Origin: Halarchaeum rubridurum
GTDB taxonomy: Archaea > Halobacteriota > Halobacteria > Halobacteriales > Halobacteriaceae
Direction: 5' to 3'
Assembly (NCBI RefSeq): GCF_014647115.1
Contig: NZ_BMOO01000002.1
Coordinates: 62,001-126,000 of the forward strand
DNA: 64,000 bases
The notes beneath the pieces were generated by a model, which worked only from the letters and a program-made list of their open reading frames with translations, was not told where the DNA came from and ran no database searches. Positions 1-64,000 of this stretch are shown in pieces. Position numbers and translations under genes: made by a program. Every line of letters starts with the position of its first letter. Position 1 is the first letter of the stretch.

Positions 1-255
1 GTCTCCGAGGTCGAGGGCGCGGCCCCGCGCATTCGCGTGCTCACGCCCGACGCCGACAAGGTCCACTTCGAGGACCCCATCGAGATCGAGATCGCGCGCG
101 AGGCCGGCACCGACCGCGCCGACGACGCGATAATCGAGGACGTCGTCTCCGAGGTCCGCGGACAGCTCAAGGTCCGCGTCGACCCGACCATCGTCGACGT
201 CGAGGACCTCCCGCCGTCCGAGTACAAGACGGACCTCATCGAAGTCCGCGCCTAA
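1..255 (+). CDS. paaK: Phenylacetate-CoA ligase, C-terminal fragment
   Basis: The window opens inside this gene; 84 residues are visible before the TAA at 253-255. The fragment resembles the C-terminal domain of adenylate-forming phenylacetate-CoA ligases, which activate aryl acids with ATP and CoA. It includes a stretch on binding constants of the type QLKVRVDPTIVDV, followed by LPPSEYKTDLIEV, which matches the usual 'LPRSEGKAKRV'-like end that carries the conserved lysine region. The start and catalytic AMP-binding core lie outside the window, so substrate cannot be judged. Another acyl/aryl-CoA ligase of the same subfamily is possible. Confidence 0.7.
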   Translation, partial: VSEVEGAAPRIRVLTPDADKVHFEDPIEIEIAREAGTDRADDAIIEDVVSEVRGQLKVRVDPTIVDVEDLPPSEYKTDLIEVRA

Positions 256-597
256 CGCGTCTCCTTCTCTTCTCCCGCTCCGCCTCGATGTCCGATGGTG
301 GTACGTCGGCCTCCCCTCTCCAAACACCGCTTTCCGACGTCTCACGCCCCACCGAGCCGACGGTCTCGTCCCGGAGGAACCGCTCACCGCTCCGCGTTCC
401 CCCCGACATCCGGGAGTGACGCGACCCGATTCGCTCACGAACGGGTCGCTCGGCGGCCGAGGGCGACGAACCGGCGATTGTCGGTATATTTATTATGTTC
501 GATGATGAGCGATTGTGTGTGGATGGCCGTCATGGCTCCGGCCGCCCGACGAGCGCGTCGGGTCGCGGAGTCGACGTCACACGAGACAGATTCAACC
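256..597 (+). promoter_or_regulatory. Intergenic leader and promoter of the binding-protein gene
   Basis: This 342-bp stretch has no supported gene, although the downstream reading frame stays open through it. An AT-rich TATA-like block (TATATTTATTA, 485-495) stands out against the GC-rich background. Transcription would start near 515-520, leaving an 80-nt leader before the ATG at 598. In-frame ATGs at 502 and 505 lie too close to the TATA element and would precede no sensible signal peptide. Confidence 0.45.
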
Positions 598-2391
598 ATG
601 GCTGATGATTCATCGGAACGCGACGGGATGGACCGACGAACGTACTTGGGCGCGCTGGGCGCAGCGGGGGCGGCGGGCCTCGCCGGCTGCAACGGTGGCG
701 GCGGTGGCGGCGGGTCGAGTAGCGAGGACCTGGGCGAGCGAGTGCCGGCGCTGACGGTGGCGTCGCTGGGCGGCGTCGCGGGGGCGTCCTCCATCGAGCA
801 GGCGAACCAACACGTCGCCAAGCAGATCGACGAGGTGCTCGGCGTCCCGGCGGAGGTGACCATCAAGGAGCTGACGACGCTGTGGAACGAGGCGTACAGC
901 GACTCCCGAACGTTCAGCTTCCACGTGGACCTCTCCCCGCAGTTCCCGAGCAACCTCGACCCGGACAACCTCCTCTACTCCTACCACATCACGAACGCGG
1001 GCGCGAACGGCGGCCCGAACGTCATCAACTACGCGAACTGCGAGTTCTCCGAACTCCTCGACGAACAGCGCACCGCGTCCTCGACGGAGCAGCGCCGGGA
1101 GTACGTCACGGACGCCCTCTCGACCGCCTCCGAGGAGGTCACGCCAACCACGCTCTGTACGAACACGGGGTCGTCCATCTACCGGAACGACCAGTTGAAC
1201 GCGCGCGACATCGGGCGCGCGGGGCCGGTCGACCGGAACCCGGAGTTCCTCTGGAACACCGAACCCATCAACGGCGCGGACGCGATGAAGTCGAACGTGA
1301 CGCCGGGGAACATCCCGAACGTCGTCTACATGAACAATCGGCCTTCGACGCCGTGGGTGGGGACGGTCTACATGCCCCTCCTCTACCGCGACAAGAACTA
1401 CGAGCTCGCGGCGGGCGCGGCCCAGGATTGGACCGTCGAGGACAGCTACCAGACGTTCACCTTCGACCTCCGCGAGGGCATGACCTTCCACGACGGCAGT
1501 CCGCTCACCGCCGAGGACGCCAAGTGGACGCTGGAGTTCCTCAACGACAACGCCGACACCTTCGCCGTCATCAGCGAATACCCCTACGACACGATTACCG
1601 CCGTCGACGACACGACCCTCCGCGTCGAGATGTCGCGGTCGGCGCCGTCGTGGCTGTCGGCGTTCGTCCCGATCTGGTCGGGCATCCTGCCGAAGGACGT
1701 CTGGCAGGCGGCGGGTGCCGAGGAGGACCCGATGAACGTCGAGTTCGACGAGATAATCGGCTCGGGCCCCTACCAGGTCCGGGACTTCCAGACCCGCCAG
1801 ATTCTCGCCATGGAGCCCTACGAGGACCACTACCTCGACGTCAACGGCGACCTCATCTTCCGGGGCTACTCCGACCGGCAGAGCGCCCGCCGGGCCCTCG
1901 AATCCGGCAGCCTCAACATCCTCCTCAACAGCACCAACGACACGAACGAACAGATACAGAACGCCCTCGGGGACAAGGCGACGGTGGTGACGTCGGACAC
2001 GTTCGTGTCCTACGAGCTGCGGGCGCAACACTCGTTCGCGCCGTCGATGTTCCGGGAGTTCCGCCTCGCCGTCTCACAGACGCTCAACCGCGCCCGGCTG
2101 AACGCGTACTTCAACGGCGGGTCGGGTACCCCCGAACTCCACTCGTCGTTCGCGGGGAAGAACCACCCGTGGCGGCCGGACGACGACGGCGTGCTGACCG
2201 AAATCGCCGACTCGCCGCAGCCGAACCCGGAGGCGGCGAAGCAGGTGCTGCGCGACGCGGGCTGGGGCTGGGACGGCAACGGTCGGCTGCATTACCCGCC
2301 GGAGAAGGACCTCACGCCGCGCTGGCCGGAGGGTTCGACCCCCTGCGAGCAGCCCGACGCCTTCCCCTGCGTCCCCGACATCTGCGAGTGA
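598..2391 (+). CDS. Oligopeptide-type ABC binding lipoprotein (SBP family 5), apparently circularly permuted
   Basis: This is the extracytoplasmic solute receptor of the importer encoded just downstream. The chosen ATG gives a Tat lipoprotein signal: RR at residues 13-14, lipobox LAGC with Cys31, then a Gly/Ser-rich tether. An ATG at 628 is an alternative start. Family 5 landmarks are present, such as FHDGSPLTAEDAKWTLEF near residue 297 and GSGPYQV near 387. The order is odd: the block that normally ends the family (VTIKEL, then DPDN, then NYANCEFSELLDEQ, then PTT) sits first at about residues 50-205, and the usual N-terminal lobe begins only near residue 238. The protein ends just after DAGWGWDGNGRL, the point where the normal C-terminal lobe would begin, plus a Cys-containing tail. 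Length 597 aa. Peptide specificity is inferred only from the family. Confidence 0.8.
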   Translation: MADDSSERDGMDRRTYLGALGAAGAAGLAGCNGGGGGGGSSSEDLGERVPALTVASLGGVAGASSIEQANQHVAKQIDEVLGVPAEVTIKELTTLWNEAYSDSRTFSFHVDLSPQFPSNLDPDNLLYSYHITNAGANGGPNVINYANCEFSELLDEQRTASSTEQRREYVTDALSTASEEVTPTTLCTNTGSSIYRNDQLNARDIGRAGPVDRNPEFLWNTEPINGADAMKSNVTPGNIPNVVYMNNRPSTPWVGTVYMPLLYRDKNYELAAGAAQDWTVEDSYQTFTFDLREGMTFHDGSPLTAEDAKWTLEFLNDNADTFAVISEYPYDTITAVDDTTLRVEMSRSAPSWLSAFVPIWSGILPKDVWQAAGAEEDPMNVEFDEIIGSGPYQVRDFQTRQILAMEPYEDHYLDVNGDLIFRGYSDRQSARRALESGSLNILLNSTNDTNEQIQNALGDKATVVTSDTFVSYELRAQHSFAPSMFREFRLAVSQTLNRARLNAYFNGGSGTPELHSSFAGKNHPWRPDDDGVLTEIADSPQPNPEAAKQVLRDAGWGWDGNGRLHYPPEKDLTPRWPEGSTPCEQPDAFPCVPDICE

Positions 2392-2501
2392 GCGCGGCCT
2401 GATTCGGCCCCCGCCCACCGGTCCCGGTCGGCGTCGGCCCGCGTCGGACCGCGATGGGCGGCCGGGAAAGATGTTTATTCGATCATCGTCATTACTGCGG
2501 T

Positions 2502-3176
2502 ATGAGTGCTCATACCGACCCCGCGGCCCTCTACGAGCGGCTCCGCGACGAGGGGCTCTTCGAGGAATCGGACGAGGAGGTACGACTGAGCGACGCGTTC
2601 GCGGCGGCCCGCGAACGTGAACGCGCGGCGCTCGCCGCGCGCGACGACGACGCCATCGCGGCACTCCGGGAGACGTACACCGCGGACGGCGACGTCGAGC
2701 CCGATGGCGTCGACGAGCGCACCCTCGCGGACGCCGTCGCCGTCCACGAGACGTGTGAGAGCGTCGACCCACTCACGAGTCTGCACGTCGCGCGTTCGCT
2801 CGCGCGCGACGGTCTCGACGGCACCGACCCGCACGTCCCGGACGGGTTCGTGTCGCTCGACGGCGACGAGATAGGGCGGTTCCTCGACGCGCACGCGGCC
2901 GCCGTCGTCTACTGCTGGCGGGAGGACTGCGAGCCGTGTGACGCGGTGCGCGCGGACCTCGACGCGCTCCGGGACGAGGGCGTAGTTCCCGACGCGGTCG
3001 GACTCGGTGCCGTCTACGGACCGGACAACGTCGACGAACTCCGCGACGGCTACGAGGTTGGCGCGGCCCCGACCGTCCTCTTCTGCGCCGGCGACACCGT
3101 CGCGTCGCGCTTCGTCGGGAACCCGGGCCGCGAGGCGCTCCGCCGGGAGCTAGAGCTCCTCGTCGAGGAGGCCTGA
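2502..3176 (+). CDS. Thioredoxin-like protein
   Basis: A 224-residue protein with a thioredoxin-fold C-terminal half carrying a C-E-P-C redox motif (Cys143, Cys146) and a conserved cis-proline-like GAAPTVLFC stretch. The N-terminal 110 residues are acidic, helical and of unknown role. There is no signal peptide, so it should act in the cytoplasm. The ATG at 2502 is supported by a TTTATT box at 2474-2479, 28 nt upstream, which fits a leaderless transcript. It lies between the binding-protein gene and the permease gene of the peptide importer but has its own promoter, so a functional link is uncertain. Thiol-disulfide exchange is inferred from the motif. Confidence 0.75.
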   Translation: MSAHTDPAALYERLRDEGLFEESDEEVRLSDAFAAARERERAALAARDDDAIAALRETYTADGDVEPDGVDERTLADAVAVHETCESVDPLTSLHVARSLARDGLDGTDPHVPDGFVSLDGDEIGRFLDAHAAAVVYCWREDCEPCDAVRADLDALRDEGVVPDAVGLGAVYGPDNVDELRDGYEVGAAPTVLFCAGDTVASRFVGNPGREALRRELELLVEEA

Positions 3177-3291
3177 CGACCGTCACTCGGGGCGCGTTCG
3201 CCGCCCGACGACCGCGGTTCATCGGCGATACGGTCCGGATAGTGGAAAGTATTATAGTGACGTAACAATGATGAAGGTCTCATGAGGGTTC

Positions 3292-4236
3292 ATGCAGATT
3301 AACGATTCGAGCGGGTCGACCGACTCCGGCCTGCTCGGTGCGCTCCGCCCCGAGCGGCTCCGGGACCACTACCTGTTTCGGAACCTCAGCGCGTCGCTGA
3401 GGCTCTACCTCTCGGATCGACTCACCGTCGCGTTCCTCGCGGGGTTCGTCCTCGTCCTCCTGGCGGCCGTCTTCGGCCCGATGATCGCCCCCTACCCGCC
3501 TGATAAGGTGTTCATCACCAGCAGCGGGGAGATTCTCAAGCTCGCCCCGCCCTCCGGACAACACCTCCTCGGGACCACGGCGCGTGGACAGGACGTGTTC
3601 AGCAGGCTGTTGATCGGCGCGCGACCGACGCTGTTCACCGGGCTCCTCGGCGGGTTCCTCGTCGTCCTCATCGGCGTCACCATCGGCGTCTCCGCCGGCT
3701 ACTACGGCGGCCGCGTCGACAACGCCCTCATGCGCCTGACCGACTTCGTCTTCGGCATCCCGCTCATCCCGACGGCCATCGTGCTCGCGGCGTACTTCGG
3801 CGTCGGCACGTGGAGCACGATTCTCGTCATCGGCTGTCTGCTGTGGCGGAACAACGCCCGCGTCTTCCGCTCGCAGGTCCTCCAAATCCGCGAGCGCGAA
3901 CACGTCCGGGCCGCCCAGATGCTCGGCGCGAGCGACCGATACGTCATCACGCGCCACATCCTCCCGAACCTCGGCGGGATGATCGTCCTGTTCTTCGCGC
4001 TCGGGACGGGGCTCACCATCATCATCAGCGCCTCGCTGTCGTTCCTCGGGTTCGCCGATCTGGCGCTGCCCTCGTGGGGGCTCATGCTGCGGAACGCGTA
4101 CAACTCGGGCTACATGGCGGACGCCTGGTGGTGGTCGCTCACCTCCGGGTTCGCCATCTCCCTCACCGTCCTGTGCATCTTCATGCTCGGGCGCGGCTAC
4201 GAGCGCGTGCACGAAACCAACGTCTCGGAGTTCTGA
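3292..4236 (+). CDS. Peptide ABC transporter permease, DppC/OppC type
   Basis: A 314-residue inner-membrane permease with a cytoplasmic N-terminus, a first membrane helix at about residues 45-65, then the family hallmark of an extracellular stretch ending HLLGTTARGQDVFSRLL and five more helices. The EAA-type loop that contacts the ATPase is seen in the region REHVRAAQMLGASDRYVI. A TATA-like GTATTATAG at 3249-3257 implies a 10-20 nt leader, and a GAGG about 9 nt before the ATG could serve as a ribosome site. It heads a unit with the ATPase (8-nt gap) and the second permease. Confidence 0.9.
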   Translation: MQINDSSGSTDSGLLGALRPERLRDHYLFRNLSASLRLYLSDRLTVAFLAGFVLVLLAAVFGPMIAPYPPDKVFITSSGEILKLAPPSGQHLLGTTARGQDVFSRLLIGARPTLFTGLLGGFLVVLIGVTIGVSAGYYGGRVDNALMRLTDFVFGIPLIPTAIVLAAYFGVGTWSTILVIGCLLWRNNARVFRSQVLQIREREHVRAAQMLGASDRYVITRHILPNLGGMIVLFFALGTGLTIIISASLSFLGFADLALPSWGLMLRNAYNSGYMADAWWWSLTSGFAISLTVLCIFMLGRGYERVHETNVSEF

Positions 4237-4244
4237 TCGACACC

Positions 4245-6341
4245 ATGGAACCCCTACTCGAAATCGACGACCTCGACATCACGTACCGTACGAGTTCCGG
4301 CGACCTCCAGGCCGTCACGGACGCCTCCGTCTCCATCGACGCGAACGAGTACTACGGCCTCGTCGGCGAGAGCGGCTGTGGGAAGAGCACGCTCGCCGGC
4401 GCGGTCACCAACTCCCTCGACCAGAACGGCGACATCACCGGCGGCACCGTGACGTACCGCGGCGAGGAGATTCAGGACTACTCGGAGAAGGAGTACAACG
4501 AGAAAATCCGCTGGAAGGAGATCGCCGTCATCCCCCAGTCGGCGATGAACAGCCTCAACCCCCTCTCGCGCATCAGCGAGCAGGCCATCGAGGTCGCGGA
4601 GGCCCACACGGACTGGTCGGACGAGACGGCCGTCGAGAAACTGGAGGAGCTCTTCGGCGTCGTCGGCCTCCCGGCGTCGCGCGTCCACGACTACCCCCAC
4701 CAGTTCTCCGGCGGGATGAAACAGCGCGCGATAATCGCCTTCTCCCTCCTCCTCGACCCCTCCATGATTATCGCGGACGAGCCGACGACGGCGCTCGACG
4801 TGATAATGCAGGACCAGTTCCTCAAGCACCTCGACGAGCTGCGAGAAATCCGGGACTTCAGCCTCCTCTTCATCACGCACGACATCGCGGTCGTCTTCGA
4901 GATGTGCGACTCGATGGCGGTGATGCACGGCGGGCAGGTCGCGGAGCGCGGCGACACGACGGCGCTCTTCGACGACCCCCACCACCCCTACACGCTCCTC
5001 TTGCAGCGGGCCTTCCCGGACATCCGCTACCCGAACCGAAAACTGGAGGGTATCGACGGGACGCCGCCGGCGCTCGAGAGCGAGGTGGACTACTGCACGT
5101 TCGCGGACCGCTGTCCGTGGGCCGAACCCGAGTGCCGCGAGCGCGCGCCGCCGACGGAGGCCGTCCCCGGCGACGCCGAACACGCCTCCGCCTGCGTCCG
5201 CAGCGACGAGGTGGCGGAGCTCGCGGCGCGCGACCTCGACGACATCGACGACGGCGACGGCGAGCCGGTCGGCGCGGACGCCGACGCGGACCGCGGGAGC
5301 GACGAGTCGATCCTCGAGCTCCGCGGGCTCAACAAGCACTTCAGCCAGTCGACGAACGTGATCGACACGATTCGCGCGAGCATCTTCGGCGGCGAGCAGG
5401 ACGCCGTGCGCGCCGTCGACGGCGTCGACCTCGACCTGAAGGAGAACCAGATACAGGGCGTCATCGGCGAGAGCGGCTGTGGCAAGAGCACGCTCCTCCA
5501 GACGGTCATGGGCAAGTACGAGCCGACGGACGGCGAAATCGTCTTCGACGGCACGCCCGTCTCCGAGTTCGACAAGTCCGACTGGAAGGAGTACAGGCGT
5601 CGCGTCCAGATAATCCTCCAGGACCCGTTCAACACCCTCAATCCGCACTTCTCCGTCCGGGAGACGCTGATGGAGCCGCTGCGCATCCACGACATGGAGC
5701 GCAGCGAGGAGCGCGTGCTCGACGTGCTCGAACAGGTCCGGCTGACGCCCGCCGAGGAGTACATCGACCGCAACGAGTCGCAGCTCTCGGGCGGCGAGAA
5801 ACAGCGCGTCTCCATCGCGCGCGCGCTGATCCTCGAACCCGACGTCATCCTCGCCGACGAGCCGGTGTCGATGCTCGACGTCTCGACGCAGGCGTCGGTC
5901 CTCGACATGCTGAACGAGCTGACCGACGAGTACGGCGTCTCGATGCTCTACATCTCGCACGACCTCTCGACCGTCTCGTACGTCTGCGACCGGGTGAACG
6001 TCATGTACCTCGGGCGGCTCGTGGAGAGCGCGGCGACGATGGACCTCCTCGACGACCCCAAACACCCCTACACGCGCTCGCTCCTGCAGGCGATTCCGGT
6101 CCCCGACCCGCACCACGAGCGCGAGTGGGCGGAGCTCCCCGGGACGCCCGGCGACGCGAGCGACCTCGGGACGGGCTGTCGCTTCCGGGACCGGTGTCCG
6201 GACCGGATGGACGTCTGCGACCAGATGCCCCGGCAGGCGGACGTCGGCGACGGCCACCGGGCGGCCTGCCACCTCCACTACGAACACGGCTCCGGCGGCG
6301 AGACCGCTCCGACGGCCGCGACCGACGGGGGTGAACGATGA
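4245..6341 (+). CDS. Fused double ATPase of the peptide ABC importer (DppD-DppF type)
   Basis: One 698-residue chain carries two complete ABC domains that power the two neighbouring permeases. Each has a Walker A GESGCGKST, a signature (FSGGMKQR in the first, LSGGEKQR in the second) and Walker B followed by DEPTTALD or DEPVSMLD. Each domain is followed by an oligopeptide-transporter C-terminal Cys module (CTFADRCPWAEPEC; CRFRDRCPDRMDVC), which in relatives can bind an Fe-S cluster. An acidic linker of about 40 residues joins the halves. Usually DppD and DppF are separate proteins; fused versions such as YejF/GsiA-type are known. The TGA overlaps the next gene's ATG by 4 nt, which indicates translational coupling. 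Confidence 0.92.
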   Translation: MEPLLEIDDLDITYRTSSGDLQAVTDASVSIDANEYYGLVGESGCGKSTLAGAVTNSLDQNGDITGGTVTYRGEEIQDYSEKEYNEKIRWKEIAVIPQSAMNSLNPLSRISEQAIEVAEAHTDWSDETAVEKLEELFGVVGLPASRVHDYPHQFSGGMKQRAIIAFSLLLDPSMIIADEPTTALDVIMQDQFLKHLDELREIRDFSLLFITHDIAVVFEMCDSMAVMHGGQVAERGDTTALFDDPHHPYTLLLQRAFPDIRYPNRKLEGIDGTPPALESEVDYCTFADRCPWAEPECRERAPPTEAVPGDAEHASACVRSDEVAELAARDLDDIDDGDGEPVGADADADRGSDESILELRGLNKHFSQSTNVIDTIRASIFGGEQDAVRAVDGVDLDLKENQIQGVIGESGCGKSTLLQTVMGKYEPTDGEIVFDGTPVSEFDKSDWKEYRRRVQIILQDPFNTLNPHFSVRETLMEPLRIHDMERSEERVLDVLEQVRLTPAEEYIDRNESQLSGGEKQRVSIARALILEPDVILADEPVSMLDVSTQASVLDMLNELTDEYGVSMLYISHDLSTVSYVCDRVNVMYLGRLVESAATMDLLDDPKHPYTRSLLQAIPVPDPHHEREWAELPGTPGDASDLGTGCRFRDRCPDRMDVCDQMPRQADVGDGHRAACHLHYEHGSGGETAPTAATDGGER

Positions 6342-7321
6342 GCCAACTCTACTACTACGCGCGCCGGACGGTGGTGTCGGTCCTGCTCATCTTCGCCATC
6401 GCCACGTTCCTGTTCTTCGCCTTCCGGTTCATGCCGGGCGACTACGCGACGCTACTGCTCCAGCAGGGCGCCTCGCCGGAGCAGGTGGCGAAGGTCCGCC
6501 AGATGTGGGGGCTCGACCAGCCGCTGTACGTCCAGTACTTCAAGTGGCTCGGCAACATGCTCCAGGGGAACGCCGGGATGTCGCGGCAGTTCAACAAACC
6601 GGTCCTCGAGGTCGTCCTGCCGGCGCTGCGCAACTCGCTCATCGTCGCGCTCCCGGGCGTGCTCGTCGCGTTCGTCCTCGGGTCGCTCTACGGGGCCCTG
6701 ATGGGGAGCCGGCCGAACTCGTTCCTCGAGCGGTACGGCATCATCCCGCCGAACGTCGTCGGCACGACGCCGGACTTCTTCATCGGCATCCTGCTCCTCA
6801 CCGTCTTCTCGGCGTGGCTCGGGTGGTTCCCCTCCGGGAGCATCGCCACCATCGACACGCTGACCAGCACCTCCGGGTGGGGGCTCTACCTCACCACGGA
6901 CTTCTGGTACCACTACACGCTCCCGTTCCTCACGGTCGTCATCAAGTACATGTACTACCCGACGCTCGTGATGCGCGGGAGCGTCGTCGAGGTCCGCAAC
7001 CAGGAGTTCGCCACCTACCAGCGCCTCCTCGGCCTCGGCAAGTGGCGGCGCTTCCGCCACATCATGAAGCACGCCTCGCTGCCCGTCGTCACCGTCCTCC
7101 CCGCCGTGACGGCGACGTCGATCAGCGGCCTCGTGCTCATCGAAATCGTCTTCAACTGGCCGGGCATCGGGCAGCTGCTGTTGACGTCCGTGTTCGCCCG
7201 TGACACGCCGGTCATCCAGTTCATGTTCCTGCTCATCGCGGCGTGGATCGTCATCGGGAACTTCATCGTGGACATCGCGTACACGATAATCGACCCGCGC
7301 ATCACCATCGAGGGCGAGTAA
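6338..7321 (+). CDS. Peptide ABC transporter permease, DppB/OppB type
   Basis: A 327-residue membrane protein, the partner permease of the DppC-like protein. It has the typical N-terminal helix followed by FRFMPGDYA and PEQVAKVRQMWGLDQPLYVQY, then a first-lobe segment and five more helices; the ATPase-contact loop lies around EVRNQEFATYQRLLGLG. The C-terminal part VFNWPGIGQLL is a family signature. Gene order here (binding protein, DppC, fused DppDF, DppB) differs from the usual A-B-C-D-F. The next gene is convergent. Confidence 0.9.
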   Translation: MSQLYYYARRTVVSVLLIFAIATFLFFAFRFMPGDYATLLLQQGASPEQVAKVRQMWGLDQPLYVQYFKWLGNMLQGNAGMSRQFNKPVLEVVLPALRNSLIVALPGVLVAFVLGSLYGALMGSRPNSFLERYGIIPPNVVGTTPDFFIGILLLTVFSAWLGWFPSGSIATIDTLTSTSGWGLYLTTDFWYHYTLPFLTVVIKYMYYPTLVMRGSVVEVRNQEFATYQRLLGLGKWRRFRHIMKHASLPVVTVLPAVTATSISGLVLIEIVFNWPGIGQLLLTSVFARDTPVIQFMFLLIAAWIVIGNFIVDIAYTIIDPRITIEGE

Positions 7322-7452
7322 CGCCGCACCCCCACGTCGTCTCACTGTTCTTCCGACGCCGTCTCGCTCTTCCTCGACCGGCGCTCCCGCCGTCCCCGCG
7401 GTCACGCTCCTCGTGCGCTTCGAGCGTCGCGCGCTCGTGTCCGTTTCCCTGG

Positions 7453-7458
7453 AAAAAA
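7453..7458 (-). terminator. T-tract terminator after the GMC oxidoreductase gene
   Basis: Read on the minus strand, a run of six T lies about 28-33 nt after the stop codon of the GMC gene. Archaeal RNA polymerase can terminate at such U-rich runs without a hairpin. It is the only strong T run in the 164-bp convergent gap (7322-7485). Confidence 0.45.
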
Positions 7459-7485
7459 GTGATTCGTCGCGCGTCGCCGTCCGTC

Positions 7486-9009
7486 TCAGGCGTCCGCGCG
7501 GATGAGGTCGGAGGCCTTCTCGGCGATGGCGATGGTGGGCGCGTTCGTGTTCCCGGTCGTGATGCGGGGCATGACCGAGGCGTCGACGACCCGGAGGTCG
7601 TTCAGGCCGTGGACGCGGAGGTCGTCGTCGACGACGGCCATGTCGTCGTCGCCCATCTTGCACGTCCCGACGGGGTGGTAGATCGTCTGGACGGTGTCCC
7701 GAACGTGCTCGCGGATGGCCTCGTCCGTCTCGGCTTCGCCTTCGGGCCAGACCTCCTCGCCGCGCATGCCGTCGAGCGCGCTCGCGTTGGCGATCTCGCG
7801 GGTGCGTTTCACGCCGTGGACGAGGCGCTCCATGTCCGCCTCGGCGTCGAGGTAGTTCGGGTCGATACGGGGGTCCTCGAAGGGGTCGTCGGAGGCGAGC
7901 GCGATCTCCCCGCGGCTCTCCGGGTGGAGGAGCGTCGTGCTCGGCGTCATCCCGTTGCCCTCCGCGGGGTTGTCGAAGCCGTGGTTCATGAAGTAGACGC
8001 GCGCGAGGAAGTACTGGAGGTCGGGAACGTCGAGGTTGGGGTCGCTGCGCTCGAAGCCCGTGACCTGACAGAGCACCTCGCCGGGTTCGATTTCGGGGTC
8101 TTGCGTGCACTCGTAGGCCGAGGAGGCGACGAGGTGGTCCTGGAGGTTCTGCCCGACCCCCGGGAGGTCGTGGCGGACGTCGATGTCGTGCTCGTCGAGG
8201 TGCTCCGCGGGGCCGACCCCGGAGAGCATGAGGAGCTTCGGGGAGTCGATGGCGCCCGCGGAGATGACGACTTCGCCGGCCTCGACGCTGCGCTTCGTGC
8301 CGTCCTGGACGTACTCGACGCCGGTCGCGGTGTCGCCGTCGAAGGTGACGCGCGTCACCTGCGCGCCGGTCGCGGCGCTGAGGTTGTCGCGGTTGAGGGC
8401 GGGGTGGAGGTACGCGGTGGCGGTGCTCTGTCGTTCGCCGTCCTTCACGGTGAGCGGGAGGGGCCCCATCCCGGACTGCCGGCCGGCGTTGACGTCCTCG
8501 TTGCGCTCGAAGCCGACCTCGACGGCGGCGTCGATGAGCGCGTTCGTCACGTCGCCGTAGGGGTGTTCCTGCTCGACGCGGAGCGGGCCGCCCTCGCCGT
8601 GGTGTTCGGACGCGCCGCCCTCCCAGTCCTCCATGCGCTTGAAGTAGGTGCGCATCTCGTCGTACCCCCAGCCGTCGTTGCCGAGCTCGGCCCAGCGGTC
8701 GTAGTCGGCGGGGTTCCCGCGGACGTACATCATCGCGTTGATGGCGCTCGACCCGCCGAGGGTCTTCCCGCGCGGCCAGTACTCCTCGCGCCCCCCGAGG
8801 CCGGATTGCGGGACGGTCGAGTAGTCCCAGTCCACCTCGGAGCGCATGAGGAGCGGGAACGACGTGGGGTCGTGTATCTCCTCCTTCTCGTCGGGCTCGC
8901 CCGCTTCCAGGAGCAGCACTTCGTTTTTGCCCGACTCGCTCAGCCGATTCGCCAGCACGCAGCCCGCGGAGCCGGCTCCGACGATGACGTAATCGTATCC
9001 GTCTGCCAT
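7486..9009 (-). CDS. GMC-family oxidoreductase, choline dehydrogenase-like
   Basis: A 507-residue FAD enzyme. The N-terminal dinucleotide-binding motif is VIVGAGSAGCVLANRL, followed by the GMC signature around GGSSAINAMMYVRGN (residues ~80-95). The C-terminal part has the catalytic His within YHPVGTCKMG and the conserved Asn in TGNTNAPT. Relatives oxidise primary alcohols such as choline. The divergently transcribed neighbour is a betaine-aldehyde-type dehydrogenase, so together they could convert choline to glycine betaine, an osmoprotectant fitting a halophile. Substrate is inferred from family and context. The ATG is supported by a TATA-like ATTATTGA (minus strand, 9032-9039), 23-30 nt upstream. 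Confidence 0.82.
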   Translation of the reverse strand: MADGYDYVIVGAGSAGCVLANRLSESGKNEVLLLEAGEPDEKEEIHDPTSFPLLMRSEVDWDYSTVPQSGLGGREEYWPRGKTLGGSSAINAMMYVRGNPADYDRWAELGNDGWGYDEMRTYFKRMEDWEGGASEHHGEGGPLRVEQEHPYGDVTNALIDAAVEVGFERNEDVNAGRQSGMGPLPLTVKDGERQSTATAYLHPALNRDNLSAATGAQVTRVTFDGDTATGVEYVQDGTKRSVEAGEVVISAGAIDSPKLLMLSGVGPAEHLDEHDIDVRHDLPGVGQNLQDHLVASSAYECTQDPEIEPGEVLCQVTGFERSDPNLDVPDLQYFLARVYFMNHGFDNPAEGNGMTPSTTLLHPESRGEIALASDDPFEDPRIDPNYLDAEADMERLVHGVKRTREIANASALDGMRGEEVWPEGEAETDEAIREHVRDTVQTIYHPVGTCKMGDDDMAVVDDDLRVHGLNDLRVVDASVMPRITTGNTNAPTIAIAEKASDLIRADA

Positions 9010-9031
9010 GTCAATTCAGGTCACGGACTAA

Positions 9032-9120
9032 TCAATAATGAACGTTCGCCATGTTTCAAGTAGCGCCGGCTATCGGGGTGCATCGAGGGGGCCGTCCTCG
9101 CCGCAATACCTCACTATTAT
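9032..9120. promoter_or_regulatory. Divergent promoter region between the two dehydrogenase genes
   Basis: The 137-bp gap between the GMC and aldehyde dehydrogenase genes holds two TATA-like boxes facing outward: ATTATTGA on the minus strand (9032-9039) and TATTAT on the plus strand (9115-9120). Each lies 23-32 nt from its start codon, so both transcripts look leaderless. I see no clear shared operator. Confidence 0.5.
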
Positions 9121-9146
9121 TGTGTGTGATACCGACAATCGGGGTG

Positions 9147-10664
9147 ATGTCCACTACCAGCGACGACGGCGCGGAGACGGCCGAGTCGATCCGCTCGCGA
9201 CACCGCGAGGCGGCGGACGACGTCGTCCCCGAGCACACGCAGTTGTACATCGGCGGCGAGTGGCAGGACGCCGCGAGCGGCGAGACGTTCGACACGCTGA
9301 ACCCGACGACCGGCGAGGTGCTCGCGTCGGTCGCGCGCGGCGGCGAGGCGGACGTCGACCGCGCCGTCGAGGCCGCGCGGGACGCCTACGACGAGGAGTG
9401 GTCCGAGACGAGCCGCGCCGAGCGACAGGCGATTCTCACGGAGATAGCGGACCGCGTCGAGGAGCACCAGGAGGAGCTGGCGACGCTCGAAACACTCGAC
9501 AACGGCAAGACGCTCATGGAGGCGCGCATCGACGTGGAGGGCGTCGCCGAGCAGTTCCGCTTCTTCGCGGGCGCGACGAACTCCCGGAGCGGCCACACCC
9601 GCGACGAACCCGGCGTCCACGGCGAGGTGATCCGCGAGCCGTACGGCGTCGTCGGCCAGATAATCCCGTGGAACTTCCCGCTGGCGATGGCGTCGTGGAA
9701 GCTCGCGCCCGCGCTCGCCGCCGGCAACTGCTCCGTGCTCAAGCCCGCCGAGCAGACGCCGCTCTCCGTCCTCCGCTTCCTCGAAATCGTCGACGACGTC
9801 GTCCCGGACGGCGTCGTGAACGTCGTCACGGGCTACGGCGAGGAGGCCGGTGACCCCCTCTCGCGCCACGAGGGCGTCCGCAAGCTCGCGTTCACGGGCT
9901 CGACGGCCGTCGGCAAACAGATAATGCGCAACGCCGCGGAGAACGTCACGGACGTCACGCTCGAACTCGGCGGGAAGAGCCCCATCGTCGTCCACGCGGA
10001 CGCCGACCCCGAGGAGGCCGTCGGCGTCATCGCCATGGCCATCTTCGCCAACACCGGCGAGTGCTGTGAGGCCGGTTCGCGGCTCTTCGTCCACGAGGAC
10101 GTCGCCGAGCCGATTCTGGAGGGACTGATTGGTGCCGCCGAGGGGATGACCGTCGGGGACCCCCTCAAGGAGGAGACGGACGTCGGCCCGAAGGTCTCCC
10201 AGGAGCAGGTCGAGCGGACGATGCGCTACCTGGAGAGCGCGAAGGAGGGCGGTGCGACCTTCCTCGCGGGCGGCGACGCGCCCGACGACGAGGCGCTCGC
10301 CGGCGGTTGTTTCGTGACGCCGACGCTCGTCGAGGGACTCGACCACGACCACGAGGCCGTCCAGGAGGAAATCTTCGGCCCGGTCCTCGAAGTCTTCCGC
10401 TGGGACGACTACGACGAGATGATGGAACTCGCGAACGACGTCGACTACGGCCTCGCGGGTGGCGTCATCACGAACGACCTCGAACTCGCCGACCGGACGG
10501 CCCGCGACATCGAGGCCGGCTACATCTGGGTGAACACCTGGCACGAGATGTCGCCCGGCCTCCCCTACGGCGGGTACAAGCAGTCCGGTATCGGCCGCGA
10601 ACTTTCCGTCGAGACGCTCGACTACTACACGCAGGCGAAGTCCGTCAAGTACGGGCTGGAATAA
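9147..10664 (+). CDS. Aldehyde dehydrogenase, betaine-aldehyde type
   Basis: A 505-residue NAD(P)-dependent aldehyde dehydrogenase. Visible family motifs are the cofactor-site IIPWNFPL, FTGSTAVGKQIM, the general-base Glu in LELGGKSP, and the nucleophilic Cys region NTGECCEAGSR, whose Cys doublet resembles the GQxC site of betaine-aldehyde dehydrogenases. QEEIFGPVLEVF is also present. Start chosen at 9147 from the TATA-like box at 9115-9120; the reading frame is open further upstream but without family similarity. Pairing with the divergent GMC enzyme suggests glycine betaine formation, though general aldehyde oxidation cannot be excluded. Confidence 0.85.
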   Translation: MSTTSDDGAETAESIRSRHREAADDVVPEHTQLYIGGEWQDAASGETFDTLNPTTGEVLASVARGGEADVDRAVEAARDAYDEEWSETSRAERQAILTEIADRVEEHQEELATLETLDNGKTLMEARIDVEGVAEQFRFFAGATNSRSGHTRDEPGVHGEVIREPYGVVGQIIPWNFPLAMASWKLAPALAAGNCSVLKPAEQTPLSVLRFLEIVDDVVPDGVVNVVTGYGEEAGDPLSRHEGVRKLAFTGSTAVGKQIMRNAAENVTDVTLELGGKSPIVVHADADPEEAVGVIAMAIFANTGECCEAGSRLFVHEDVAEPILEGLIGAAEGMTVGDPLKEETDVGPKVSQEQVERTMRYLESAKEGGATFLAGGDAPDDEALAGGCFVTPTLVEGLDHDHEAVQEEIFGPVLEVFRWDDYDEMMELANDVDYGLAGGVITNDLELADRTARDIEAGYIWVNTWHEMSPGLPYGGYKQSGIGRELSVETLDYYTQAKSVKYGLE

Positions 10665-10717
10665 CGGCCCGAACGCGGCGGCGAAGCGTTCTTCTCTCCG
10701 CGCGTCCCTCCTCACGT

Positions 10718-11068
10718 ATGCGCGTACACCACGTCGCCTTGGACGTCGCCGACGTCGAGACGACGAGCGCCTTCTACGAGGACGTGTTGGGCCTCGACAA
10801 GACCCGCGAGTTCGAAATCGACGGCGAGCGGAGCTACTGCGTCGGCGGTGGCGGCGGCGGCGAGCTCCAGTTCGTCGAGGTCGACGACCCGAACCGGGGC
10901 GTGAACCACGTCGCGGTCGGCGTCGCGGACCTCGACGCGACCATCGACGCCGCCGTCGCGGAGTGGGACGCCACGGTCGTCCACCACCCGAAGCGCCTCG
11001 ACGGCGGGGACCGCGTCGCGGTGGTTACGGACCCCGAAGGCCACCGCGTCGAACTCATCGAGGAGTGA
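10718..11068 (+). CDS. VOC-family (glyoxalase/dioxygenase fold) protein
   Basis: A 116-residue single-domain protein with the vicinal oxygen chelate pattern. It opens with MRVHHVALDVADVETTSAFY (potential metal ligand His) and the second repeat begins GVNHVAVGVADL, ending VTDPEGHRVELIEE with the C-terminal Glu that ligates metal in many relatives. Members include lactoylglutathione lyase, fosfomycin resistance and methylmalonyl-CoA epimerase enzymes. A short glycine run lies before ELQFVEV. Substrate unknown; it follows the aldehyde dehydrogenase by 53 bp on the same strand. Confidence 0.8.
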   Translation: MRVHHVALDVADVETTSAFYEDVLGLDKTREFEIDGERSYCVGGGGGGELQFVEVDDPNRGVNHVAVGVADLDATIDAAVAEWDATVVHHPKRLDGGDRVAVVTDPEGHRVELIEE

Positions 11069-11372
11069 CGACCGCGGGGTCGTTCCGTGACGCCCTCGCT
11101 CGGTCCGGAGCCACAGTATTCATAAGACAGAATATATGCTACTGAGAGGGTATAGATAGTAGAATCGGATTCCAAAACGGTATCTGAGGGAGTGTATGCT
11201 TTTTCTGTGCCATATTAGGGAAGAGTACAAAAATATAGAAAATAGCACCTTTCTGTTCTTCTAATAGCTAGTTTTCATTCGTGGACGATTCGGCTCCCGG
11301 CTCACCGCCGCGCTGAAAGGGAGTAGTATTACTACTCAGTATGTCTGCGCAGTACACTTACTCAGTATATTT
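11069..11372. other. AT-rich intergenic region between convergent genes
   Basis: This 304-bp gap between two gene 3' ends is visibly richer in A+T than the rest of the window, especially 11110-11280, and has no convincing reading frame. It contains a T run (TTTTT near 11199), an A run (AAAAATATAGAAAAT near 11230), a perfect palindrome at 11321-11337 and two direct copies of TACTCAGTAT (11333-11342 and 11359-11368), 26 bp apart. A partly matching inverted piece TACTGAG is at 11140-11146. It may be a terminator zone, a decayed mobile element or a small RNA locus; nothing decides. Confidence 0.4.
11321..11337. repeat. Perfect 17-bp palindrome
   Basis: GAGTAGTATTACTACTC has two 8-bp arms around one central base. 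It overlaps the first TACTCAGTAT direct repeat and lies 36 bp beyond the stop codon of the minus-strand UDP-glucose dehydrogenase gene. The short one-base centre makes a protein-binding site more likely than an RNA hairpin. Confidence 0.55.
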
Positions 11373-12680
11373 CTACCAGGTAAGTCCCTCGTAGGTGATG
11401 CCGTCGCGGCGCTCGACGACACGGCGGCCGTCGACGACCACGCGGCGGTCCATCGCGTCGAACTCGGTGTCGAGGGCCGCGAACTCGTCCCAGTCGGTGG
11501 TGACGAGCGCGGCGACCGCGCCGTCGAGGGCGGCGGCGGCGGCGTCCACGTACTCGACATCCGGGTAGTGTTCGCGGGCGTTCTCGGTGGCGACGGGGTC
11601 GTACGCGACGACGTCCGCGTCGCGCTCGCGGAGGCCGGCGATGACGTCGAGCGCCCGGGCGTTCCGGACGTCGTCCGTCCCGGGCTTGAACGCGAGGCCG
11701 AGGACGGCGACGCGCTCGCCCGTGACGTCGGCGTGCTCGTCGAGGAGGTCGAGCAGGCGCTCGGGTTGGCGGTCGTTCACCGCTATCGCGGCTTCGAGCA
11801 TCGCCGGGTCGTACCCCGCGTCCGTCGCGGCGGCGGTGATGGCGTGGGTGTCCTTCGGGAAGCAACTCCCGCCCCACCCGAGGCCGGAGCGGAGGAACTG
11901 CGCGCCGATGCGGTCGTCGAGGGCGATCGCCTCCGCGACCTCGTAGGCGTCGACGCCGAACTCCTTGCAGACGTTCCCGATGTCGTTGATGAGCGAGACC
12001 TTCGCGGCGAGGAAGCCGTTGTTCGCGTACTTGACCATCTCCGCCGTCTTCGTGTCCGTCTCCACGACGGGCGGGTCGTCGGCGCGCTCGCGCAGCGGGG
12101 CGAAGACGGCGGCCATGTCCTCGCGGGCGCGCTCGTCGTCCGCGCCGAGGACGACTTTGTCCGGGTCGCGGAAGTCCGCGACGGCGCTCCCCTCGCGGAG
12201 GAACTCGGGGTTCATCCCCACACCGAACGCCTCGCCGGCGGTCTTTCCGGCGGCCGATTCGAGCAACGGCGTGATGGTCTCCGCCGTCGTGCCCGGGACG
12301 ACCGTGCTCTTCACGACGACGGTGTGCCAGCCGTCCTTCTCGGCGAGCGTCTCGCCGAGCGTCTTCGCGCCCGCCTCCACGACGGAGCGGTCGATGCTCC
12401 CGTCGTCGCGCTGCGGCGTCGGCAGGCAGAGGAAGGTGACGTCGGTGTCGAGCACGGCCCCGTAGTCTGTCGTGGCGCGGAGGCGGCCGGTGCCGTCCGG
12501 CCCCGCGTGTGCCGCGACGAGGTCGGCGAGCCCCTCCTCGTGAATCGGCGCGTCGCCCGTATTGAGCGCCTCGACGGTCGCCTCGTCGACGTCGACGTTC
12601 ACGACGTCGTGGCCGAGGTCGGCGAAGCACGCCGCGACCGTCGTCCCGACGTACCCCGAGCCGATGATGCTCACGTCCAT
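11373..12680 (-). CDS. aglM: UDP-glucose 6-dehydrogenase (AglM-like)
   Basis: A 435-residue enzyme of the UDP-glucose/GDP-mannose dehydrogenase family that oxidises a nucleotide sugar to its uronic acid with two NAD+. The N-terminal Rossmann motif is [21 protein letters not shown]; the catalytic Cys is in GGSCFPKD (about residue 273), and [18 protein letters not shown] and [15 protein letters not shown] are family signatures. In Haloferax volcanii the equivalent, AglM, supplies UDP-glucuronate for protein N-glycosylation and works with AglF, whose likely homologue is divergent here. The symbol is by analogy. Start at ATG 12680 removes an unsupported N-terminal extension. Confidence 0.85.
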
Positions 12681-12798
12681 ACCCGACGGTGGGCGCGGAC
12701 GCTGATGAGGATTCGGTCGGCGGCACGTCGCCGGGGCCGCGCTCTCGTCTCGCCCCGATACGTATATCCCGGCGCGTCGGCGTAGACGGACACATCCG

Positions 12799-13533
12799 AT
12801 GCAAGCCGTCGTACTGGCCGCCGGCGAGGGGACGCGGCTCCGACCGCTGACCGAGGACAAACCGAAGGGGATGGTCGAGGTCGCGGGCCGCCCGCTCCTG
12901 ACGCACTGCTTCGAGCAGCTCGTCGACCTCGGCGCGGACGAGCTCGTCGTCGTCGTCGGCTATCTGAAAGAGCGGATCATCGAGCGCTACGGCGACGCGT
13001 TCGACGGCGTCCCGATCACGTACGAACACCAGCGCGAGCAGCAGGGATTGGCGCACGCCCTGCTCTGCGTCGAGGAGCACGTCGACGACGACTTCATGCT
13101 CATGCTCGGCGACAACGTCTTCGACGCGAACCTCGGCGACGTCGTGCGCCGACAGCGCGAGGACCGCGCGGACGCCGCCTTCCTCGTCGAGGCGGTCGAC
13201 TGGGCGGAGGCGAGCAGGTACGGCGTCTGCGACACGAACCAGTACGGCGAGATCACGGACGTCGTCGAGAAGCCCGAGGACCCGCCCTCGAACCTCGTGA
13301 TGACGGGCTTTTACACCTTCACGCCCGCCATCTTCCACGCCTGCCACCTCGTCCAGCCCTCGAATCGCGGCGAGTACGAACTCAGCGAGGCGGTCGACCT
13401 CCTGATCGAGTCGGGGCGGACCATCGACGCCATCGGTATCGAGGGGTGGCGCGTCGACGTCGGCTACCCCGAGGACCGCGAGCGGGCGGAGGCGCGACTC
13501 GCCGAGGGCGCGGAGGCGGACCCCGGGGCGTAG
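12799..13533 (+). CDS. aglF: Sugar nucleotidyltransferase, UTP-glucose-1-phosphate uridylyltransferase-like (AglF-like)
   Basis: A 244-residue nucleotidyltransferase with the N-terminal signature [18 protein letters not shown], the following [14 protein letters not shown] and the metal-site LMLGDNVF. Length and architecture match haloarchaeal AglF, which forms UDP-glucose from glucose-1-phosphate; thymidylyl transfer is a possible alternative because the families are close. It is divergent from the UDP-glucose dehydrogenase, its logical next step. A TATA-like GTATATCC lies at 12761-12768. The product probably feeds glycan building, including N-glycosylation of S-layer or secreted proteins. 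Confidence 0.8.
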
Positions 13534-13615
13534 CCGCGGCCGACGAGCGGGTCGCGTCCCCGTCCCCCGGCGCGCGACCGACACGAATAAGCGGGCTACC
13601 GTAATACCGTCTCGT

Positions 13616-13825
13616 ATGGACAGGAAGGAGCTCGGATTCGGGTTGTTCGGCGTCGCGGCGCTCGTGGAGATCGTCGCGCTCGCCCTCATCGTCTTCCGCG
13701 GCGTCCAGTCGATGGCGCTCTTCTACGTGATCGCCGGCGCCGCGGTCGTCGCGCTCGGCGCGCTCGGTCTCTACACGCTGGAGGCGTGGCGACACCCGAC
13801 GTCGTCGCACGAGACGACGCACTGA
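13616..13825 (+). CDS. Small two-helix membrane protein
   Basis: A 69-residue protein with two predicted membrane helices (about residues 7-28 and 34-54) separated by a short turn, and a His-rich hydrophilic C-terminal tail (HPTSSHETTH). An AATAAG box at 13585-13590 gives a leaderless start. It resembles small haloarchaeal membrane proteins of unknown function; I do not recognise a family. It follows the nucleotidyltransferase by 82 bp on the same strand. Confidence 0.6.
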   Translation: MDRKELGFGLFGVAALVEIVALALIVFRGVQSMALFYVIAGAAVVALGALGLYTLEAWRHPTSSHETTH

Positions 13826-13929
13826 GACGTCCCGAGGCACCGACGACACACGAACCGCCGTCTCGCACCCGCTTCTCCCCGCTACTGCCTCGCGTAGCGA
13901 CGCCTCGAACGGTCGTTCCGTCCGGCGGG

Positions 13930-15210
13930 CTACGGCCCCGCGTCGGCCGGCCGCCCGTCTTCCGACACCGTCGCGTCTTCGGGCGGTCGGAGAAAGAGCG
14001 CGGCGACGCCGGCGACGACGGCGAGCGCGCCGCCGAGGAGGAACGTCCGGTTCCAGCCGAGGGACGTGACGAGAACGCCGGTGACGGTGCCGCCGAGGAC
14101 GCCACCCCAAATCTTCCCGGAGTAGAGGAGGGCGTAGTTCGCCGAGGAGTGGTCGGTGCCGTAGTACTCGGCGACGACGCTCGGGAAGAGCGTGTACTTC
14201 GGGCTCCAGAAGAACGTGGCGACGACGACGGCGGTCACGAAGACCGCGGGCGTGCCGCGGATTCCGAAGTGGACGACGGCGAAGAGGCCGAGCCCGCAGA
14301 GGACGAACGACGACGCCATCGTGTGTACGGGGTCGAGCCGGTCGGCGGCCTCGCCGAGGACGAGGCGGCCGACGGCGCTGGAGAGCGGGAGGAGCGTCGC
14401 GGCGAGCGTGGCGACGACCGCGGCGAGCCCGAGGTGGTCCGCGTAGTCGACTATCTTCTCGGTGAGCATCAACCCCGACCCGGAGACGGCGACGAACATC
14501 GCGTACATGAGCCAGAACTGCCAGGTTCGGAGCATCTCGCGCCACGTGTACTGGCGGCCCTCCTCGCGGAGCGACGCCTCGCCGTCGCCGCCGTCGAGCC
14601 ACCCCTCGGGGGGGTCGCGGATGACGAACGCGCCGGCGAGGACGACGACGAAGATGCCGAGGCCGACGGCCCGGAGGAGCGAGACGTACGCGCCGTCGGG
14701 CGCCGTGGGGCCGGTGACCGCGCGGACGACCGGCACGAGCGCGGCGGGCCCCGCGGCGAACGCCATCGTCCCGACGCCGGACGTGAGGCCGCGGCGGTCG
14801 GGGAACCACTTGAGCGCGGTGTTGACGGCGACGGTGTAGACGATGCCGACGCCGACCGCGCCGAGCGAGTACGCGAGGTAGACCTGCCAGACGGTGCTCG
14901 CGGACGCGAGCGCGACGTAGCCGCCGCCGGCGAGCGCCGCGGCGAGCGCGCAGATGCCGCGCGGGCCGTGTCTGTCGCGCCACCAGCCGACGGGGAACTG
15001 CGAGCCGGCCTGGAAGACGACGAAGAGCGTGAACACCGTCGAGAGCATCGCGGCGTCGACGCCGAGGTGGCGCGCGACCGGCGAGCGCAGGCTCGACCAG
15101 ACGTACTGATAGGGGCCGACGACGGCCATCATCCCCGCGGCGGCGGCGACGAGCCACCACCGCGAGAACCCGAGTACCTCCCGCGCCCGCGCCCCGTGAT
15201 TCCGGTCCAT
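13930..15210 (-). CDS. MFS transporter, oxalate/formate antiporter (OxlT)-like
   Basis: A 426-residue major facilitator protein with about twelve predicted helices. The first helix is followed by [16 protein letters not shown] and the loop [10 protein letters not shown], a version of the MFS motif A. A Trp/Phe-rich part of the second half ([12 protein letters not shown], then [22 protein letters not shown]) is typical of the OxlT branch, which exchanges small carboxylates. The start at ATG 15210 drops an Arg-rich upstream extension. The divergent gene is nikR, 193 bp away; no shared operator is obvious. Substrate unknown. Confidence 0.78.
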
Positions 15211-15403
15211 TCGCGTCGCCGCTCGCTTCGACCGGCCGGCGGATAAGCCCCCGGATACGGGCCGCACGGCCGCGACGCGCGACGACCGCTCGTCCGTGAC
15301 GCGTGTCGTCGCGCCCGCCGGTGTCTCCGTCCCTCGCCCGACCCGCGGTGTCCACCCCCGCACCGCAAATCCTTATTACTCGATGGCGTCTGAGTTACTA
15401 ACC

Positions 15404-15823
15404 ATGACCGTCGTTTCCATCTCGATGCCGGACGAACTCGCCGACCGCATCGACGAGTTCGCGGACGAACACGGCTACACGGGCCGCTCGGAGGTCGTCC
15501 GCGAGGCCGCGCGCAACCTCCTCGGCGAGTTCGAGGACAAACGCCTGGAGGACCGCGACCTGATGGCCGTCGTCACCGTCCTCTTCGACTACGAGACGAC
15601 GAACGTCGAGGAGAAGATGATGCACCTGCGCCACGAGAACGAGGACATCGTCGCCGCGAACTTCCACAGCCACGTCGGCGACCACCACTGCATGGAGCTG
15701 TTCATCCTCGAGGGCCGCCTCGACACCATCTCGACGTTCGTCGGGAAGATACGCGCGACGAAGGACACGCTCACCGTCGATTACTCCGTGACGCCCGTCG
15801 ACGACGTCGGCCCGCTCGCCTGA
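15404..15823 (+). CDS. nikR: Nickel-responsive regulator NikR
   Basis: A 139-residue repressor with an N-terminal ribbon-helix-helix DNA-binding domain ([17 protein letters not shown]) and a C-terminal ACT-like metal domain. The nickel site is fully conserved in spacing: His77, His88, His90 and Cys96, the same intervals as His76, His87, His89 and Cys95 of E. coli NikR. With nickel bound, such proteins tetramerise on a palindrome and repress nickel uptake genes. A CTTATTA box at 15372-15378 supports this ATG over one at 15383. A nickel/cobalt importer with a palindromic promoter lies at 46.2-48.8 kb and is its most plausible target here. Confidence 0.9.
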
Positions 15824-15901
15824 GGGCCGGCGGCCGACGCCGCATCGCGGCCGCGGCCGCGACGCCGGCACGCTCTTGGCGCTCCGCACGCCCCACACGG
15901 T

Positions 15902-16840
15902 ATGGCACGGAAGGTGCTCTTCGACACCGACCCCGGCTGCGACGACGCGGTGATGCTCGCGGCCGCGCTCGGTCACGACGCCATCGACGTCGTCGGCCTC
16001 ACGACGGTCTGCGGGAACACGACCGTCGAGAACACGACGCGCAACGCCCGCGCGATTCTCGAACTCGGCGGGTACGACGTCCCGGTCGCCCGCGGGTGCG
16101 CCCGGCCGCTCGTCGACGAGCTGACGACGGCGGAGTGGGTCCACGGCGAGGGCGGGATTCGCGGCGACCTCCCGTACCCGGGCGGCGACGTCGGCGACGA
16201 GCACGCCGCGGACGCCATCGTTCGGTACGCCCGCGAGCACGGCGACGACCTGACGATTGCGGCGGTCGGCCCGCTCACGAACCTCGCGCTCGCGCTCGCG
16301 ATGGAGCCCGACCTCCCCGAGATGGTCGACGAGGTCTACGTGATGGGCGGGGCGGCGCTCGCCGCCGGGAACGTGACGCCGGTCGCCGAGGCGAACTTCC
16401 ACAACGACCCCGCGGCCGCGAGCCGCGTCGTGCAGGACGCCGCCGCCCGGATGGTCGGTCTCGACGTGACGAACGACGCGACCGTCCCCTACGAGCGCAT
16501 CGAGTCGTACGAGGAACGCGGTGGCGTCCTCGGGACGGTCGCCGAGTGGCTGCGCTACCCCGCGGACGCCCTCGACGTCCGCGAGAGCGGCCCGTCGATA
16601 CACGACGCCGCCGTCCTCGCGGACCTCGCCGACCCCGACACGCTCGACTTCGCGGACTACTACTGCGAAATCGACACCACCGGCGGCCCCTCGCACGGCT
16701 CCGTCGTCTGCGACCAGCACGGGATCTACGACGAACCGCCGAACACCGCGGTCGCGACCGACATCGACGTCGAGCGCTATCGTGCCGTCGTCACCGAGGG
16801 CCTCGCCGGCTACGCGGAACACGCCGAGTCGGCCGATTGA
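15902..16840 (+). CDS. Inosine-uridine preferring nucleoside hydrolase family protein
   Basis: A 312-residue cytosolic N-ribohydrolase. The calcium-binding Asp cluster [12 protein letters not shown] opens the protein, with Cys in place of the common Ile. [20 protein letters not shown] and the later VYVMGGAA, the NFHNDPAA stretch and a C-terminal IHDAAVLA with the catalytic-site His/Asp complete the family pattern. These enzymes cleave ribonucleosides to base and ribose for salvage. Precise base preference cannot be read. Confidence 0.88.
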
Positions 16841-16976
16841 GACTGAGCGGCACGCGCGGTGGTTGGCGATGGCGGGTACGGTGCGCCCGACGAGGTAGTC
16901 CGCGGTGCGCGGTCCGCGCCCCCCGCGCCGTCACGCGTGACGAACGCCTTACCTGTCGGCGCGGCGTAGGCGACGT

Positions 16977-18092
16977 ATGAAGGTCGTGAGCATCGTCGGC
17001 GAGAGCGACGCGGGGAAGACCACGCTCGTCGAGCGCCTCGTCGCGGCGCTGGAGCGTGCGGGCGCGACCGTCGGCACGGTGAAGGGCATCCACCACGCGG
17101 TCGAACTCGACGACCCCGGGAAGGACACCCACCGCCACCGGAGCGCGGGCGCGGCGCGCGTCGTCGGCGTCACGCCGGACCTCACGGCGTCGTTCCGCCC
17201 CGTCGGGAAGGCCGACGGCGGGCCGGACGCGGCGCTCGACCGCGCGCTCGCCGAGTTCGGCGACGACGTCGACGTCGTGCTCGTCGAGGGGTTCTCCGGG
17301 TCGGCGCTCCCGAAGGTCGTCGTCGGCGACCCCGGCGCGAGCGACTACGCCGGCCCCGAGCTCGAACGCGTCCCGGCGCCCGACGACGCGGCCGTGGACG
17401 CGCTCGCCGCCCGCGTGCTCGCCGACGGCGCGGAGCGAGGAACCGACGCGACGACGCTCACCGACCTCACGCACGACCTCACGGCGGAGACGCCGGTCTA
17501 CCCGGGCGACCCCGCGGTATCGGTCACCCCCGCGGCGACGCACGACGACGACGGCTATCGGGTCTCGGCGCTCTCGCTCGGGACGCACGCGGGCACGCAC
17601 GTCGACGCGCCGCGCCACGTCGACCCCGAGGGCGCGACGCTCGGCGCGTACGACCTCGCGGACTTCCGCCTCGACGCGCGGCGCGTCTCGCTCGACGCCG
17701 ACGCCCGCGAACCCATCGGTCCCGAGCGCTTCCCCGACCCGGACGACGCCGACCTCCTCGTCGTCGACACGGGGTGGGCAAAGCGGTGGGGGACGCCCGC
17801 GTACGCCGACCACCCGTACCTCACGGCCGCCGCCGCGTCGTGGTGCGTCGAGCACGACTACCACCTCGCCCTCGACACCTTCGGTCCGGACCCGACGCCG
17901 ACGGCGAACGCCGACCCCGCGGAGCCGACCGGCGTCCCCGCCCACGAGCGCCTGCTCGGCGCGGGCCGCCTCGTCTTCGAGAACCTCACGAACCTCGGCG
18001 CCCTCGGCGAGCGCTTCGCGTTCCGGGCGTACCCCCTGAAGGTCGACGCGGACGGCGCGCCGGTCCGCGCCGTCGCCGAGACGACGGAGTGA
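16977..18092 (+). CDS. Fusion of MobB-like GTPase and kynurenine-formamidase-type cyclase
   Basis: A 371-residue protein with two unrelated domains in one uninterrupted frame. Residues 1 to about 155 match MobB, the P-loop adaptor of molybdenum cofactor guanylation: Walker A GESDAGKTT (8-16), then GTVKGIHHAVELDDPGKDTH and VDVVLVEGF. From about 160 onward it is a cyclase family (PF04199-type) metal-dependent hydrolase with the HxGTHxDxPxH-type motif (GTHAGTHVDAPRHV, about 202-215) and LVVDTGWAKRW. Known cyclase relatives hydrolyse N-formylkynurenine or similar amides. A GTG inside the linker could allow separate cyclase translation, but no stop separates the parts. A link to cofactor supply for the nitrate reductase is speculative. 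Confidence 0.8.
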   Translation: MKVVSIVGESDAGKTTLVERLVAALERAGATVGTVKGIHHAVELDDPGKDTHRHRSAGAARVVGVTPDLTASFRPVGKADGGPDAALDRALAEFGDDVDVVLVEGFSGSALPKVVVGDPGASDYAGPELERVPAPDDAAVDALAARVLADGAERGTDATTLTDLTHDLTAETPVYPGDPAVSVTPAATHDDDGYRVSALSLGTHAGTHVDAPRHVDPEGATLGAYDLADFRLDARRVSLDADAREPIGPERFPDPDDADLLVVDTGWAKRWGTPAYADHPYLTAAAASWCVEHDYHLALDTFGPDPTPTANADPAEPTGVPAHERLLGAGRLVFENLTNLGALGERFAFRAYPLKVDADGAPVRAVAETTE

Positions 18093-18191
18093 GACCGGCG
18101 GGCCAGCCACGTCCTCGGCGGGCGTGACTGAGGTCCGCGACGGCGAGCGCGGAGCGGTGGGCTCAATACCGCGCGCCCGCACCCTCCGGGC

Positions 18192-18857
18192 GTGCTGCCG
18201 GACGTCCTCGCCGCCCTGCCCGTCCGCCCCTTCGCCGTGATGAACGCCGTCGGCCTCGTCGCGTTCGCGCTCGTCGGCGCGACGAAGGCCATCCGCGAAC
18301 AGTTCGACCTCTTCGGCGTCACGGTCGTCGGCCTCGCCACGGCCTTCGCCGGCGGGGCGACCCGCGACGTCCTCGTCGGGCGCGTCCCGCTCGTCCTCCG
18401 GTCGTTCGGCGAGATATCGCTCGCGCTGGTCGGCGTCGCGCTCGCCGTCTGCGCGCACGTCGCGCTCGACGCCGCCGACGAACACCCCGCGACGCTCGCC
18501 GCGGACGGCGTCGGCCTCGCGGCGTTCGCCACCACGGGCGCAATCGTCGCCACGAACGCGGGCGTCTCGGGGTTCGGCGTCGTCGCCGTCGCCACGATCA
18601 ACGCCGTCGGCGGCGGCGCGCTCGCCGACATCCTCCTCGGCCGCCAGCCGTTCGTCCTCTTCGACGACTTCTACGCGAGCTGCGCGCTCCTCGGCGGCCT
18701 CGCGTACTGGCTGACCGCGGGCATCGGCGGCCACCCCGGCCCCGCGGCCGCGGTCTGCGCCGGCGTCACCGTCTGCACGCGGCTCCTCGCCGTCTCGCTC
18801 GACTGGCACCTCCCGACGGCCCAACGCCTCGGACGTCGCTGGCGGCGGCGGCGCTGA
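18192..18857 (+). CDS. TRIC-type/UPF0126 membrane channel protein
   Basis: A 221-residue membrane protein with seven predicted helices arranged as an inverted or tandem repeat. The first repeat has the UPF0126/TRIC signature GGATRDVLVGRVP, and the second has the related GGGALADILLGRQP in which the RD pair is replaced. Prokaryotic TRIC homologues form trimeric monovalent-cation channels. Translation begins at GTG. The C-terminus is strongly basic (RRWRRRR), fitting a cytoplasmic end. Confidence 0.82.
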   Translation: MLPDVLAALPVRPFAVMNAVGLVAFALVGATKAIREQFDLFGVTVVGLATAFAGGATRDVLVGRVPLVLRSFGEISLALVGVALAVCAHVALDAADEHPATLAADGVGLAAFATTGAIVATNAGVSGFGVVAVATINAVGGGALADILLGRQPFVLFDDFYASCALLGGLAYWLTAGIGGHPGPAAAVCAGVTVCTRLLAVSLDWHLPTAQRLGRRWRRRR

Positions 18858-18959
18858 GGGCGAGCTGAGCCGTCGCGTCCGCCGCTAACCGAGGGGCCGT
18901 ATCCGCACGCGACACCGGTTTTCGGACCGTGATACTGCGGACGGACCGGTGTGGGGTCG

Positions 18960-19964
18960 CTACTCGTTCACGAGAAGGAGCTTTCCGCGGAAGTCCCCCG
19001 CTTCGGCGCGACGGTGCGCTTCCGCGACGTCGTCGAACGCGAAGCGCTCGTGGATGTGCGGCGCGAGCGCGCCGTCGTCGACGAGCGCCGCGATGTCCGC
19101 GAGCTCCTCGCCGATGCGCTCTTGCCCGTCACCGAGGAGGACGGGGAGGATGACGAGCACGACGCCGAGTTCGAGCGACTTCGCGTGCATCGGCGCGAGC
19201 GAGAGCGATTCGGCGGCGCTGGACTCCGTCGTTACGACCGCGCCGTAGGGGCGCACGGCCTCGAAGGCGGTTGCGAGGTGGTCGTCGCCGACGGGGTCGA
19301 AGACGACGTCGAAGCCGCCGCCGCTCGCGTGCTCGGCGGTGTACGACTCGACGTCAGTCGTTGTGTAGTCGACGGTGGCGTCCGCGCCGAGCGTCGCCGC
19401 GAAGTCGCGTTTCGCCGCGGTCGAGCCGGTCGCCGTCACCTCGCAGCCGAGCCAGTCGGCGAGCTGGACGCCGACGTGTCCGACGCCGCCGCTCGCGCCG
19501 TAGACGAGCACCTCGTCGCCGAGGCCGGCGTCGGCCTTGTCGGTCAGCATCTCCCACGCGGTCAGGGCGACGACGGGGAGCGCGGCGGCGTCCGCGAGCG
19601 GAATCGACGACGGCGCGTGCGCGAACGTCCCCGCGTGGCCGACGACGTAGTCCGCGAGCGTCCCCTGTCGACCCGCGCCGCCCGGCATCCCGTACACCTC
19701 GTCGCCGACGTCGAACGCCTCCACGTCCTCGCCGACCGCGTCCACGACGCCGGAGACGTCGCAGCCGAGCGTCGCGGGGAGTTCGGGCGCGAAGTCCGGG
19801 ATGTCGCCCCGGCGTATCTTGTAATCGACGGGGTTGACGCTGGAGGCCGCGACCTCGACGCGAATCTCGCCGGGGTCGGGTTCGGGGACGGGGACCGTCT
19901 CGGCCTCGAAGGCGTCCGCGTCGCCGTACGCTTCGATGCGGTGTGCCGTCATCTCCGTGGACAT
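18960..19964 (-). CDS. NADPH:quinone reductase-like MDR dehydrogenase
   Basis: A 334-residue medium-chain dehydrogenase/reductase of the zinc-independent quinone reductase branch. It has the GroES-like N-terminal half with ASSVNPVDYKIRRGD and the nucleotide-binding YGASGGVGHVGVQLA at about residues 155-170. The structural and catalytic zinc Cys sets of alcohol dehydrogenases are lacking. Such enzymes reduce quinones or activated alkenes with NADPH. It starts 158 bp from the divergent Gfo/Idh gene. Confidence 0.82.
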   Translation of the reverse strand: MSTEMTAHRIEAYGDADAFEAETVPVPEPDPGEIRVEVAASSVNPVDYKIRRGDIPDFAPELPATLGCDVSGVVDAVGEDVEAFDVGDEVYGMPGGAGRQGTLADYVVGHAGTFAHAPSSIPLADAAALPVVALTAWEMLTDKADAGLGDEVLVYGASGGVGHVGVQLADWLGCEVTATGSTAAKRDFAATLGADATVDYTTTDVESYTAEHASGGGFDVVFDPVGDDHLATAFEAVRPYGAVVTTESSAAESLSLAPMHAKSLELGVVLVILPVLLGDGQERIGEELADIAALVDDGALAPHIHERFAFDDVAEAHRRAEAGDFRGKLLLVNE

Positions 19965-20122
19965 ACGCGTCGCTTCGGCCTCGCGTTCGGAATACGTGGC
20001 GGTCGCGGCGGTCGATGCGCGTTCTCCGTGTTCGCTCGGCGTTTTCGACGCTCTCCGCGTTCGCCCCGCGTTCGGTGCGCGCGTTCGCCACCTTGAGGCT
20101 CCCCCGCCCGGTGGGGAGACGT

Positions 20123-21226
20123 ATGAGCACCGACACGCTCTCGGTCGGCGTCCTCGGCTACGGCTTCATGGGGAAGGCGCACGCGAACGCGCTCGGGCGG
20201 CTCCCGCTGTTCTTCCCGGACGCGCCCGACGTCTCGCTCGACGTCCTCTGCGGGCGCGACGCCGAGGCGGCGCGCGAGGCCGCGGACCGCTTCGGCTTCG
20301 CGGACGTCGAGACCGACTGGCGCGACGCCATCGAGCGCGTCGACGTCTTCTACGACCTCGGACCGAACGACGTCCACGTCGAGCCGTCGATTCACGCGCT
20401 CGAAGCCGGCGTCCACGTCCTCTGCGAGAAGCCGCTCGCGCCGACGCTCGACGGCGCGGAGCGGATGGCCGACGCCGCGGCGGAGAGCGACGCCGTCGCC
20501 GCGACGGGGTTCAACTACCGTTACGTCCCCGCCATCGAGTACGCCCGGCGGCTGATCGCCGACGGCGTCCTCGGCGACGTTCGGCACGTCCGCGCGCGCT
20601 ACCTCCAGGACTGGCTGGTCGACCCGGACGCACCGTGGTCGTGGCGGCTCGACGCCGAGAGCGCGGGGACGGGCGCGCTCGGCGACCTCGGCGCGCACAG
20701 CATCGACCTCGTCCAGTTCCTCGTGGACGACGTGACGGCCGTCAGCGGCCACCGGACGACGTTCGTCGACGAGCGCCCGGACGACGACGGTACGTCCCGG
20801 CCCGTCACGGTCGACGACGCGTTCAGCGCGCAGGCGGAGCTCGCGAACGGCGCGACGGCAACGTTCGAGGCGACGCGCTGTGCCACCGGCCACAAGAACA
20901 CGAACGCAATCGAGGTCGAGGGGACCGAGGGCGCGGTTCGCTTCGACCTCGAACGGCTCAACGAACTCGACGTGCTCCGCGGCGACGACCGCGGGTTCGA
21001 GACGGTGCTCGTCACCGACCCCGAGGACCCCTACGTCGAACACTGGTGGCCGCCCGGCCACACCATCGGCTGGGAGCACACGTTCGTCCACGAGAACGCG
21101 GCCTTCCTCCGCGCCGCGGCCGACGGCGAGGACTACGACCCGGGCTTCGACACCGGCCGGGACGTCCAGCGCGTCGTCGACGCGATCCAGCGGAGCGACG
21201 AGCGCCGCGAGTGGGTGTCGCTCTAG
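20123..21226 (+). CDS. Gfo/Idh/MocA-family oxidoreductase
   Basis: A 367-residue NAD(P)-dependent sugar or inositol dehydrogenase-like enzyme. The Rossmann motif VGVLGYGFMGKAHANAL opens the protein, followed by HVLCEKPLAPTLDGAERM with the catalytic Lys, and GALGDLGAHSIDLVQF. The C-terminal beta-sheet domain is complete. The substrate, probably a sugar or polyol, cannot be read. The start at 20123 fits a CTTGAG box about 27-32 nt upstream; the frame continues upstream without similarity. Confidence 0.85.
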   Translation: MSTDTLSVGVLGYGFMGKAHANALGRLPLFFPDAPDVSLDVLCGRDAEAAREAADRFGFADVETDWRDAIERVDVFYDLGPNDVHVEPSIHALEAGVHVLCEKPLAPTLDGAERMADAAAESDAVAATGFNYRYVPAIEYARRLIADGVLGDVRHVRARYLQDWLVDPDAPWSWRLDAESAGTGALGDLGAHSIDLVQFLVDDVTAVSGHRTTFVDERPDDDGTSRPVTVDDAFSAQAELANGATATFEATRCATGHKNTNAIEVEGTEGAVRFDLERLNELDVLRGDDRGFETVLVTDPEDPYVEHWWPPGHTIGWEHTFVHENAAFLRAAADGEDYDPGFDTGRDVQRVVDAIQRSDERREWVSL

Positions 21227-21264
21227 CGGGACGCTTACGCTACCGCGGTCCCAACGGGTGATCG

Positions 21265-21771
21265 ATGTCGACGCCGACGAACGGACGATCCGCGCGGATC
21301 GCCGCGACGCTCGCCCTCTGCGTGCTCGCGTCCTGCGCCTTCGCACCGGCTGCGAGCGCCGCGATCCCCGCGAACGGCCCCACCGAGTCCGTGGGGATCG
21401 ACGGTGTCGCGGTCAACGCCACGGCGACGAACGGTACCGTGACGACGAATGATACGGCGACGAACGCCTCCCTCGTCGTCCGCGGTGTGACGAACCGACA
21501 GCCGGACGAAACGGCGGTGTTGCTCTCGCTTCGCGCGACGAACGGGACGACGACGCGGCTGGCGACGGCCGACTCGTGGGGGTGGGACGGCGAGTGGTCC
21601 GCGGCGTTCGACCTCGACGGCGTGCCGCCCGGCGTCTACCGCGTCGAGGCAACGACGGGCGACGACACCGACGTGGCGTTCGTCCGTCTCGGGTCGGAGG
21701 CGAGCGCGAACGGGACGACGAACGCGTCGGCAAACGGGATGGCGAACGCGTCGGCGATCACCGTCGAGTGA
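21265..21771 (+). CDS. Secreted or lipid-anchored protein rich in N-glycosylation sequons
   Basis: A 168-residue protein of unknown function. Residues 1-35 form a signal peptide with hydrophobic core LALCVLASCAF; the LASC could act as a lipobox, or cleavage could follow ASA. The mature part is short, beta-rich in its middle, and contains eight N-X-S/T sequons (NAT, NGT, NDT, NAS, NGT, NGT, NAS, NAS), clustered near both ends. Such density suggests a heavily N-glycosylated surface protein. It overlaps nothing and ends 4 bp before the convergent Nramp-like gene. Confidence 0.6.
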   Translation: MSTPTNGRSARIAATLALCVLASCAFAPAASAAIPANGPTESVGIDGVAVNATATNGTVTTNDTATNASLVVRGVTNRQPDETAVLLSLRATNGTTTRLATADSWGWDGEWSAAFDLDGVPPGVYRVEATTGDDTDVAFVRLGSEASANGTTNASANGMANASAITVE

Positions 21772-21775
21772 TCCC

Positions 21776-23104
21776 TCAGACGCTCGCGCCCGCGTTCCCG
21801 TCGCGGACGAACGCAACGAGCAAGCCGAGCGTGGCGAGCGCGACGAGGACGGCGAAGACGAGGACGACGGCGGCGAGCGGCGCGAGGCCGCCCGCGAAGA
21901 GGCTGGCGACGAAGTTCGCGGCGAGCGTCCCCGTGACGGCGAGGAGGGCGAGGCCGCCGAGGTTGGCGAGCGTCGAGTTCGCCTCGGGGACGGCCCCCGA
22001 GTTGAGAAGGTAGAGGACGACCGCGATGGCGAACGGCGTGCCGACGGTGCCGAGCGCGAGCACGAGGACGAGCTGGCCCAGGACCTGCCCGCCGATGAAG
22101 GCGCCGGGCGCGGAGAGCAACGCGACGGCGGCGAGGAGACCGCGATAGCGCGGGTCGCCGACGTCCGTCCCCCAGCCGAGTTTGTCAGCGACCACGAACG
22201 GCGGGACGATGGTGTTCGCGCCGAGGGTCGAGACGGCGGCCCCGCCGAGGCCGAGGAGGAAGAGCCACTGGGCGTTCGCGCCGACGAGCGGCCCGAGGGC
22301 TTGGGCGGCCCCGATGGTGCCGAGGCTCGGGTCGGAGAGGACGCTCGCGGCGACGAGGAAGGTGGCGACGCTGAAGACGCCGAACGCGCCGAGCATCGAG
22401 ACGCCGACGTCGAAGGTGGCGAGGCCGTAGTCGTCGCTCGTCCACCCGCGGGCGCGCATCGTGTAGGAGTGCATCGTGACGAGCGTGATGTGGACGGCAC
22501 CGCCGAGGATGCCGGCGGCGACGAGCGCGCTGTTCGCGGGCAGCGACGGGACGAGGCCGGCGGCGGCCGCGCCCGCGTCGATGGGGACGACGGCGAGCGA
22601 CGCGACGAACGCGACGACGACGAACGCGACGAGGCCCTTCGCCGCGAGTTCGAGGAAGCGATACCCCCGGCCGGCGAGGCCGAGCGCGAGGACGAGCGCC
22701 CAGACGACGCCCCACGCGGTCGCGGGGAGGCCCGTGATGGTCGCGGAGACGCCCGCGACCGTCTTCATGATGACGAGCTGGGCGACGCCGGAGGCGATGA
22801 CGACGTCCGCGACGAGTATCCACGCCCAGGTCTCGCCGAGGTGGTCCTCGACGACGCCGACGATGCCGCGCTCCGTAAGGAGGCCGAGGCGCATCGCCAG
22901 ATACTGGGAGAGCGCGCCCGCGAGCGCCGAGAGGACGACGACCCAGAGGAGCGCGTAGTCGTAGCTCGCGCCCGCGGTGATGAGGCTCGCCAGCGACGCC
23001 GGGCCCGCCGCAATCGCGCCCGCGACCCACGAGGGCCCCATCTCGTCGAGGTAGTCGCTCGCGTTCCCGAGCGAGACGTCCGCGATACCGTGTCGGTCGC
23101 CCAT
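21776..23104 (-). CDS. Nramp-like divalent metal transporter, non-canonical metal site
   Basis: A 442-residue membrane protein with about eleven predicted helices. The opening GPSWVAGAIAAGPASLASLI followed by TAGASYDYALLW matches the Nramp fold. The canonical helix 1 DPGN motif, which supplies the Asp and Asn ligands, is replaced by GPAS, and the helix 6 MPHN/MPHxL region reads HITLVTMHSY. This resembles divergent Nramp relatives with altered selectivity. It sits directly after the PhyH-like gene with no gap (23104/23105), so both are probably one transcript. Substrate unknown; proton-coupled Mn2+ or Fe2+ uptake should not be assumed. Confidence 0.8.
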   Translation of the reverse strand: MGDRHGIADVSLGNASDYLDEMGPSWVAGAIAAGPASLASLITAGASYDYALLWVVVLSALAGALSQYLAMRLGLLTERGIVGVVEDHLGETWAWILVADVVIASGVAQLVIMKTVAGVSATITGLPATAWGVVWALVLALGLAGRGYRFLELAAKGLVAFVVVAFVASLAVVPIDAGAAAAGLVPSLPANSALVAAGILGGAVHITLVTMHSYTMRARGWTSDDYGLATFDVGVSMLGAFGVFSVATFLVAASVLSDPSLGTIGAAQALGPLVGANAQWLFLLGLGGAAVSTLGANTIVPPFVVADKLGWGTDVGDPRYRGLLAAVALLSAPGAFIGGQVLGQLVLVLALGTVGTPFAIAVVLYLLNSGAVPEANSTLANLGGLALLAVTGTLAANFVASLFAGGLAPLAAVVLVFAVLVALATLGLLVAFVRDGNAGASV

Positions 23105-23884
23105 TCAGACGCACCCCGGGAAGCGCTCGCCGGCGACGTCGAGGCTGTCGACCCACGCGGGCGGGTCGTCGTCCGTGAAGCGCGAGCGCGAGCGCATGTA
23201 CGCGAGGATGAACGCGCGCCGCCAGTCGTCGCTCTCGTTCGGGGCCGTGTAGTGGGGCAACAGGCAGTGCTGGAAGAGGACGTCCCCGGCGTCCATCGGG
23301 AGCGCGACGGTGTCCGAGACGTCGTAGTCGCGTTCGCCGATGGCGATGTCCGTGTCGTACTCGACGGCCTCGTGGCCGAGCAGCCCGTCCGTGTGCGCGC
23401 CCGGGACGACGCGCATACAGCCGTTTGTGCGGGTGGCGTCGTCGAGCGCGACCCAGACCGTGACGTGGTCCATCGGCCGAATCGGGTAGTAGGCGGCGTC
23501 CTGGTGGAACTTCTTCTCGCTGCCGATCCCCGGCGGCTTCAGCATCGCGGCGCTGCGAAGCAGGGAGAGGTTCGGGCCCTGCAGGCGCTCGACGACGTCG
23601 AGGATACCGTCGTGGTGCGCGAGGTCGGCGAAGACGTCGTCCTCCCGGACCATCCCGACGCCCTCGAACTTCCGCACGGGGTCGCCGGCGCGCTCGAACG
23701 TCGCGTCGCCCGATTCGGCGGCGGGTTCGAGCATCCGCTCGAACGCCCCGGCTTCCCGCTCGCCCGTGACGTACGCGCGGAGTCGCTCGCGGACGCGCTC
23801 GACCGTTTCCTCGTCGAGGAGCCCGTCGGCGACGACGTACCCCTCGCGTTGGTACTGCGCGAACTGCTCGTCGGATATCGGCAT
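23105..23884 (-). CDS. Phytanoyl-CoA dioxygenase (PhyH)-family protein
   Basis: A 259-residue Fe(II)/2-oxoglutarate-dependent dioxygenase-like protein. The iron-binding HxD is seen in FHQDAAYYPI and the distal His in CLLPHYTAPNES, with a following Arg (DDWRRAF) suited to bind 2-oxoglutarate. PHYH relatives hydroxylate diverse small molecules including ectoine. The start is supported by a TTTATTAC box on the minus strand (23906-23913), 22-29 nt upstream. Co-transcription with the Nramp-like gene is likely. The substrate is unknown. Confidence 0.82.
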   Translation of the reverse strand: MPISDEQFAQYQREGYVVADGLLDEETVERVRERLRAYVTGEREAGAFERMLEPAAESGDATFERAGDPVRKFEGVGMVREDDVFADLAHHDGILDVVERLQGPNLSLLRSAAMLKPPGIGSEKKFHQDAAYYPIRPMDHVTVWVALDDATRTNGCMRVVPGAHTDGLLGHEAVEYDTDIAIGERDYDVSDTVALPMDAGDVLFQHCLLPHYTAPNESDDWRRAFILAYMRSRSRFTDDDPPAWVDSLDVAGERFPGCV

Positions 23885-24207
23885 ACCACTCCGTTTTACT
23901 TCCAAGTAATAAAGCGCGCGGGATTGGCACGACGTGACGGTCGGGCGCGCCGTCCGCCGATGGCCGTCGCTCGGCGGGTGGCGCGGTGAGGGTCGAGCGG
24001 TGGTGGGGCCCTCGACCCTCGATGGGTAACACGTGTGGTGCACGGCCCGGTGTCCGACCGCGGACACCCGGAGTCTCACCGTATCCGCCCGTGCTGGCTC
24101 TCGTTCGTTCTCGTCAAACGATGGTGAAAAATCTTGTGCCTATGTCACGGGTCGAGCGGAATCGGTAGTCAGCCGACTTAAGCCCGTGCGCCGAGAACGG
24201 CCGGACG
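23885..24207. promoter_or_regulatory. Divergent intergenic region between phyH-like and sensor kinase genes
   Basis: This 323-bp region has no supported gene. It carries the minus-strand TATA box of the PhyH-like gene (23906-23913), an 8-bp palindrome ACACGTGT near 24029-24036, a perfect 8-bp inverted repeat at 24049-24068, an AAAAATCTTG stretch near 24127-24136 and a CTTAAG box at 24177-24182 that fits a leaderless start of the kinase at 24208. Confidence 0.45.
24049..24068. repeat. Perfect inverted repeat GGTGTCCG-N4-CGGACACC
   Basis: Two perfect 8-bp arms flank ACCG. It lies about 165 bp upstream of the PhyH-like gene start and 140 bp upstream of the kinase start, so it could be a distal operator or a hairpin in a longer transcript. 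No second copy is seen nearby. Confidence 0.5.
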
Positions 24208-26136
24208 ATGCCCGTCGACGCGCCCCGGGAGCGTCTCTATCGACTCTTCACCGGGACCGACCAAGACGTCGAAACCGAAATCCGGCGCGCGCTGGAGATC
24301 GGCGCAGCGCACCTCGACCTCCCGGTCGGCTACTTCGCGCGGATCGACGGGGACGAGCTGGAAATCGTCCACGCCGTCGGCGACACGGACGTCGTGCGCT
24401 CGGGGGCGACGCTCCCGCTCGAGGAGGCGTACTGCCGCCGGACGCTCGACGCCGAGGGAGCGCTCACGGTGCAGGACGCGGCCGTCACCTCGACCGAGCG
24501 GCCCACGGTCGGGGCGAGCACGTTCGGGACCTACATCGGCGTGAGCGTCACCGTCTCCGACGAACGCTACGGGACCGTCTGCTTCGCCGACCCCGAACCC
24601 CGCGAACGCGCGTTCACCGAGGCCGACGAGCTGTTCGTCGAGCTCCTCGGTCGCCTCCTCGGCGGCGAGCTCGAACGCCGCCAGCAGAGCGGTCGCCTCG
24701 AACGCGAGAAGCGGCTCTTCGAGGGTATCGCGGAGAACAGCTTCGACATCCTCTTTCGCGTCGACGCGGACGCGCGCTTCACGTACGTCTCCGCGGCCGT
24801 CGAGCGCGTCCTCGGCTACGAGCCCTCGGAGCTGACCGGCGAGTCGTTCGCGACCGTGATGACCGACGAGTCCGTCGAGGACGCGCTCGCGGCGTACGGG
24901 CGGCTGTTCGCCGGCGAGCCGGTCGAGAACCTCGAATTGGAGTTCATCGACGCCGACGACGACGTCGTCGTCATCGAGGTGAACGCCACGCCGATACGCG
25001 AGGGCGACGAGGTGGTCGGCGCGCAGGGCGTCGGCCGCGACGTCACCGCACGCAAGGAACGCGAACGCGAGCTCCGGATGAAGACCCGGGCGATAGACGG
25101 GGCCAACGTCGGTATCTCCATCGCCGACCCGAACCAGCCCGACACGCCGCTCGTCTACGTCAACGCGGGGTTCGAGGAGATAACGGGGTACGACGAGTCG
25201 GAACTCCTCGGGCGCAACTGTCGGCTCCTCCAGGGCGAACGCACCGACGACGACGCGGTCCGGCGGCTCCGCGAGGCCATAACGCACGAGGAGTCCGTCT
25301 CCCTCGACCTCGTCAACTACCGGCGCAACGGGATGCCGTTCTGGAACCGCGTCCGTCTCGACCCGGTCTTCGACGACGCGGGCGAGCTCACGCACTACCT
25401 CGGCTTCCAGACGGACGTGACCGACCGCAAGCGCACCGAACAGCTCGTTCGACTCCTCAACCGCGTCCTCCGGCACAACCTCCGCAACGAGATGACGGTC
25501 CTGCTCGGGCAGGCCGACCTGCTGACCGACGCGGACGCCAGCGAGCGCGACGCGCTGAGCGAGCGTATCCGGCGCATCTCCCAGGAGCTCGTCGGATTGA
25601 GCGACCACGCGGCGGAGCTCGAACGCCACGCCAGCCGCGAGCGAGACCCGCGACGACTGGCCCCCGACGAGGTCGTCGCGGACGCCGTCGCCGACCACCG
25701 GGGGGCGTACCCGGACGCGGACGTCGAGGTGTCCGTGCGGACCGACCGCTCGTTCTGCGCCGGTCCCGAGCTCCGGCGGGCGGTTTCCGAGCTCGTCGAG
25801 AACGCGCTGAAACACGCCGGCGAGACGCCGTCGGTGTCGGTGACGGTCGAGGATGCGGGCGAGTGGCTCGAACTCGTCGTCGCGGACGACGGACCGGGAA
25901 TCGACGAGATGGAGGCCGAGGTCATCGCCACCGGCCGCGAGACGGCGCTCGAACACGCCTCCGGGCTCGGCCTCTGGGTCGTCGACTGGATCGTCACGCG
26001 CTACGGCGGCTCGTTCCAGATAGAGGCGCGGGACGCCGAAACCGGCGGTACCGCCGCCCTGGTCCACGTCCCCGCCATCGCGGACGACGAATCCGTCGAG
26101 GCGGTGGCGCGCGGGCCGACGATACTCTCCTTCTGA
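24208..26136 (+). CDS. GAF-PAS-LOV sensor histidine kinase
   Basis: A 642-residue soluble kinase without membrane helices. Residues 10-160 resemble a GAF domain, 170-285 a PAS domain, and about 290-412 a LOV domain with the flavin-adduct motif GRNCRLLQG (Cys338), the NYRRNGMPFWN strand and FQTDVTDRK. These conserved residues are those that bind FMN and form the blue-light cysteinyl adduct. A coiled linker leads to the phosphoacceptor LRHNLRNEM and an HATPase domain with the N-box ELVENALKHA, DDGPGID and GLGLWVVDW. It probably senses blue light or redox through flavin, plus a GAF ligand. No response regulator lies next to it. Confidence 0.85.
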   Translation: MPVDAPRERLYRLFTGTDQDVETEIRRALEIGAAHLDLPVGYFARIDGDELEIVHAVGDTDVVRSGATLPLEEAYCRRTLDAEGALTVQDAAVTSTERPTVGASTFGTYIGVSVTVSDERYGTVCFADPEPRERAFTEADELFVELLGRLLGGELERRQQSGRLEREKRLFEGIAENSFDILFRVDADARFTYVSAAVERVLGYEPSELTGESFATVMTDESVEDALAAYGRLFAGEPVENLELEFIDADDDVVVIEVNATPIREGDEVVGAQGVGRDVTARKERERELRMKTRAIDGANVGISIADPNQPDTPLVYVNAGFEEITGYDESELLGRNCRLLQGERTDDDAVRRLREAITHEESVSLDLVNYRRNGMPFWNRVRLDPVFDDAGELTHYLGFQTDVTDRKRTEQLVRLLNRVLRHNLRNEMTVLLGQADLLTDADASERDALSERIRRISQELVGLSDHAAELERHASRERDPRRLAPDEVVADAVADHRGAYPDADVEVSVRTDRSFCAGPELRRAVSELVENALKHAGETPSVSVTVEDAGEWLELVVADDGPGIDEMEAEVIATGRETALEHASGLGLWVVDWIVTRYGGSFQIEARDAETGGTAALVHVPAIADDESVEAVARGPTILSF

Positions 26137-26313
26137 CGCCCGCGACGGCGACGCGGTGACGACGACCACGGCTCTGCCGACAGAATTGGACGTTCATCAA
26201 CGCGTAGTTTCTTGTGGTGGAAACACTATGCGTCGATAAATGCGAAACAGTACAGTCGTCATCGAATCGAGGGGTAAACTGGCCGGTGGTGTTCCGGATA
26301 CCGGGGTGCAGCG

Positions 26314-28389
26314 ATGACCGGGTGGGTGCCGACGACGTGTATGCGGTGTGCGGTCGGGTGTGGACACCTCCAGCGCGGCGCGGACCTCGGCAACGGCGTC
26401 GACTCCGTGCGCGGCGACGCGTCGCATCCGACGAACCGGGGGCTCGCCTGCCAGCGCGGCGTGAGCGAGACGGCGGACCCGGCGGCGACGTTCCTCTCGC
26501 GGCCGCTCGTCCGGCGCGACGGCGAACTCGTCCCGACGACGTGGGACGTCGCGCTCGGGAAGGTGACGGAGGCGATGCGGGTGGCACACGAGCGCGACCC
26601 CGACGCCGTCGGGGTGCTCGGGAGCGGCCAGCAGACGAACGAGGCGGCGTACGCGCTCGGAAAGGCCGCGCGCGGCGCGCTCGGGACGCGACACTACGAC
26701 GCGAACACGACGCTCTGCATGGCCTCGGCCGTGAACGCCTACTACGACGCGTTCGGGAGCGACGCGCCGCCGTGTAGCTACGAGGACGTCCCCAAGGCGG
26801 AGAGCCACGTCGTCTGGGGGGCGAATCCGGCCGTCGCGCACCCCGTGCTCTTCCGGTGGGTGACGGACAGCGCGCGCGACGGCGAGCTCGTCGTGGTCGA
26901 CCCCGTCGAGACGGAGAGCGCCGAGGCCGCCGACGTCCACGTCCAACCGGAGCCGGGGGCGGACCTGACGCTCGCCCGCGCCGTGCTCGCGCACGTCGTC
27001 GAGACGGGTCGGGTGGACGAGGCGTTCGTCGAGGCCCACACCGAGGGGTTCGACGACGCGTGCGCCGACCTCCCGGACGCCGAGGCCGCCTGCGAGGCGG
27101 CGGGCGTCGAGCGCGCCGACGTCGAGGCGCTCGCGTCGGCCCTCGACGCGCGGACGCTCCTCTACTGGGGGATGGGCGTCAATCAGAGCACGCGCGGGAC
27201 GGCGACCGCGGGCGCGCTGATAGACCTCTGTCTCGCCACGGGGAACCTCGGGGAGGGGACCGGCCCCTTCTCGCTCACGGGGCAGGCGAACTCGATGGGG
27301 ACGCGGGTCTGCTCGTCGAAGGGCGGGTGGCCGGGGATGTGCGACTACGACGACCTGGACGCCCGCGCGCGCGTCGCCGAGGCGTGGGGGGTCGACGTCG
27401 CGCGCCTCCCGGACGACACCGGGCCGGGCCCCGTCGGGATGTTCGAGGCCGTCGGCGACGACATCGAGGTGCTGTGGACGGTGGCGACGAACCCCGCCGC
27501 GGGGATGCCGGACGCCGCGGACGCCGCCGAGCGACTCGACGACGTCTTCCTCGTCGCGCAGGACGCCTTCCACACGGAGACGGTCGAGCACGCGGACGTC
27601 GTCCTCCCCGCGGCGACGTGGGGCGAGAGCGAGGGGACGACGACGAACATGGAGCGGACGGTCTCGCGCGTGCGCGCCGTCACGGACCTCCCGGCGGGCG
27701 TGCGGACGGACCTCGACATCATCGCGGCGGTCGCCAACGGCGTCCGGCCGGGGACGTTCGAGCGTCACCCCGAGCCGGCGGCCGTCTTCGACGAGATGAC
27801 CGCGCTGACGGCCGGCACGCCCGCGGATTGCTCCGGGCTCTCCTACGACCGCCTCGACGACGCGGGCGCGGTGCGTTGGCCCGCCCCGGACGCGGAGACG
27901 TCGGTCGCCTACCGCTACCGCGACGGCGACGGCTGGGCGTTCGAGACGCAGAGCGGGGACGCGCGCTTCTCGACGGGCGCGCCCGACGACGACCTCCCGG
28001 AGCCGACGAGCGAGTCGTACCCCCTGACGCTCACGACCGGCCGGGAGAGCGACGGCTACAACACGGGCGTCCGCTCGCGCGGCGGCGAGACGGCGGTGCC
28101 GACGGTCCGGGCGAACCCCGCGGACGCCGCGGACGGCGACCGCGTGACCGTCGAGACCAGACGCGGGTCGGTGGCGGCGGTCGTCGCGGCCGACCCCGCG
28201 GTCCCGTCCGGCGTCCTCTGGCTCTCCATCCACCACCCCGCGACGAACCGCCTCACGCTCCCCGCGGTCGACCCGCGCTCCGCGGAGCCGAACTACAAGC
28301 AGTGCGCGGCCCGCCTCGTCCCGCGGACGGACGGCGCGGACGTCCCCGAGACGAGCGCGACGAGGTCGACGGGCGAGGCCTCCGACTGA
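26314..28389 (+). CDS. nasA: Assimilatory nitrate reductase (molybdopterin, ferredoxin-dependent type)
   Basis: A 691-residue cytoplasmic enzyme that reduces nitrate to nitrite for nitrogen assimilation. The N-terminal [4Fe-4S] site is Cys9, Cys12, Cys16 and Cys46. Cys135 in DANTTLCMASAV is at the position of the molybdenum ligand in this family. GNLGEGTGPFSLTGQANSMG and the C-terminal molybdopterin-binding TTGRESDGYNTGVRSR plus the last HHPATN region complete the pattern. No Tat signal is present, consistent with assimilatory rather than respiratory use. The nitrite reductase and NarK transporter follow. A GTTTC-N8-GAAAC inverted repeat at 26207-26224 could be a regulator site. Confidence 0.88.
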   Translation: MTGWVPTTCMRCAVGCGHLQRGADLGNGVDSVRGDASHPTNRGLACQRGVSETADPAATFLSRPLVRRDGELVPTTWDVALGKVTEAMRVAHERDPDAVGVLGSGQQTNEAAYALGKAARGALGTRHYDANTTLCMASAVNAYYDAFGSDAPPCSYEDVPKAESHVVWGANPAVAHPVLFRWVTDSARDGELVVVDPVETESAEAADVHVQPEPGADLTLARAVLAHVVETGRVDEAFVEAHTEGFDDACADLPDAEAACEAAGVERADVEALASALDARTLLYWGMGVNQSTRGTATAGALIDLCLATGNLGEGTGPFSLTGQANSMGTRVCSSKGGWPGMCDYDDLDARARVAEAWGVDVARLPDDTGPGPVGMFEAVGDDIEVLWTVATNPAAGMPDAADAAERLDDVFLVAQDAFHTETVEHADVVLPAATWGESEGTTTNMERTVSRVRAVTDLPAGVRTDLDIIAAVANGVRPGTFERHPEPAAVFDEMTALTAGTPADCSGLSYDRLDDAGAVRWPAPDAETSVAYRYRDGDGWAFETQSGDARFSTGAPDDDLPEPTSESYPLTLTTGRESDGYNTGVRSRGGETAVPTVRANPADAADGDRVTVETRRGSVAAVVAADPAVPSGVLWLSIHHPATNRLTLPAVDPRSAEPNYKQCAARLVPRTDGADVPETSATRSTGEASD

Positions 28390-28656
28390 CGCGACGCCCA
28401 AGCGACCGCCGGGGCTCGACGGCCCCACCCCGAGCCCTCTCGGCCACATCAAAACGTGACGAGTGACGAGCATCCGACGATTTTGCATTTTGGTTGGGCA
28501 TCGTAATGCGCGATACGGTTGACGTCCTTAGTCTCATTTAGGGTATTGATGTAATTCGCTCACAAGGCTTTTGGCTTCCGAGTCGTCACACGGTAATCGA
28601 ACGCAGTCCAAACACGTCCACTTCCACCGAGACGAAGTGGTCATATTCAGCAAACG
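28390..28656 (+). promoter_or_regulatory. Leader region of the nitrite reductase gene with a hairpin
   Basis: The 267-bp gap after the nitrate reductase gene becomes AT-rich from about 28450, with possible TATA elements (CATTTAG near 28534, GTATTGAT near 28543). This implies a separate promoter and a leader of roughly 80-100 nt. At 28618-28640 the sequence CCACTTC-N9-GAAGTGG forms a perfect 7-bp stem ending 16 nt before the ATG, close enough to affect translation. GCAT-N4-ATGC is at 28498-28509. Confidence 0.45.
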
Positions 28657-30429
28657 ATGGCAAACAAGAAGGAAGACGTCAAGGCGGAGATGTACGGTGA
28701 CGCGGTGCGGGAGAAGATAGAGGAGTTCGCCGAGTCGGGCTGGGAGTCGATTCCCGAGGACGAGCGCGAGGAGTGGTTCACGCGCTTCAAGTTCTGGGGG
28801 GTGTTCCACCAGCGCGACGGCCAGGAGAGCTACTTCATGATGCGGTTGAACAACTGCGGGGGCGTCCTCGAACCCGACCAGCTGCGCGCCATCGCGGAGG
28901 TCGCGGACGAGTACGCCCGGGGCCCCGCGGAGAACCCCCGGTGGGGGAACGGCTGGGTGGACTACACGACGCGTCAGTCGATCCAACTCCACTGGCTGAA
29001 ACTGGCGGACATCCCCGAAATCTGGGAGAAACTGGAGGCCGTCGGCGTCTCCAGTCGCTCCGCGGGCGGCGACACGATGCGGAACATCTCGGGGTGTCCC
29101 GTCGCCGGCAAGAGCGCCGCCGAGTACGTCCCGTCGCGCGAGCTCCTCGACGAGATCGAGGCGGGTATCCGGGGCGACGACGACCTCGCGAACCTCCCGC
29201 GGAAGTTCAACATCTCCGTGACGGGCTGCAAGCAGGGGTGCGCGCAGGACTCCATCAACGACGTCGCGCTCGAACCCGCCCACCGGCCGGTCGAGGCCGA
29301 GCAGGTGAGGGGCTTCAACGTCCGCGTCGGCGGCGGCCTCGGCGGGCGCGAACCCCGGAAGGCGCGCTCCCTCGACCTCTTCGTCACGCCCGAGCACGCC
29401 TACGAGACCGTCCGGGCGTTCGTCGAACTCTACTGCGAGGAGGGGAACAGACAGAACCGGAACAAGAACCGGGCGCGGTTCTTCGTCGACGAGTGGGGGA
29501 CCGAGGCGATTCGCGAGGAGCTCGACGAGCGCCTCGACTTCGAGTTGCTGCACGCCGGCACGGACTTCCGCGGCGAGTACACGTACAACGCCGGGCGGGA
29601 GGACGCCGACGGCGAGCACGACCACGTCGGCGTCCACGACCAGACCGAGGACCTGAGCTACGTCGGTCTGAGCGTGCCGGTCGGCCGGATGCCCGCCGAC
29701 GACGCGCTCGCGCTCGCGGACCTCGCCGACGAGTACGGGAGCGGCGAGATTCGGCTCTCGCGCCGGCAGAACCCCCTCGTGATGGACGTCCCGGACGAGC
29801 GCGTCGACGACCTGCTGGACGCCCCCCTCCTGGAGACCTACTCGCCGAACCCGAGCGTCTTCACGCGCGGCGGGATGGCCTGTACTGGCACGGAGTTCTG
29901 CTCCATCGCGCTCGCCGAGACGAAGACACGGATGGCGGAGACGCTCGGCTGGCTCCAGCGCAACGTCGAGGTGCCGGACGACGTCAGCCAGCTGAAGATT
30001 CACTGCTCGGGCTGTACGGCGGACTGCGGGCAGGCGATGAGCGCCGACATCGGCCTCCAGGGGATGCGCGCGCGCAAGGACGGCGAGATGGTGGAGGCGA
30101 TGGACGTCGGCGTCGGCGGCGGCATCGGCCAGGAGCCGACGTTCATCGACTGGGTTCACCAGCGCGTCCCCGCCGACGAGGTGCCCGGTCTCCTCAAGAA
30201 CATCGTGGAGACGTACGCCGAGATGCGCAACGACGGCCAGACGTTCCGCGAGTGGGTGGAGGCGACGGGTCACGAGACCATCGCGGAGCTCGCCGAGCCC
30301 GAGGAGACGGACTACGTCGACCCGTGTCTCACCGACGCCAAGCAGGCGTGGTACCCCTTCGCGGAGGGCGACGGGCCCGCGCCGACGGACGCCGACGGCA
30401 CCCCGCTGGGGGTGGAGAGCGATGACTGA
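28657..30429 (+). CDS. nirA: Assimilatory ferredoxin-nitrite reductase (siroheme)
   Basis: A 590-residue siroheme and [4Fe-4S] enzyme that reduces nitrite to ammonium with ferredoxin electrons. The duplicated ferredoxin-like and siroheme domains are visible: NNCGGVLEPDQLRAIAEVA and YTTRQSIQLHWL in the first half, and CTGTEFC followed by CSGCTADCGQ in the second, which supply the cluster and siroheme cysteines. In Haloferax the equivalent is called NasD. It overlaps the next small gene by 8 nt and is part of the nas/nir transcription unit. The sulfite reductase alternative is less likely given the nitrate reductase and NarK context. Confidence 0.87.
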   Translation: MANKKEDVKAEMYGDAVREKIEEFAESGWESIPEDEREEWFTRFKFWGVFHQRDGQESYFMMRLNNCGGVLEPDQLRAIAEVADEYARGPAENPRWGNGWVDYTTRQSIQLHWLKLADIPEIWEKLEAVGVSSRSAGGDTMRNISGCPVAGKSAAEYVPSRELLDEIEAGIRGDDDLANLPRKFNISVTGCKQGCAQDSINDVALEPAHRPVEAEQVRGFNVRVGGGLGGREPRKARSLDLFVTPEHAYETVRAFVELYCEEGNRQNRNKNRARFFVDEWGTEAIREELDERLDFELLHAGTDFRGEYTYNAGREDADGEHDHVGVHDQTEDLSYVGLSVPVGRMPADDALALADLADEYGSGEIRLSRRQNPLVMDVPDERVDDLLDAPLLETYSPNPSVFTRGGMACTGTEFCSIALAETKTRMAETLGWLQRNVEVPDDVSQLKIHCSGCTADCGQAMSADIGLQGMRARKDGEMVEAMDVGVGGGIGQEPTFIDWVHQRVPADEVPGLLKNIVETYAEMRNDGQTFREWVEATGHETIAELAEPEETDYVDPCLTDAKQAWYPFAEGDGPAPTDADGTPLGVESDD

Positions 30430-30679
30430 GACCGAACGCGAGCGCGCCGGCCGGCGGGACGACCGCGGCGCGGCGGCGACGCGCGACGTCCTTCGCGGCA
30501 CGGACGCGGACCGCGACTGCGACCGCGACGACCGCCCGGTCGACGAGGCGGCGCTCGGCGGTGGCGACGACGCACGCACCGGCCCGACGGCGCGGTGTGG
30601 CGCCGAGCCTACCCCCGAGGCGCCCGAGGCGCACGACGCCTACTACGTCACCGACCCGGGGGACACGGAGGTGCACTAG
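30422..30679 (+). CDS. Small acidic hypothetical protein in the nitrate cluster
   Basis: An 85-residue hydrophilic protein with many Asp/Glu and Arg residues and two Cys. Its ATG overlaps the nitrite reductase stop by 8 nt and its TAG is 3 nt before the GTG of the transporter gene, so it would be translationally coupled on both sides. I do not recognise a family; the C-terminal HDAYYVTDPGDTEVH is the most sequence-specific part. It could be a real linker gene or a chance frame; the tight spacing favours reality. Confidence 0.5.
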   Translation: MTETERERAGRRDDRGAAATRDVLRGTDADRDCDRDDRPVDEAALGGGDDARTGPTARCGAEPTPEAPEAHDAYYVTDPGDTEVH

Positions 30680-30682
30680 CGC

Positions 30683-32014
30683 GTGCAAGAGAAGACCGAG
30701 CAACTGCTCATCGCCACCGTCGGGTTCTTCTGGGCGTTCCTGATGTGGTTCTCGACGGCGGCGTTCAGCACCTCGATTTCGAGCGCGTTCACCCTCACGA
30801 CCGGTGGATTGGCGCTGCTCGCGTCGAGCGCGCTCTGGCTCGCGCCGCCCGGGCGCGTCGCCGCCGGGTGGGCGGCCGACCGCTTCGGCGCGCACAACAT
30901 CTTCGCGTTCATCCTCGCCTACTCGGGGCTGATGAGCGTCGCCTCCGCGTTCGCCGTGAACTACGACGTCCTCTTCGTCGAGCGGCTGATCGTCGCCTCC
31001 GCGGGCATCAGCTTCGTCGTCGGCATCCAGCACGTCTCGCAGTGGTTCGAGTCCCACGAGATCGGGACCGCGGAGGGCATCTACGCGGGCACCGGGAACG
31101 CCGGCGCGGGCGTCGGCGCGCTCGTCCTCCCGCGGCTCTACGGGACGAACTTCGATCAGGCGTTCCTCCACCTCGGGATCGTCGCGCTCGGCATCGCCGC
31201 CGTCTACAAGTGGCGCGGGAAGGCCGCGAAGGACCGCGCGACCGCGGAGACGGCGCGCGCGAACTCGAACCTCAAGTCGACGCTCTACGTCTGGACGCGC
31301 TTCGCTGCCATCGGCCTCATGCTCGCGTACGCGATGTCGTTCGGCCTCGAAATCGCGATGAACTCGTGGCTCCCGACCTACTACGCGACCGGGTTCGGGG
31401 ACGCCATCGGCGACCTCGGCTTCACGAGCGTCGCGGCCATCCAGACCGCCGCGGGGACGTTCGCCGCCGTCCAGTCGTTCAACGCGTCGCTCTTCCGGCC
31501 GTTCTCGGGATACATGTCCGACCTCTGGCAGCGCAAGGGGTGGACGCCGTACCCCTTCCTCTCGGCCGAGCAGGGGTACGCCCCGCGGGTCCACTGGCTG
31601 TTCACCGCGCTCTGTCTCATCATCGCCTCCCTCTGCGCGCTCAGCGTCGCCGGCTACCTCGGCGTCCTCCCGCTCTCCGTCGTCATCCTCGCGGGCTTCG
31701 GCATCTGCGTGAGCTTCGGGACGGGCGGCGTCTTCGCCATCGTCCCCGTGATGTTCGAGGAGCGTCCCGGCGTCGCCGCGGGGTTCGTCGGCGGCGTCTC
31801 GACCGCCGGCGGCATCGTCTACCCGCTCGCGTTCGGCTGGGTGCCGAACATCCACAGCGGGTACGCGCTCGTCGCCATCGCGCTCTTCGTCCCCTTCACC
31901 CTGTTCTTCGTCTGGGTGATGCGCTCGGACCGCTCGCTCGCGCAGTACGGCATCGGCTCGCGCGAACGCTGGCTCGGCCCCGAACCCGAGGCCGCCCCCG
32001 GGGGTGACGACTGA
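30683..32014 (+). CDS. narK: Nitrate/nitrite MFS transporter (NarK/NasB type)
   Basis: A 443-residue major facilitator protein of the nitrate-nitrite porter family with twelve predicted helices. Nitrate signature motifs rich in Gly and Asn are present: GTGNAGAGVGALVLP in helix 5 and GFVGGVSTAGGIVYP in the second half. Arg residues in helices 2 and 8-type positions bind nitrate in relatives. It starts at GTG, 3 nt after the preceding small gene, and directly precedes another small membrane gene whose ATG follows without a gap. It imports nitrate for the reductases encoded upstream. Confidence 0.87.
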   Translation: MQEKTEQLLIATVGFFWAFLMWFSTAAFSTSISSAFTLTTGGLALLASSALWLAPPGRVAAGWAADRFGAHNIFAFILAYSGLMSVASAFAVNYDVLFVERLIVASAGISFVVGIQHVSQWFESHEIGTAEGIYAGTGNAGAGVGALVLPRLYGTNFDQAFLHLGIVALGIAAVYKWRGKAAKDRATAETARANSNLKSTLYVWTRFAAIGLMLAYAMSFGLEIAMNSWLPTYYATGFGDAIGDLGFTSVAAIQTAAGTFAAVQSFNASLFRPFSGYMSDLWQRKGWTPYPFLSAEQGYAPRVHWLFTALCLIIASLCALSVAGYLGVLPLSVVILAGFGICVSFGTGGVFAIVPVMFEERPGVAAGFVGGVSTAGGIVYPLAFGWVPNIHSGYALVAIALFVPFTLFFVWVMRSDRSLAQYGIGSRERWLGPEPEAAPGGDD

Positions 32015-32167
32015 ATGGCCGACATCGACGCCGACGCCGACACCGCGCGCGAGCCCTGGTACCGCTGGGGCCGGCGCGTCCTCTACGCCGAGATGCTCAT
32101 CGCGGTGCTCGTCACCGTCTTCTCGCTCTCGCTCGCCTTCATGGGACAGGCGGGCTACATCGCGTAG
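32015..32167 (+). CDS. Small single-helix membrane protein after narK
   Basis: A 50-residue protein too short for usual gene lists. The ATG at 32015 immediately follows the NarK stop codon (no gap). It has an acidic N-terminus, then basic WYRWGRR and one hydrophobic helix (about residues 22-44), ending GQAGYIA. The arrangement suggests a small accessory subunit of the transporter or of the nitrate system. No family is recognised. Confidence 0.55.
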   Translation: MADIDADADTAREPWYRWGRRVLYAEMLIAVLVTVFSLSLAFMGQAGYIA

Positions 32168-32222
32168 GAACGCCGCGCCGCTACCACGGGACCTTTTCGC
32201 ACGTCGTCCGTATCCCCAAGCG

Positions 32223-32579
32223 ATGGTGAACGCCGCAATCGTCATCCTGGCCGGCACGGAATCGCACAGCGACCTCGGACGGCTCGTCAACGGGCTGGAG
32301 GCCGCGCGGGAGTTCGCGGAGAACGACGCGGACGACCTCGAACTGATCTTCGACGGCGCGGGCACCGAGTGGATTCCCGAACTTGAAGACGAGGACCACG
32401 ACTACCACGCTCTCTACAACTCCGTGAAGGAGCACGTCTCGGTCTGCGAGTACTGCGCGGGCGCGTTCGGCGTCGAGGACGACGTCGACGACGCCGGCCT
32501 CGTCACGTGGGGCGAACACGACGGCCATCCGAGCATCCGCTCGCTCGTCGCCGACGACTACGAAGTCATCACCTTCTGA
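32223..32579 (+). CDS. DsrE/F-like small protein
   Basis: A 118-residue cytosolic protein whose fold pattern (AIVILAGTESHSDLGRLVNGLEAAREF, then a flavodoxin-like helix and strand set) resembles DsrE/DsrF sulfur-relay proteins. It has a CEYC pair in VSVCEYCAGAFGV at the position where DsrE-type proteins carry reactive Cys. Relatives are often found near nitrite/sulfite reductases. It follows the nitrate unit by 55 bp and could be co-transcribed. The role is inferred only from resemblance. Confidence 0.65.
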   Translation: MVNAAIVILAGTESHSDLGRLVNGLEAAREFAENDADDLELIFDGAGTEWIPELEDEDHDYHALYNSVKEHVSVCEYCAGAFGVEDDVDDAGLVTWGEHDGHPSIRSLVADDYEVITF

Positions 32580-32625
32580 ACGCCGGGCGTGCCGGCGCGG
32601 GTCCGTCCCGCCACCGACGGGGCCC

Positions 32626-35600
32626 TCAGAGGGGCAGCCGGCGGACCGTCGTCGCCGCCGTCTCCAACTCGGTGTCGTCCGCGGCCGCGACGGTGACGGA
32701 CCCGCCGTCGTGGGTGACGCGGACCGTCGCCTCGAACGCCCCGTCCTGCGGCGTGACGACGGCCGCGTCCTCGGGCGTGCGTATCGCCACGCGCGCACCC
32801 GTCGTCGTCCCGGAGACGCGGAGTTCGTCGCCCCGCACGTGCGTGGTGACGTCGAGCGTCGGCCCCGTTTCCTCGTGGCGGCCGCGCTCGCGGTAGCGGC
32901 GCGCGACGACCGCCGGCGTCTCGATTGGCTCGCCGGCGTCGATACCGTGCGCCAGCCGGACGTACTGCGCCATCGCCCACGCGAGCGGCGTCGCCGACCC
33001 CGTCCCCTCGCCGAACGCCCAGTCGTACGCCGTGCCGTACTCCCGGTCCCACACCTGCTCGGCGAGCATCCGGCCGGAGTTGGCGAACTCCTGCATCGCG
33101 CGCAGACAGCCCGCGGGGTCGACGTCGGTGCCCGCGCCCAGCGCGTCCGCGAGCAGTTCGTACTCGCCGCGCTCGCCCGTGAGGAGCGGCCAGAGGCGGC
33201 CCTTGCCGGCGTGCTCTGCCGACCACGGCCCGCCCTGATCGCCGGTCGCGCGCTCGCCGTAGCCGTCGCCGTTGTACCGGTAGAAGCCGGGCGCGGACCC
33301 GGCTTCGACCCGGATGGCGCGGTCGACCACCGCGAGCGAGTTCGCCACGGTCGGGTCGTCGGCGGGGACGATACCGAGGCGGACGAGTTCGAGGAAGCCG
33401 GCGTCGATGACGTCGCGTTCGTCGAGCGTCGGGCCGCCGTTCGCCAGCGTCCGGTAGTGGCCGGCGTCCGGATCGCCGTCGCGCGTCACGCGAACGTAGT
33501 ACGGCGTCTCGGGGTGGCGCGCGGTGCCCGTCTCGGTCGCGGTCCACGACTCGACGGTCGCGGCCCAGTCGTCCGCGAGCGCCAGCCAGCAGAGCGCGTC
33601 GGCCGCGTGCCCCTCCTCGTCGGCGAGCGACGCCGCGCACGCCAGCCCTGCGACCTCCGTGGCGATGGAGGACGGCGAGTAGCCCGACTCCTCCTCCCAG
33701 CGCTCCTGGGCCGTCGAGGGGCCGTTGCGCGCGACGTAGTCCGCAGAGCGCCGGACGTTCTCGTAGCCGTAGGGGACGTCGTCGAAGCCGAAGCCGGCCT
33801 CGCGGAGCTGGTACGCCATCACCTGCGGGAAGGAGATGTTGTCCATCTGCTCGCCGCCCCAGCGCGTCGTCCCGTTCACGTAGGTGTTCTGCGGGATGAA
33901 CCCCGCCTCGTCCTGCTGGTACTCGTAGATGTAGGCGAGCTGGTCGACCGCGACGTCGTGGAAGCCGACGGCGCGGAAGACCGTGAACACCTGATAGAGG
34001 TCGCGCGACCAGACGAAGTTGTAGCCGTACCCCTTCGGCTCGTCCGCGACCACCGCCTGCCCCCACGGGACGGAGGGCGAGGCGATGGACGCGCCGGCGT
34101 ACGTCTTGTCCTCGACCGCGAGCAGACACATCAGCGCCGCGCGGTACTGCGCTTCGAGCTCGTAGTCGCCGCGCACGGACGCGGGGAGCGACACGTCCGC
34201 GAGCGCGGAGCGCCACGTCCCGACGTACGACTCGCGCACCGTCTCGAAGCCGCGTTCGAGCGCGCCGTTCGCCTCGCCGAGCGCGGCCGCGGTGTTGGCC
34301 TGCTCGGCGAACCCGAGCGCGACCGTCTCCGCGACCGACGCCCCCGAGCCGACCTGCCCGACGAGCACGACGTTCCGGTCGGTGACGGACGAGCGCGCGT
34401 CGGGGATCGCGCCGTCGAAGAGGTCGGCGAGCCGGTCGCTGCCGGCGGCGTCGACGGTCGCCCAGTCGAAGCGCCCGGTCGTCGCCAGCGCGAGCGCCAC
34501 CGAGTACGCCTCGCCGTCCTCGTCGACGAGGAGCGGGTCGGTCGCGTCCGCCGTGTAGCTCGCGGGTTCGCGCGCGAGGAGGTTGTAGCTCCCCGACTCC
34601 CCGACGCGGAGGCCCTGGGCGTCCGCCCCGACGTCGCCGAGCGAGAGGTCCGCGACCGCGAACACGTCGTACGCCGCACCGTCCGCCGCCTCGAAGGTCA
34701 CGTCCGCGACGACGGCGTCGTGGTCCGTGTCGACCGCGTACTCGACGGTCAGCGTCCACTCGTGCGCGTCGCCGACGTCGTCCGCGACGAAGACGTGCCG
34801 GTAGAGGAGGGCGTCGTCCGCGACGGGTTCGACCCGTCGCAACACGGCGTCCGTCTCCTCGCCCCGGCGCGTGTGCGTCCGCACCGTGTAGCCGTCGTCC
34901 CGACAGCGGACGAGGAAGTCCATCGTCCGGAGGTTCATCACGTCGATCCGCGGGAAGCGCGCCTCCGTCAGCGCCCCCTCGGTGAGCGTGAACCACACCG
35001 GGGTGGGCTCGGCCGCGTCGTGGTCCGCCGTCGTGCAGAGGCCGTGCTTCTCGCCGGTCGTCCACCGCGGGCGCTCGGGCGGCGTGACGGCCTCGGTCGC
35101 CGGCGCGGGGAGCGCGTCCGCGTCGTCGAGGAGCGCCGTCGCGTGCAGCCGAAGCGCGTGCGACCAGCCGAGCGGCGTCGCGCTGTCCGGCGCGCCGTCG
35201 TCGTACACCTGCTCGGCGAGGTAGCCGGCGTCGGTGGCGAACGGGCCGTCCGGCGCGAGCAGCTCGTAGAGCCCGCCCGCGCGTTCGAGGAACCCCGCGC
35301 CGTTGCGCCCGCGGTCGTCGAGCAGGACGCCGAGGCGCGCCGCCGCGACCACGCCGAGGCCGGTCGCCACCGACCACACCTTCGGCGTCGACTGGTCCGC
35401 CGACCGCCAGCGGTCGTCCTCGTAGCGCACCAGCCCCGCGACGTCGCTCCCCGACGGGTCGCGGAACAGCCCGCTCAGCGCCCCGTCGACGTGGCGCGCG
35501 AGCCGGTCGAGCCGTCGCTCGGACACCGCGACGCCCGCGGCGGCCTCGCAGGCGACGTGCGCCTCGACGAGCGCGAGGGAGGCCGCGTCGAGTCGCTCGT

Positions 35601-37161
35601 CGAGGTCGCCGTCGACGAGTCGCATCCCGTAGCGCTCGCGCTCTGGGTCCCACAGCAGGTCGAGGCCGTCGAGGACCGTCGTCGCCCCCTCGCGGGCGCG
35701 CGCCGCCACGTCGTCCGGGACGGGCGCGGCCGCGATGGCCGCGTACGCCTCCGCGAACGTCGCCGCGGTGTGTGCGAACTGCCCGACGGCGTTCTCCCAC
35801 GCGTTCTGACAGCGCTCCGGCAGCCCGTTGTCGGCGAGCCCCGCGTCGAGCGCGTCGAGCGCGGCCGCGAGCGACTCGCGGATCGCCGCCGCCACCGGCC
35901 CGTCGAGCGCGTCGCCGCGCTCGGTGAGCACCGTCGCCAGGAACGCCGCCACGGTCGCCGTCTGGTCGGCCTGGTACTCGTGCGAGCGGCGCTTGCGTTC
36001 GACCTTCGCGTTCGCCCACCCGGGCGCGAGCGAGCCGTCGGTCGCCCACACGCGATGGGGCCACGTGCCGTCGTCGAGTTGCGTCTCGCAGTAGAGGAGC
36101 GCGGACTGGACGGGGTCCGCGCCCGTCTCGATGTCGAGGCGGTCACCCGCGTCGAGCAGACGACGCGACACCTCCGCGTCGTCGCGGAACCAGACGTAGC
36201 CGTATCCGCCGCTGTTCGCGTAGAAGGGGTCGAACTCGGGGCCGGCGATGCGGCCGCCCGAGGGCCCTTCGAGGAGGTCGACGACGCGCAGGTCCGCGCG
36301 CACCGACGCCGCGCGCGGGACGTGTTCGGGGACCGTGATCGGCGTCCGGGCGAGCGCGGCCTCGCGGAGGCTCGACGCGCTCTCGTGGTTCGTCGCGCAC
36401 GCCCGCAGGTCCGCGAGCGCCGTCTCCCGGTCGATGTCGTCGTGGTCGGAAAGCTGCGTGACGAGCGTCGTCCGGACGCCCCGGCCCTCGCGCTCGAAGG
36501 GCGCGGTGACGACGAAGCTGCCGCTCAAACGCGTCTCGTCGTACGGCTCGACGCCGCCCCGGGGGAAGGAGACGGGCGCGTCGTCGAGTATCTCCGCGAA
36601 GCGCTCCGGGCGCTGCCCGCGGACGTCCTGGAGCCCCGTCGAGGCCGTCACGTAGTCGTGTTCGCGCCGGTGGAACACTTCGAGCGCCTGCGAGTCGTCG
36701 GGGCCGCCCGCCTCGTGGACGAGCGCGCCGACGCGGCCCTCGCGGCCCTCGGGAGCCGCGGTCAGGAAGGCGACGAGGCGGCTCTCGGCGGGCACGACGC
36801 CGCGGAGTTCGACGTGCGTGACGTGCGCCCGGCCGAGCGTGAGGTCGAACTGGTGGACGGTGAATCCGTCCGCGTCGAACTCCGTCTCGACGAGTCGCGT
36901 CCCGCGGTAGTAGTGCTGGCGCAGGACGTCGAGGTCGTCGAACCAGTACGTCCGGTCGGCCGTCTCGATTCCGAACCGGGAGCGGTCGATACCGTGGAGC
37001 CCGGAGAGCGCCTCCGAGTAGTCCCGGAGCGCACCCGACGGCGAGACGTGGACGAGCCGGTCCCCGTGTCCGGAGAACGCCCCCGTCGTCGTCCGCGCCT
37101 CCTCGGGGAACCGCCCGTCGTGGTGGCGCTTGTACTCGTTCAGCGCCGTTGTCAACCGCAT
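32626..37161 (-). CDS. Tandem double GH15 glucoamylase/glucodextranase-type protein
   Basis: A 1511-residue polypeptide containing two glycoside hydrolase 15 modules. Module 1 (about 1-640) has WFRDDAEVSRRLL and a general-acid-like WENAVGQF near Trp455, then QVYDDGAPDSATPLGWSHAL. Module 2 (about 665-1430) begins with the N-terminal beta-sandwich of glucodextranase-type enzymes (RTMDFLVRCRDDGYTV), then VWSRDLYQVF, WEEESGYSPSS near 1155 and QVWDREYGTAYDW with the second acidic residue. A C-terminal beta domain follows. No signal peptide is seen, so glucan trimming is cytoplasmic. The start at ATG 37161 rests on a CTATTTAG box at 37186-37193. Adjacent amylase, glycosyltransferase and MalQ genes indicate glycogen/maltodextrin metabolism. 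Confidence 0.85.
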   Translation of the reverse strand: MRLTTALNEYKRHHDGRFPEEARTTTGAFSGHGDRLVHVSPSGALRDYSEALSGLHGIDRSRFGIETADRTYWFDDLDVLRQHYYRGTRLVETEFDADGFTVHQFDLTLGRAHVTHVELRGVVPAESRLVAFLTAAPEGREGRVGALVHEAGGPDDSQALEVFHRREHDYVTASTGLQDVRGQRPERFAEILDDAPVSFPRGGVEPYDETRLSGSFVVTAPFEREGRGVRTTLVTQLSDHDDIDRETALADLRACATNHESASSLREAALARTPITVPEHVPRAASVRADLRVVDLLEGPSGGRIAGPEFDPFYANSGGYGYVWFRDDAEVSRRLLDAGDRLDIETGADPVQSALLYCETQLDDGTWPHRVWATDGSLAPGWANAKVERKRRSHEYQADQTATVAAFLATVLTERGDALDGPVAAAIRESLAAALDALDAGLADNGLPERCQNAWENAVGQFAHTAATFAEAYAAIAAAPVPDDVAARAREGATTVLDGLDLLWDPERERYGMRLVDGDLDERLDAASLALVEAHVACEAAAGVAVSERRLDRLARHVDGALSGLFRDPSGSDVAGLVRYEDDRWRSADQSTPKVWSVATGLGVVAAARLGVLLDDRGRNGAGFLERAGGLYELLAPDGPFATDAGYLAEQVYDDGAPDSATPLGWSHALRLHATALLDDADALPAPATEAVTPPERPRWTTGEKHGLCTTADHDAAEPTPVWFTLTEGALTEARFPRIDVMNLRTMDFLVRCRDDGYTVRTHTRRGEETDAVLRRVEPVADDALLYRHVFVADDVGDAHEWTLTVEYAVDTDHDAVVADVTFEAADGAAYDVFAVADLSLGDVGADAQGLRVGESGSYNLLAREPASYTADATDPLLVDEDGEAYSVALALATTGRFDWATVDAAGSDRLADLFDGAIPDARSSVTDRNVVLVGQVGSGASVAETVALGFAEQANTAAALGEANGALERGFETVRESYVGTWRSALADVSLPASVRGDYELEAQYRAALMCLLAVEDKTYAGASIASPSVPWGQAVVADEPKGYGYNFVWSRDLYQVFTVFRAVGFHDVAVDQLAYIYEYQQDEAGFIPQNTYVNGTTRWGGEQMDNISFPQVMAYQLREAGFGFDDVPYGYENVRRSADYVARNGPSTAQERWEEESGYSPSSIATEVAGLACAASLADEEGHAADALCWLALADDWAATVESWTATETGTARHPETPYYVRVTRDGDPDAGHYRTLANGGPTLDERDVIDAGFLELVRLGIVPADDPTVANSLAVVDRAIRVEAGSAPGFYRYNGDGYGERATGDQGGPWSAEHAGKGRLWPLLTGERGEYELLADALGAGTDVDPAGCLRAMQEFANSGRMLAEQVWDREYGTAYDWAFGEGTGSATPLAWAMAQYVRLAHGIDAGEPIETPAVVARRYRERGRHEETGPTLDVTTHVRGDELRVSGTTTGARVAIRTPEDAAVVTPQDGAFEATVRVTHDGGSVTVAAADDTELETAATTVRRLPL

Positions 37162-37185
37162 GTGACTATCACCCACGCGTCCGAC

Positions 37186-37193
37186 CTAAATAG
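37186..37193 (-). promoter_or_regulatory. TATA-like box of the double GH15 gene
   Basis: CTATTTAG on the minus strand, 25-32 nt before the ATG at 37161. This spacing fits leaderless transcription and argues against the in-frame ATG at 37176. It lies only 20 bp after the end of the amylase gene on the same strand, so the GH15 gene has its own promoter. Confidence 0.5.
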
Positions 37194-37213
37194 TTCTCCC
37201 GTTCGGTGGGGCG

Positions 37214-39253
37214 TCAGGCCCCGTCGTCGAACGCGGCCGGTGGCGCCGGGAGGACCGCGACCGAGTCGACGCGGACGCCGCCGTCGGCCGCCACCGACTC
37301 GCCCGTCGCGGCGTCGCGCGTTCCCGCCGAGACGCCGAGGTCGACCGTCGCCGACCCCTCCGCGAAGTTGCAGACGACGACGGCCGCGCTCGCATCGCCC
37401 GGGTCGTCGCCGGACGGACCGGAACTCCCGTCCCCGGCCCCGGCCCCGTCTCCGTCCCCATCTCGGTTCACCCGGCCGTAGGCGACGACGCGCTCCGGCT
37501 CGCCCTCGCGCACCGCGTAGTCGATCCGTTCGAGGGCCGCGTCGGCCGCGAGCGCCGGCATCGCCCGCCGGAGGGCGAGGAGCCGCCGGTAGTGGTCGGC
37601 GAGCGCGTCGTCCGCGGCCGCCCAGACGAGGGCGTCCCGGCGGCCGAGCTGGCCGAGCTCCTGGCCGGCGTAGACGAGCGGCGCGCCCGGGAGCGTGCAG
37701 AGCGCGCCCGCGGCCGCGAGCGCCGCCGGGCGGCCGCACTCGACCAGGTAGCGCGTCTCGTCGTGGTTCTCCGCGTAGAGGAGGAAGCGCGCGTGGTCGG
37801 GGAAGCCGACGTCCGCGCGCTCGGCGACGGCGTCGAGGAGCGCCTCCGCGGGGGCCCACCCGGTGCCGACGCTCCGCAGCGCCGCGTACGTCGTCGAGTC
37901 GAAGTGGACGTCGAAGAGCCCCGCCTGGAACTCCGGGATGTACGGGATGGTCTCGTCGAGCAGGAGGAAGTCGGCGTCCCGGGCCTTCACGCGGTCGTGG
38001 ACCTCGCGCCAGAAGCCGTCCGGGACCGCCCACGCCATGTCGCAGCGGAAGCCGTCGACGAGCGGCGCCCACGCGTCCACGGCGTCGAGGAGGTGCCGCC
38101 GGACGTCGAGCGTCTCGAAGTCGAAGTTGGCGATGTGCTCCCAGTCGAAGTACGTCCCGGGTTCGCCCGAGGGCTGCCACTCGTACCAGTCCCGGTAGTC
38201 GCTCGCGGGGTTCCGGTAGGCGTCCCGGAAGTAGGGGTGGGCGCGCGCCGAGTGGTTCAACACGAGGTCGAAGAGCACGCGCATCCCCCGCTCGTGCGCG
38301 GCCTCGACGAGCCGGCGGTAGTCCGCGCGGTCACCGAGGTCCGCGGCGAGCGAGAAGAAGTCCGTGATGTTGTAGCCGTGGGGGGCGTGGTCTGCGGCGA
38401 GCACCGGCGTCAGCCACAGCACGTCGACGCCGAGCGAGTCGAGGTGGTCGAGTCGGTCCGCGAGCGCGCGGAACGTCCCGCCGTGTTCGGCCTCCGGCGC
38501 GAACGTCCGCAGGTACACCTCGTAGTAGACCGCGTCGGTCGCCCACGCGGGCGGGTCGTACGGCCGGCGGACCGCGACGCCGCCCGCGCCGTCACGCACG
38601 ATTTCGACCGCGTCCGGGACGCTGTACCTCTCCGGGGAGACCGCGACCGCGTGGATGCGCGCGCGCTCCGGGAGACGCTCGCGCGGGACGCGGAGCCGGT
38701 GGCCCGCGACGCTCGTGTCGGCCGCCCGGAGGTCGTCGCGGTCGTCGAACGCGAAGGTGACGTCGAGCGACGACGGCGGCGCGTCGTCCCCCGGGTGCGG
38801 GCGCGCGTCCGCCTCGATGACGACGGCGTCGTCCGTGACGCGCCCGTCGAGACGGATGCGGGGCCGGCCGTGGCCGTCGCCGTGCTCGCCACCGCCGCTC
38901 GCGCCGGCCGCGTCGTGCCCGTAGCCGCTCGTTCCCCCGTCGTCGCCCGCGACGTCGAGGACGCCGCCGCTCGCGCCGGCGTCGCGGTCGCGCTCGCCGT
39001 CACCACTCGACCCGGCGTCGAAGCAGCGGACGGTCTGTCGGTGGACGCCGTCTGGTGCGCTGAGTGCTAGCACGTATCGCCCCGGGACGTCCGGGCGGAA
39101 CCATTGGACCGGCCGGTCGTCGACGGTCGCCTCGGCCCCCGGCGGCGCGCGCTCGACCCGCCACGCGTACGTCGCCGCGGGGTCGGGGTCGCGCGGCGCC
39201 AGTTCCACGCGGTCGCCGACGGACACGAACCGCGGAGGGCCCGGATGATGCAT
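37214..39253 (-). CDS. Alpha-amylase family (GH13) glycosidase, intracellular
   Basis: A 679-residue GH13 enzyme. The N-terminal beta domain is interrupted by a Gly/Asp-rich low-complexity stretch (about residues 80-135). The barrel begins at AVYYEVYLRTFAPE. Catalytic residues are visible: nucleophile Asp405 in GFRCDMAW, acid/base Glu434 in LLLDETIP, and Asp498 in AENHDETRY. A second Gly/Asp repeat stretch (about 610-635) lies in the C-terminal domain. No signal peptide is present, so it probably acts on internal glycogen or maltodextrins with its neighbours. A TCAAAAG box lies about 28-35 nt before the ATG on the minus strand. Confidence 0.87.
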   Translation of the reverse strand: MHHPGPPRFVSVGDRVELAPRDPDPAATYAWRVERAPPGAEATVDDRPVQWFRPDVPGRYVLALSAPDGVHRQTVRCFDAGSSGDGERDRDAGASGGVLDVAGDDGGTSGYGHDAAGASGGGEHGDGHGRPRIRLDGRVTDDAVVIEADARPHPGDDAPPSSLDVTFAFDDRDDLRAADTSVAGHRLRVPRERLPERARIHAVAVSPERYSVPDAVEIVRDGAGGVAVRRPYDPPAWATDAVYYEVYLRTFAPEAEHGGTFRALADRLDHLDSLGVDVLWLTPVLAADHAPHGYNITDFFSLAADLGDRADYRRLVEAAHERGMRVLFDLVLNHSARAHPYFRDAYRNPASDYRDWYEWQPSGEPGTYFDWEHIANFDFETLDVRRHLLDAVDAWAPLVDGFRCDMAWAVPDGFWREVHDRVKARDADFLLLDETIPYIPEFQAGLFDVHFDSTTYAALRSVGTGWAPAEALLDAVAERADVGFPDHARFLLYAENHDETRYLVECGRPAALAAAGALCTLPGAPLVYAGQELGQLGRRDALVWAAADDALADHYRRLLALRRAMPALAADAALERIDYAVREGEPERVVAYGRVNRDGDGDGAGAGDGSSGPSGDDPGDASAAVVVCNFAEGSATVDLGVSAGTRDAATGESVAADGGVRVDSVAVLPAPPAAFDDGA

Positions 39254-39353
39254 CGCTGGGTCGTGCGTACGACGCCGACCCTTTTGAAGGGAGGTGTCGA
39301 TTCGGCCCCGCGACCACCGCAACGCCTTAGCCCGCGGCCGCCCGTGGTATCGT

Positions 39354-39836
39354 ATGGCAGACGAGAGCGGGGAGACGGCCATCGACGTCGCGGTCGCGGA
39401 CGACCGGACGACCGTAACCGTCACGGGGACGCGCGACGCGGCCGTCATCGTCGTCTCCGCGTCGGGCGAGCGCATCTATCTCCCGCCGGAGGACTTCGCG
39501 GACGCGCCCCGGAGCGAGTCGCCGTCCGTCGCCAGCCCGTACGACGGCGGGCGCGACGCGGGGGCGGAGCCGACGGCGTACGGCGGCGGTGGCGACACGG
39601 GCGACGGACGGAGCGACGCGTCCGGACGCGGAGAAAGCGCCTACGGTGGCGGGAGCGAAACGAGCGCCTACGGCGGGGGCGGCGCGGACGCCGACGGGGG
39701 CGACGGGGACACCACCGACCCGCACGGCCCGGAGTCGGACACGCGCGTGCTCGGCGTCACCTCGACGCCGACGGGGTTCCGCGTCGTCCACCCCGAACCC
39801 GTCCACGACGTGCGCGTCCTCGGCGCGCGCGACTAG
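39354..39836 (+). CDS. Hypothetical protein with AYGGG low-complexity repeats
   Basis: A 160-residue protein of unknown function. A beta-rich N-terminal part (TAIDVAVADDRTTVTVTG and GERIYLPPEDF) and a beta-rich C-terminal part (VLGVTSTPTGFRVVHP) flank a Gly/Ser/Asp-rich middle with repeats of the type AYGGG (three copies). It is transcribed divergently from the amylase, and its stop codon overlaps that of the convergent glycosyltransferase (CTAG, 39833-39836). The low-complexity middle resembles that of the amylase next door in composition. Its position inside the glucan cluster suggests a related role, unproven. Confidence 0.6.
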   Translation: MADESGETAIDVAVADDRTTVTVTGTRDAAVIVVSASGERIYLPPEDFADAPRSESPSVASPYDGGRDAGAEPTAYGGGGDTGDGRSDASGRGESAYGGGSETSAYGGGGADADGGDGDTTDPHGPESDTRVLGVTSTPTGFRVVHPEPVHDVRVLGARD

Positions 39837-40879
39837 ACGAGGTCGCGGTAGAGGGCGGCGTACTCGTCCGCGACCGCCGTCCACGGACGGTTCTCGTACG
39901 TCGGCTCGCCCGTCATCGCCAGCGCGCGGTCCACGCCGTCCGCGATGGAGTCGGACTCCGGTTCGACGACGACGAGGCAGTCGTCCGGCAGGAGCTCCGC
40001 CGCCCCGCACTCCGTCGTCACGACCCGCGTCCCGACGGAGAGCGCCTCGACGACCGTCATCCCGAACGGCTCCGCGAGCGACGCCGAGACGAACAGGTCC
40101 GCGCTCGCGTAGTAGTCCGCGAGCTCCTCGTCGGGGACGTAGCCGACGAACTCGACGCGGTCCTTGATGCCGAGCAGTTCGGCGAACCGTTCGAGCTGGG
40201 CGGTGAGGTGGCCGCTCCCGCCGACGACGAGCGTCAGGTCGGGTCGTCGGAGTTTCGCGGTCGCGTAGAGGAGGTACGCGATTCCCTTCTGGTGGGTGTG
40301 GCGGCCGACGAAGAAGAGCATCTCGCCGTCGATACCGAGTTCGGCCGTCACGTCGCGGCCCGTCGGGTGGACGCGCTTGAAGCCGTTGTGGACGACCGCG
40401 GGGTCGCCGCCGTAGCGCTCGACGAGCCGCCGCGCGGTCAGTTCGCTCACGGCCACGAGTCGGTCGGCCGTGTCGGCGATCCGCTGTTCCGTGCGGACCT
40501 CGCGGGTCGGCGGGTTCAGGTTCCGGTCCGCGGAGAGCGAGTGGAACGTCGTCATCCACGGGACGTCGTGGGCCGCGCTGGCGCGCGCGCCCGGGCTGTA
40601 GCCGAACCAGTCGTGCGTGTGGACGACGTCCGCGTCGGCCGCGACGTCGACGAACGCCGCCGAGAGGCGGCCGATACGGGTGATGATGTCGCCGTCGCCC
40701 GTCGGGACGCCGTGGACGTGCGGGTCGTCGTCCGGGGCGTACTCCGCGGGGAGGACGAGTTCGACGTCGACATCGTCGCGCGCCGCGAACTCCCCGTACA
40801 ACTCCCCGACGACGGTGTCGAGTCCGCCGGTGACGCGCGGCGGGAACCCCCACCCGAGCATCGCGACCGTCAGCGCCAC
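39833..40879 (-). CDS. Glycosyltransferase family 4/5 (glycogen/starch synthase-like)
   Basis: A GT-B fold glycosyltransferase of about 348 residues. The N-terminal MLGWGFPPRVTGGLDTVV is the typical acceptor-side opening of glycogen synthase-like enzymes. HTHDWFGYSPG, FFVGRHTHQKGI and the donor-site EPFGMTVVEALSVG with the E-x7-E pattern follow. The start is uncertain: GTG at 40879 or ATG at 40861 gives the family start, while the ATG at 40954 adds an unrelated leader and overlaps the divergent malQ start. In this cluster it probably extends or remodels an alpha-glucan. Confidence 0.78.
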   Translation of the reverse strand: MALTVAMLGWGFPPRVTGGLDTVVGELYGEFAARDDVDVELVLPAEYAPDDDPHVHGVPTGDGDIITRIGRLSAAFVDVAADADVVHTHDWFGYSPGARASAAHDVPWMTTFHSLSADRNLNPPTREVRTEQRIADTADRLVAVSELTARRLVERYGGDPAVVHNGFKRVHPTGRDVTAELGIDGEMLFFVGRHTHQKGIAYLLYATAKLRRPDLTLVVGGSGHLTAQLERFAELLGIKDRVEFVGYVPDEELADYYASADLFVSASLAEPFGMTVVEALSVGTRVVTTECGAAELLPDDCLVVVEPESDSIADGVDRALAMTGEPTYENRPWTAVADEYAALYRDLV

Positions 40880-40952
40880 GGCGGCTCGCCCCTCGGCTCT
40901 CGTTTCGTCACGGTCGGTAACGTTGATGCGGGGGGGCCGCAAAAACGTTCGC

Positions 40953-42431
40953 ATGGATTTCGAGCGGGCGAGCGGCGTGTTCTGTCACGTCACCTCGCTC
41001 CCGGGACGACACGGAATCGGCGACCTCGGGGCCGGTGCGCGCGACTTCCTCGCCTTCCTGGAGCGGGCCGACCAGTCCGTCTGGCAGTTCTGCCCCGTCG
41101 GGCCGACGTCGGGCGCGCACGGCCACTCGCCGTACAGTTCGCCCTCGGCGTTCGCCGGCAACCCCCTGCTCCTCGACCTCGACGCGCTCCACGAGCGCGG
41201 CTGGCTCACCACAGCGGAGGTCGAACCGCCCGAGGGCTGCGACGACGCGACGGTCGCCTACGACGTCGTCGCGCCGTACAAACGCGAGCGCCTTCGACGG
41301 GCGTTCGAGCGCTTCGACGAGGCGGGGTCGCCGGGGTTCGACGCGTTCCGCGAGCGCGAATCGGACTGGCTCGCCGACTACGCGCTCTTCGCGGCGCTCA
41401 AGGCCGAACACGACGGCGCGCCGTGGACCGCGTGGCCGACCGGCCTCCGCGAGCGCGACCCCGACGCCCTCGCGCGGGCCCGCGACGAGCACGCCGAGGC
41501 GGTCCGCTATCACGCCTTCGTTCAGTGGCGCTTCGACGAGCAGTGGCGCGCGCTCCGCGCCGCCGCGGACGACCGCGGCGTGACGCTCCTCGGCGACGTG
41601 CCGATGTACCCCGCGCTCGACTCCGCGGACGTCTGGGCGAACCCCGAGGCGTTCGCGCTCGCGGACGGCCGCCCGAGCGCGGTCGCGGGCGTCCCGCCGA
41701 ACCCCGGTGACGACGGCCAACGCTGGGGGATGCCGGTCTACGACTGGGACGCGCTCGCCGCCGACGACTACGGCTGGTGGCGCGCACGCCTGGGTCGCCT
41801 GCTCGAACGCGTCGACGTCGCGCGCCTCGACCACTTCAAGGCCTTCGAGTCGTTCTGGGCGATTCCCGCGGACGCCGAGGACCCCGCGGCGGGCGAGTGG
41901 CGTGTGGGCCCCGGCGTCGACTTCTTCGAGACGGTTCGGGACGCGGTCGGCGGCCTCCCGTTCGTCGTGGAGGACCTCGGCTTCCTCGACGCCGAACTGG
42001 AGTCGCTGCGCGAGCGCTTTGGCTTCCCGGGGATGCGCGTCGCGCAGTACGCCGACTGGTGCGCCGACCACCACCGCCACAAACCCCACGATTACCCCCG
42101 CGACTGCGTCGCCTACACGTCGACGCACGACACCGACACGATCACCGGCTACTACGACGGACTCGACGACACCCAGCGCGCCTGCATGGAGTACGCGCTC
42201 GGCGTCAGCGGCGACGGCGTCGCGTGGGACGTCGTCGACGGCGTCTGGGAGTCCGAGGCGGTGCTCGCGGTGACGACCGTGCCCGACCTCCTCGGGGCGG
42301 GCAGCGAGGCGCGACTGAACACGCCGGGGACGACGGCCGGCAACTGGCGCTGGCGTTTCGACCCCGCGGCGCTCGACGACGCGCTCGCCGAGCGACTGCG
42401 CGCGACGACGGCGGCGAGCGGGCGCGCCTAA
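40953..42431 (+). CDS. malQ: 4-alpha-glucanotransferase (amylomaltase, GH77)
   Basis: A 492-residue disproportionating enzyme that transfers alpha-1,4-glucan chains between maltodextrins. It opens with RASGVFCHVTSLPGRHGIGD followed by the substrate-loop stretch SPYSSPSAFAGNPLL. The catalytic nucleophile is Asp293 in RLDHFKAF, the acid/base Glu340 in VVEDLG, and the third Asp lies in STHDTDTITGYY. Length matches the family. It forms a cytoplasmic glycogen/maltodextrin pathway with the GH13, GH15 and glycosyltransferase genes. Its stop overlaps the stop of the convergent hypothetical gene by 4 bp. Confidence 0.9.
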   Translation: MDFERASGVFCHVTSLPGRHGIGDLGAGARDFLAFLERADQSVWQFCPVGPTSGAHGHSPYSSPSAFAGNPLLLDLDALHERGWLTTAEVEPPEGCDDATVAYDVVAPYKRERLRRAFERFDEAGSPGFDAFRERESDWLADYALFAALKAEHDGAPWTAWPTGLRERDPDALARARDEHAEAVRYHAFVQWRFDEQWRALRAAADDRGVTLLGDVPMYPALDSADVWANPEAFALADGRPSAVAGVPPNPGDDGQRWGMPVYDWDALAADDYGWWRARLGRLLERVDVARLDHFKAFESFWAIPADAEDPAAGEWRVGPGVDFFETVRDAVGGLPFVVEDLGFLDAELESLRERFGFPGMRVAQYADWCADHHRHKPHDYPRDCVAYTSTHDTDTITGYYDGLDDTQRACMEYALGVSGDGVAWDVVDGVWESEAVLAVTTVPDLLGAGSEARLNTPGTTAGNWRWRFDPAALDDALAERLRATTAASGRA

Positions 42432-42868
42432 GCGATTTCCTCGGGGACCGCGCCGGTCGTCTCGTAGCCGTCGAAGCAGTCCGAGACGGTCCACGTCCGC
42501 GTCCCGTCCGTGCAGGGGAACACCCACGCGAGGTCGTCGCCCTCGTACACCGCGAGCGTGAGTTCCGGGAGCACGAGCGTGCGGACGCTCCGCCCCAACC
42601 GCGAGGCACGGGTCTCGACGGCGAGGGTCGAGCGGACGTCGCCGGCCGACCACGTGGCGAGCGCCCGGAGGGCCGCGGTGTCGTCGTCGCCGGCCTCGGA
42701 GAGCATCACTTCGCGGCGGACGGTCTCGATTTCGAACTCGTCGATCGCGCCGGCGGCCGCGAGCGCGCTGAGGCGGTCGATGGCCACGGTGCGCTCGCCG
42801 GCGACCGGCCGGCGGACGTACAGCACCAATCTGACCGGCGTCTCGTCGCCCTCCGCGTCACTCGGCAT
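42428..42868 (-). CDS. Hypothetical protein, haloarchaeal type
   Basis: A 146-residue soluble protein of alternating strands and helices: VRLVLYVRRPVAGERTVAI, then LSALAAAGAIDEFEI, and a C-terminal LVLPELTLAVYEGDDLAWVF strand-rich section with two Cys. I do not recognise the family. The promoter region has two palindromes (42892-42906 and 42914-42926) upstream of the ATG. Confidence 0.6.
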   Translation of the reverse strand: MPSDAEGDETPVRLVLYVRRPVAGERTVAIDRLSALAAAGAIDEFEIETVRREVMLSEAGDDDTAALRALATWSAGDVRSTLAVETRASRLGRSVRTLVLPELTLAVYEGDDLAWVFPCTDGTRTWTVSDCFDGYETTGAVPEEIA

Positions 42869-42891
42869 ACGTCGGGCTATCTATGCCATGT

Positions 42892-42926
42892 GGTATCAAG
42901 TATACCCGAAGGAGGCAATAATTGCC
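42892..42926 (-). promoter_or_regulatory. Palindromes at the promoter of the hypothetical gene
   Basis: GGTAT-N5-ATACC (42892-42906) covers the TATA-like box 24-38 nt upstream of the minus-strand ATG at 42868. A second palindrome, GGCAAT-A-ATTGCC (42914-42926), lies 7 bp further. The second also ends 12 bp past the DICT gene stop codon and could instead act in that gene's 3' end. Confidence 0.45.
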
Positions 42927-42937
42927 ACGCGCGTGGG

Positions 42938-43765
42938 CTACAGTCGCGTGGCGATGTACGACGCGATGTCGTCGACGAGGTCGGGGTCGAACGTCCAGAA
43001 GCCGTCCCAGAGGCCGCGCTCCTGCTCGATGGCGAGCAGCGCGACGGGGTCGACCGACGACCCGGCTCGGGTGTTCGACGCCGGACCGGTCCCGGCCCCG
43101 TTCTCGCCACCGTCCCCGACCGCCCGCGCGTCCTCGTCGGGCCGGAAGAGCACGAACCACGAGTCCGTGAAGTCCTCCGTGTAGCCGCCGTGGATCGTGA
43201 CGCCGAGGGACGCCGGCGGCACCCAGTTCGGGACCCCGTAGACGTGGACGTCCGTCCCGGTGTCGCCGAGCGTCCCGTACACCTCCCGCGTCCCCCGCTC
43301 GTCCCGGATGCGCGAGAGCGACTGGAAGGAGGCCCGGTGACGCCCGCCGTCCGCCTGCCACGAGACGCGCTCGATGTACCGCGAGATGACTATCAACAGC
43401 AGTTTCTCGGTGTCCGACTGCGGGTACGAGCGCAGCGAGAAGCGAACGCCGTCGAGTCCCGTCAACACGTCCGGGAGGTCCAGCGTCTCGATTCCCTGCG
43501 TCCCCGTCCGATAGAGGTCGGAGTTGACGAACAGGAGCGTCTCCTGGAGCGCCGAGAAGGGCGACGTCGCCACCACCTCGTCGCCCTCCACGAGCAACAC
43601 GACGTCGTCGTCCACGTCCGGTACGTCCGTCTCCTCGACGTCGACCGGCTGCTCCGCGAACGCGGTCTCCAACATCCGCTGGAGGACGGCCGGCCCCGTC
43701 CGGTTGGCGACGACGAGCGACCGGTCCCGGTCCGGGACACGGTCGAGGAACCGCGTCAGCGACAT
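42938..43765 (-). CDS. DICT sensory domain protein
   Basis: A 275-residue soluble protein resembling the DICT domain (sensory domain of diguanylate cyclases and two-component systems) seen in cyanobacteria and haloarchaea. Recognisable parts are LVVANRTGPAVLQRMLETAFAEQ, DVVLLVEGDEVVATSP and a later VYGTLGDTGTDVHVYGVP followed by DSWFVLFRPDED. A short Gly/Asn/Thr-rich loop lies near residue 225. No kinase or output domain is attached. It lies 85 bp downstream of a LOV histidine kinase gene on the same strand, so it may be a partner in signalling. Confidence 0.7.
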   Translation of the reverse strand: MSLTRFLDRVPDRDRSLVVANRTGPAVLQRMLETAFAEQPVDVEETDVPDVDDDVVLLVEGDEVVATSPFSALQETLLFVNSDLYRTGTQGIETLDLPDVLTGLDGVRFSLRSYPQSDTEKLLLIVISRYIERVSWQADGGRHRASFQSLSRIRDERGTREVYGTLGDTGTDVHVYGVPNWVPPASLGVTIHGGYTEDFTDSWFVLFRPDEDARAVGDGGENGAGTGPASNTRAGSSVDPVALLAIEQERGLWDGFWTFDPDLVDDIASYIATRL

Positions 43766-43850
43766 CGGCCACCCCGCATCCCGCGGCCGCGGCGGCGTCG
43801 GTGGCCGTGCGGGCGTCGACGTCCACGCACGGCCGCTGGCGTGACGGTGG

Positions 43851-45297
43851 TCATCGGACTCGCTGGAGGTCGACGCAGACGACCGTCCCGCGCGGGTCGT
43901 TGTCCTCGACCCACACGCGCCCGCCGAACTGCGTGACGAGTTCGTCCACGAGGTAGAGCCCGAGCCCGGTGCCCGAACTCCGCTCGCCCTGTTCGCCGTG
44001 GTCGAAGACCGCGCGCTTTTGCGCGTCCGGGATGCCCGGCCCGTTGTCCGCGATGCGGACCGTACACGTCTCCGCGCCGACCGCGACGGAGACGTCGATG
44101 TGGACCGCGCCGCCGTCGCTGTGGAGGACGGCGTTGTCGAGGAGGTTCGTGAAGACGGAGGAGAGCAGCGGCGTCCCGCGCACCGCGAGGTCCGCGGGCA
44201 GGTCGCCCGGCCCGTCGACGCTCAGCGTGTCCGCCTGATACTCGAACGTCGAGCGCACCTGCTCGATCTCGCGCGTGAGCACCGCCCCGAGGTCGATGGG
44301 TTCGAGCGCCGGGTCGTCGCTCCCGAGAATCTCGGTGAGGTCGCGCACCTCCTCGGTGAGCTCCTGGGTGTGGACGGCGGCGTCCATCACGCGCCGCAGC
44401 GTCTCGCGCTGGTCGTCGTCGAGGTCCGCGCGCAACTGGTCGCCCCATCCGCGAATCACCGCCATGTCGTTGCGGATGTCGTGTCGGATGATCTGGTTCA
44501 GGAGCTCGTACTGGTCGCGCTCGGTGCTGAGCGCCTCCTCGGCGCGCTTGCGGGCGGTGACGTCCTGCTGGAAGCCGACCCAGTTCGTGACCGCGCCGTT
44601 CGCGTCACGGAGGGGGGGCAATCGTCACGGCGTTCCAGAACGCCTCGCCGTCCGCGCGCTCGTTGCGGAGTTCGACCGTCGCCGACTCGTTCGCGGCCAT
44701 CGCGTCGCGGAACTCGCGCACCGCGGCCTCGTCCGTGGCGTCGGACTGGAGGAACCGACAGTTCCGCCCGAGCGTCTCCAGGACGTCGTAGCCGGTGATG
44801 CGCTCGAAGGCGGCGTTCGCGTAGATGAGGGGGTTGTCCGGGCGGGTGTAGTCGGAAATCGTTATCCCGACGGGCGCGGCGTCGACCGCCCCGGTCTTGA
44901 GCGGCGTCGCCGGCAGTCGGTCACGCGCCTCCTCCGCGACGCTCAGGCTGGCGAACACCTCGCCGTCGTAGACGAACGGCGAGAGTCGGAGCCGGTGCGA
45001 GCGCGCGTCGGCGCTCTCCTGGTACGGGAGCGTCAGCGTGAGGTCGAGCGGGGTCGTCGGGTCGGCGACGTCGTCGAGTGACACGGCGTCGGCCCGGAGC
45101 GTCCGGACGTAGTTCGCCGCGGACCGCGTGACCGCCGGGTCGATGTCCGTCTCGTCGAGGAACGTCCGCCACGCCCCGTTGGCGACGACGGTCGTCCCGT
45201 CGGCGTCGACGATGGTTATCCCGGTCGAGAGCGAGTCGAGCGCGCGAGCGGCGTACTCGCCGCCGTCGCCCCCTCCCCCGGGAGTCGGCGTCGTCAT
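43851..45297 (-). pseudogene. LOV-domain sensor histidine kinase with frameshift
   Basis: Two overlapping reading frames make one kinase of about 481 residues. The first (45297 down to 44605) has a PAS domain and a LOV domain with GRNCRFLQ (Cys180), and ends NAVTIAPPP then stop. The second (to 43851) continues APLRDANGAVTNWVGFQQ with the kinase core: IIRHDIRNDM, NLLDNAVLH, DNGPGIP and GTGLGLYLVDEL. The break falls in a run of seven G (44612-44618); six would restore a perfect LOV strand. This is either a sequencing or assembly slip, a recent mutation, or a slippage switch. A GGTATTAA box on the minus strand (45323-45330) supports the start. Confidence 0.82.
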
Positions 45298-45382
45298 ACC
45301 CACGGGTAGCAGCCGTCCGGGCTTAATACCTCTTGCCGACGCGGCCGCCCATCTATATACGCGCGCCGGTGGACGCACGCCC

Positions 45383-46258
45383 ATGGAGACGCCGGCACAC
45401 GCCGACGAGGCGGTCCTCGGGGACCTCGAACTGACACGCGCGCTCGCGGTCCAGATGGCGTGTCTCGGCACGCTCGGGTTGTTCGTCGCCGCCGCGGGGC
45501 TGAGCGCCCTCTACCAGTCCGTCACGAGCCACCCGGTGTCGCTCCGCTTCGCCCCCGGGGTCGGGTGGTGGACGAGCGCGCTCGACGTCCTCGTCGTCCT
45601 CTGTCTCGGCGTCGTCTTCGTCGTCCCCCACGAGTGGCTCCACGGGCTCGCCATCCGGTACTACGGCGGCGAGCCGAGATACGGCGTCGGCGTCGCCCAC
45701 TTCGTCCTCCCGTACGCGTACGCGACGACCGACCACGAGTTCACGCGCGACCAGTTCGTCGTCGTGCTCCTGACGCCGCTCGTCGTCCTGACGGCCGTCG
45801 GCGTGCCGGCGATGCTCGCCCTCGACTGGGGGTGGCTCGTCGTCCCGCTCGCCGCGAACGCCGCCGGCGCGGTCGCGGACGTCTGGATGGCGCTCACGCT
45901 CCTCGGCTTCCCCGCGACCGTCCGACTCGTCGACCACGCCGACGGCGTCCGAATCGTCGGCCGGGAGCGAGACCGGCCGCGGCGGCTCTCCGTGACCGCG
46001 GCCGTCTGGGACGCCCTCGCGGGGGCCGCCGTCGCGGCCGTCGCGCTCCTCCTCTGCACCGCGGTCGTCGGTCCGCTCGCCCTTGACGCCCTCGGTGTCG
46101 CGTCGCTGACGGTCGGGACGCCCGGGACGCTCACCCACCTGTTCACGTACACGGCCACCGCGGACGAAATCTCGCTCTCGGCCGGCCCCGGCGTCCTCTC
46201 CCTCGGTGCCGCGGTCGGGGTGGCGTACGCGCTCGTTCGGAGCTACCGGCGGCGCTGA
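45383..46258 (+). CDS. Membrane zincin-like protein (DUF3267-type)
   Basis: A 291-residue protein with about six predicted membrane helices. The motif VVPHEWLHGLAI contains HExxH (His83, Glu84, His87), placing it with DUF3267 putative membrane metallopeptidases. After it comes VGVAHFVLPYAYATT, and a later NAAGAVADVWMALTLL that could carry a third ligand. The ATG is supported by TATATA at 45354-45359, 24-29 nt upstream, giving a leaderless transcript. The 3' end overlaps the convergent ATPase gene by 16 bp. Peptidase activity is inferred from the motif. Confidence 0.72.
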   Translation: METPAHADEAVLGDLELTRALAVQMACLGTLGLFVAAAGLSALYQSVTSHPVSLRFAPGVGWWTSALDVLVVLCLGVVFVVPHEWLHGLAIRYYGGEPRYGVGVAHFVLPYAYATTDHEFTRDQFVVVLLTPLVVLTAVGVPAMLALDWGWLVVPLAANAAGAVADVWMALTLLGFPATVRLVDHADGVRIVGRERDRPRRLSVTAAVWDALAGAAVAAVALLLCTAVVGPLALDALGVASLTVGTPGTLTHLFTYTATADEISLSAGPGVLSLGAAVGVAYALVRSYRRR

Positions 46259-47067
46259 GGGTCGAGAGCGGAGCGCGCGTCGTCGAGCAGGTCGCGCGCC
46301 GCCGCGACGGTGAGCGGTATCGCGTCGTCGTCGACGAGCCCCGCGAACAACCGGACGGTCGTCGGCGGTCGGAGCCCGACGTCGCTCAGGAGGTCGCGGT
46401 CGGTGAGGACGTCGCGGGCGGGCGCGTCGGCGGCGAGCGTGCCGTCGCGGTCGACGACGACCACGCGCTCCGCGATTTCGGGGACGGCGTCGAGCGACGG
46501 CGTGAAGAGGACGACGGTGCCGTCGTGGGCCGTCACGAGGTCGCGGATGCGCGCCCGGTAGTGCGCGTCGACCGCCCCGAAGGGTTCGTCGAGGAGGAGG
46601 ACGTCCGGGTCGAAGGCGAGGACGCTCGCCACCGCCGCGCGCTGTTTCTCGCCGCCGGAGAGGCGAAACGGCGGCCGTTCGAGCAGGTCGGTGAGCCCGA
46701 GTTCGTCGGCGAGCGCCGCGACGCGTCGCTCCGCACGCTCGCGCGGGAGGCCGAGTTGCGCCGGGCCGTACTCGATGTCCTCGCGGACGGTCGTGTTGAA
46801 CAGGTAGTCGTCGGGGTCCTGGAGGAGGACGCCGAGGCGCTCGCGGACGGCCTCGGCGTCGGTCGTCTCGCCGAAGTACGTCACCTCGCCCGCGCTCGGG
46901 GCGACGAGACCGCCGAGCGCGAGCTGGAGCGTGCTCTTGCCGGAGCCGTTCGCGCCGACGACGGCGACGCGCTCGCCGCGCCGAATCGTCACGTCGACGT
47001 CGCGGAGCGCGGTCGTACCGTCGGGGTAGGCGTGGGTCAGCCCGCGTGCGTCGATTACGGGCTCCAC
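46243..47067 (-). CDS. cbiO: Nickel/cobalt ECF-type ABC transporter ATPase (CbiO/NikO)
   Basis: A 274-residue ABC ATPase with Walker A VVGANGSGKST, signature RLSGGEKQR and Walker B LLLDEPFGAVD. The Q-loop LLQDPDDYLFNTTVREDI is characteristic of the CbiO/EcfA group. It energises uptake together with the three upstream genes. Start assigned to a GTG at 47067 that overlaps the CbiQ stop by 13 nt; the frame is open further upstream but without similarity. The order M-N-Q-O, all overlapping, forms one transcript. Confidence 0.87.
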   Translation of the reverse strand: MEPVIDARGLTHAYPDGTTALRDVDVTIRRGERVAVVGANGSGKSTLQLALGGLVAPSAGEVTYFGETTDAEAVRERLGVLLQDPDDYLFNTTVREDIEYGPAQLGLPRERAERRVAALADELGLTDLLERPPFRLSGGEKQRAAVASVLAFDPDVLLLDEPFGAVDAHYRARIRDLVTAHDGTVVLFTPSLDAVPEIAERVVVVDRDGTLAADAPARDVLTDRDLLSDVGLRPPTTVRLFAGLVDDDAIPLTVAAARDLLDDARSALDPQRRR

Positions 47068-47867
47068 CGCATCACCCCCGACGCGACGACGGCGACGCCC
47101 GCGAGCGCGAGGAGCGCGCAGTCCCCGGCGTCGAGGCGGCGCGAGCGCCCGTACGGCGAGGGTGGGCGCGCGCCGCCGCGCGCACGCATCCCGCGACCGA
47201 CGCGTTCGCCCCGGTCGAGCGTGCGCAGGAAGAACGTCCCGGCGATTCGTCGCGCGTCCCGCCACCCCCCGCGAAGGCCCGTTTCGCCCGTCGTGCGGCT
47301 GTTGCGCGCGAGCACGAGGCGCTGGAGTTCGTCGAAGAAGAGGAAGAGGTAGCGGTAGGTGACGGCGACGACCCAGACGAGCGCGACGGGGACGCGCAGG
47401 TCGCGAAGCGCGGCGACGACGGCGGAGAACGGCGTCGTCAACACGAGCAGGGAGAGGAGCGCGACGCCGACGCCGACGCGGACGGTGAAGAGGAGGACGT
47501 AGGCGACGCCGGCGTCGGTGACCGCCAGCCCCGCGACCCGGAGGAGTGCGTCGCCGGGCAGGAGGACGGCCTGTGGGAGGACGACGAGCGCGGAGACGAG
47601 CGGGACGACCGCGGAGCGAGCGAACAGGCGACGGAGCGGGACGGCTGAGAGACGGGCGAGCGCGGCGGTCAGGGCCGCGAAGCAGAGCGCGACGCCGAGC
47701 GTCCGCGTGAGGACGACGCCGAGCGCGAGCGCGGCCAGCGCGCACAGCGCGACGCGGGGGTCGCGGCGCTGGAGGAAGCCGTCCGCGTCGGCGATCCGCT
47801 CGGCCGCGAAGACGGCGCGGAGCGCGCCGGTGATCGTCTCGACCGTGCGGGCGAGGACGCCGCTCAC
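47055..47867 (-). CDS. cbiQ: Nickel/cobalt transporter transmembrane subunit (CbiQ/NikQ)
   Basis: A 270-residue energy-coupling membrane protein with four to five helices. It has the conserved coupling motifs of the CbiQ/EcfT family: Arg-rich loops around LARNSRTTGETGLRGGWRDA and RGMRARGGAR, which contact the ATPases. Predicted start is GTG 47867, overlapping the preceding gene's stop by 4 nt. Relatives move Co2+ or Ni2+ in complex with CbiM. Confidence 0.85.
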   Translation of the reverse strand: MSGVLARTVETITGALRAVFAAERIADADGFLQRRDPRVALCALAALALGVVLTRTLGVALCFAALTAALARLSAVPLRRLFARSAVVPLVSALVVLPQAVLLPGDALLRVAGLAVTDAGVAYVLLFTVRVGVGVALLSLLVLTTPFSAVVAALRDLRVPVALVWVVAVTYRYLFLFFDELQRLVLARNSRTTGETGLRGGWRDARRIAGTFFLRTLDRGERVGRGMRARGGARPPSPYGRSRRLDAGDCALLALAGVAVVASGVMRWSP

Positions 47868-48166
47868 CGTTCGAGCAGGCGACCCGCGCCGAGCGCGACG
47901 CCGAGCGTGAGGAGCGTCCCGAGCGCGGCGGCCGCGAGGGTGCCGACCGGGCCGTCGAGGCCGGCCACGCCGTAGCCGGAGAGGAGGCCGCTCGGAGCGC
48001 TCGCGGCCCCCGACGCACCCGCGGCGTGCGCGGCGTTTTCGAGCGGTTCGGCGTAGCCGACGACACCGGACGCCCACCCGAAGACGGGCGCGAAGAGGAC
48101 GAGCACGAGGAGACAGAGGAGCGCGCGCCGGACCCACGGGCGCGTCGGGAGGACGCGCGCGCTCAC
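47864..48166 (-). CDS. cbiN: Accessory small subunit of the nickel/cobalt transporter (PDGLE/CbiN-like)
   Basis: A 100-residue membrane protein with an N-terminal helix (about 14-35) and a C-terminal helix (about 75-95). Between them the stretch YAEPLENAAHAAG stands where PDGLE-family partners have the PDGLE motif, here degenerate (EPLEN). It is encoded between CbiM and CbiQ with 4-nt overlaps on both sides. Family members help the CbiM subunit accept metal. The start is GTG. Confidence 0.75.
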   Translation of the reverse strand: MSARVLPTRPWVRRALLCLLVLVLFAPVFGWASGVVGYAEPLENAAHAAGASGAASAPSGLLSGYGVAGLDGPVGTLAAAALGTLLTLGVALGAGRLLER

Positions 48167-48819
48167 GCGCCCACCTCCGGGGCGGCCGCCTCGTCGGCCG
48201 AGCGCCCGAGGACGAGGTCGGGGCGGGCGTCCGCGACGTAGCCGTAGACGGCGGCGGTTATCGCGCCCTCGACGAGGCCGAGGAGGGCGTGGCCGACGAC
48301 CATGATGGGTACCGTGGTCCCGACGGCGTAGGCGAACGCGGAGGAGAAGCCGACGCCGAGGCCGACGACGAGCGCGGAGACGGTGATCGCCCCCCAGCCG
48401 GCGATTGCGGCCGCGCCGGTCTCGTGGACGCCGCGGCAGGCGCGAAAGAGCGCGTAGCCGACGAGGACGTCGACGACGGCCATGGCGAAGAGGTTCGCGC
48501 CGAGCGCGACGATGCCGCCGTCGCCGAAGACGAACGCCTGAATCGTCACGACGGCGGTCATGGCGAGGACGCCGAGCGAGGGACCGAGCAGGATGCCGGC
48601 GAACGCGCCGCCGACGAAGTGCGCGCTCGTGCCGCCCGGTATCGGCCAGTTCAACATCTGCGCGGCGAAGATACCGGCGGCGACGACGCCGAGCAGCGGC
48701 GTCCGCTCGTCGCCGAGTTCGCCGCGCGCGCGTCGGACCGCGAGACCGATGGCGACCCCGGAGCCGAGCCAGAAGAGCCCCGCGACCCGCGGGTCGAGGA
48801 AACCGTCGGGGATGTGCAT
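48163..48819 (-). CDS. cbiM: Nickel/cobalt transporter metal-binding subunit (CbiM/NikM)
   Basis: A 218-residue S-component with seven predicted helices. The N-terminus is exactly MHIPDGFLDP: in the family Met1 and His2 at the free N-terminus form the metal site, so this start is firm. LNWPIPGGTSAHFVGGAFAG holds the further metal-binding His. The four genes CbiM-N-Q-O are one operon with overlapping ends. Metal specificity (Ni2+ versus Co2+) cannot be read for certain; the presence of nikR in the window makes nickel more likely. A palindrome lies across its promoter. Confidence 0.9.
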   Translation of the reverse strand: MHIPDGFLDPRVAGLFWLGSGVAIGLAVRRARGELGDERTPLLGVVAAGIFAAQMLNWPIPGGTSAHFVGGAFAGILLGPSLGVLAMTAVVTIQAFVFGDGGIVALGANLFAMAVVDVLVGYALFRACRGVHETGAAAIAGWGAITVSALVVGLGVGFSSAFAYAVGTTVPIMVVGHALLGLVEGAITAAVYGYVADARPDLVLGRSADEAAAPEVGA

Positions 48820-48835
48820 ACGTGTCCCCACGTGC

Positions 48836-48866
48836 GAGCGGCACAATAATACTTTTCGTGCCGTTC
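48836..48866 (-). promoter_or_regulatory. Palindromic operator over the cbiMNQO promoter
   Basis: The arms GAGCGGCAC (48836-48844) and GTGCCGTTC (48858-48866) are inverted repeats with one mismatch, separated by 13 bp. The core CGGCAC/GTGCCG is perfect. The spacer is AT-rich and contains the TATA-like element (GTATTATT on the minus strand, 48845-48852) that lies 26-33 nt before the cbiM start. A protein bound here would block TBP. Two half-sites about two helical turns apart fit a NikR tetramer. Confidence 0.6.
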
Positions 48867-49221
48867 GTAATACCGGATGCTCCCGGCGGACTCGGGGCTC
48901 GAATCGGCTCCTCCACGGTCCTCCGACCGCGACACGTTGGCTTTTCGAGCCGCGAAGCGACCGATAGTTCACCGCACACCTCGACGTCTCGGCTCCGACG
49001 TCACGGCCGCGACGGTCGCGCGCGTCGGGTGGGCCGCGGCGACGCCATCGAAACGGTCATTCGCCTCCGCCCCCTCCACCTCGGCGACCACCCGTGCGCC
49101 ACGTTCAGGACCGCCGGAGCGACGGACCGGGAGCGACACGCGGACGAGCCGTGACAGCCTCGACGTCGCCGAGGGCGCGCGAGCGAGCGCCGGCACGCGC
49201 GGATCGGCGCGGAGGTGTCGC
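48867..49221. other. Intergenic region before the glycosyltransferase gene
   Basis: Between the cbiM operator and the glycosyltransferase start lie about 355 bp. The plus-strand frame is open throughout but shows no family similarity and an unnatural Arg/Ser-rich composition. A GTAATACC box at 48867-48874 faces the plus strand but lies far from the gene. I see no RNA gene or repeat. Confidence 0.3.
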
Positions 49222-50118
49222 GTGCCGGTGACGACGAGCGTCGTCGTCCCCGTCTACAACGACCCCGACGGGCTCTCAACGACGGTCGAGTCGCTCCTCG
49301 CGCAGGACACGGACGACTACGAGGTCGTCGTCGCGGACAACGGCTCGACGGACGAGACGGCGGCGCTCGCCGCGGAATTCGCGGACACGGAGCCGCGCGT
49401 GCGCCGCGTCGTCGAGGACGACGTGCAGGGCTCCTACGCCGCGCGCAACGCCGGTATCGAGGCCGCGGAGGGCGACGTGGTCGCCTTCGTCGACGCGGAC
49501 ATGTGGGTCGAGCGCGACTACGTCCGCGGGGTGACGCGGGCGACGGCGGAGCGGGACTACGTGGGCTGTCGCGTCGAGCTCGTCGCCGAGGACGGGACGG
49601 TCGCGCGCTACCGGCGGGCGAGCGGCTTCCCCATCGAGCAGTACGTCGAGGAACACGGGTTCGCCCCGACGTGCTGTCTCGTCGTCACCCGCCGTCTCCT
49701 CGACGAGGTCGGCGACTTCGATGCGCGCCTCGTGTCGAACGGGGACCTGGAGTTCGGCCGCCGGGCGCGCCGGGCCGGCTTCGCGCTCGCCTACGAGCCG
49801 GACGTCACGATGTACCACCCGGCGCGCTCGACGCTGCGGGACGTGCTCTCGCAGAACTACCGGATCGGCCGCGGGCGCGAGCAGCTGCGCCACTACCACG
49901 GCGAGCGCTTCGACGTCCGCCCGCTGGCCGACCCGCGGAACGTCCTCCCGGTCCACCCGGGACGGTTCCGCGACTCGCTCGACGCGCCCGCGGCGCGGCG
50001 CCGCGACCTCCTCGTCTGGTACGGAATCGCGTGCCTGCAGAAGTGGGCGCGGACCGCGGGGACGTTCGCACAGCGGCGGGCCGAGACGCCCCACGCCGAG
50101 GGGTACGACGCCGACTGA
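49222..50118 (+). CDS. Family 2 glycosyltransferase
   Basis: A 298-residue GT-A enzyme. The nucleotide-sugar binding start is TTSVVVPVYNDPDGL, followed by VVVADNGSTDETA and the metal-binding DxD-like VAFVDADMWVERDY. The later NGDLEFGRRARRAGFAL matches the acceptor/catalytic Asp-containing motif ED/ND...R of GT2. No membrane helix is evident. Start is GTG at 49222 or 49228. It may add sugar to a lipid or protein glycan; acceptor unknown. Confidence 0.82.
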   Translation: MPVTTSVVVPVYNDPDGLSTTVESLLAQDTDDYEVVVADNGSTDETAALAAEFADTEPRVRRVVEDDVQGSYAARNAGIEAAEGDVVAFVDADMWVERDYVRGVTRATAERDYVGCRVELVAEDGTVARYRRASGFPIEQYVEEHGFAPTCCLVVTRRLLDEVGDFDARLVSNGDLEFGRRARRAGFALAYEPDVTMYHPARSTLRDVLSQNYRIGRGREQLRHYHGERFDVRPLADPRNVLPVHPGRFRDSLDAPAARRRDLLVWYGIACLQKWARTAGTFAQRRAETPHAEGYDAD

Positions 50119-50133
50119 GCGAGGAGCGCGTGG

Positions 50134-51756
50134 TCAGCGGGCGACGCGCGCGGCGAGCGTCGCTCCGGTGGCGGTCGTTTCCGCCGTCGCGTCGGCCGTA
50201 TTCGTCGCGTTCGTCGCGTTCCGCACGGTCCCCGTCTCCTCGATGACGTAGCGCTGGCCGACCATCGGGTCGAGGAGCGCGTCGACCGGTGCCCGGTCGT
50301 CGCGGAGCGTCGGCACGTCGTCCGTCGGGACGTCGACGGTGTACTGGTCGACGGCGGCGCCGAGGTCGATCCCGATGTCGCGCGCCGCGTTCCGCTCGCG
50401 CAATTCGGCCTGCGTCACGCGGGTCGCCCGCTTCGTGGCGACGAGCTCGACGTTCTGTACGACGTTCGTGTCGGTGGTCGGGAAGCTGTACACCTGCCCG
50501 AACACCTCGTTCATCGTCCGGTACTCGGCGCGGTAGAACTGCGAAGCGGGGCCGGTGGGCGCGGAGATGACGTTGGCGACGACCATCCCGTTCGGCGAGA
50601 GCCGGTCGGACGCGAGCGCCATGAACTCCCGGGTCGTCAGTTGGAACGGCACCTTGTCCTTCTTGTAGGCGTCGAGGACGATCAGGTCGTAGGTCCGGTC
50701 GGTCTCCTGGAGGTACTGGCGGCCGCCCCCGACGTGGGTGGTGATGTCGTACTCGTCCGCGCGGAAGTACTCCTCGGCGACGCGGACGACCTCGGGGTCG
50801 ATCTCGACGACGTCGACGCTCGCGTCGTACTCGGCGGCGAAGCGCTTCGGGCCGGTGAATCCGCCGCCGCCGACGAACAGCACGCGGTCGATGTCGTCGG
50901 GATTCTCGGCGACCAGGTAGGGCATGTGGAAGTAGCGGGTGTACTCGAAGACGTGCCGCGTCGGGTTGCTCTTGTCCATCGCGCTGTGACGCTGGCCGTC
51001 GAGGTAGAGCGTCCGCGTGTCGCCGTCGTCGACGACCGCGAGGTCCTGATACGCCGTGTTCGTCTCGTAGACGACGTCGCCGCGCGCGGTGTAGCCGAGC
51101 GCGCCACTCGCGGTCGCGGCGACGAGGAGGAGCGCGACGGCGAGCGTCGAGAGCGTCGCCCGCCGGTCCGCGGGCCACGCGAGGACGCCGGCCGTCGCGA
51201 CCAGCGTCGCCCCGAGCACGAAGGCGATCCGCGACACGGGGAGTGCGGGGATGAGGAAGAAGGTCGTGCCGAACGCCCCGACGATGCTCCCGATGGTCCC
51301 AAGGGCGTAGACGCGCCCGGAGGCCGCCCCAATCCCCTCTCGGTCGGTGAGCTCCGCGGCGTACGGGCTGATGAAGCCGAGCAGGTACGTCGGCGGCCCG
51401 AACAGGAGGACGACGGCGGGGAGGGACGCGAAGCGCGCGGGGAGCGGGAGCGCCGCCGCCGACGCCAACAGCTGATCGGCGAAGACGATGAGGATCGCGA
51501 CGTACACCGCGGAGCCGAGCAGCAGACGGACGAGCCGCCCGGTCGTCGCCTCCTCCGCGGCCCGCTTCCCGCCGTAGTGGTACCCAACGCTCAGCGCGGC
51601 GAGGAAGACGGCGATGATGCTCCCCCACGTGTAGATTGAGCTCCCGAACTGCGGCGCGACGATCCGCCCGGCGAGGATTTCGAGGCCCATGCTGACGACG
51701 CCCGAGACGAACACCGCCAACTCGGGTCTGTTCAGTCGACTCGTCGGGACGCTCAT
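50134..51756 (-). CDS. Membrane-anchored spermidine synthase-like protein
   Basis: A 540-residue protein. The N-terminal half (about 1-230) has seven or eight hydrophobic helices beginning ELAVFVSGVVSMGLEILAGR. The C-terminal half is a class I methyltransferase fold of the polyamine synthase type: RVLFVGGGGFTGPKRF, VDVVEIDPEVVRVAEEYF, then YDLIVLDAYKKDKVPFQL. The typical acidic pair for aminopropyl transfer is not clearly conserved, so a methyltransferase-like or scaffolding role is possible. Family members are widespread and unassigned. The C-terminal tail is Thr/Ala-rich. A CTTATCG box on the minus strand is 23-29 nt upstream of the ATG. Confidence 0.78.
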   Translation of the reverse strand: MSVPTSRLNRPELAVFVSGVVSMGLEILAGRIVAPQFGSSIYTWGSIIAVFLAALSVGYHYGGKRAAEEATTGRLVRLLLGSAVYVAILIVFADQLLASAAALPLPARFASLPAVVLLFGPPTYLLGFISPYAAELTDREGIGAASGRVYALGTIGSIVGAFGTTFFLIPALPVSRIAFVLGATLVATAGVLAWPADRRATLSTLAVALLLVAATASGALGYTARGDVVYETNTAYQDLAVVDDGDTRTLYLDGQRHSAMDKSNPTRHVFEYTRYFHMPYLVAENPDDIDRVLFVGGGGFTGPKRFAAEYDASVDVVEIDPEVVRVAEEYFRADEYDITTHVGGGRQYLQETDRTYDLIVLDAYKKDKVPFQLTTREFMALASDRLSPNGMVVANVISAPTGPASQFYRAEYRTMNEVFGQVYSFPTTDTNVVQNVELVATKRATRVTQAELRERNAARDIGIDLGAAVDQYTVDVPTDDVPTLRDDRAPVDALLDPMVGQRYVIEETGTVRNATNATNTADATAETTATGATLAARVAR

Positions 51757-51894
51757 TGGTGGACGATAGCACTCCGCGACGATAAGTGCCGAGGGACGTT
51801 GGACGCGCGCCGAGAGGTCGCTCGCCGACGAGGCGCTCGACGCACCGAGCCGGTCGGAACGTACATATACACGCACGGAGGACTGTCGTGTGGT

Positions 51895-52095
51895 ATGTCA
51901 TCATACACCTCAGAGCTCGCGGCGATATTCGAGCGCGTCACGGGCGAACGCGAAGTGCGCGAGGAACAGACGGAGACGTACGGCCGGGGTGCGGAGGAGC
52001 ACGACGCGAACCGCGACGTCGTCCGCGCGGTCGACGACGGGCTCGGCGACGCGATTTCGGGCGGCGAGGCCGGGCGGGGTCCGCCGACCGGGTGA
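51895..52095 (+). CDS. Small acidic hypothetical protein
   Basis: A 66-residue soluble protein, MSSYTSELAAIFERVTGERE followed by a charged helical stretch and a Gly-rich tail. The CATATA box at 51864-51869 is 26-31 nt before the ATG, giving a leaderless transcript, which makes a real gene likely. I do not recognise a family beyond small haloarchaeal proteins. It ends 8 bp from the convergent nadC gene. Confidence 0.6.
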   Translation: MSSYTSELAAIFERVTGEREVREEQTETYGRGAEEHDANRDVVRAVDDGLGDAISGGEAGRGPPTG

Positions 52096-52102
52096 AGGCG
52101 CG

Positions 52103-52900
52103 CTACTCGGTGAGCAGCGTCACGTCGAGCCAGTTCGCGGAGTGCGTCAGACTGCCCATCGAGACCACGTCGACGCCGGCGGCCGCGTAGTCCGCGACGG
52201 TCTCCGGGGTTATCCCGCCGGAGGCCTCCGTGAGCACGTCGTCGGGGAGCGTCTCGACGCAGTCGGCGATCTCGGCGGGCGTCATGTTGTCGAGCAGGAC
52301 GACGTCCGCGCCGTACGAGGCGGCGCGGCGGGCCTGGGACTCCGTCTCCGCCTCGACCTCGATTTTCGTCGTGAACGACGCGCGCTCGCGGGCCTCGCGG
52401 ACGGCCGTCTCCAGCCCGACGACGTCGATGTGGTTCTCCTTGATGAGCACGGCGTCCGCGAGGTTGTAGCGGTGCGGGTCGCCGCCGCCGACGCGGACCG
52501 CCTTCTTCTCGAAGTAGCGAAAGCCCGGCGTCGTCTTGCGGGTCGCGGCGACGCGCGCCTCGCCGGCCCGGTCGACGCAGGTCCGGGTCGCGCTGGCGAT
52601 CCCGCCCATGCTCCCGAGGAAGTTGAGCGCGAGGCGTTCGGCTTCGAGGAGCGCGCGGGCGTCGCCCGATACCCGCAGGAGGTCGTCGCCGGCCGCGATT
52701 GCGTCCCCGTCGTCGACGAGCGCCTCGACGGCGAGGCCGACGTGCTCGAAGAGCGAGCGCGCCTCCGCGACGCCCGCGGCGACCCCGGAGTCGCGGGTCC
52801 GAACGACCGCGTCGGCGTCGTGGCCCTCGACGAGCGCGCTCGTCACGTCCCGCCAGCCGGCCCCGTCCTCTTCGAGGAAGGCGTGTGGTCGCGTGTCCAT
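52103..52900 (-). CDS. nadC: Nicotinate-nucleotide pyrophosphorylase (carboxylating)
   Basis: A 265-residue quinolinate phosphoribosyltransferase that makes nicotinate mononucleotide in de novo NAD synthesis. Conserved parts are ERLALNFLGSMGGIASATR, the substrate-binding ATRKTTPGFRYFEKKAVRVGG start, NLADAVLIKENHI, KIEVEAETESQ, DVVLLDNM and EASGGITPE. The ATG at 52900 removes a Cys-containing upstream extension. The partner genes nadA and nadB are not adjacent in this window. Confidence 0.92.
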   Translation of the reverse strand: MDTRPHAFLEEDGAGWRDVTSALVEGHDADAVVRTRDSGVAAGVAEARSLFEHVGLAVEALVDDGDAIAAGDDLLRVSGDARALLEAERLALNFLGSMGGIASATRTCVDRAGEARVAATRKTTPGFRYFEKKAVRVGGGDPHRYNLADAVLIKENHIDVVGLETAVREARERASFTTKIEVEAETESQARRAASYGADVVLLDNMTPAEIADCVETLPDDVLTEASGGITPETVADYAAAGVDVVSMGSLTHSANWLDVTLLTE

Positions 52901-53058
52901 ATCGCATCGACCGCACGTAGCCACAAAACGCTCCGGGTTTCGCGTCTAGATTCGATGTGAGTATGTCGTCCGACTCTTGAAGAGATTTGTTCTCCGAACA
53001 GACTCAGTGACGAGAAAATGCAGAAGTAATTTGTATTCGAAGCCGATATCACCGATGA

Positions 53059-54090
53059 ATGCGTCGCAGAGCGTACCTCCGAACCGGGGCGGCGGTTATC
53101 GGGAGCACGGGTATCGCGGGCCTCGCCGGCTGTAGCGGGTCGGGCGGCGGCGACGATGCCGCGGGACTCCGGCTCGCGTTCCAGGCCCCCGCGGAGACCG
53201 TCGACGTCAACACGTGGGACGCGGCCGACCGGGTCGCGCCCGCGGAGTACGACCTCGACACAACCATCGACGTCTTCGAGGGCGTCGACCTCGCCGCCCA
53301 ATCCGTCCTCTCGGGGAACGCGGACGTCGCGCGCGGGTCAGTCACGGCCGCCGCGAACCTCGTCGCGGCCGGGCGGGAGTTCACGTTCGTCTCCGTCCCG
53401 ATTCGCTCGACCGACTACGTCCTCGTCGCCGACGGCGACATCGACTCCCTCGAAGCCATCGTCGAGCAGGACGCCGTCGTCGGGATGTCCGCGCCGAACG
53501 GCCTCGACGCCGTGCAGACCATCGCGCTCCTCAGCGAGGGGGGCGTCATCGAGAGCGCGGACGAACTGAACTTCCAGCGCGTCGGCTATTCGAGCGCACG
53601 CCGGGCCGCGCTCGCCGAGGGCAGCATCGACGTCTCCCCCCAGCACTACGCGCAGTGGCTGGCGATGCGCGAGGCGGGCGACGACCTCACGCGCCTCGCC
53701 ACGTTCGGCGACGTGCTGACGTCGTGGGTCCAGGAGACATACATGGTTCCCCAGACCGTCATCGACGAGAAACGCCCGCAGCTCGTCGACTTCGTCGCGG
53801 CCCAACTGCGCGCTAACAGGCGGCTCGTCGACGACTACGAGCACTACGGGTCGCTAATCGACGAGTACGTCGACGGCGGCGGTCCCGGTGAACGCGTCCA
53901 GCGGCGGACCTACGACTTCCTCACGGACATCGACGTCTGGCCGCCAGACGGCGGCTTGGGGAGAGCCGAGGTCGACTACATGCTCGACCTCTCCGCGCGG
54001 GTCGGTCTCACGGAGGAACGCATCCCCACGGACGAGGTGATGGACCGCTCCATCCTCGCCGACGCCCGCGAGCGCGTCGGGGAGCGGTGA
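53059..54090 (+). CDS. NMT1/TauA-like ABC binding lipoprotein
   Basis: A 343-residue solute-binding protein with a Tat lipoprotein signal: RRR at 2-4, hydrophobic core, lipobox LAGC with Cys25. The mature part has the type II fold of nitrate/sulfonate/thiamine-precursor receptors (DVFEGVDLAAQSVLSGNADVA; VSVPIRSTDYVLVA). It starts a four-gene importer operon. The TATA-like GTAATTTG at 53026-53033 is 26-33 nt upstream, so leaderless. The ligand is unknown; aliphatic sulfonate, nitrate or pyrimidine precursor types are possible. Confidence 0.82.
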   Translation: MRRRAYLRTGAAVIGSTGIAGLAGCSGSGGGDDAAGLRLAFQAPAETVDVNTWDAADRVAPAEYDLDTTIDVFEGVDLAAQSVLSGNADVARGSVTAAANLVAAGREFTFVSVPIRSTDYVLVADGDIDSLEAIVEQDAVVGMSAPNGLDAVQTIALLSEGGVIESADELNFQRVGYSSARRAALAEGSIDVSPQHYAQWLAMREAGDDLTRLATFGDVLTSWVQETYMVPQTVIDEKRPQLVDFVAAQLRANRRLVDDYEHYGSLIDEYVDGGGPGERVQRRTYDFLTDIDVWPPDGGLGRAEVDYMLDLSARVGLTEERIPTDEVMDRSILADARERVGER

Positions 54091-54094
54091 CGCG

Positions 54095-54856
54095 ATGACG
54101 ACGCTGCGCGCCGAGGCCGTCCGGAAGACGTACCGGAGCGACGCCGGTGACGTGATAGCCGTCGACGACGTCTCGTTCACCGTCGAGGACCGGGAGTTCG
54201 TCTCCGTCGTCGGCCCCTCGGGGTGTGGGAAGACGACGCTCCTCCGGCTGTTCGCCGGGCTCGAAACGCCGACGGCGGGGCGCGTGCTCGTCGACGGCGA
54301 GCGCATCGAGGGCCCCTCGCCGGAGCGCGCGATGGTGTTCCAGTCGTTCAACCTCTTCGACTGGCGGACCGTCCGCGGGAACGTCGCCTTCGGGCTCGAA
54401 CGACAGGGCGTCCCCGAGGCCGAGCGCCGCGAGCGCGTCGACGACTGGCTCGACACCGTCGGCCTCGCCGACTTCGCGGACGCCTACCCCGACGAGCTCT
54501 CCGGCGGGATGCGCCAGCGCGTCGGCCTCGCGCGTGCGCTCGCCGTCGACCCGGACGTCCTCCTCATGGACGAGCCGTTCGGCGCGCTCGACGCCCAGAC
54601 GCGCGCCGTCCTCCAGTCCGAGCTCCTCGACCTCTGGGAGGACCGGCGGACGACCGTCCTCTTCGTCACGCACGACATCGAGGAGGCGCTGTTGCTCTCC
54701 GACCGCGTGCTCGTGATGGGCGCGGCCCCGAACGCGGTGACGCGAACCGTCGACGTCCCCTTCGAGCGCCCGCGCCACGGCCGCGAGCTGGAGACGACGC
54801 CCGCGTTCGCCGAGTACCGCCGCGAAATCTGGGACCACCTGCGGGGCGAACAGTGA
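54095..54856 (+). CDS. NMT1/TauA-type ABC transporter ATPase
   Basis: A 253-residue ATPase of the SsuB/TauB/NrtD group. Walker A is GPSGCGKTT, the Q-loop MVFQSFNLFDWRTVRGN, signature LSGGMRQR and Walker B LLMDEPFGALD followed by VLFVTHDIEEALL. It follows the binding protein by 4 bp and precedes a repeat-bearing gap and two permease genes. Confidence 0.9.
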   Translation: MTTLRAEAVRKTYRSDAGDVIAVDDVSFTVEDREFVSVVGPSGCGKTTLLRLFAGLETPTAGRVLVDGERIEGPSPERAMVFQSFNLFDWRTVRGNVAFGLERQGVPEAERRERVDDWLDTVGLADFADAYPDELSGGMRQRVGLARALAVDPDVLLMDEPFGALDAQTRAVLQSELLDLWEDRRTTVLFVTHDIEEALLLSDRVLVMGAAPNAVTRTVDVPFERPRHGRELETTPAFAEYRREIWDHLRGEQ

Positions 54857-54917
54857 CCGACGCCGCCCGACGCACCGAGTACCTGCGGTGCGTCACGCCC
54901 GCGAGCTCGCGGCGCTC

Positions 54918-55017
54918 GCGGCGGCCGAGTCGACACTTTCGGCGGCCGGGTCGACACTTGCGGCGGCCGGGTCGACACTTGCGGCGGCCGGGTCGACACT
55001 TGCGGCGGCCGGGTCGA
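54918..55017 (+). repeat. 21-bp tandem repeat before the first permease
   Basis: Four full copies of a 21-bp unit (type GCGGCGGCCGGGTCGACACTT) plus a partial fifth lie in tandem. The first has one internal difference and the second a different first base; copies three and four are identical. The frame continuous with the permease reads repeats of AAGSTLA. A multiple of 3 keeps the frame. It lies in the 181-bp gap between the ATPase stop and the permease start. Repeat number could vary among strains. Confidence 0.85.
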
Positions 55018-55037
55018 CGGCCGCGTCGGCGGAGCCG

Positions 55038-55805
55038 ATGACTGCGATGGACGTGCGCGCCCGCGTCCGCGACCCGCTGTTCGGCGTCGCGTCGCTCGCG
55101 TTCGCGTGGGAGCTGCTCGCGCGACTCGTCGTGGACCGGCTCCCGCCGCTCTCGGGCGTCCTCGTCGCCGGCGTCGACCTCGTCGCCTCCGGCGAGCTAG
55201 TCGGCGCACTCGCGGCGAGCCTGCCGACGCTCGCGCTCGGCTACGCGCTCGCGGTCGCGGTCGGCGTCCCGCTCGGGCTCCTGATGGGGTTCTCGCAGCG
55301 CGCGGACGCGCTCGCCGACACGCCCGTGACGACGCTGTTCGTGACGAGCGTCGCCAGCCTCCTCCCGCTGCTCATCGCCGTCTTCGGGGCCGGCCTCGGC
55401 TTCTACGTCGTCGTCGTCTTCCTCTTCGCCGTCTTCCACGTCACGCTCACCCTCCGCGCGGGCGTGCGGGACGTGGACGACGCGCTCGTCGAGACCGGAC
55501 GGGTCTTCGGCGCGTCGCGGTTCGGCGTCTACCGGCACGTCCTCCTCCCGGCCTCGCTCCCGCACGTCGCGGCCGCGCTCCGCCTCGGCGCCGTCCGCGC
55601 CGTGAAGGGGATGGTCGTCGGCGAGCTCTGGGTGTACGCCGGCTTCGGCAGCCTCCTCCACGGCTACCAGCGCTACAGTCAGACGGACAGCGCGCTCGCC
55701 GTCGTCCTCGTCCTGATGGTCCTCGCGGCCGGCCTGTCGGGTGGCCTCGGCGCGCTCGAACGCCGCTACGCCCCGTGGCAACGCGTCGAGGGGGGTGTGC
55801 GCTGA
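55038..55805 (+). CDS. ABC transporter permease, SsuC/TauC type, first of two
   Basis: A permease of about 255 residues with six predicted helices; EAA-loop region GVRDVDDALVETGRVFGASR. The typical length and similarity begin near the ATG at 55038 (MTAMDVRARVRDP) or 55047. The same frame is open back to a GTG at 54888, which would add a 50-residue extension built from the 21-bp repeats. I prefer the shorter form because relatives lack the extension. The segment ALGYALAVAVGVPLG recurs in the next permease, which indicates an old tandem duplication. Confidence 0.8.
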   Translation: MTAMDVRARVRDPLFGVASLAFAWELLARLVVDRLPPLSGVLVAGVDLVASGELVGALAASLPTLALGYALAVAVGVPLGLLMGFSQRADALADTPVTTLFVTSVASLLPLLIAVFGAGLGFYVVVVFLFAVFHVTLTLRAGVRDVDDALVETGRVFGASRFGVYRHVLLPASLPHVAAALRLGAVRAVKGMVVGELWVYAGFGSLLHGYQRYSQTDSALAVVLVLMVLAAGLSGGLGALERRYAPWQRVEGGVR

Positions 55806-56576
55806 ATGCGCGACGAGGCGTTCGCGCTCACCGACCGCCGGCGTCGCGTCCTGCTCCGCGCTGCGTCCGTCCTCGCCCTCCTGCTCGCGTGGTACGCCTA
55901 CACGGCCACGACGCGGACGCTGCTCGCGTCGCCGGTCGCGGTCGCCGCCTCGTTCGTCGAGCACGTCGTCGTGACCGGGACGCTCCGGCGCGCCATCGCG
56001 GACGCCCTCGTCCACGCGGCGCTCGGCTACGCGCTCGCGGTTGCGGTCGGCGTCCCGGTCGGCTTCGCGCTCGGCCTCTCGGAGCGCCTCGCCGCGGCCT
56101 ACGACCCCGTCGTCGACGCGCTCTACGCCGCGCCGGTCGTCGCGCTCGCCCCGTTGTTCGTCGTCTGGTTCGGCCTGACGCCGCTGGCGAAGACCGCGCT
56201 CGTCTTCCTCTTCGCGGTGTTCGTCGTCGTCGTCACGACGGAGACCGGCGTCCGCGAGACCGACACGGGGGCCGTCGACGCCGCGCGGGTCTTCGGTGCC
56301 GGGCCGCGCGTCGTCTACGGCGAGGTGTACCTCCGCTCCGCCCTCCCGTCGGTCCTGACCGGCCTCCGCCTCGGCGCGGGCCGCGCGGTCCGCGGGATGG
56401 TCGCCGCCGAACTGTTCCTCTACGCGGACGACCTCGGGAGCTACCTCATCGACACCGCGGCGACGTTCCGGATGGCGGATTCGCTCGCCGGCGTGCTCGC
56501 GCTCTCCCTCACCGGACTGGCCGCGATGGCGCTCGTCGCCGGCCTCGGACGCGCCGTCACGCGCTCCGGGTCGTGA
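55806..56576 (+). CDS. ABC transporter permease, SsuC/TauC type, second of two
   Basis: A 256-residue permease directly following the first with no gap (TGA then ATG). It has six helices, ALGYALAVAVGVPVG and the EAA-like loop GVRETDTGAVDAARVFGAG. Two different permeases likely form a heterodimer with the single ATPase, instead of the usual homodimer. Confidence 0.85.
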   Translation: MRDEAFALTDRRRRVLLRAASVLALLLAWYAYTATTRTLLASPVAVAASFVEHVVVTGTLRRAIADALVHAALGYALAVAVGVPVGFALGLSERLAAAYDPVVDALYAAPVVALAPLFVVWFGLTPLAKTALVFLFAVFVVVVTTETGVRETDTGAVDAARVFGAGPRVVYGEVYLRSALPSVLTGLRLGAGRAVRGMVAAELFLYADDLGSYLIDTAATFRMADSLAGVLALSLTGLAAMALVAGLGRAVTRSGS

Positions 56577-56708
56577 CGAGCGGCGGCCCCGAACCGGCGA
56601 CGTCGGTGCGCCGTCCTGCGGTCGCGCTCGCGTGCTCCCGACGCCGTCGCACGACCCGCCGACTGAGACGACAACCTACAATAGCGTGGTGGACGCAGGT
56701 CCCGGGAG

Positions 56709-57863
56709 ATGACGCGAATCGTCGACTACGAGCTCTTCGAGGTGCCGCCGCGCTGGCTCTTCTTGCGGATCGAGACGGACGACGGAATCGTCGGCTGGGG
56801 CGAACCCGTCGTCGAGGGGCGCGCGAAGACCGTGCGGGCGGCCGTGGAGGAACTGATGGAGACCTACCTGCTCGGCGAGCCCGTGAACCCCATCGAGGAC
56901 CACTGGCAGACGATGTACCGCGGCGGGTTCTACCGGGGCGGGCCCGTCCTGATGAGCGCCATCGCGGGCATCGACCAGGCGCTCTGGGACGCGAAGGGCA
57001 AATCGCTCGGCGTCCCCGCGTACGAGCTCCTCGGGGGCGCGGCCCGCGAGCGCATCGAGGTCTACCAGTGGATCGGCGGGGACCGCCCGAGCGACGTCGC
57101 CGCCGAGGCCGAGCGGAAGGTCGAGCAGGGGTTCTCCGCGCTGAAGATGAACGCGACGGAGGAGCTGGAGCGCCTCGACGACCCCGCGGCGGTCGAGGCC
57201 GCGGTGAACCGCCTCCGCGAGGTTCGTGAGGCCGTCGGCGACGAGGTCGACATCGGCGTCGACTTCCACGGCCGCGTGACGAAGCCGATGGCGAAGCGCC
57301 TCGCCGTCGCCCTCGAACCCTACGAGCCGATGTTCATCGAGGAGCCCGTGCTCCCCGAGCAGAACGACGCGCTCCCGGACATCGCCGCGCGCACCTCGAT
57401 TCCGATAGCCACGGGCGAGCGGATGTACTCCCGGTGGGACTTCAAGGAGGTCTTCGAGAGCGGCGCGGTCGACGTCATCCAGCCCGACCTCTCGCACGCC
57501 GGCGGCATCACGGAGGTGAAGAAGATCGCGGCGATGGCCGAGGCCTACGACGTCGCGCTCGCGCCCCACTGCCCACTCGGGCCGATAGCGCTCGCCGCCT
57601 GTATCCAGGTCGACGCCTGCTCGCCGAACGCGACGATTCAGGAGCAGAGCCTGAACATCCACTACAACGAGACGAGCGACGTCCTCGACTACCTCGCGGA
57701 CCCGTCCGTCTTCGACTACGAGGACGGCTACGTCTCCATCCCGGACGCACCGGGGCTCGGCGTCGAAATCAACGAGGCGCACGTCCGCGAACAGGCCGAG
57801 ACGGACGTCGACTGGCACAACCCCGTCTGGCGACACGACGACGGCAGCGTCGCCGAGTGGTGA
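56709..57863 (+). CDS. dgoD: Enolase-superfamily dehydratase, D-galactonate dehydratase-like
   Basis: A 384-residue mandelate racemase/muconate-lactonising-type enzyme. The region [19 protein letters not shown] followed by [11 protein letters not shown] is very like bacterial and archaeal D-galactonate dehydratase. The barrel carries [13 protein letters not shown] (Asp metal ligand and His), [11 protein letters not shown] (Glu), [13 protein letters not shown] (Glu) and the catalytic-site LAPHCPLGP (His). It dehydrates a sugar acid to a 2-keto-3-deoxy acid. Similar acids (rhamnonate, arabinonate) cannot be excluded. It lies 132 bp after the ABC operon, which could import its substrate, unproven. 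Confidence 0.85.
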
Positions 57864-57967
57864 CTCGGGGCCCACGAACGGACGGTCGTCGGAGGTCCGA
57901 CGATGGGGCGCGCCCCGGGGAGTACCGCGAGGAGCGGGGAGCGGAGGGGGGAGTAAAAGAGGCCGAC

Positions 57968-58699
57968 TCAGACCGCGGCGTCCCCCTCGCGGAGTTGGAC
58001 GAACGCCTCGGCGAGCACGCCGAGCGTGAGGAGCGAGAACGGCAGCGCGAACACGCCGGAGGCGACGGTGGCCGCGGACGGGCCGGCGACGGCACCGATG
58101 ACGACCGACGCGACGACGGAGACGACGCCACCGACGACACCGACGACGACGAACAGGATGAAGAGCACGACGAACAGCCGAAGCCAGTTGCCGCGCGTGA
58201 GCCGCCAGCTATCGCGGAGCGCCGCGACGAAGTTCTCGTCGTCGACGATGACGTGGAAGATAGTGAAGCAGAACGCGACGTACGCGATGATGCCGGGAAC
58301 GACCAGGAGGACGGTCCCGATGGCGACGATGACCCCGTAGACGAGGCCACCGACGACCGCGTTGACGAACGCGCCGAGGGCGTTTCGACGGTAGTACTCG
58401 CCGGGAATCGAGCGCGCTTCGCCGGCGACGAAGACGCGGACCGCGACGATGGTGAGGTACTGGAGCGCCACGAAGGCGAGTACGGTGACGAGCGCGAGCA
58501 CGGACAGCGGCGCGTCGACGGACGGGAGCGCCGCCGCCCCGGTCGCGGCGTCGCGCGGGAGTTGCGTCGCGAGCAGGCTGTAGAGGGCGACCTGCCAGAC
58601 GAGGCCGACGACGGCGTACGCCGCCACGAGGAGCGCGCCGTTTCGGGTGGCGACGCGTCCGAGGCCGCCGGTCAGGGAGGAACCGATATTCAGGGTCAC
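57968..58699 (-). CDS. Multi-pass membrane protein, DUF7847/glycerophosphoryl-type paralogue A
   Basis: A 243-residue membrane protein of unknown function with about six hydrophobic helices. The N-terminal NGALLVAAYAVVGLVWQVAL and the later FIVAALRDSWRLTRGNWLRL-like stretch (residue ~160) align well with the 59724-60596 product, so the two are paralogues. The start is GTG at 58699. A GTTTAACC box on the minus strand (58722-58729) is 23-30 nt upstream. A palindrome centred 50 bp upstream of the start is shared with two other promoters nearby. Confidence 0.72.
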   Translation of the reverse strand: MTLNIGSSLTGGLGRVATRNGALLVAAYAVVGLVWQVALYSLLATQLPRDAATGAAALPSVDAPLSVLALVTVLAFVALQYLTIVAVRVFVAGEARSIPGEYYRRNALGAFVNAVVGGLVYGVIVAIGTVLLVVPGIIAYVAFCFTIFHVIVDDENFVAALRDSWRLTRGNWLRLFVVLFILFVVVGVVGGVVSVVASVVIGAVAGPSAATVASGVFALPFSLLTLGVLAEAFVQLREGDAAV

Positions 58700-58742
58700 G
58701 ACCGACCGTTTCGGTTGCCGTAGGTTAAACGCAGCGACGATG

Positions 58743-58755
58743 TTCCGGCCCGGAA
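58743..58755. promoter_or_regulatory. Palindromic operator 1, TTCCG-GCC-CGGAA
   Basis: Perfect 5-bp arms around three bases, centred at 58749, exactly 50 bp upstream of the minus-strand GTG at 58699 and just beyond the TATA/BRE position. It is one of three related sites in 940 bp. Confidence 0.7.
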
Positions 58756-58761
58756 AACGAT

Positions 58762-58784
58762 GGCCGGACGCGTCTCGTCCGGCC
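58762..58784 (-). terminator. Hairpin terminator after the wHTH-DUF7521 pair
   Basis: GGCCGGACG-N5-CGTCCGGCC is a perfect 9-bp stem with a 5-nt loop. On the minus strand it is followed by ATCGTTTTCC, giving a short T tract. It lies about 57 nt past the DUF7521-like gene stop. The T tract overlaps the operator of the next gene. Confidence 0.5.
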
Positions 58785-58840
58785 CGCCGGTCGCCCTCGG
58801 TGTCGTCGACGGGTCCGTTCGTCGTCGCGAACGGCGACGC

Positions 58841-59158
58841 CTACCGGCGGACGTAGAGCGAGTAGAGGATGCTGGCGAGGCCGGCGATCTCGACGACGCG
58901 GCTCACGATGGGCGCGTAGTAGGTGTAGACGAGCGGGCCGAACCCGAGGCGCTGGCCGAGCGACGCGACCGCGAGCGAGATGGCGAACGGGACGACCGTG
59001 AGGAGGACGAGACCGAGCGCGAGGTAGAGCATCGGGCGACTGCGGTTGCGCCGGTAGCCCCGGTACGCCTGGAGGACGATGGCGAGGCTCAGGACGAGGG
59101 CGAGCAGCGTCACGGCCAGCAGAACGAGATAGCCGGCGTACGCCGTCGCGTCCGCCAT
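58841..59158 (-). CDS. DUF7521-like three-helix membrane protein
   Basis: A 105-residue membrane protein with three hydrophobic helices (about 8-30, 42-64 and 78-100) and an Arg-rich cytoplasmic loop QAYRGYRRNRSRP. It follows the winged-helix gene with no gap (59158/59159), forming a two-gene operon. Such wHTH and small membrane protein pairs occur in other haloarchaea, and their function is not known. A sensor role towards the regulator is a reasonable inference from the pairing. Confidence 0.7.
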   Translation of the reverse strand: MADATAYAGYLVLLAVTLLALVLSLAIVLQAYRGYRRNRSRPMLYLALGLVLLTVVPFAISLAVASLGQRLGFGPLVYTYYAPIVSRVVEIAGLASILYSLYVRR

Positions 59159-59503
59159 CTATATCCCCTCCCACATGTCGGTGAAGCGGTCGGCCGGGTC
59201 GTCCGGCGTCGTCTCGACCGCGACGGTGAGTTCGCCGTCGTCGAGGTCGACGGTGAGACGGTCGAGACGGGCCTCGAAGACGCTGTAGTGGTGCCCGCTG
59301 TCGCCGATTTCGGTCCGTTCGGTGAGGAGTCCGGCCTCGACGAGCCGTTCCGCCCGCCGGTAGACCGTGGGAAGCGAGGCGTCGCATCGGTCGCTGAGTG
59401 TTTTCGCGGACATCGGTTCGGTGCTCGTCTGAGTGAGGATGGCGCGCGCGTACTCGTCGTCGAGGAGCGCGAAGAGTTCCTCGTCCGGCCGGTCCTCACT
59501 CAC
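59159..59503 (-). CDS. Winged-helix (ArsR/MarR-like) transcription regulator
   Basis: A 114-residue protein with a haloarchaeal winged helix at residues 8-70: ELFALLDDEYARAILTQTST, then SAKTLSDRCDASLPTVYRRAERL with the recognition helix, and GLLTERTEIG wing. The C-terminal 40 residues form a strand-rich tail that could be a dimerisation part. No metal-binding Cys pair is seen. It has a GTATTAACC box on the minus strand (about 59526-59534), and a palindrome 50 bp upstream of its own start. It is the best candidate to bind the three shared palindromes. Confidence 0.8.
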   Translation of the reverse strand: MSEDRPDEELFALLDDEYARAILTQTSTEPMSAKTLSDRCDASLPTVYRRAERLVEAGLLTERTEIGDSGHHYSVFEARLDRLTVDLDDGELTVAVETTPDDPADRFTDMWEGI

Positions 59504-59546
59504 GGCGGATCGTTCGGCCGGGAGGGGTTAATACCCGCCGCCGGTT

Positions 59547-59559
59547 GTCCGACCCGGAA
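59547..59559. promoter_or_regulatory. Palindromic operator 2, GTCCG-ACC-CGGAA
   Basis: Centred at 59553, 50 bp upstream of the minus-strand ATG at 59503. The arms match except one base (G in place of T in the first arm). Flanking A's continue CGGAAAA as in site 1. It would give autoregulation of the winged-helix gene. Confidence 0.65.
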
Positions 59560-59642
59560 AACCGCGCTCGGGTGTTATACCGGTGGGCCGTCTCGGTGTC
59601 GACGTCGGCGGGCCGCCCGCCGATCCCTTCGGCCCTCCACGA

Positions 59643-59664
59643 TTCCCGGGGCCGAGCCCGGGAA
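59643..59664. repeat. Inverted repeat TTCCCGGG-N6-CCCGGGAA
   Basis: Perfect 8-bp arms separated by six bases, 4 bp before operator 3 in the divergent region between the winged-helix gene and the second paralogue. It could be an additional protein site, or an RNA hairpin if a longer leader exists. Confidence 0.6.
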
Positions 59665-59668
59665 CGTT

Positions 59669-59681
59669 TTCCGTCCCGGAA
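59669..59681. promoter_or_regulatory. Palindromic operator 3, TTCCG-TCC-CGGAA
   Basis: Perfect 5-bp arms, centred at 59675, 49 bp upstream of the plus-strand ATG at 59724. With its outer TT and A bases it reads TTTTCCG-N3-CGGAAA. The position relative to the start codon equals the other two sites within 1 bp. Confidence 0.7.
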
Positions 59682-59723
59682 AGCGACCGGCGGGTTTCAA
59701 CTGTCGACGGACGTACGGCCGGT

Positions 59724-60596
59724 ATGGACCTCCCGATACGTCGCACGCTCTCCACCGGGCTCTCCTTCGCGTTCACCCGCCCCGGGGCCCTCCTCGTGGT
59801 CGCGTTCGCGCTCGCGTCCGCGGTGCAGGTCGGACTCGTCTACGCCCTCGCGACGGCGTACGTGCCGATGTCGGTACCGGGGACCCCGCCCGCCGCGGCC
59901 CCGACGCCCGGCACGTCGCTGCCGCTCTCGATCGCCGTCGCCGCGGGGTCGCTCGGCGTCGTCACCGGCGGGCTCTTGACCGCGCCGGTGCAGGTCGTCG
60001 CCGCGCGCGTGATGGTCGCCGATCCGCGCCGCCGACTGCCCGACGAGCTCGTCTTCCACCGACTCGGGTGGGCGTCGCTCAACACGCTCGCCGGCGGTCT
60101 CGGTCAGCTCGTCCTGTTCCTCTGTTTCGAGGCGCTGACAATCGGGCTCGTCGGCTACGCCGTGCTCCGATACGCGCCCCGGGCGGTTCTCCGACTCACC
60201 GCGGTCGCGTCGCCGCGAGTCGTCGTCTTCGTCGCGTTCGCCGTCCTGAGCCTCCCCGCGTTGTTCGTGATGGTGTCGTTCTCGTTCGTCCCCCACTCCA
60301 TCGCGCTGCGGGACCGGAACGCCGCGCGCGCGTTCGTCGAGAGTTGGCGGACGACGCGGGGGAATCGGCTGCGAATCCTCGCCGTCCTCCTCGGGCCGAT
60401 GGCGGCGCAACTGCTCGTGAGTCAGGGGATACAGGTGGCGTTCCCCGACCCCACGATGACGAGCGTCGTCGCCATCCAGGCGGTCTCGCTCGTCGTGGGG
60501 GCCGTCGTCGCCGTCCTCAACACGACGCTCCTCACGCGGGCGTACCTCTCCCTCGGCGACGGCGTCCCTCCACTCGGCGGCTGGCAGTGGGAGTGA
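59724..60596 (+). CDS. Multi-pass membrane protein, DUF7847/glycerophosphoryl-type paralogue B
   Basis: A 290-residue membrane protein of unknown function with about six hydrophobic helices. It aligns with the 57968-58699 product along its whole length: RPGALLVVAFALASAVQVGL with the first helix, RVMVADPRRRLP with the first loop, and FVESWRTTRGNRLRILAVL with the conserved ESWRxTRGN-type motif. A Pro-rich loop lies near residues 50-65. Transcribed divergently from the winged-helix gene. A GTTTCAA box near 59694-59700 is 24-30 nt upstream. An exporter, permease or membrane-stress role is possible but unsupported. Confidence 0.72.
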   Translation: MDLPIRRTLSTGLSFAFTRPGALLVVAFALASAVQVGLVYALATAYVPMSVPGTPPAAAPTPGTSLPLSIAVAAGSLGVVTGGLLTAPVQVVAARVMVADPRRRLPDELVFHRLGWASLNTLAGGLGQLVLFLCFEALTIGLVGYAVLRYAPRAVLRLTAVASPRVVVFVAFAVLSLPALFVMVSFSFVPHSIALRDRNAARAFVESWRTTRGNRLRILAVLLGPMAAQLLVSQGIQVAFPDPTMTSVVAIQAVSLVVGAVVAVLNTTLLTRAYLSLGDGVPPLGGWQWE

Positions 60597-60650
60597 GGGG
60601 GGACGGCGAGCGAAGCGGCTGCGATGGCCGACAGGTCATCCCCGGCGACG

Positions 60651-61364
60651 CTACCCATCGTCCATCGTCGCCGGATTCCCCATCCCCTCCTTGACGCCGG
60701 CGCGGATGAGGAGGAGGTTCACCGAGTAGGCCGCGAGGAAGCCGAGCGAGAGGGAGAGCGCGAGCGCCGACCAGAACAGCGCGTCGCCCATGGTGGCCTC
60801 GGAGGCGAGCAGGACGTCCGCGCCGATGGCCACGACCTCCATGACGGTGATCGACGGCGTCTCGCTGTAGAGGGCGTCGCGCAGCGCCTCGCGGAGCCCG
60901 ACGCCCTCCTGCACGAGCGGGCCGACGGTGAGCGCGTAGCCGAACAGGTAGGCGAAGCCGAAGGTCGCGGCCGCGACCCAGCCGACGGAGAGCGCGAGGA
61001 CGCCCTGCGCGAGGGTGACGCCGACGACCTCGCCGGCGCCACACCCGGAGTAGCAGTGCGCGGTCGAGCGCACGCCGCGGCGCCACGGCGAGTCGTGGGC
61101 GATCTGCGTCCGGCCGGCGTACCAGTAGAGCGCGAGGCCGAACGGCCCCGAGTACGCGACGACGAGCGTCCACACGCCCTTCATCAGCGACGGGAGGGCT
61201 CGGTTTCGCGCGCGAACGTCCCACCAGAGGACGGCGAGCGAGCAGCAGACGGCCAGCGCCCACACGGCGAGCACGCGCGTGTCGGAGAGGACGGGAATCA
61301 GCGCCTCGCGCGCCGGCGCGAGCGCGCGTTCGACTCCGGCGAGAATGGGAATGGCGAGAACCAT
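60651..61364 (-). CDS. DUF4396-type membrane protein
   Basis: A 237-residue protein with about six hydrophobic helices. It has the motif HCYSGCGAGEVVGV, characteristic of DUF4396 membrane proteins of unknown function, with the His-Cys-x3-Cys arrangement that may bind metal or a redox partner. WTLVVAYSGPFGLALYWYAGR precedes it. No clear operon neighbours; the downstream exchanger is on the same strand but separated by 93 bp. Confidence 0.72.
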   Translation of the reverse strand: MVLAIPILAGVERALAPAREALIPVLSDTRVLAVWALAVCCSLAVLWWDVRARNRALPSLMKGVWTLVVAYSGPFGLALYWYAGRTQIAHDSPWRRGVRSTAHCYSGCGAGEVVGVTLAQGVLALSVGWVAAATFGFAYLFGYALTVGPLVQEGVGLREALRDALYSETPSITVMEVVAIGADVLLASEATMGDALFWSALALSLSLGFLAAYSVNLLLIRAGVKEGMGNPATMDDG

Positions 61365-61457
61365 GGGGTCCGTCGTGGCCGGTCCCTACCGGCGGCCCGG
61401 ACAACGGCGTTTCGGCCGCTCGGTGACACGGCGCGCGACGTGCGCCCGTGTCTCACC

Positions 61458-62786
61458 TCACCTCCCGCCACCGAGGAGCGCGCCGCGGGCGTCGCGCAGC
61501 GTCGTGCGGAGGAGGCGCTGGACGCTGTCCCGTCGCAGGTAGAAGAGCGCGCCGCCGAGGACGAGGTAGACGGCGGTGTAGGCGTAGAGAATCGTGATGC
61601 TGACCTCGGTCGCGGCGGGTTCGGCGTACGTCCGAATCACGTAGAACTCCGCGAGCACCTGCGTCGAGAACAGGGTGAGGAGCGCGACGGCCTCGCGGGC
61701 GTCGATTTCGAAGTTCGTCAGGATGGCGATGGCGAAGAAGCTCTGGGCGGCCGTCACCCAGATTTCGACGGCCTGCTTCGTGTCGAAGGGGAGCGCGCCG
61801 ATCGCGCCCGCGGAGATGGAGTAGACGACGGCGAGCGTCCCGACGAGGAGCGTCCACTGGTTGAGCTTCGAGGAGATGAGCGCGTTGAACCCCGCGGTCG
61901 AGCGCGCCTTGTTGACGAGGTAGGCGACGACGACGAGCTCGGGGCTCTCGGAGGCGAGCGGCGCGACCCACTGTATCATGAAGAACTCGGGGACGCCGTA
62001 CTGCAAGCCGAGGGTCTCCAACCCCTCCGCGAACGGGTGGACGGCGGTAAAGATTATCGCGCCGGAGAAGGCAAAGCCGACGAGCACGAGCGCGACCCGC
62101 GGAAGCCGCGGGTAGTTCTGGAAGTACGCGGGGACGCCGACGTGGGCCTCCGGCTCCTCGACGTCGCCGCGGACGACGATGAGGAGGTAGCAGACGTAGA
62201 GGCCGACGAGGAAGAGCGTGTCGAGCGGGCCGATACCGCCGATGGGGACGACGAAGGCGTACGCCGTCGCGGCGAGGAGGAACGTGATCTCGATGGCGAT
62301 GCTCCGGTCGAGCGTGACGGCGTCCGCGAGGAACCCCTCTCGTTTCTCGACGGCGCTGTCCTCGGCGCTCTTCGCCCGGTAGATGCTGAACAGGGCGATA
62401 CCCGCCCAGCCGAGGCCGATGAGGATGCGGTTCGCGCCCGTCATGTTCGCGATGGCGAGGTTGGCGGCGTCGGCCGAGCCCGCCCCGGCCTGCCACGCGT
62501 AGAGGGCGTCGACGGCGTACTCGGGCGCGACGGCGAGCACCGCGAGGACGGCGATGGCGAACGCCCGCGGGACGTCCTTCTCGGCGGTCTCGGCCGCCCA
62601 CGCGAGGAGGAACGCAGCACCGAGGATGGCGACCCCGGCGACGAGCACCGCCGTCCCGGCGGCGACGTTCTCGCCGACGTGGACCGCACCGTAGCCGCCG
62701 TAGCTCACGGCGAGCCAGAGCCACGGCACGGTCAGGAGGAGCGTGAGGACGACCGCGGCGAGCGGATGTCTGAGTCGAGAACGCAT
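61458..62786 (-). CDS. Sodium/calcium exchanger-type cation antiporter
   Basis: A 442-residue membrane protein with about eleven predicted helices. Two alpha-repeat-like segments are visible: VAPEYAVDALYAWQAG in the first half and APLASESPELVVVAYLVNKA in the second, each with acidic residues in the ion-binding helices. The family exchanges Na+ or H+ for Ca2+. The ATG at 62786 has a CTTATG box about 25-32 nt upstream on the minus strand. The cation is inferred. Confidence 0.8.
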   Translation of the reverse strand: MRSRLRHPLAAVVLTLLLTVPWLWLAVSYGGYGAVHVGENVAAGTAVLVAGVAILGAAFLLAWAAETAEKDVPRAFAIAVLAVLAVAPEYAVDALYAWQAGAGSADAANLAIANMTGANRILIGLGWAGIALFSIYRAKSAEDSAVEKREGFLADAVTLDRSIAIEITFLLAATAYAFVVPIGGIGPLDTLFLVGLYVCYLLIVVRGDVEEPEAHVGVPAYFQNYPRLPRVALVLVGFAFSGAIIFTAVHPFAEGLETLGLQYGVPEFFMIQWVAPLASESPELVVVAYLVNKARSTAGFNALISSKLNQWTLLVGTLAVVYSISAGAIGALPFDTKQAVEIWVTAAQSFFAIAILTNFEIDAREAVALLTLFSTQVLAEFYVIRTYAEPAATEVSITILYAYTAVYLVLGGALFYLRRDSVQRLLRTTLRDARGALLGGGR

Positions 62787-62922
62787 TCGGACGGGCGGAG
62801 GGCCCCCGGCCACATAAGCGACGAGGATGCCGCCGCAGCCGACGCCCGAACCCCCGTCGGGCGCACGCGGCGGGGACGCAAGCGCTTTGTTCGTCGCTTC
62901 GCACAGCATCGGGTGGTCCCTC

Positions 62923-63615
62923 ATGGTCCCTCCCACGCGACGACGACGACTCCTCCACGTAGCCGTCGCCGGCCTCGGCGGATTGGCCGGCTGTAACGGA
63001 CTGTTCGGCGGCTCCGCCGAGTCCTCCCGCACCGTCGAATCGGGCGGCGAGCGAACGCACGACCCGGCGGACACCGTCGTCGATCCGCCGATGGTCCGCC
63101 GCCGGGTCGACGCGGACGTCCCGCCCATCCGCCCGCCGGACTTCGAGCGGGAGCGCGCCGACGGGAGCGCGCGCGAGCGGTTGTCCTTCGGCGCCGGATA
63201 CGCGGTCGTCGACTCGCGGTCGGCGGCGGCCCGGCTCGATGCGGACGACGAGGACGGAGCTGTCGCCGCGTTCGTCGACGCGACGGAGTTCGAGCGCGAG
63301 ACGCTGTTCCTCCAGACGCGGCTCGTCGCGGCGTGTTACCGCCTGCGCCTCTGTCACGTCTCGTGGGGGCCGGACGAGATCGAGACGGAGTACGTCCGGC
63401 GGCTCAGGCCGTACGATGAGCGCTGCGCGAGCGACGCGCAGGTCTTCGAGTCCCGGCTGATCCGGCTCCCGGTCGCCCTCGACGGGGACGCTATCAACTC
63501 CTTCGCCACGGGCGTCGGCACCGGCGGGTGCGGGCACGGAGCGAGAGGTGCGTCCGGCGCCGAGCGCGACGCATCGGCGGACGCCGCCGGCTCCGCGGGA
63601 GGTGACGGGCGGTGA
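62923..63615 (+). CDS. Tat-type lipoprotein of unknown function
   Basis: A 230-residue secreted lipoprotein: RRRR at residues 6-9, hydrophobic core LLHVAVAGLGGLAGC with lipobox Cys. The mature part has a beta-rich section with two Cys (VAACYRLRLCHVSWG) and a Gly/Ala/Ser-rich tail. No known family. Its TGA overlaps the start of the next gene by 3 nt, so the two are probably co-translated. Confidence 0.7.
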   Translation: MVPPTRRRRLLHVAVAGLGGLAGCNGLFGGSAESSRTVESGGERTHDPADTVVDPPMVRRRVDADVPPIRPPDFERERADGSARERLSFGAGYAVVDSRSAAARLDADDEDGAVAAFVDATEFERETLFLQTRLVAACYRLRLCHVSWGPDEIETEYVRRLRPYDERCASDAQVFESRLIRLPVALDGDAINSFATGVGTGGCGHGARGASGAERDASADAAGSAGGDGR

Positions 63616-64000
63616 GCGACGGGCGGGCGGCGACGCGCCGCGGTTTCCTCGCGGTCGTCGGCGGGAGCACCCTCGCCGGCTGTAGCGGCCTCGACCGCCT
63701 CGGGAACGACGGCGAGTCGGCGCCGACCGTCTCGGCGTACCGCTTCCGCGACGCGGCCGACGACGAGTCGACCCCGGTGGTCGCCGAGTCGATCCCGGTC
63801 GAGATAGAGGCGTCGGCGCTGCGCGCGCGCTCGCGCCGCGTCGACGACCTCCTCGGGACGGTGCCGATCCCGCTCGACGCGGGGCGGCTCCCGAACGGCG
63901 TGATCCGCGAGCGCCTCCTGGACGCGGCGGACGACGCGACGACGGCCGGGCAGCGCGCACGGTCGGCGCGAACGCGCTTCGAGGCGCTCCGACACCTCTC
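63612..64000 (+). CDS. Lipoprotein of unknown function, 3' end outside window
   Basis: Begins at GTG 63612, overlapping the stop of the preceding lipoprotein gene. The visible 129 codons encode a Tat-like lipoprotein signal: RR in TRRGFLAVVGGSTLAGC with the lipobox Cys, followed by an acidic, Arg-rich mature region (VSAYRFRDAADDE). No stop codon is reached before the window ends. It is a tandem partner of the preceding lipoprotein; function unknown. Confidence 0.65.
   Translation, partial: MSDGRAATRRGFLAVVGGSTLAGCSGLDRLGNDGESAPTVSAYRFRDAADDESTPVVAESIPVEIEASALRARSRRVDDLLGTVPIPLDAGRLPNGVIRERLLDAADDATTAGQRARSARTRFEALRHL

Follow-up and report, generated by a model that had tools for sequence, protein, structure and literature searches.

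A MobB-type GTPase fused in frame to a PF04199 cyclase-family hydrolase at one locus of two Halarchaeum species

Analysis of a 64,000-nucleotide stretch of the Halarchaeum rubridurum genome (hereafter the window) revealed a single gene in which a MobB GTPase is joined in frame to a PF04199 cyclase/amidohydrolase. This is a new domain combination assembled from known parts, and it is not among the NCBIfam MobB-fusion models that were matched. The explanation we favor, and regard as reasonably probable, is that the product is a bifunctional protein that arose by a chance join in an ancestor shared by the window species and Halarchaeum acidiphilum, with halves that function independently, and that the cyclase was later displaced in a third species of the genus (G002). 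Gene fusions are often taken as a sign that the two proteins work together. The present locus can be followed through one genus in which the cyclase is missing, is fused to MobB (in two species), or sits in a separate cluster while MobB bears a linker-like tail. It would caution that rearrangement can yield, as a by-product, a tidy two-domain fusion whose active sites are intact.

The fusion gene (positions 16977 to 18092 of the window, plus strand) comprises 371 codons and a stop, running from an ATG to a TGA with no internal stops. It was delineated by its open reading frame, by Pfam and NCBIfam scans and by its full-length homolog in H. acidiphilum. The uninterrupted passage from MobB into a PF04199 domain that had been proposed from the letters alone was borne out, as a single frame contains both domains with scores above the Pfam cut-offs. 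The MobB domain occupies residues 1-147 (16977 to 17417), of which residues 3-116 are matched by PF03205 at 103.7 bits against a cut-off of 26.6 (E=8.9e-30), and the NCBIfam mobB model TIGR00176 is likewise exceeded (105 bits against 76.2). A linker of residues 148-160 (17418 to 17456), which resembles an additional C-terminal tail of the G002 MobB, leads to the cyclase domain at residues 161-371 (17457 to 18089), where PF04199 matches residues 163-305 at 71.8 bits against 23.1 (E=9.1e-20). Both motifs quoted in the sequence-only reading were recovered, the Walker A motif GESDAGKTT at residues 8-16 (16998 to 17024) and the cyclase motif GTHAGTHVDAPRHV at residues 202-215. An AlphaFold2 model of the fusion computed from a two-row alignment reached a pLDDT of 39 and a pTM of 0.32 and was discarded for that reason. 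All genes of the immediate neighborhood lie on the plus strand, in the order NikR-type regulator (ending at 15823), nucleoside hydrolase (PF01156; 15902 to 16840), fusion gene and TRIC/PF03458 channel gene (18192 to 18857). The nucleoside hydrolase gene is syntenic in H. acidiphilum and G002 and was used as a dating control, and the channel gene adjoins mobB in relatives without the fusion.

The N-terminal half keeps the full domain, the Walker A motif and the conserved core of the MobB family (PF03205, TIGR00176; 2f1r from A. fulgidus and 1np6 from E. coli), and differs from it in bearing a C-terminal hydrolase of another family. Its relatives among known structures are 2f1r, 1np6 and 1p9n, and it aligns along its whole length with the free-standing MobB proteins of G002, G003 and Halarchaeum sp. 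CBA1220. The P-loop (GxxxxGKT) is present, 50 columns are held in common with six other haloarchaeal MobBs, and the P-loop residues G8, G13, K14, T15 and T16 are invariant across all seven. Several MobB fusions are already represented by models, namely MobB-MoaE (PRK14493), MobA-MobB (PRK14489), MobB-MoeA (PRK14491) and MobB-FeS (PRK14494). These resemble the present protein in being two-domain chains, with MobB being N-terminal in several of them, but their partners are mostly proteins of the cofactor pathway, whereas the present protein pairs MobB with a PF04199 hydrolase. The fusion protein falls under the cut-off of each of these models; against PRK14493, for example, it scores 73.4 bits against a cut-off of 215, with only the MobB part being aligned. 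Our literature search did not find a paper on MobB fusions of such a kind in archaea.

A protein of the MobB-MoaE type is known from Hfx. volcanii (PMC4443979). The MoaE proteins of Halarchaeum (L053, near position 401700 of G000:C1, and L051, L057 and L052) have an N-terminal MobB-like half that has lost its P-loop, reading MYVLDVATPPGDDPS where the P-loop version has MKVVSIVGESDAGKTT. Despite this loss, the MoaE protein of the window genome reaches a PRK14493 score of 306, far beyond the cut-off of 215. The window genome contains a single match to the fused MobB and, given that the MobB-like half of its MoaE protein lacks the P-loop, no intact MobB GTPase other than the fused one was found in that genome; its predicted role is in late molybdenum-cofactor assembly. 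The role of MobB is itself debated, having been described as a guanylylation accessory in E. coli and as a requirement of the tungsten branch in Methylorubrum (PMC13197769).

The C-terminal half belongs to the same family as the bacterial kynurenine formamidase KynB (4cz1, 4co9) and isatin hydrolase (5nnb, 4j0n), with 4cz1, 4co9 and 5nnb being its relatives among known structures, and shares their six metal/catalytic residues. Its motif HAGTHVDAPRH (17586 to 17618) fits the family metal motif HxG[T/A]HxDxPxH (PMC6117287) and supplies H204, H208, D210 and H214, while a second stretch (17943 to 17981) contributes H323 and E335, which a profile alignment to 4cz1 equates with His161 and Glu173 of BaKynB. 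Thus, the metal motif and the distal His and Glu are complete relative to the BaKynB set of His50, His54, Asp56, His60, His161 and Glu173 (PMC4243253). At the position of the KynB-type I(L/I)E the fused cyclase reads VFEN, with a glutamate of the KynB type, and the isatin hydrolase signature GLQC/GLAS is absent there; unlike in BaKynB, the pocket residue Trp20 is replaced by a tyrosine (Tyr175). These features point to a KynB-like metal-dependent hydrolase of amides or cyclic amides. The suggestion that N-formylkynurenine could be the substrate is unlikely to hold, because the KynB arylformamidase model TIGR03035 gives 51.7 bits against a cut-off of 223.05 and tryptophan 2,3-dioxygenase (PF03301) is missing from the Halarchaeum genomes G000-G003 and from G008, while two control genomes are matched by the same profile. 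We accordingly rejected a kynurenine pathway as the context of this cyclase. Single-domain versions of the fused cyclase occur as free-standing haloarchaeal proteins (65% identical in G008 and 71% in G002, each over 207 residues), which differ from it in being unfused and in having a lower dN/dS.

The search for the same two-domain chain elsewhere recovered it in H. acidiphilum (NZ_BATA01000032; L031:4001-5128) and in no other genome searched. The H. acidiphilum chain is 72% identical, in frame, and has four additional residues in its linker; the genome entry for this species (G001) and L031 are almost certainly one assembly, and hence constitute a single independent confirmation of the fusion. 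The fusion is therefore present in two of the four Halarchaeum species compared. The full-length fusion was absent from all others among 392 haloarchaeal genomes, no further case appeared in a draw of 393 genomes from the phylum that overlaps the haloarchaeal set, and no record in a plasmid scan covered 80% of the query, due to which we rejected a widespread fusion. These collections hold one genome per species for a subset of species, and bacteria were covered by plasmids and by a pattern-based contig scan that detects close relatives only. The sequence-only reading had also allowed for a sequencing error joining two genes and for confinement to this strain. The former is exceedingly unlikely: although the two genes lie apart in G002, in keeping with such an error, H. 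acidiphilum was assembled separately and carries the same fusion with a different, yet in-frame, linker length, and an artifact was rejected on this account. As for the latter, the fusion is not limited to one strain, although its range is very narrow.

Comparison with relatives that lack the fusion revealed how the locus might have been assembled. In G003 and Halarchaeum sp. CBA1220 the TRIC gene directly follows mobB, with no cyclase in between, and mobB has 151-152 codons and ends in RALEDA or RALDDV. Given that relatives have mobB and the TRIC gene adjacent without a cyclase, it appears that the cyclase arrived later and was then fused. This places the protein nearer to the frozen neighborhood that had been offered as one of its interpretations than to a functional pairing, but the neighborhood is not ancestral. 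In G002, a catabolic insert of 9.4 kb (L032:5305-14615) separates mobB from the TRIC gene; it encodes an aldehyde dehydrogenase, a frameshifted C-N hydrolase, an SSS symporter, a free-standing cyclase, an agmatinase-family protein, an NrpR-type regulator, an Lrp-type regulator and a class-III aminotransferase, after which the TRIC gene follows. The MobB of G002 bears a 12-residue tail, missing from the MobBs of G003 and CBA1220, that matches the fusion linker: 25 of 36 nucleotides are identical from position 17421 (codon-shuffle P=0.0005), and the tail aligns with the window linker up to the last residue before the cyclase. A search for insertion traces found no direct or inverted 10-mers in common between the borders of the cluster, and a 32-nucleotide match at its right border corresponds to retained sequence preceding the TRIC gene. 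The C-N hydrolase of the cluster (L032:6800-7960) matches its family as far as about residue 159, beyond which the coding sequence runs on in different frames; this reflects either a broken gene or sequencing errors. In G057 (L072), several genes of the cluster likewise occur near the cyclase, as does the agmatinase in G041 (L071). The cyclase of G003 and G008 is encoded at another site, in convergent orientation to a gene that we presume to be related to the archaeal FAD synthetase RibL (L078:5904-6979 and L077:6503-7561, respectively), and no cyclase adjoins the RibL-like loci in the window genome, H. acidiphilum or G002.

Synonymous divergence offers a means of dating these states. Between the window and H. 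acidiphilum, dS rises from 0.26-0.27 (NikR) through 0.35 (MobB) and 0.41-0.42 (nucleoside hydrolase) to 0.45-0.48 (cyclase), such that the cyclase stands at the top of the range of its neighbors but is of the same order. Since the cyclase thus resembles neighboring genes in its divergence, the fusion was probably inherited from the common ancestor of the two species. When the window is compared with G002, the flanking genes have low dS values (MobB, 0.24; nucleoside hydrolase, 0.29-0.30), but the cyclase reaches 0.80-0.85, about three times as much, which indicates that the G002 cyclase represents a separate lineage. At the MoaE, RibL-like and PF00384 loci the window is nearer to G002 than to H. 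acidiphilum, and RpoB gives a tie. The simplest history that we infer from this is one fusion before the split of the three species, followed by displacement of the fused cyclase by the cluster in G002. However, the amino-acid tree of the cyclases contradicts the synonymous signal, in that it groups H. acidiphilum with G002 and places the window cyclase outside (100/98). Faster amino-acid change along the window branch may explain this conflict.

The same tree would be in line with an alternative in which the G002 arrangement is the older one and the window lineage and H. acidiphilum acquired their fusions independently, either time through a deletion between mobB and the cyclase in a G002-like cluster. 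The gene order of G002 would indeed yield the fusion by deletion, and the two linkers are unlike in length and sequence, being too divergent to prove one junction. Nevertheless, we consider such a double origin rather unlikely, as both lineages would have had to join the genes in frame at almost the same point and to lose the genes that followed the cyclase. Moreover, a vertically inherited cluster would not produce a window-G002 cyclase dS about three times that of the flanks, and between the window and H. acidiphilum the cyclase and the flanks have similar dS. The G002-type tail on MobB could also predate any fusion.

Under the favored account of a single chance join, a cyclase gene would first have come to lie between mobB and the TRIC gene. 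Through loss of its start codon and a chance in-frame join it would then have become an extension of mobB, in an ancestor shared by the window species and H. acidiphilum. The two halves would act independently, with only transcription and translation in common, and the MobB half would serve the late cofactor assembly needed by, for example, the NasA nitrate reductase. In G002, a catabolic cluster with another cyclase would then have displaced the fused half, the linker staying behind as the tail of MobB. The order of these events, the independence of the halves and the activity of either half are what we infer from the comparisons.

An alignment of 28 free-standing haloarchaeal cyclases has 42 near-invariant columns, and both fused cyclases retain all of these, including the equivalents of the six BaKynB residues. 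At the same time, the fused cyclase is under weaker constraint than its free-standing counterparts, with a dN/dS of 0.47 (0.214/0.454, window against H. acidiphilum) compared to 0.11-0.31 in 13 free-standing pairs. By branch, the cyclase values are 0.49 in the window and 0.43 in H. acidiphilum against 0.14 in G002, and the bootstrap interval of the difference is 0.16-0.57, these being simple NG86 estimates from three sequences. For MobB, the H. acidiphilum branch is fast (0.47) and the window branch slow (0.07), suggesting that fusion had no uniform effect on this half.

These data also bear on a selected coupling of the halves, whereby the cyclase half would hydrolyze an amide made in, or regulating, cofactor synthesis, or would hold MobBs together through its dimerization. 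In its favor are the recurrent fusions of MobB to cofactor proteins (the MobA, MoeA and MoaE models and the Haloferax MobB-MoaE protein; PMC4443979) and the conservation of both sites in two species; maintenance of the fusion with intact active sites through the divergence of the two species could reflect a benefit from joining. On the other hand, the fusion is not in any other genome searched, the two functions are on separate genes in G002, and constraint on the fused cyclase is weaker rather than stronger. In 20 haloarchaeal loci the free-standing cyclase has no steady neighbors and no molybdenum-cofactor gene was recognized alongside it. We hence regard a coupling as improbable. We found no functional link between MobB and the cyclase, and the earlier proposal of a hydrolase acting on a cofactor-related amide drew no support from the variable cyclase neighborhoods (20 loci) or from the absence of the fusion elsewhere. 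Still less probable is the specific version in which the cyclase acts on an amide of a pterin or nucleotide cofactor, or its dimer scaffolds MobB, to provide hydrolase-assisted late cofactor maturation in Halarchaeum. If the halves were coupled, the hydrolase would be an unexpected partner for a cofactor-assembly GTPase of debated role. The neighbors of the free-standing cyclase were also considered as a lead to its substrate, but they vary too much to serve as one: the same sort of agmatinase, symporter or regulator gene recurs close by only in G057, G041 and G002.

A further possibility, raised as a check in the sequence-only reading, is that the cyclase is made separately from an internal GTG, in which case the one-chain product would be partial or nil. 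In-frame GTG codons are indeed present at codons 140 and 147, the latter also in H. acidiphilum, and another at codon 101, but none of the three is preceded by a Shine-Dalgarno-like sequence, which makes separate translation very unlikely. Furthermore, GTG147 codes for a residue of the C-terminus of MobB itself, and no AT-rich promoter-like stretch was seen by eye in the upstream coding sequence.

The window genome encodes three PF00384 molybdoenzymes, NasA included. The nasA gene lies about 8 kb downstream of the fusion (26314 to 28389; NCBIfam equivalog, 1137 bits) and is followed by a ferredoxin-nitrite-reductase-like gene (the pair spanning 26314 to 30429). In H. acidiphilum, a PF00384 match (G001:C156:29056-30296) is in two pieces in different frames, possibly due to a frameshift or an assembly error.
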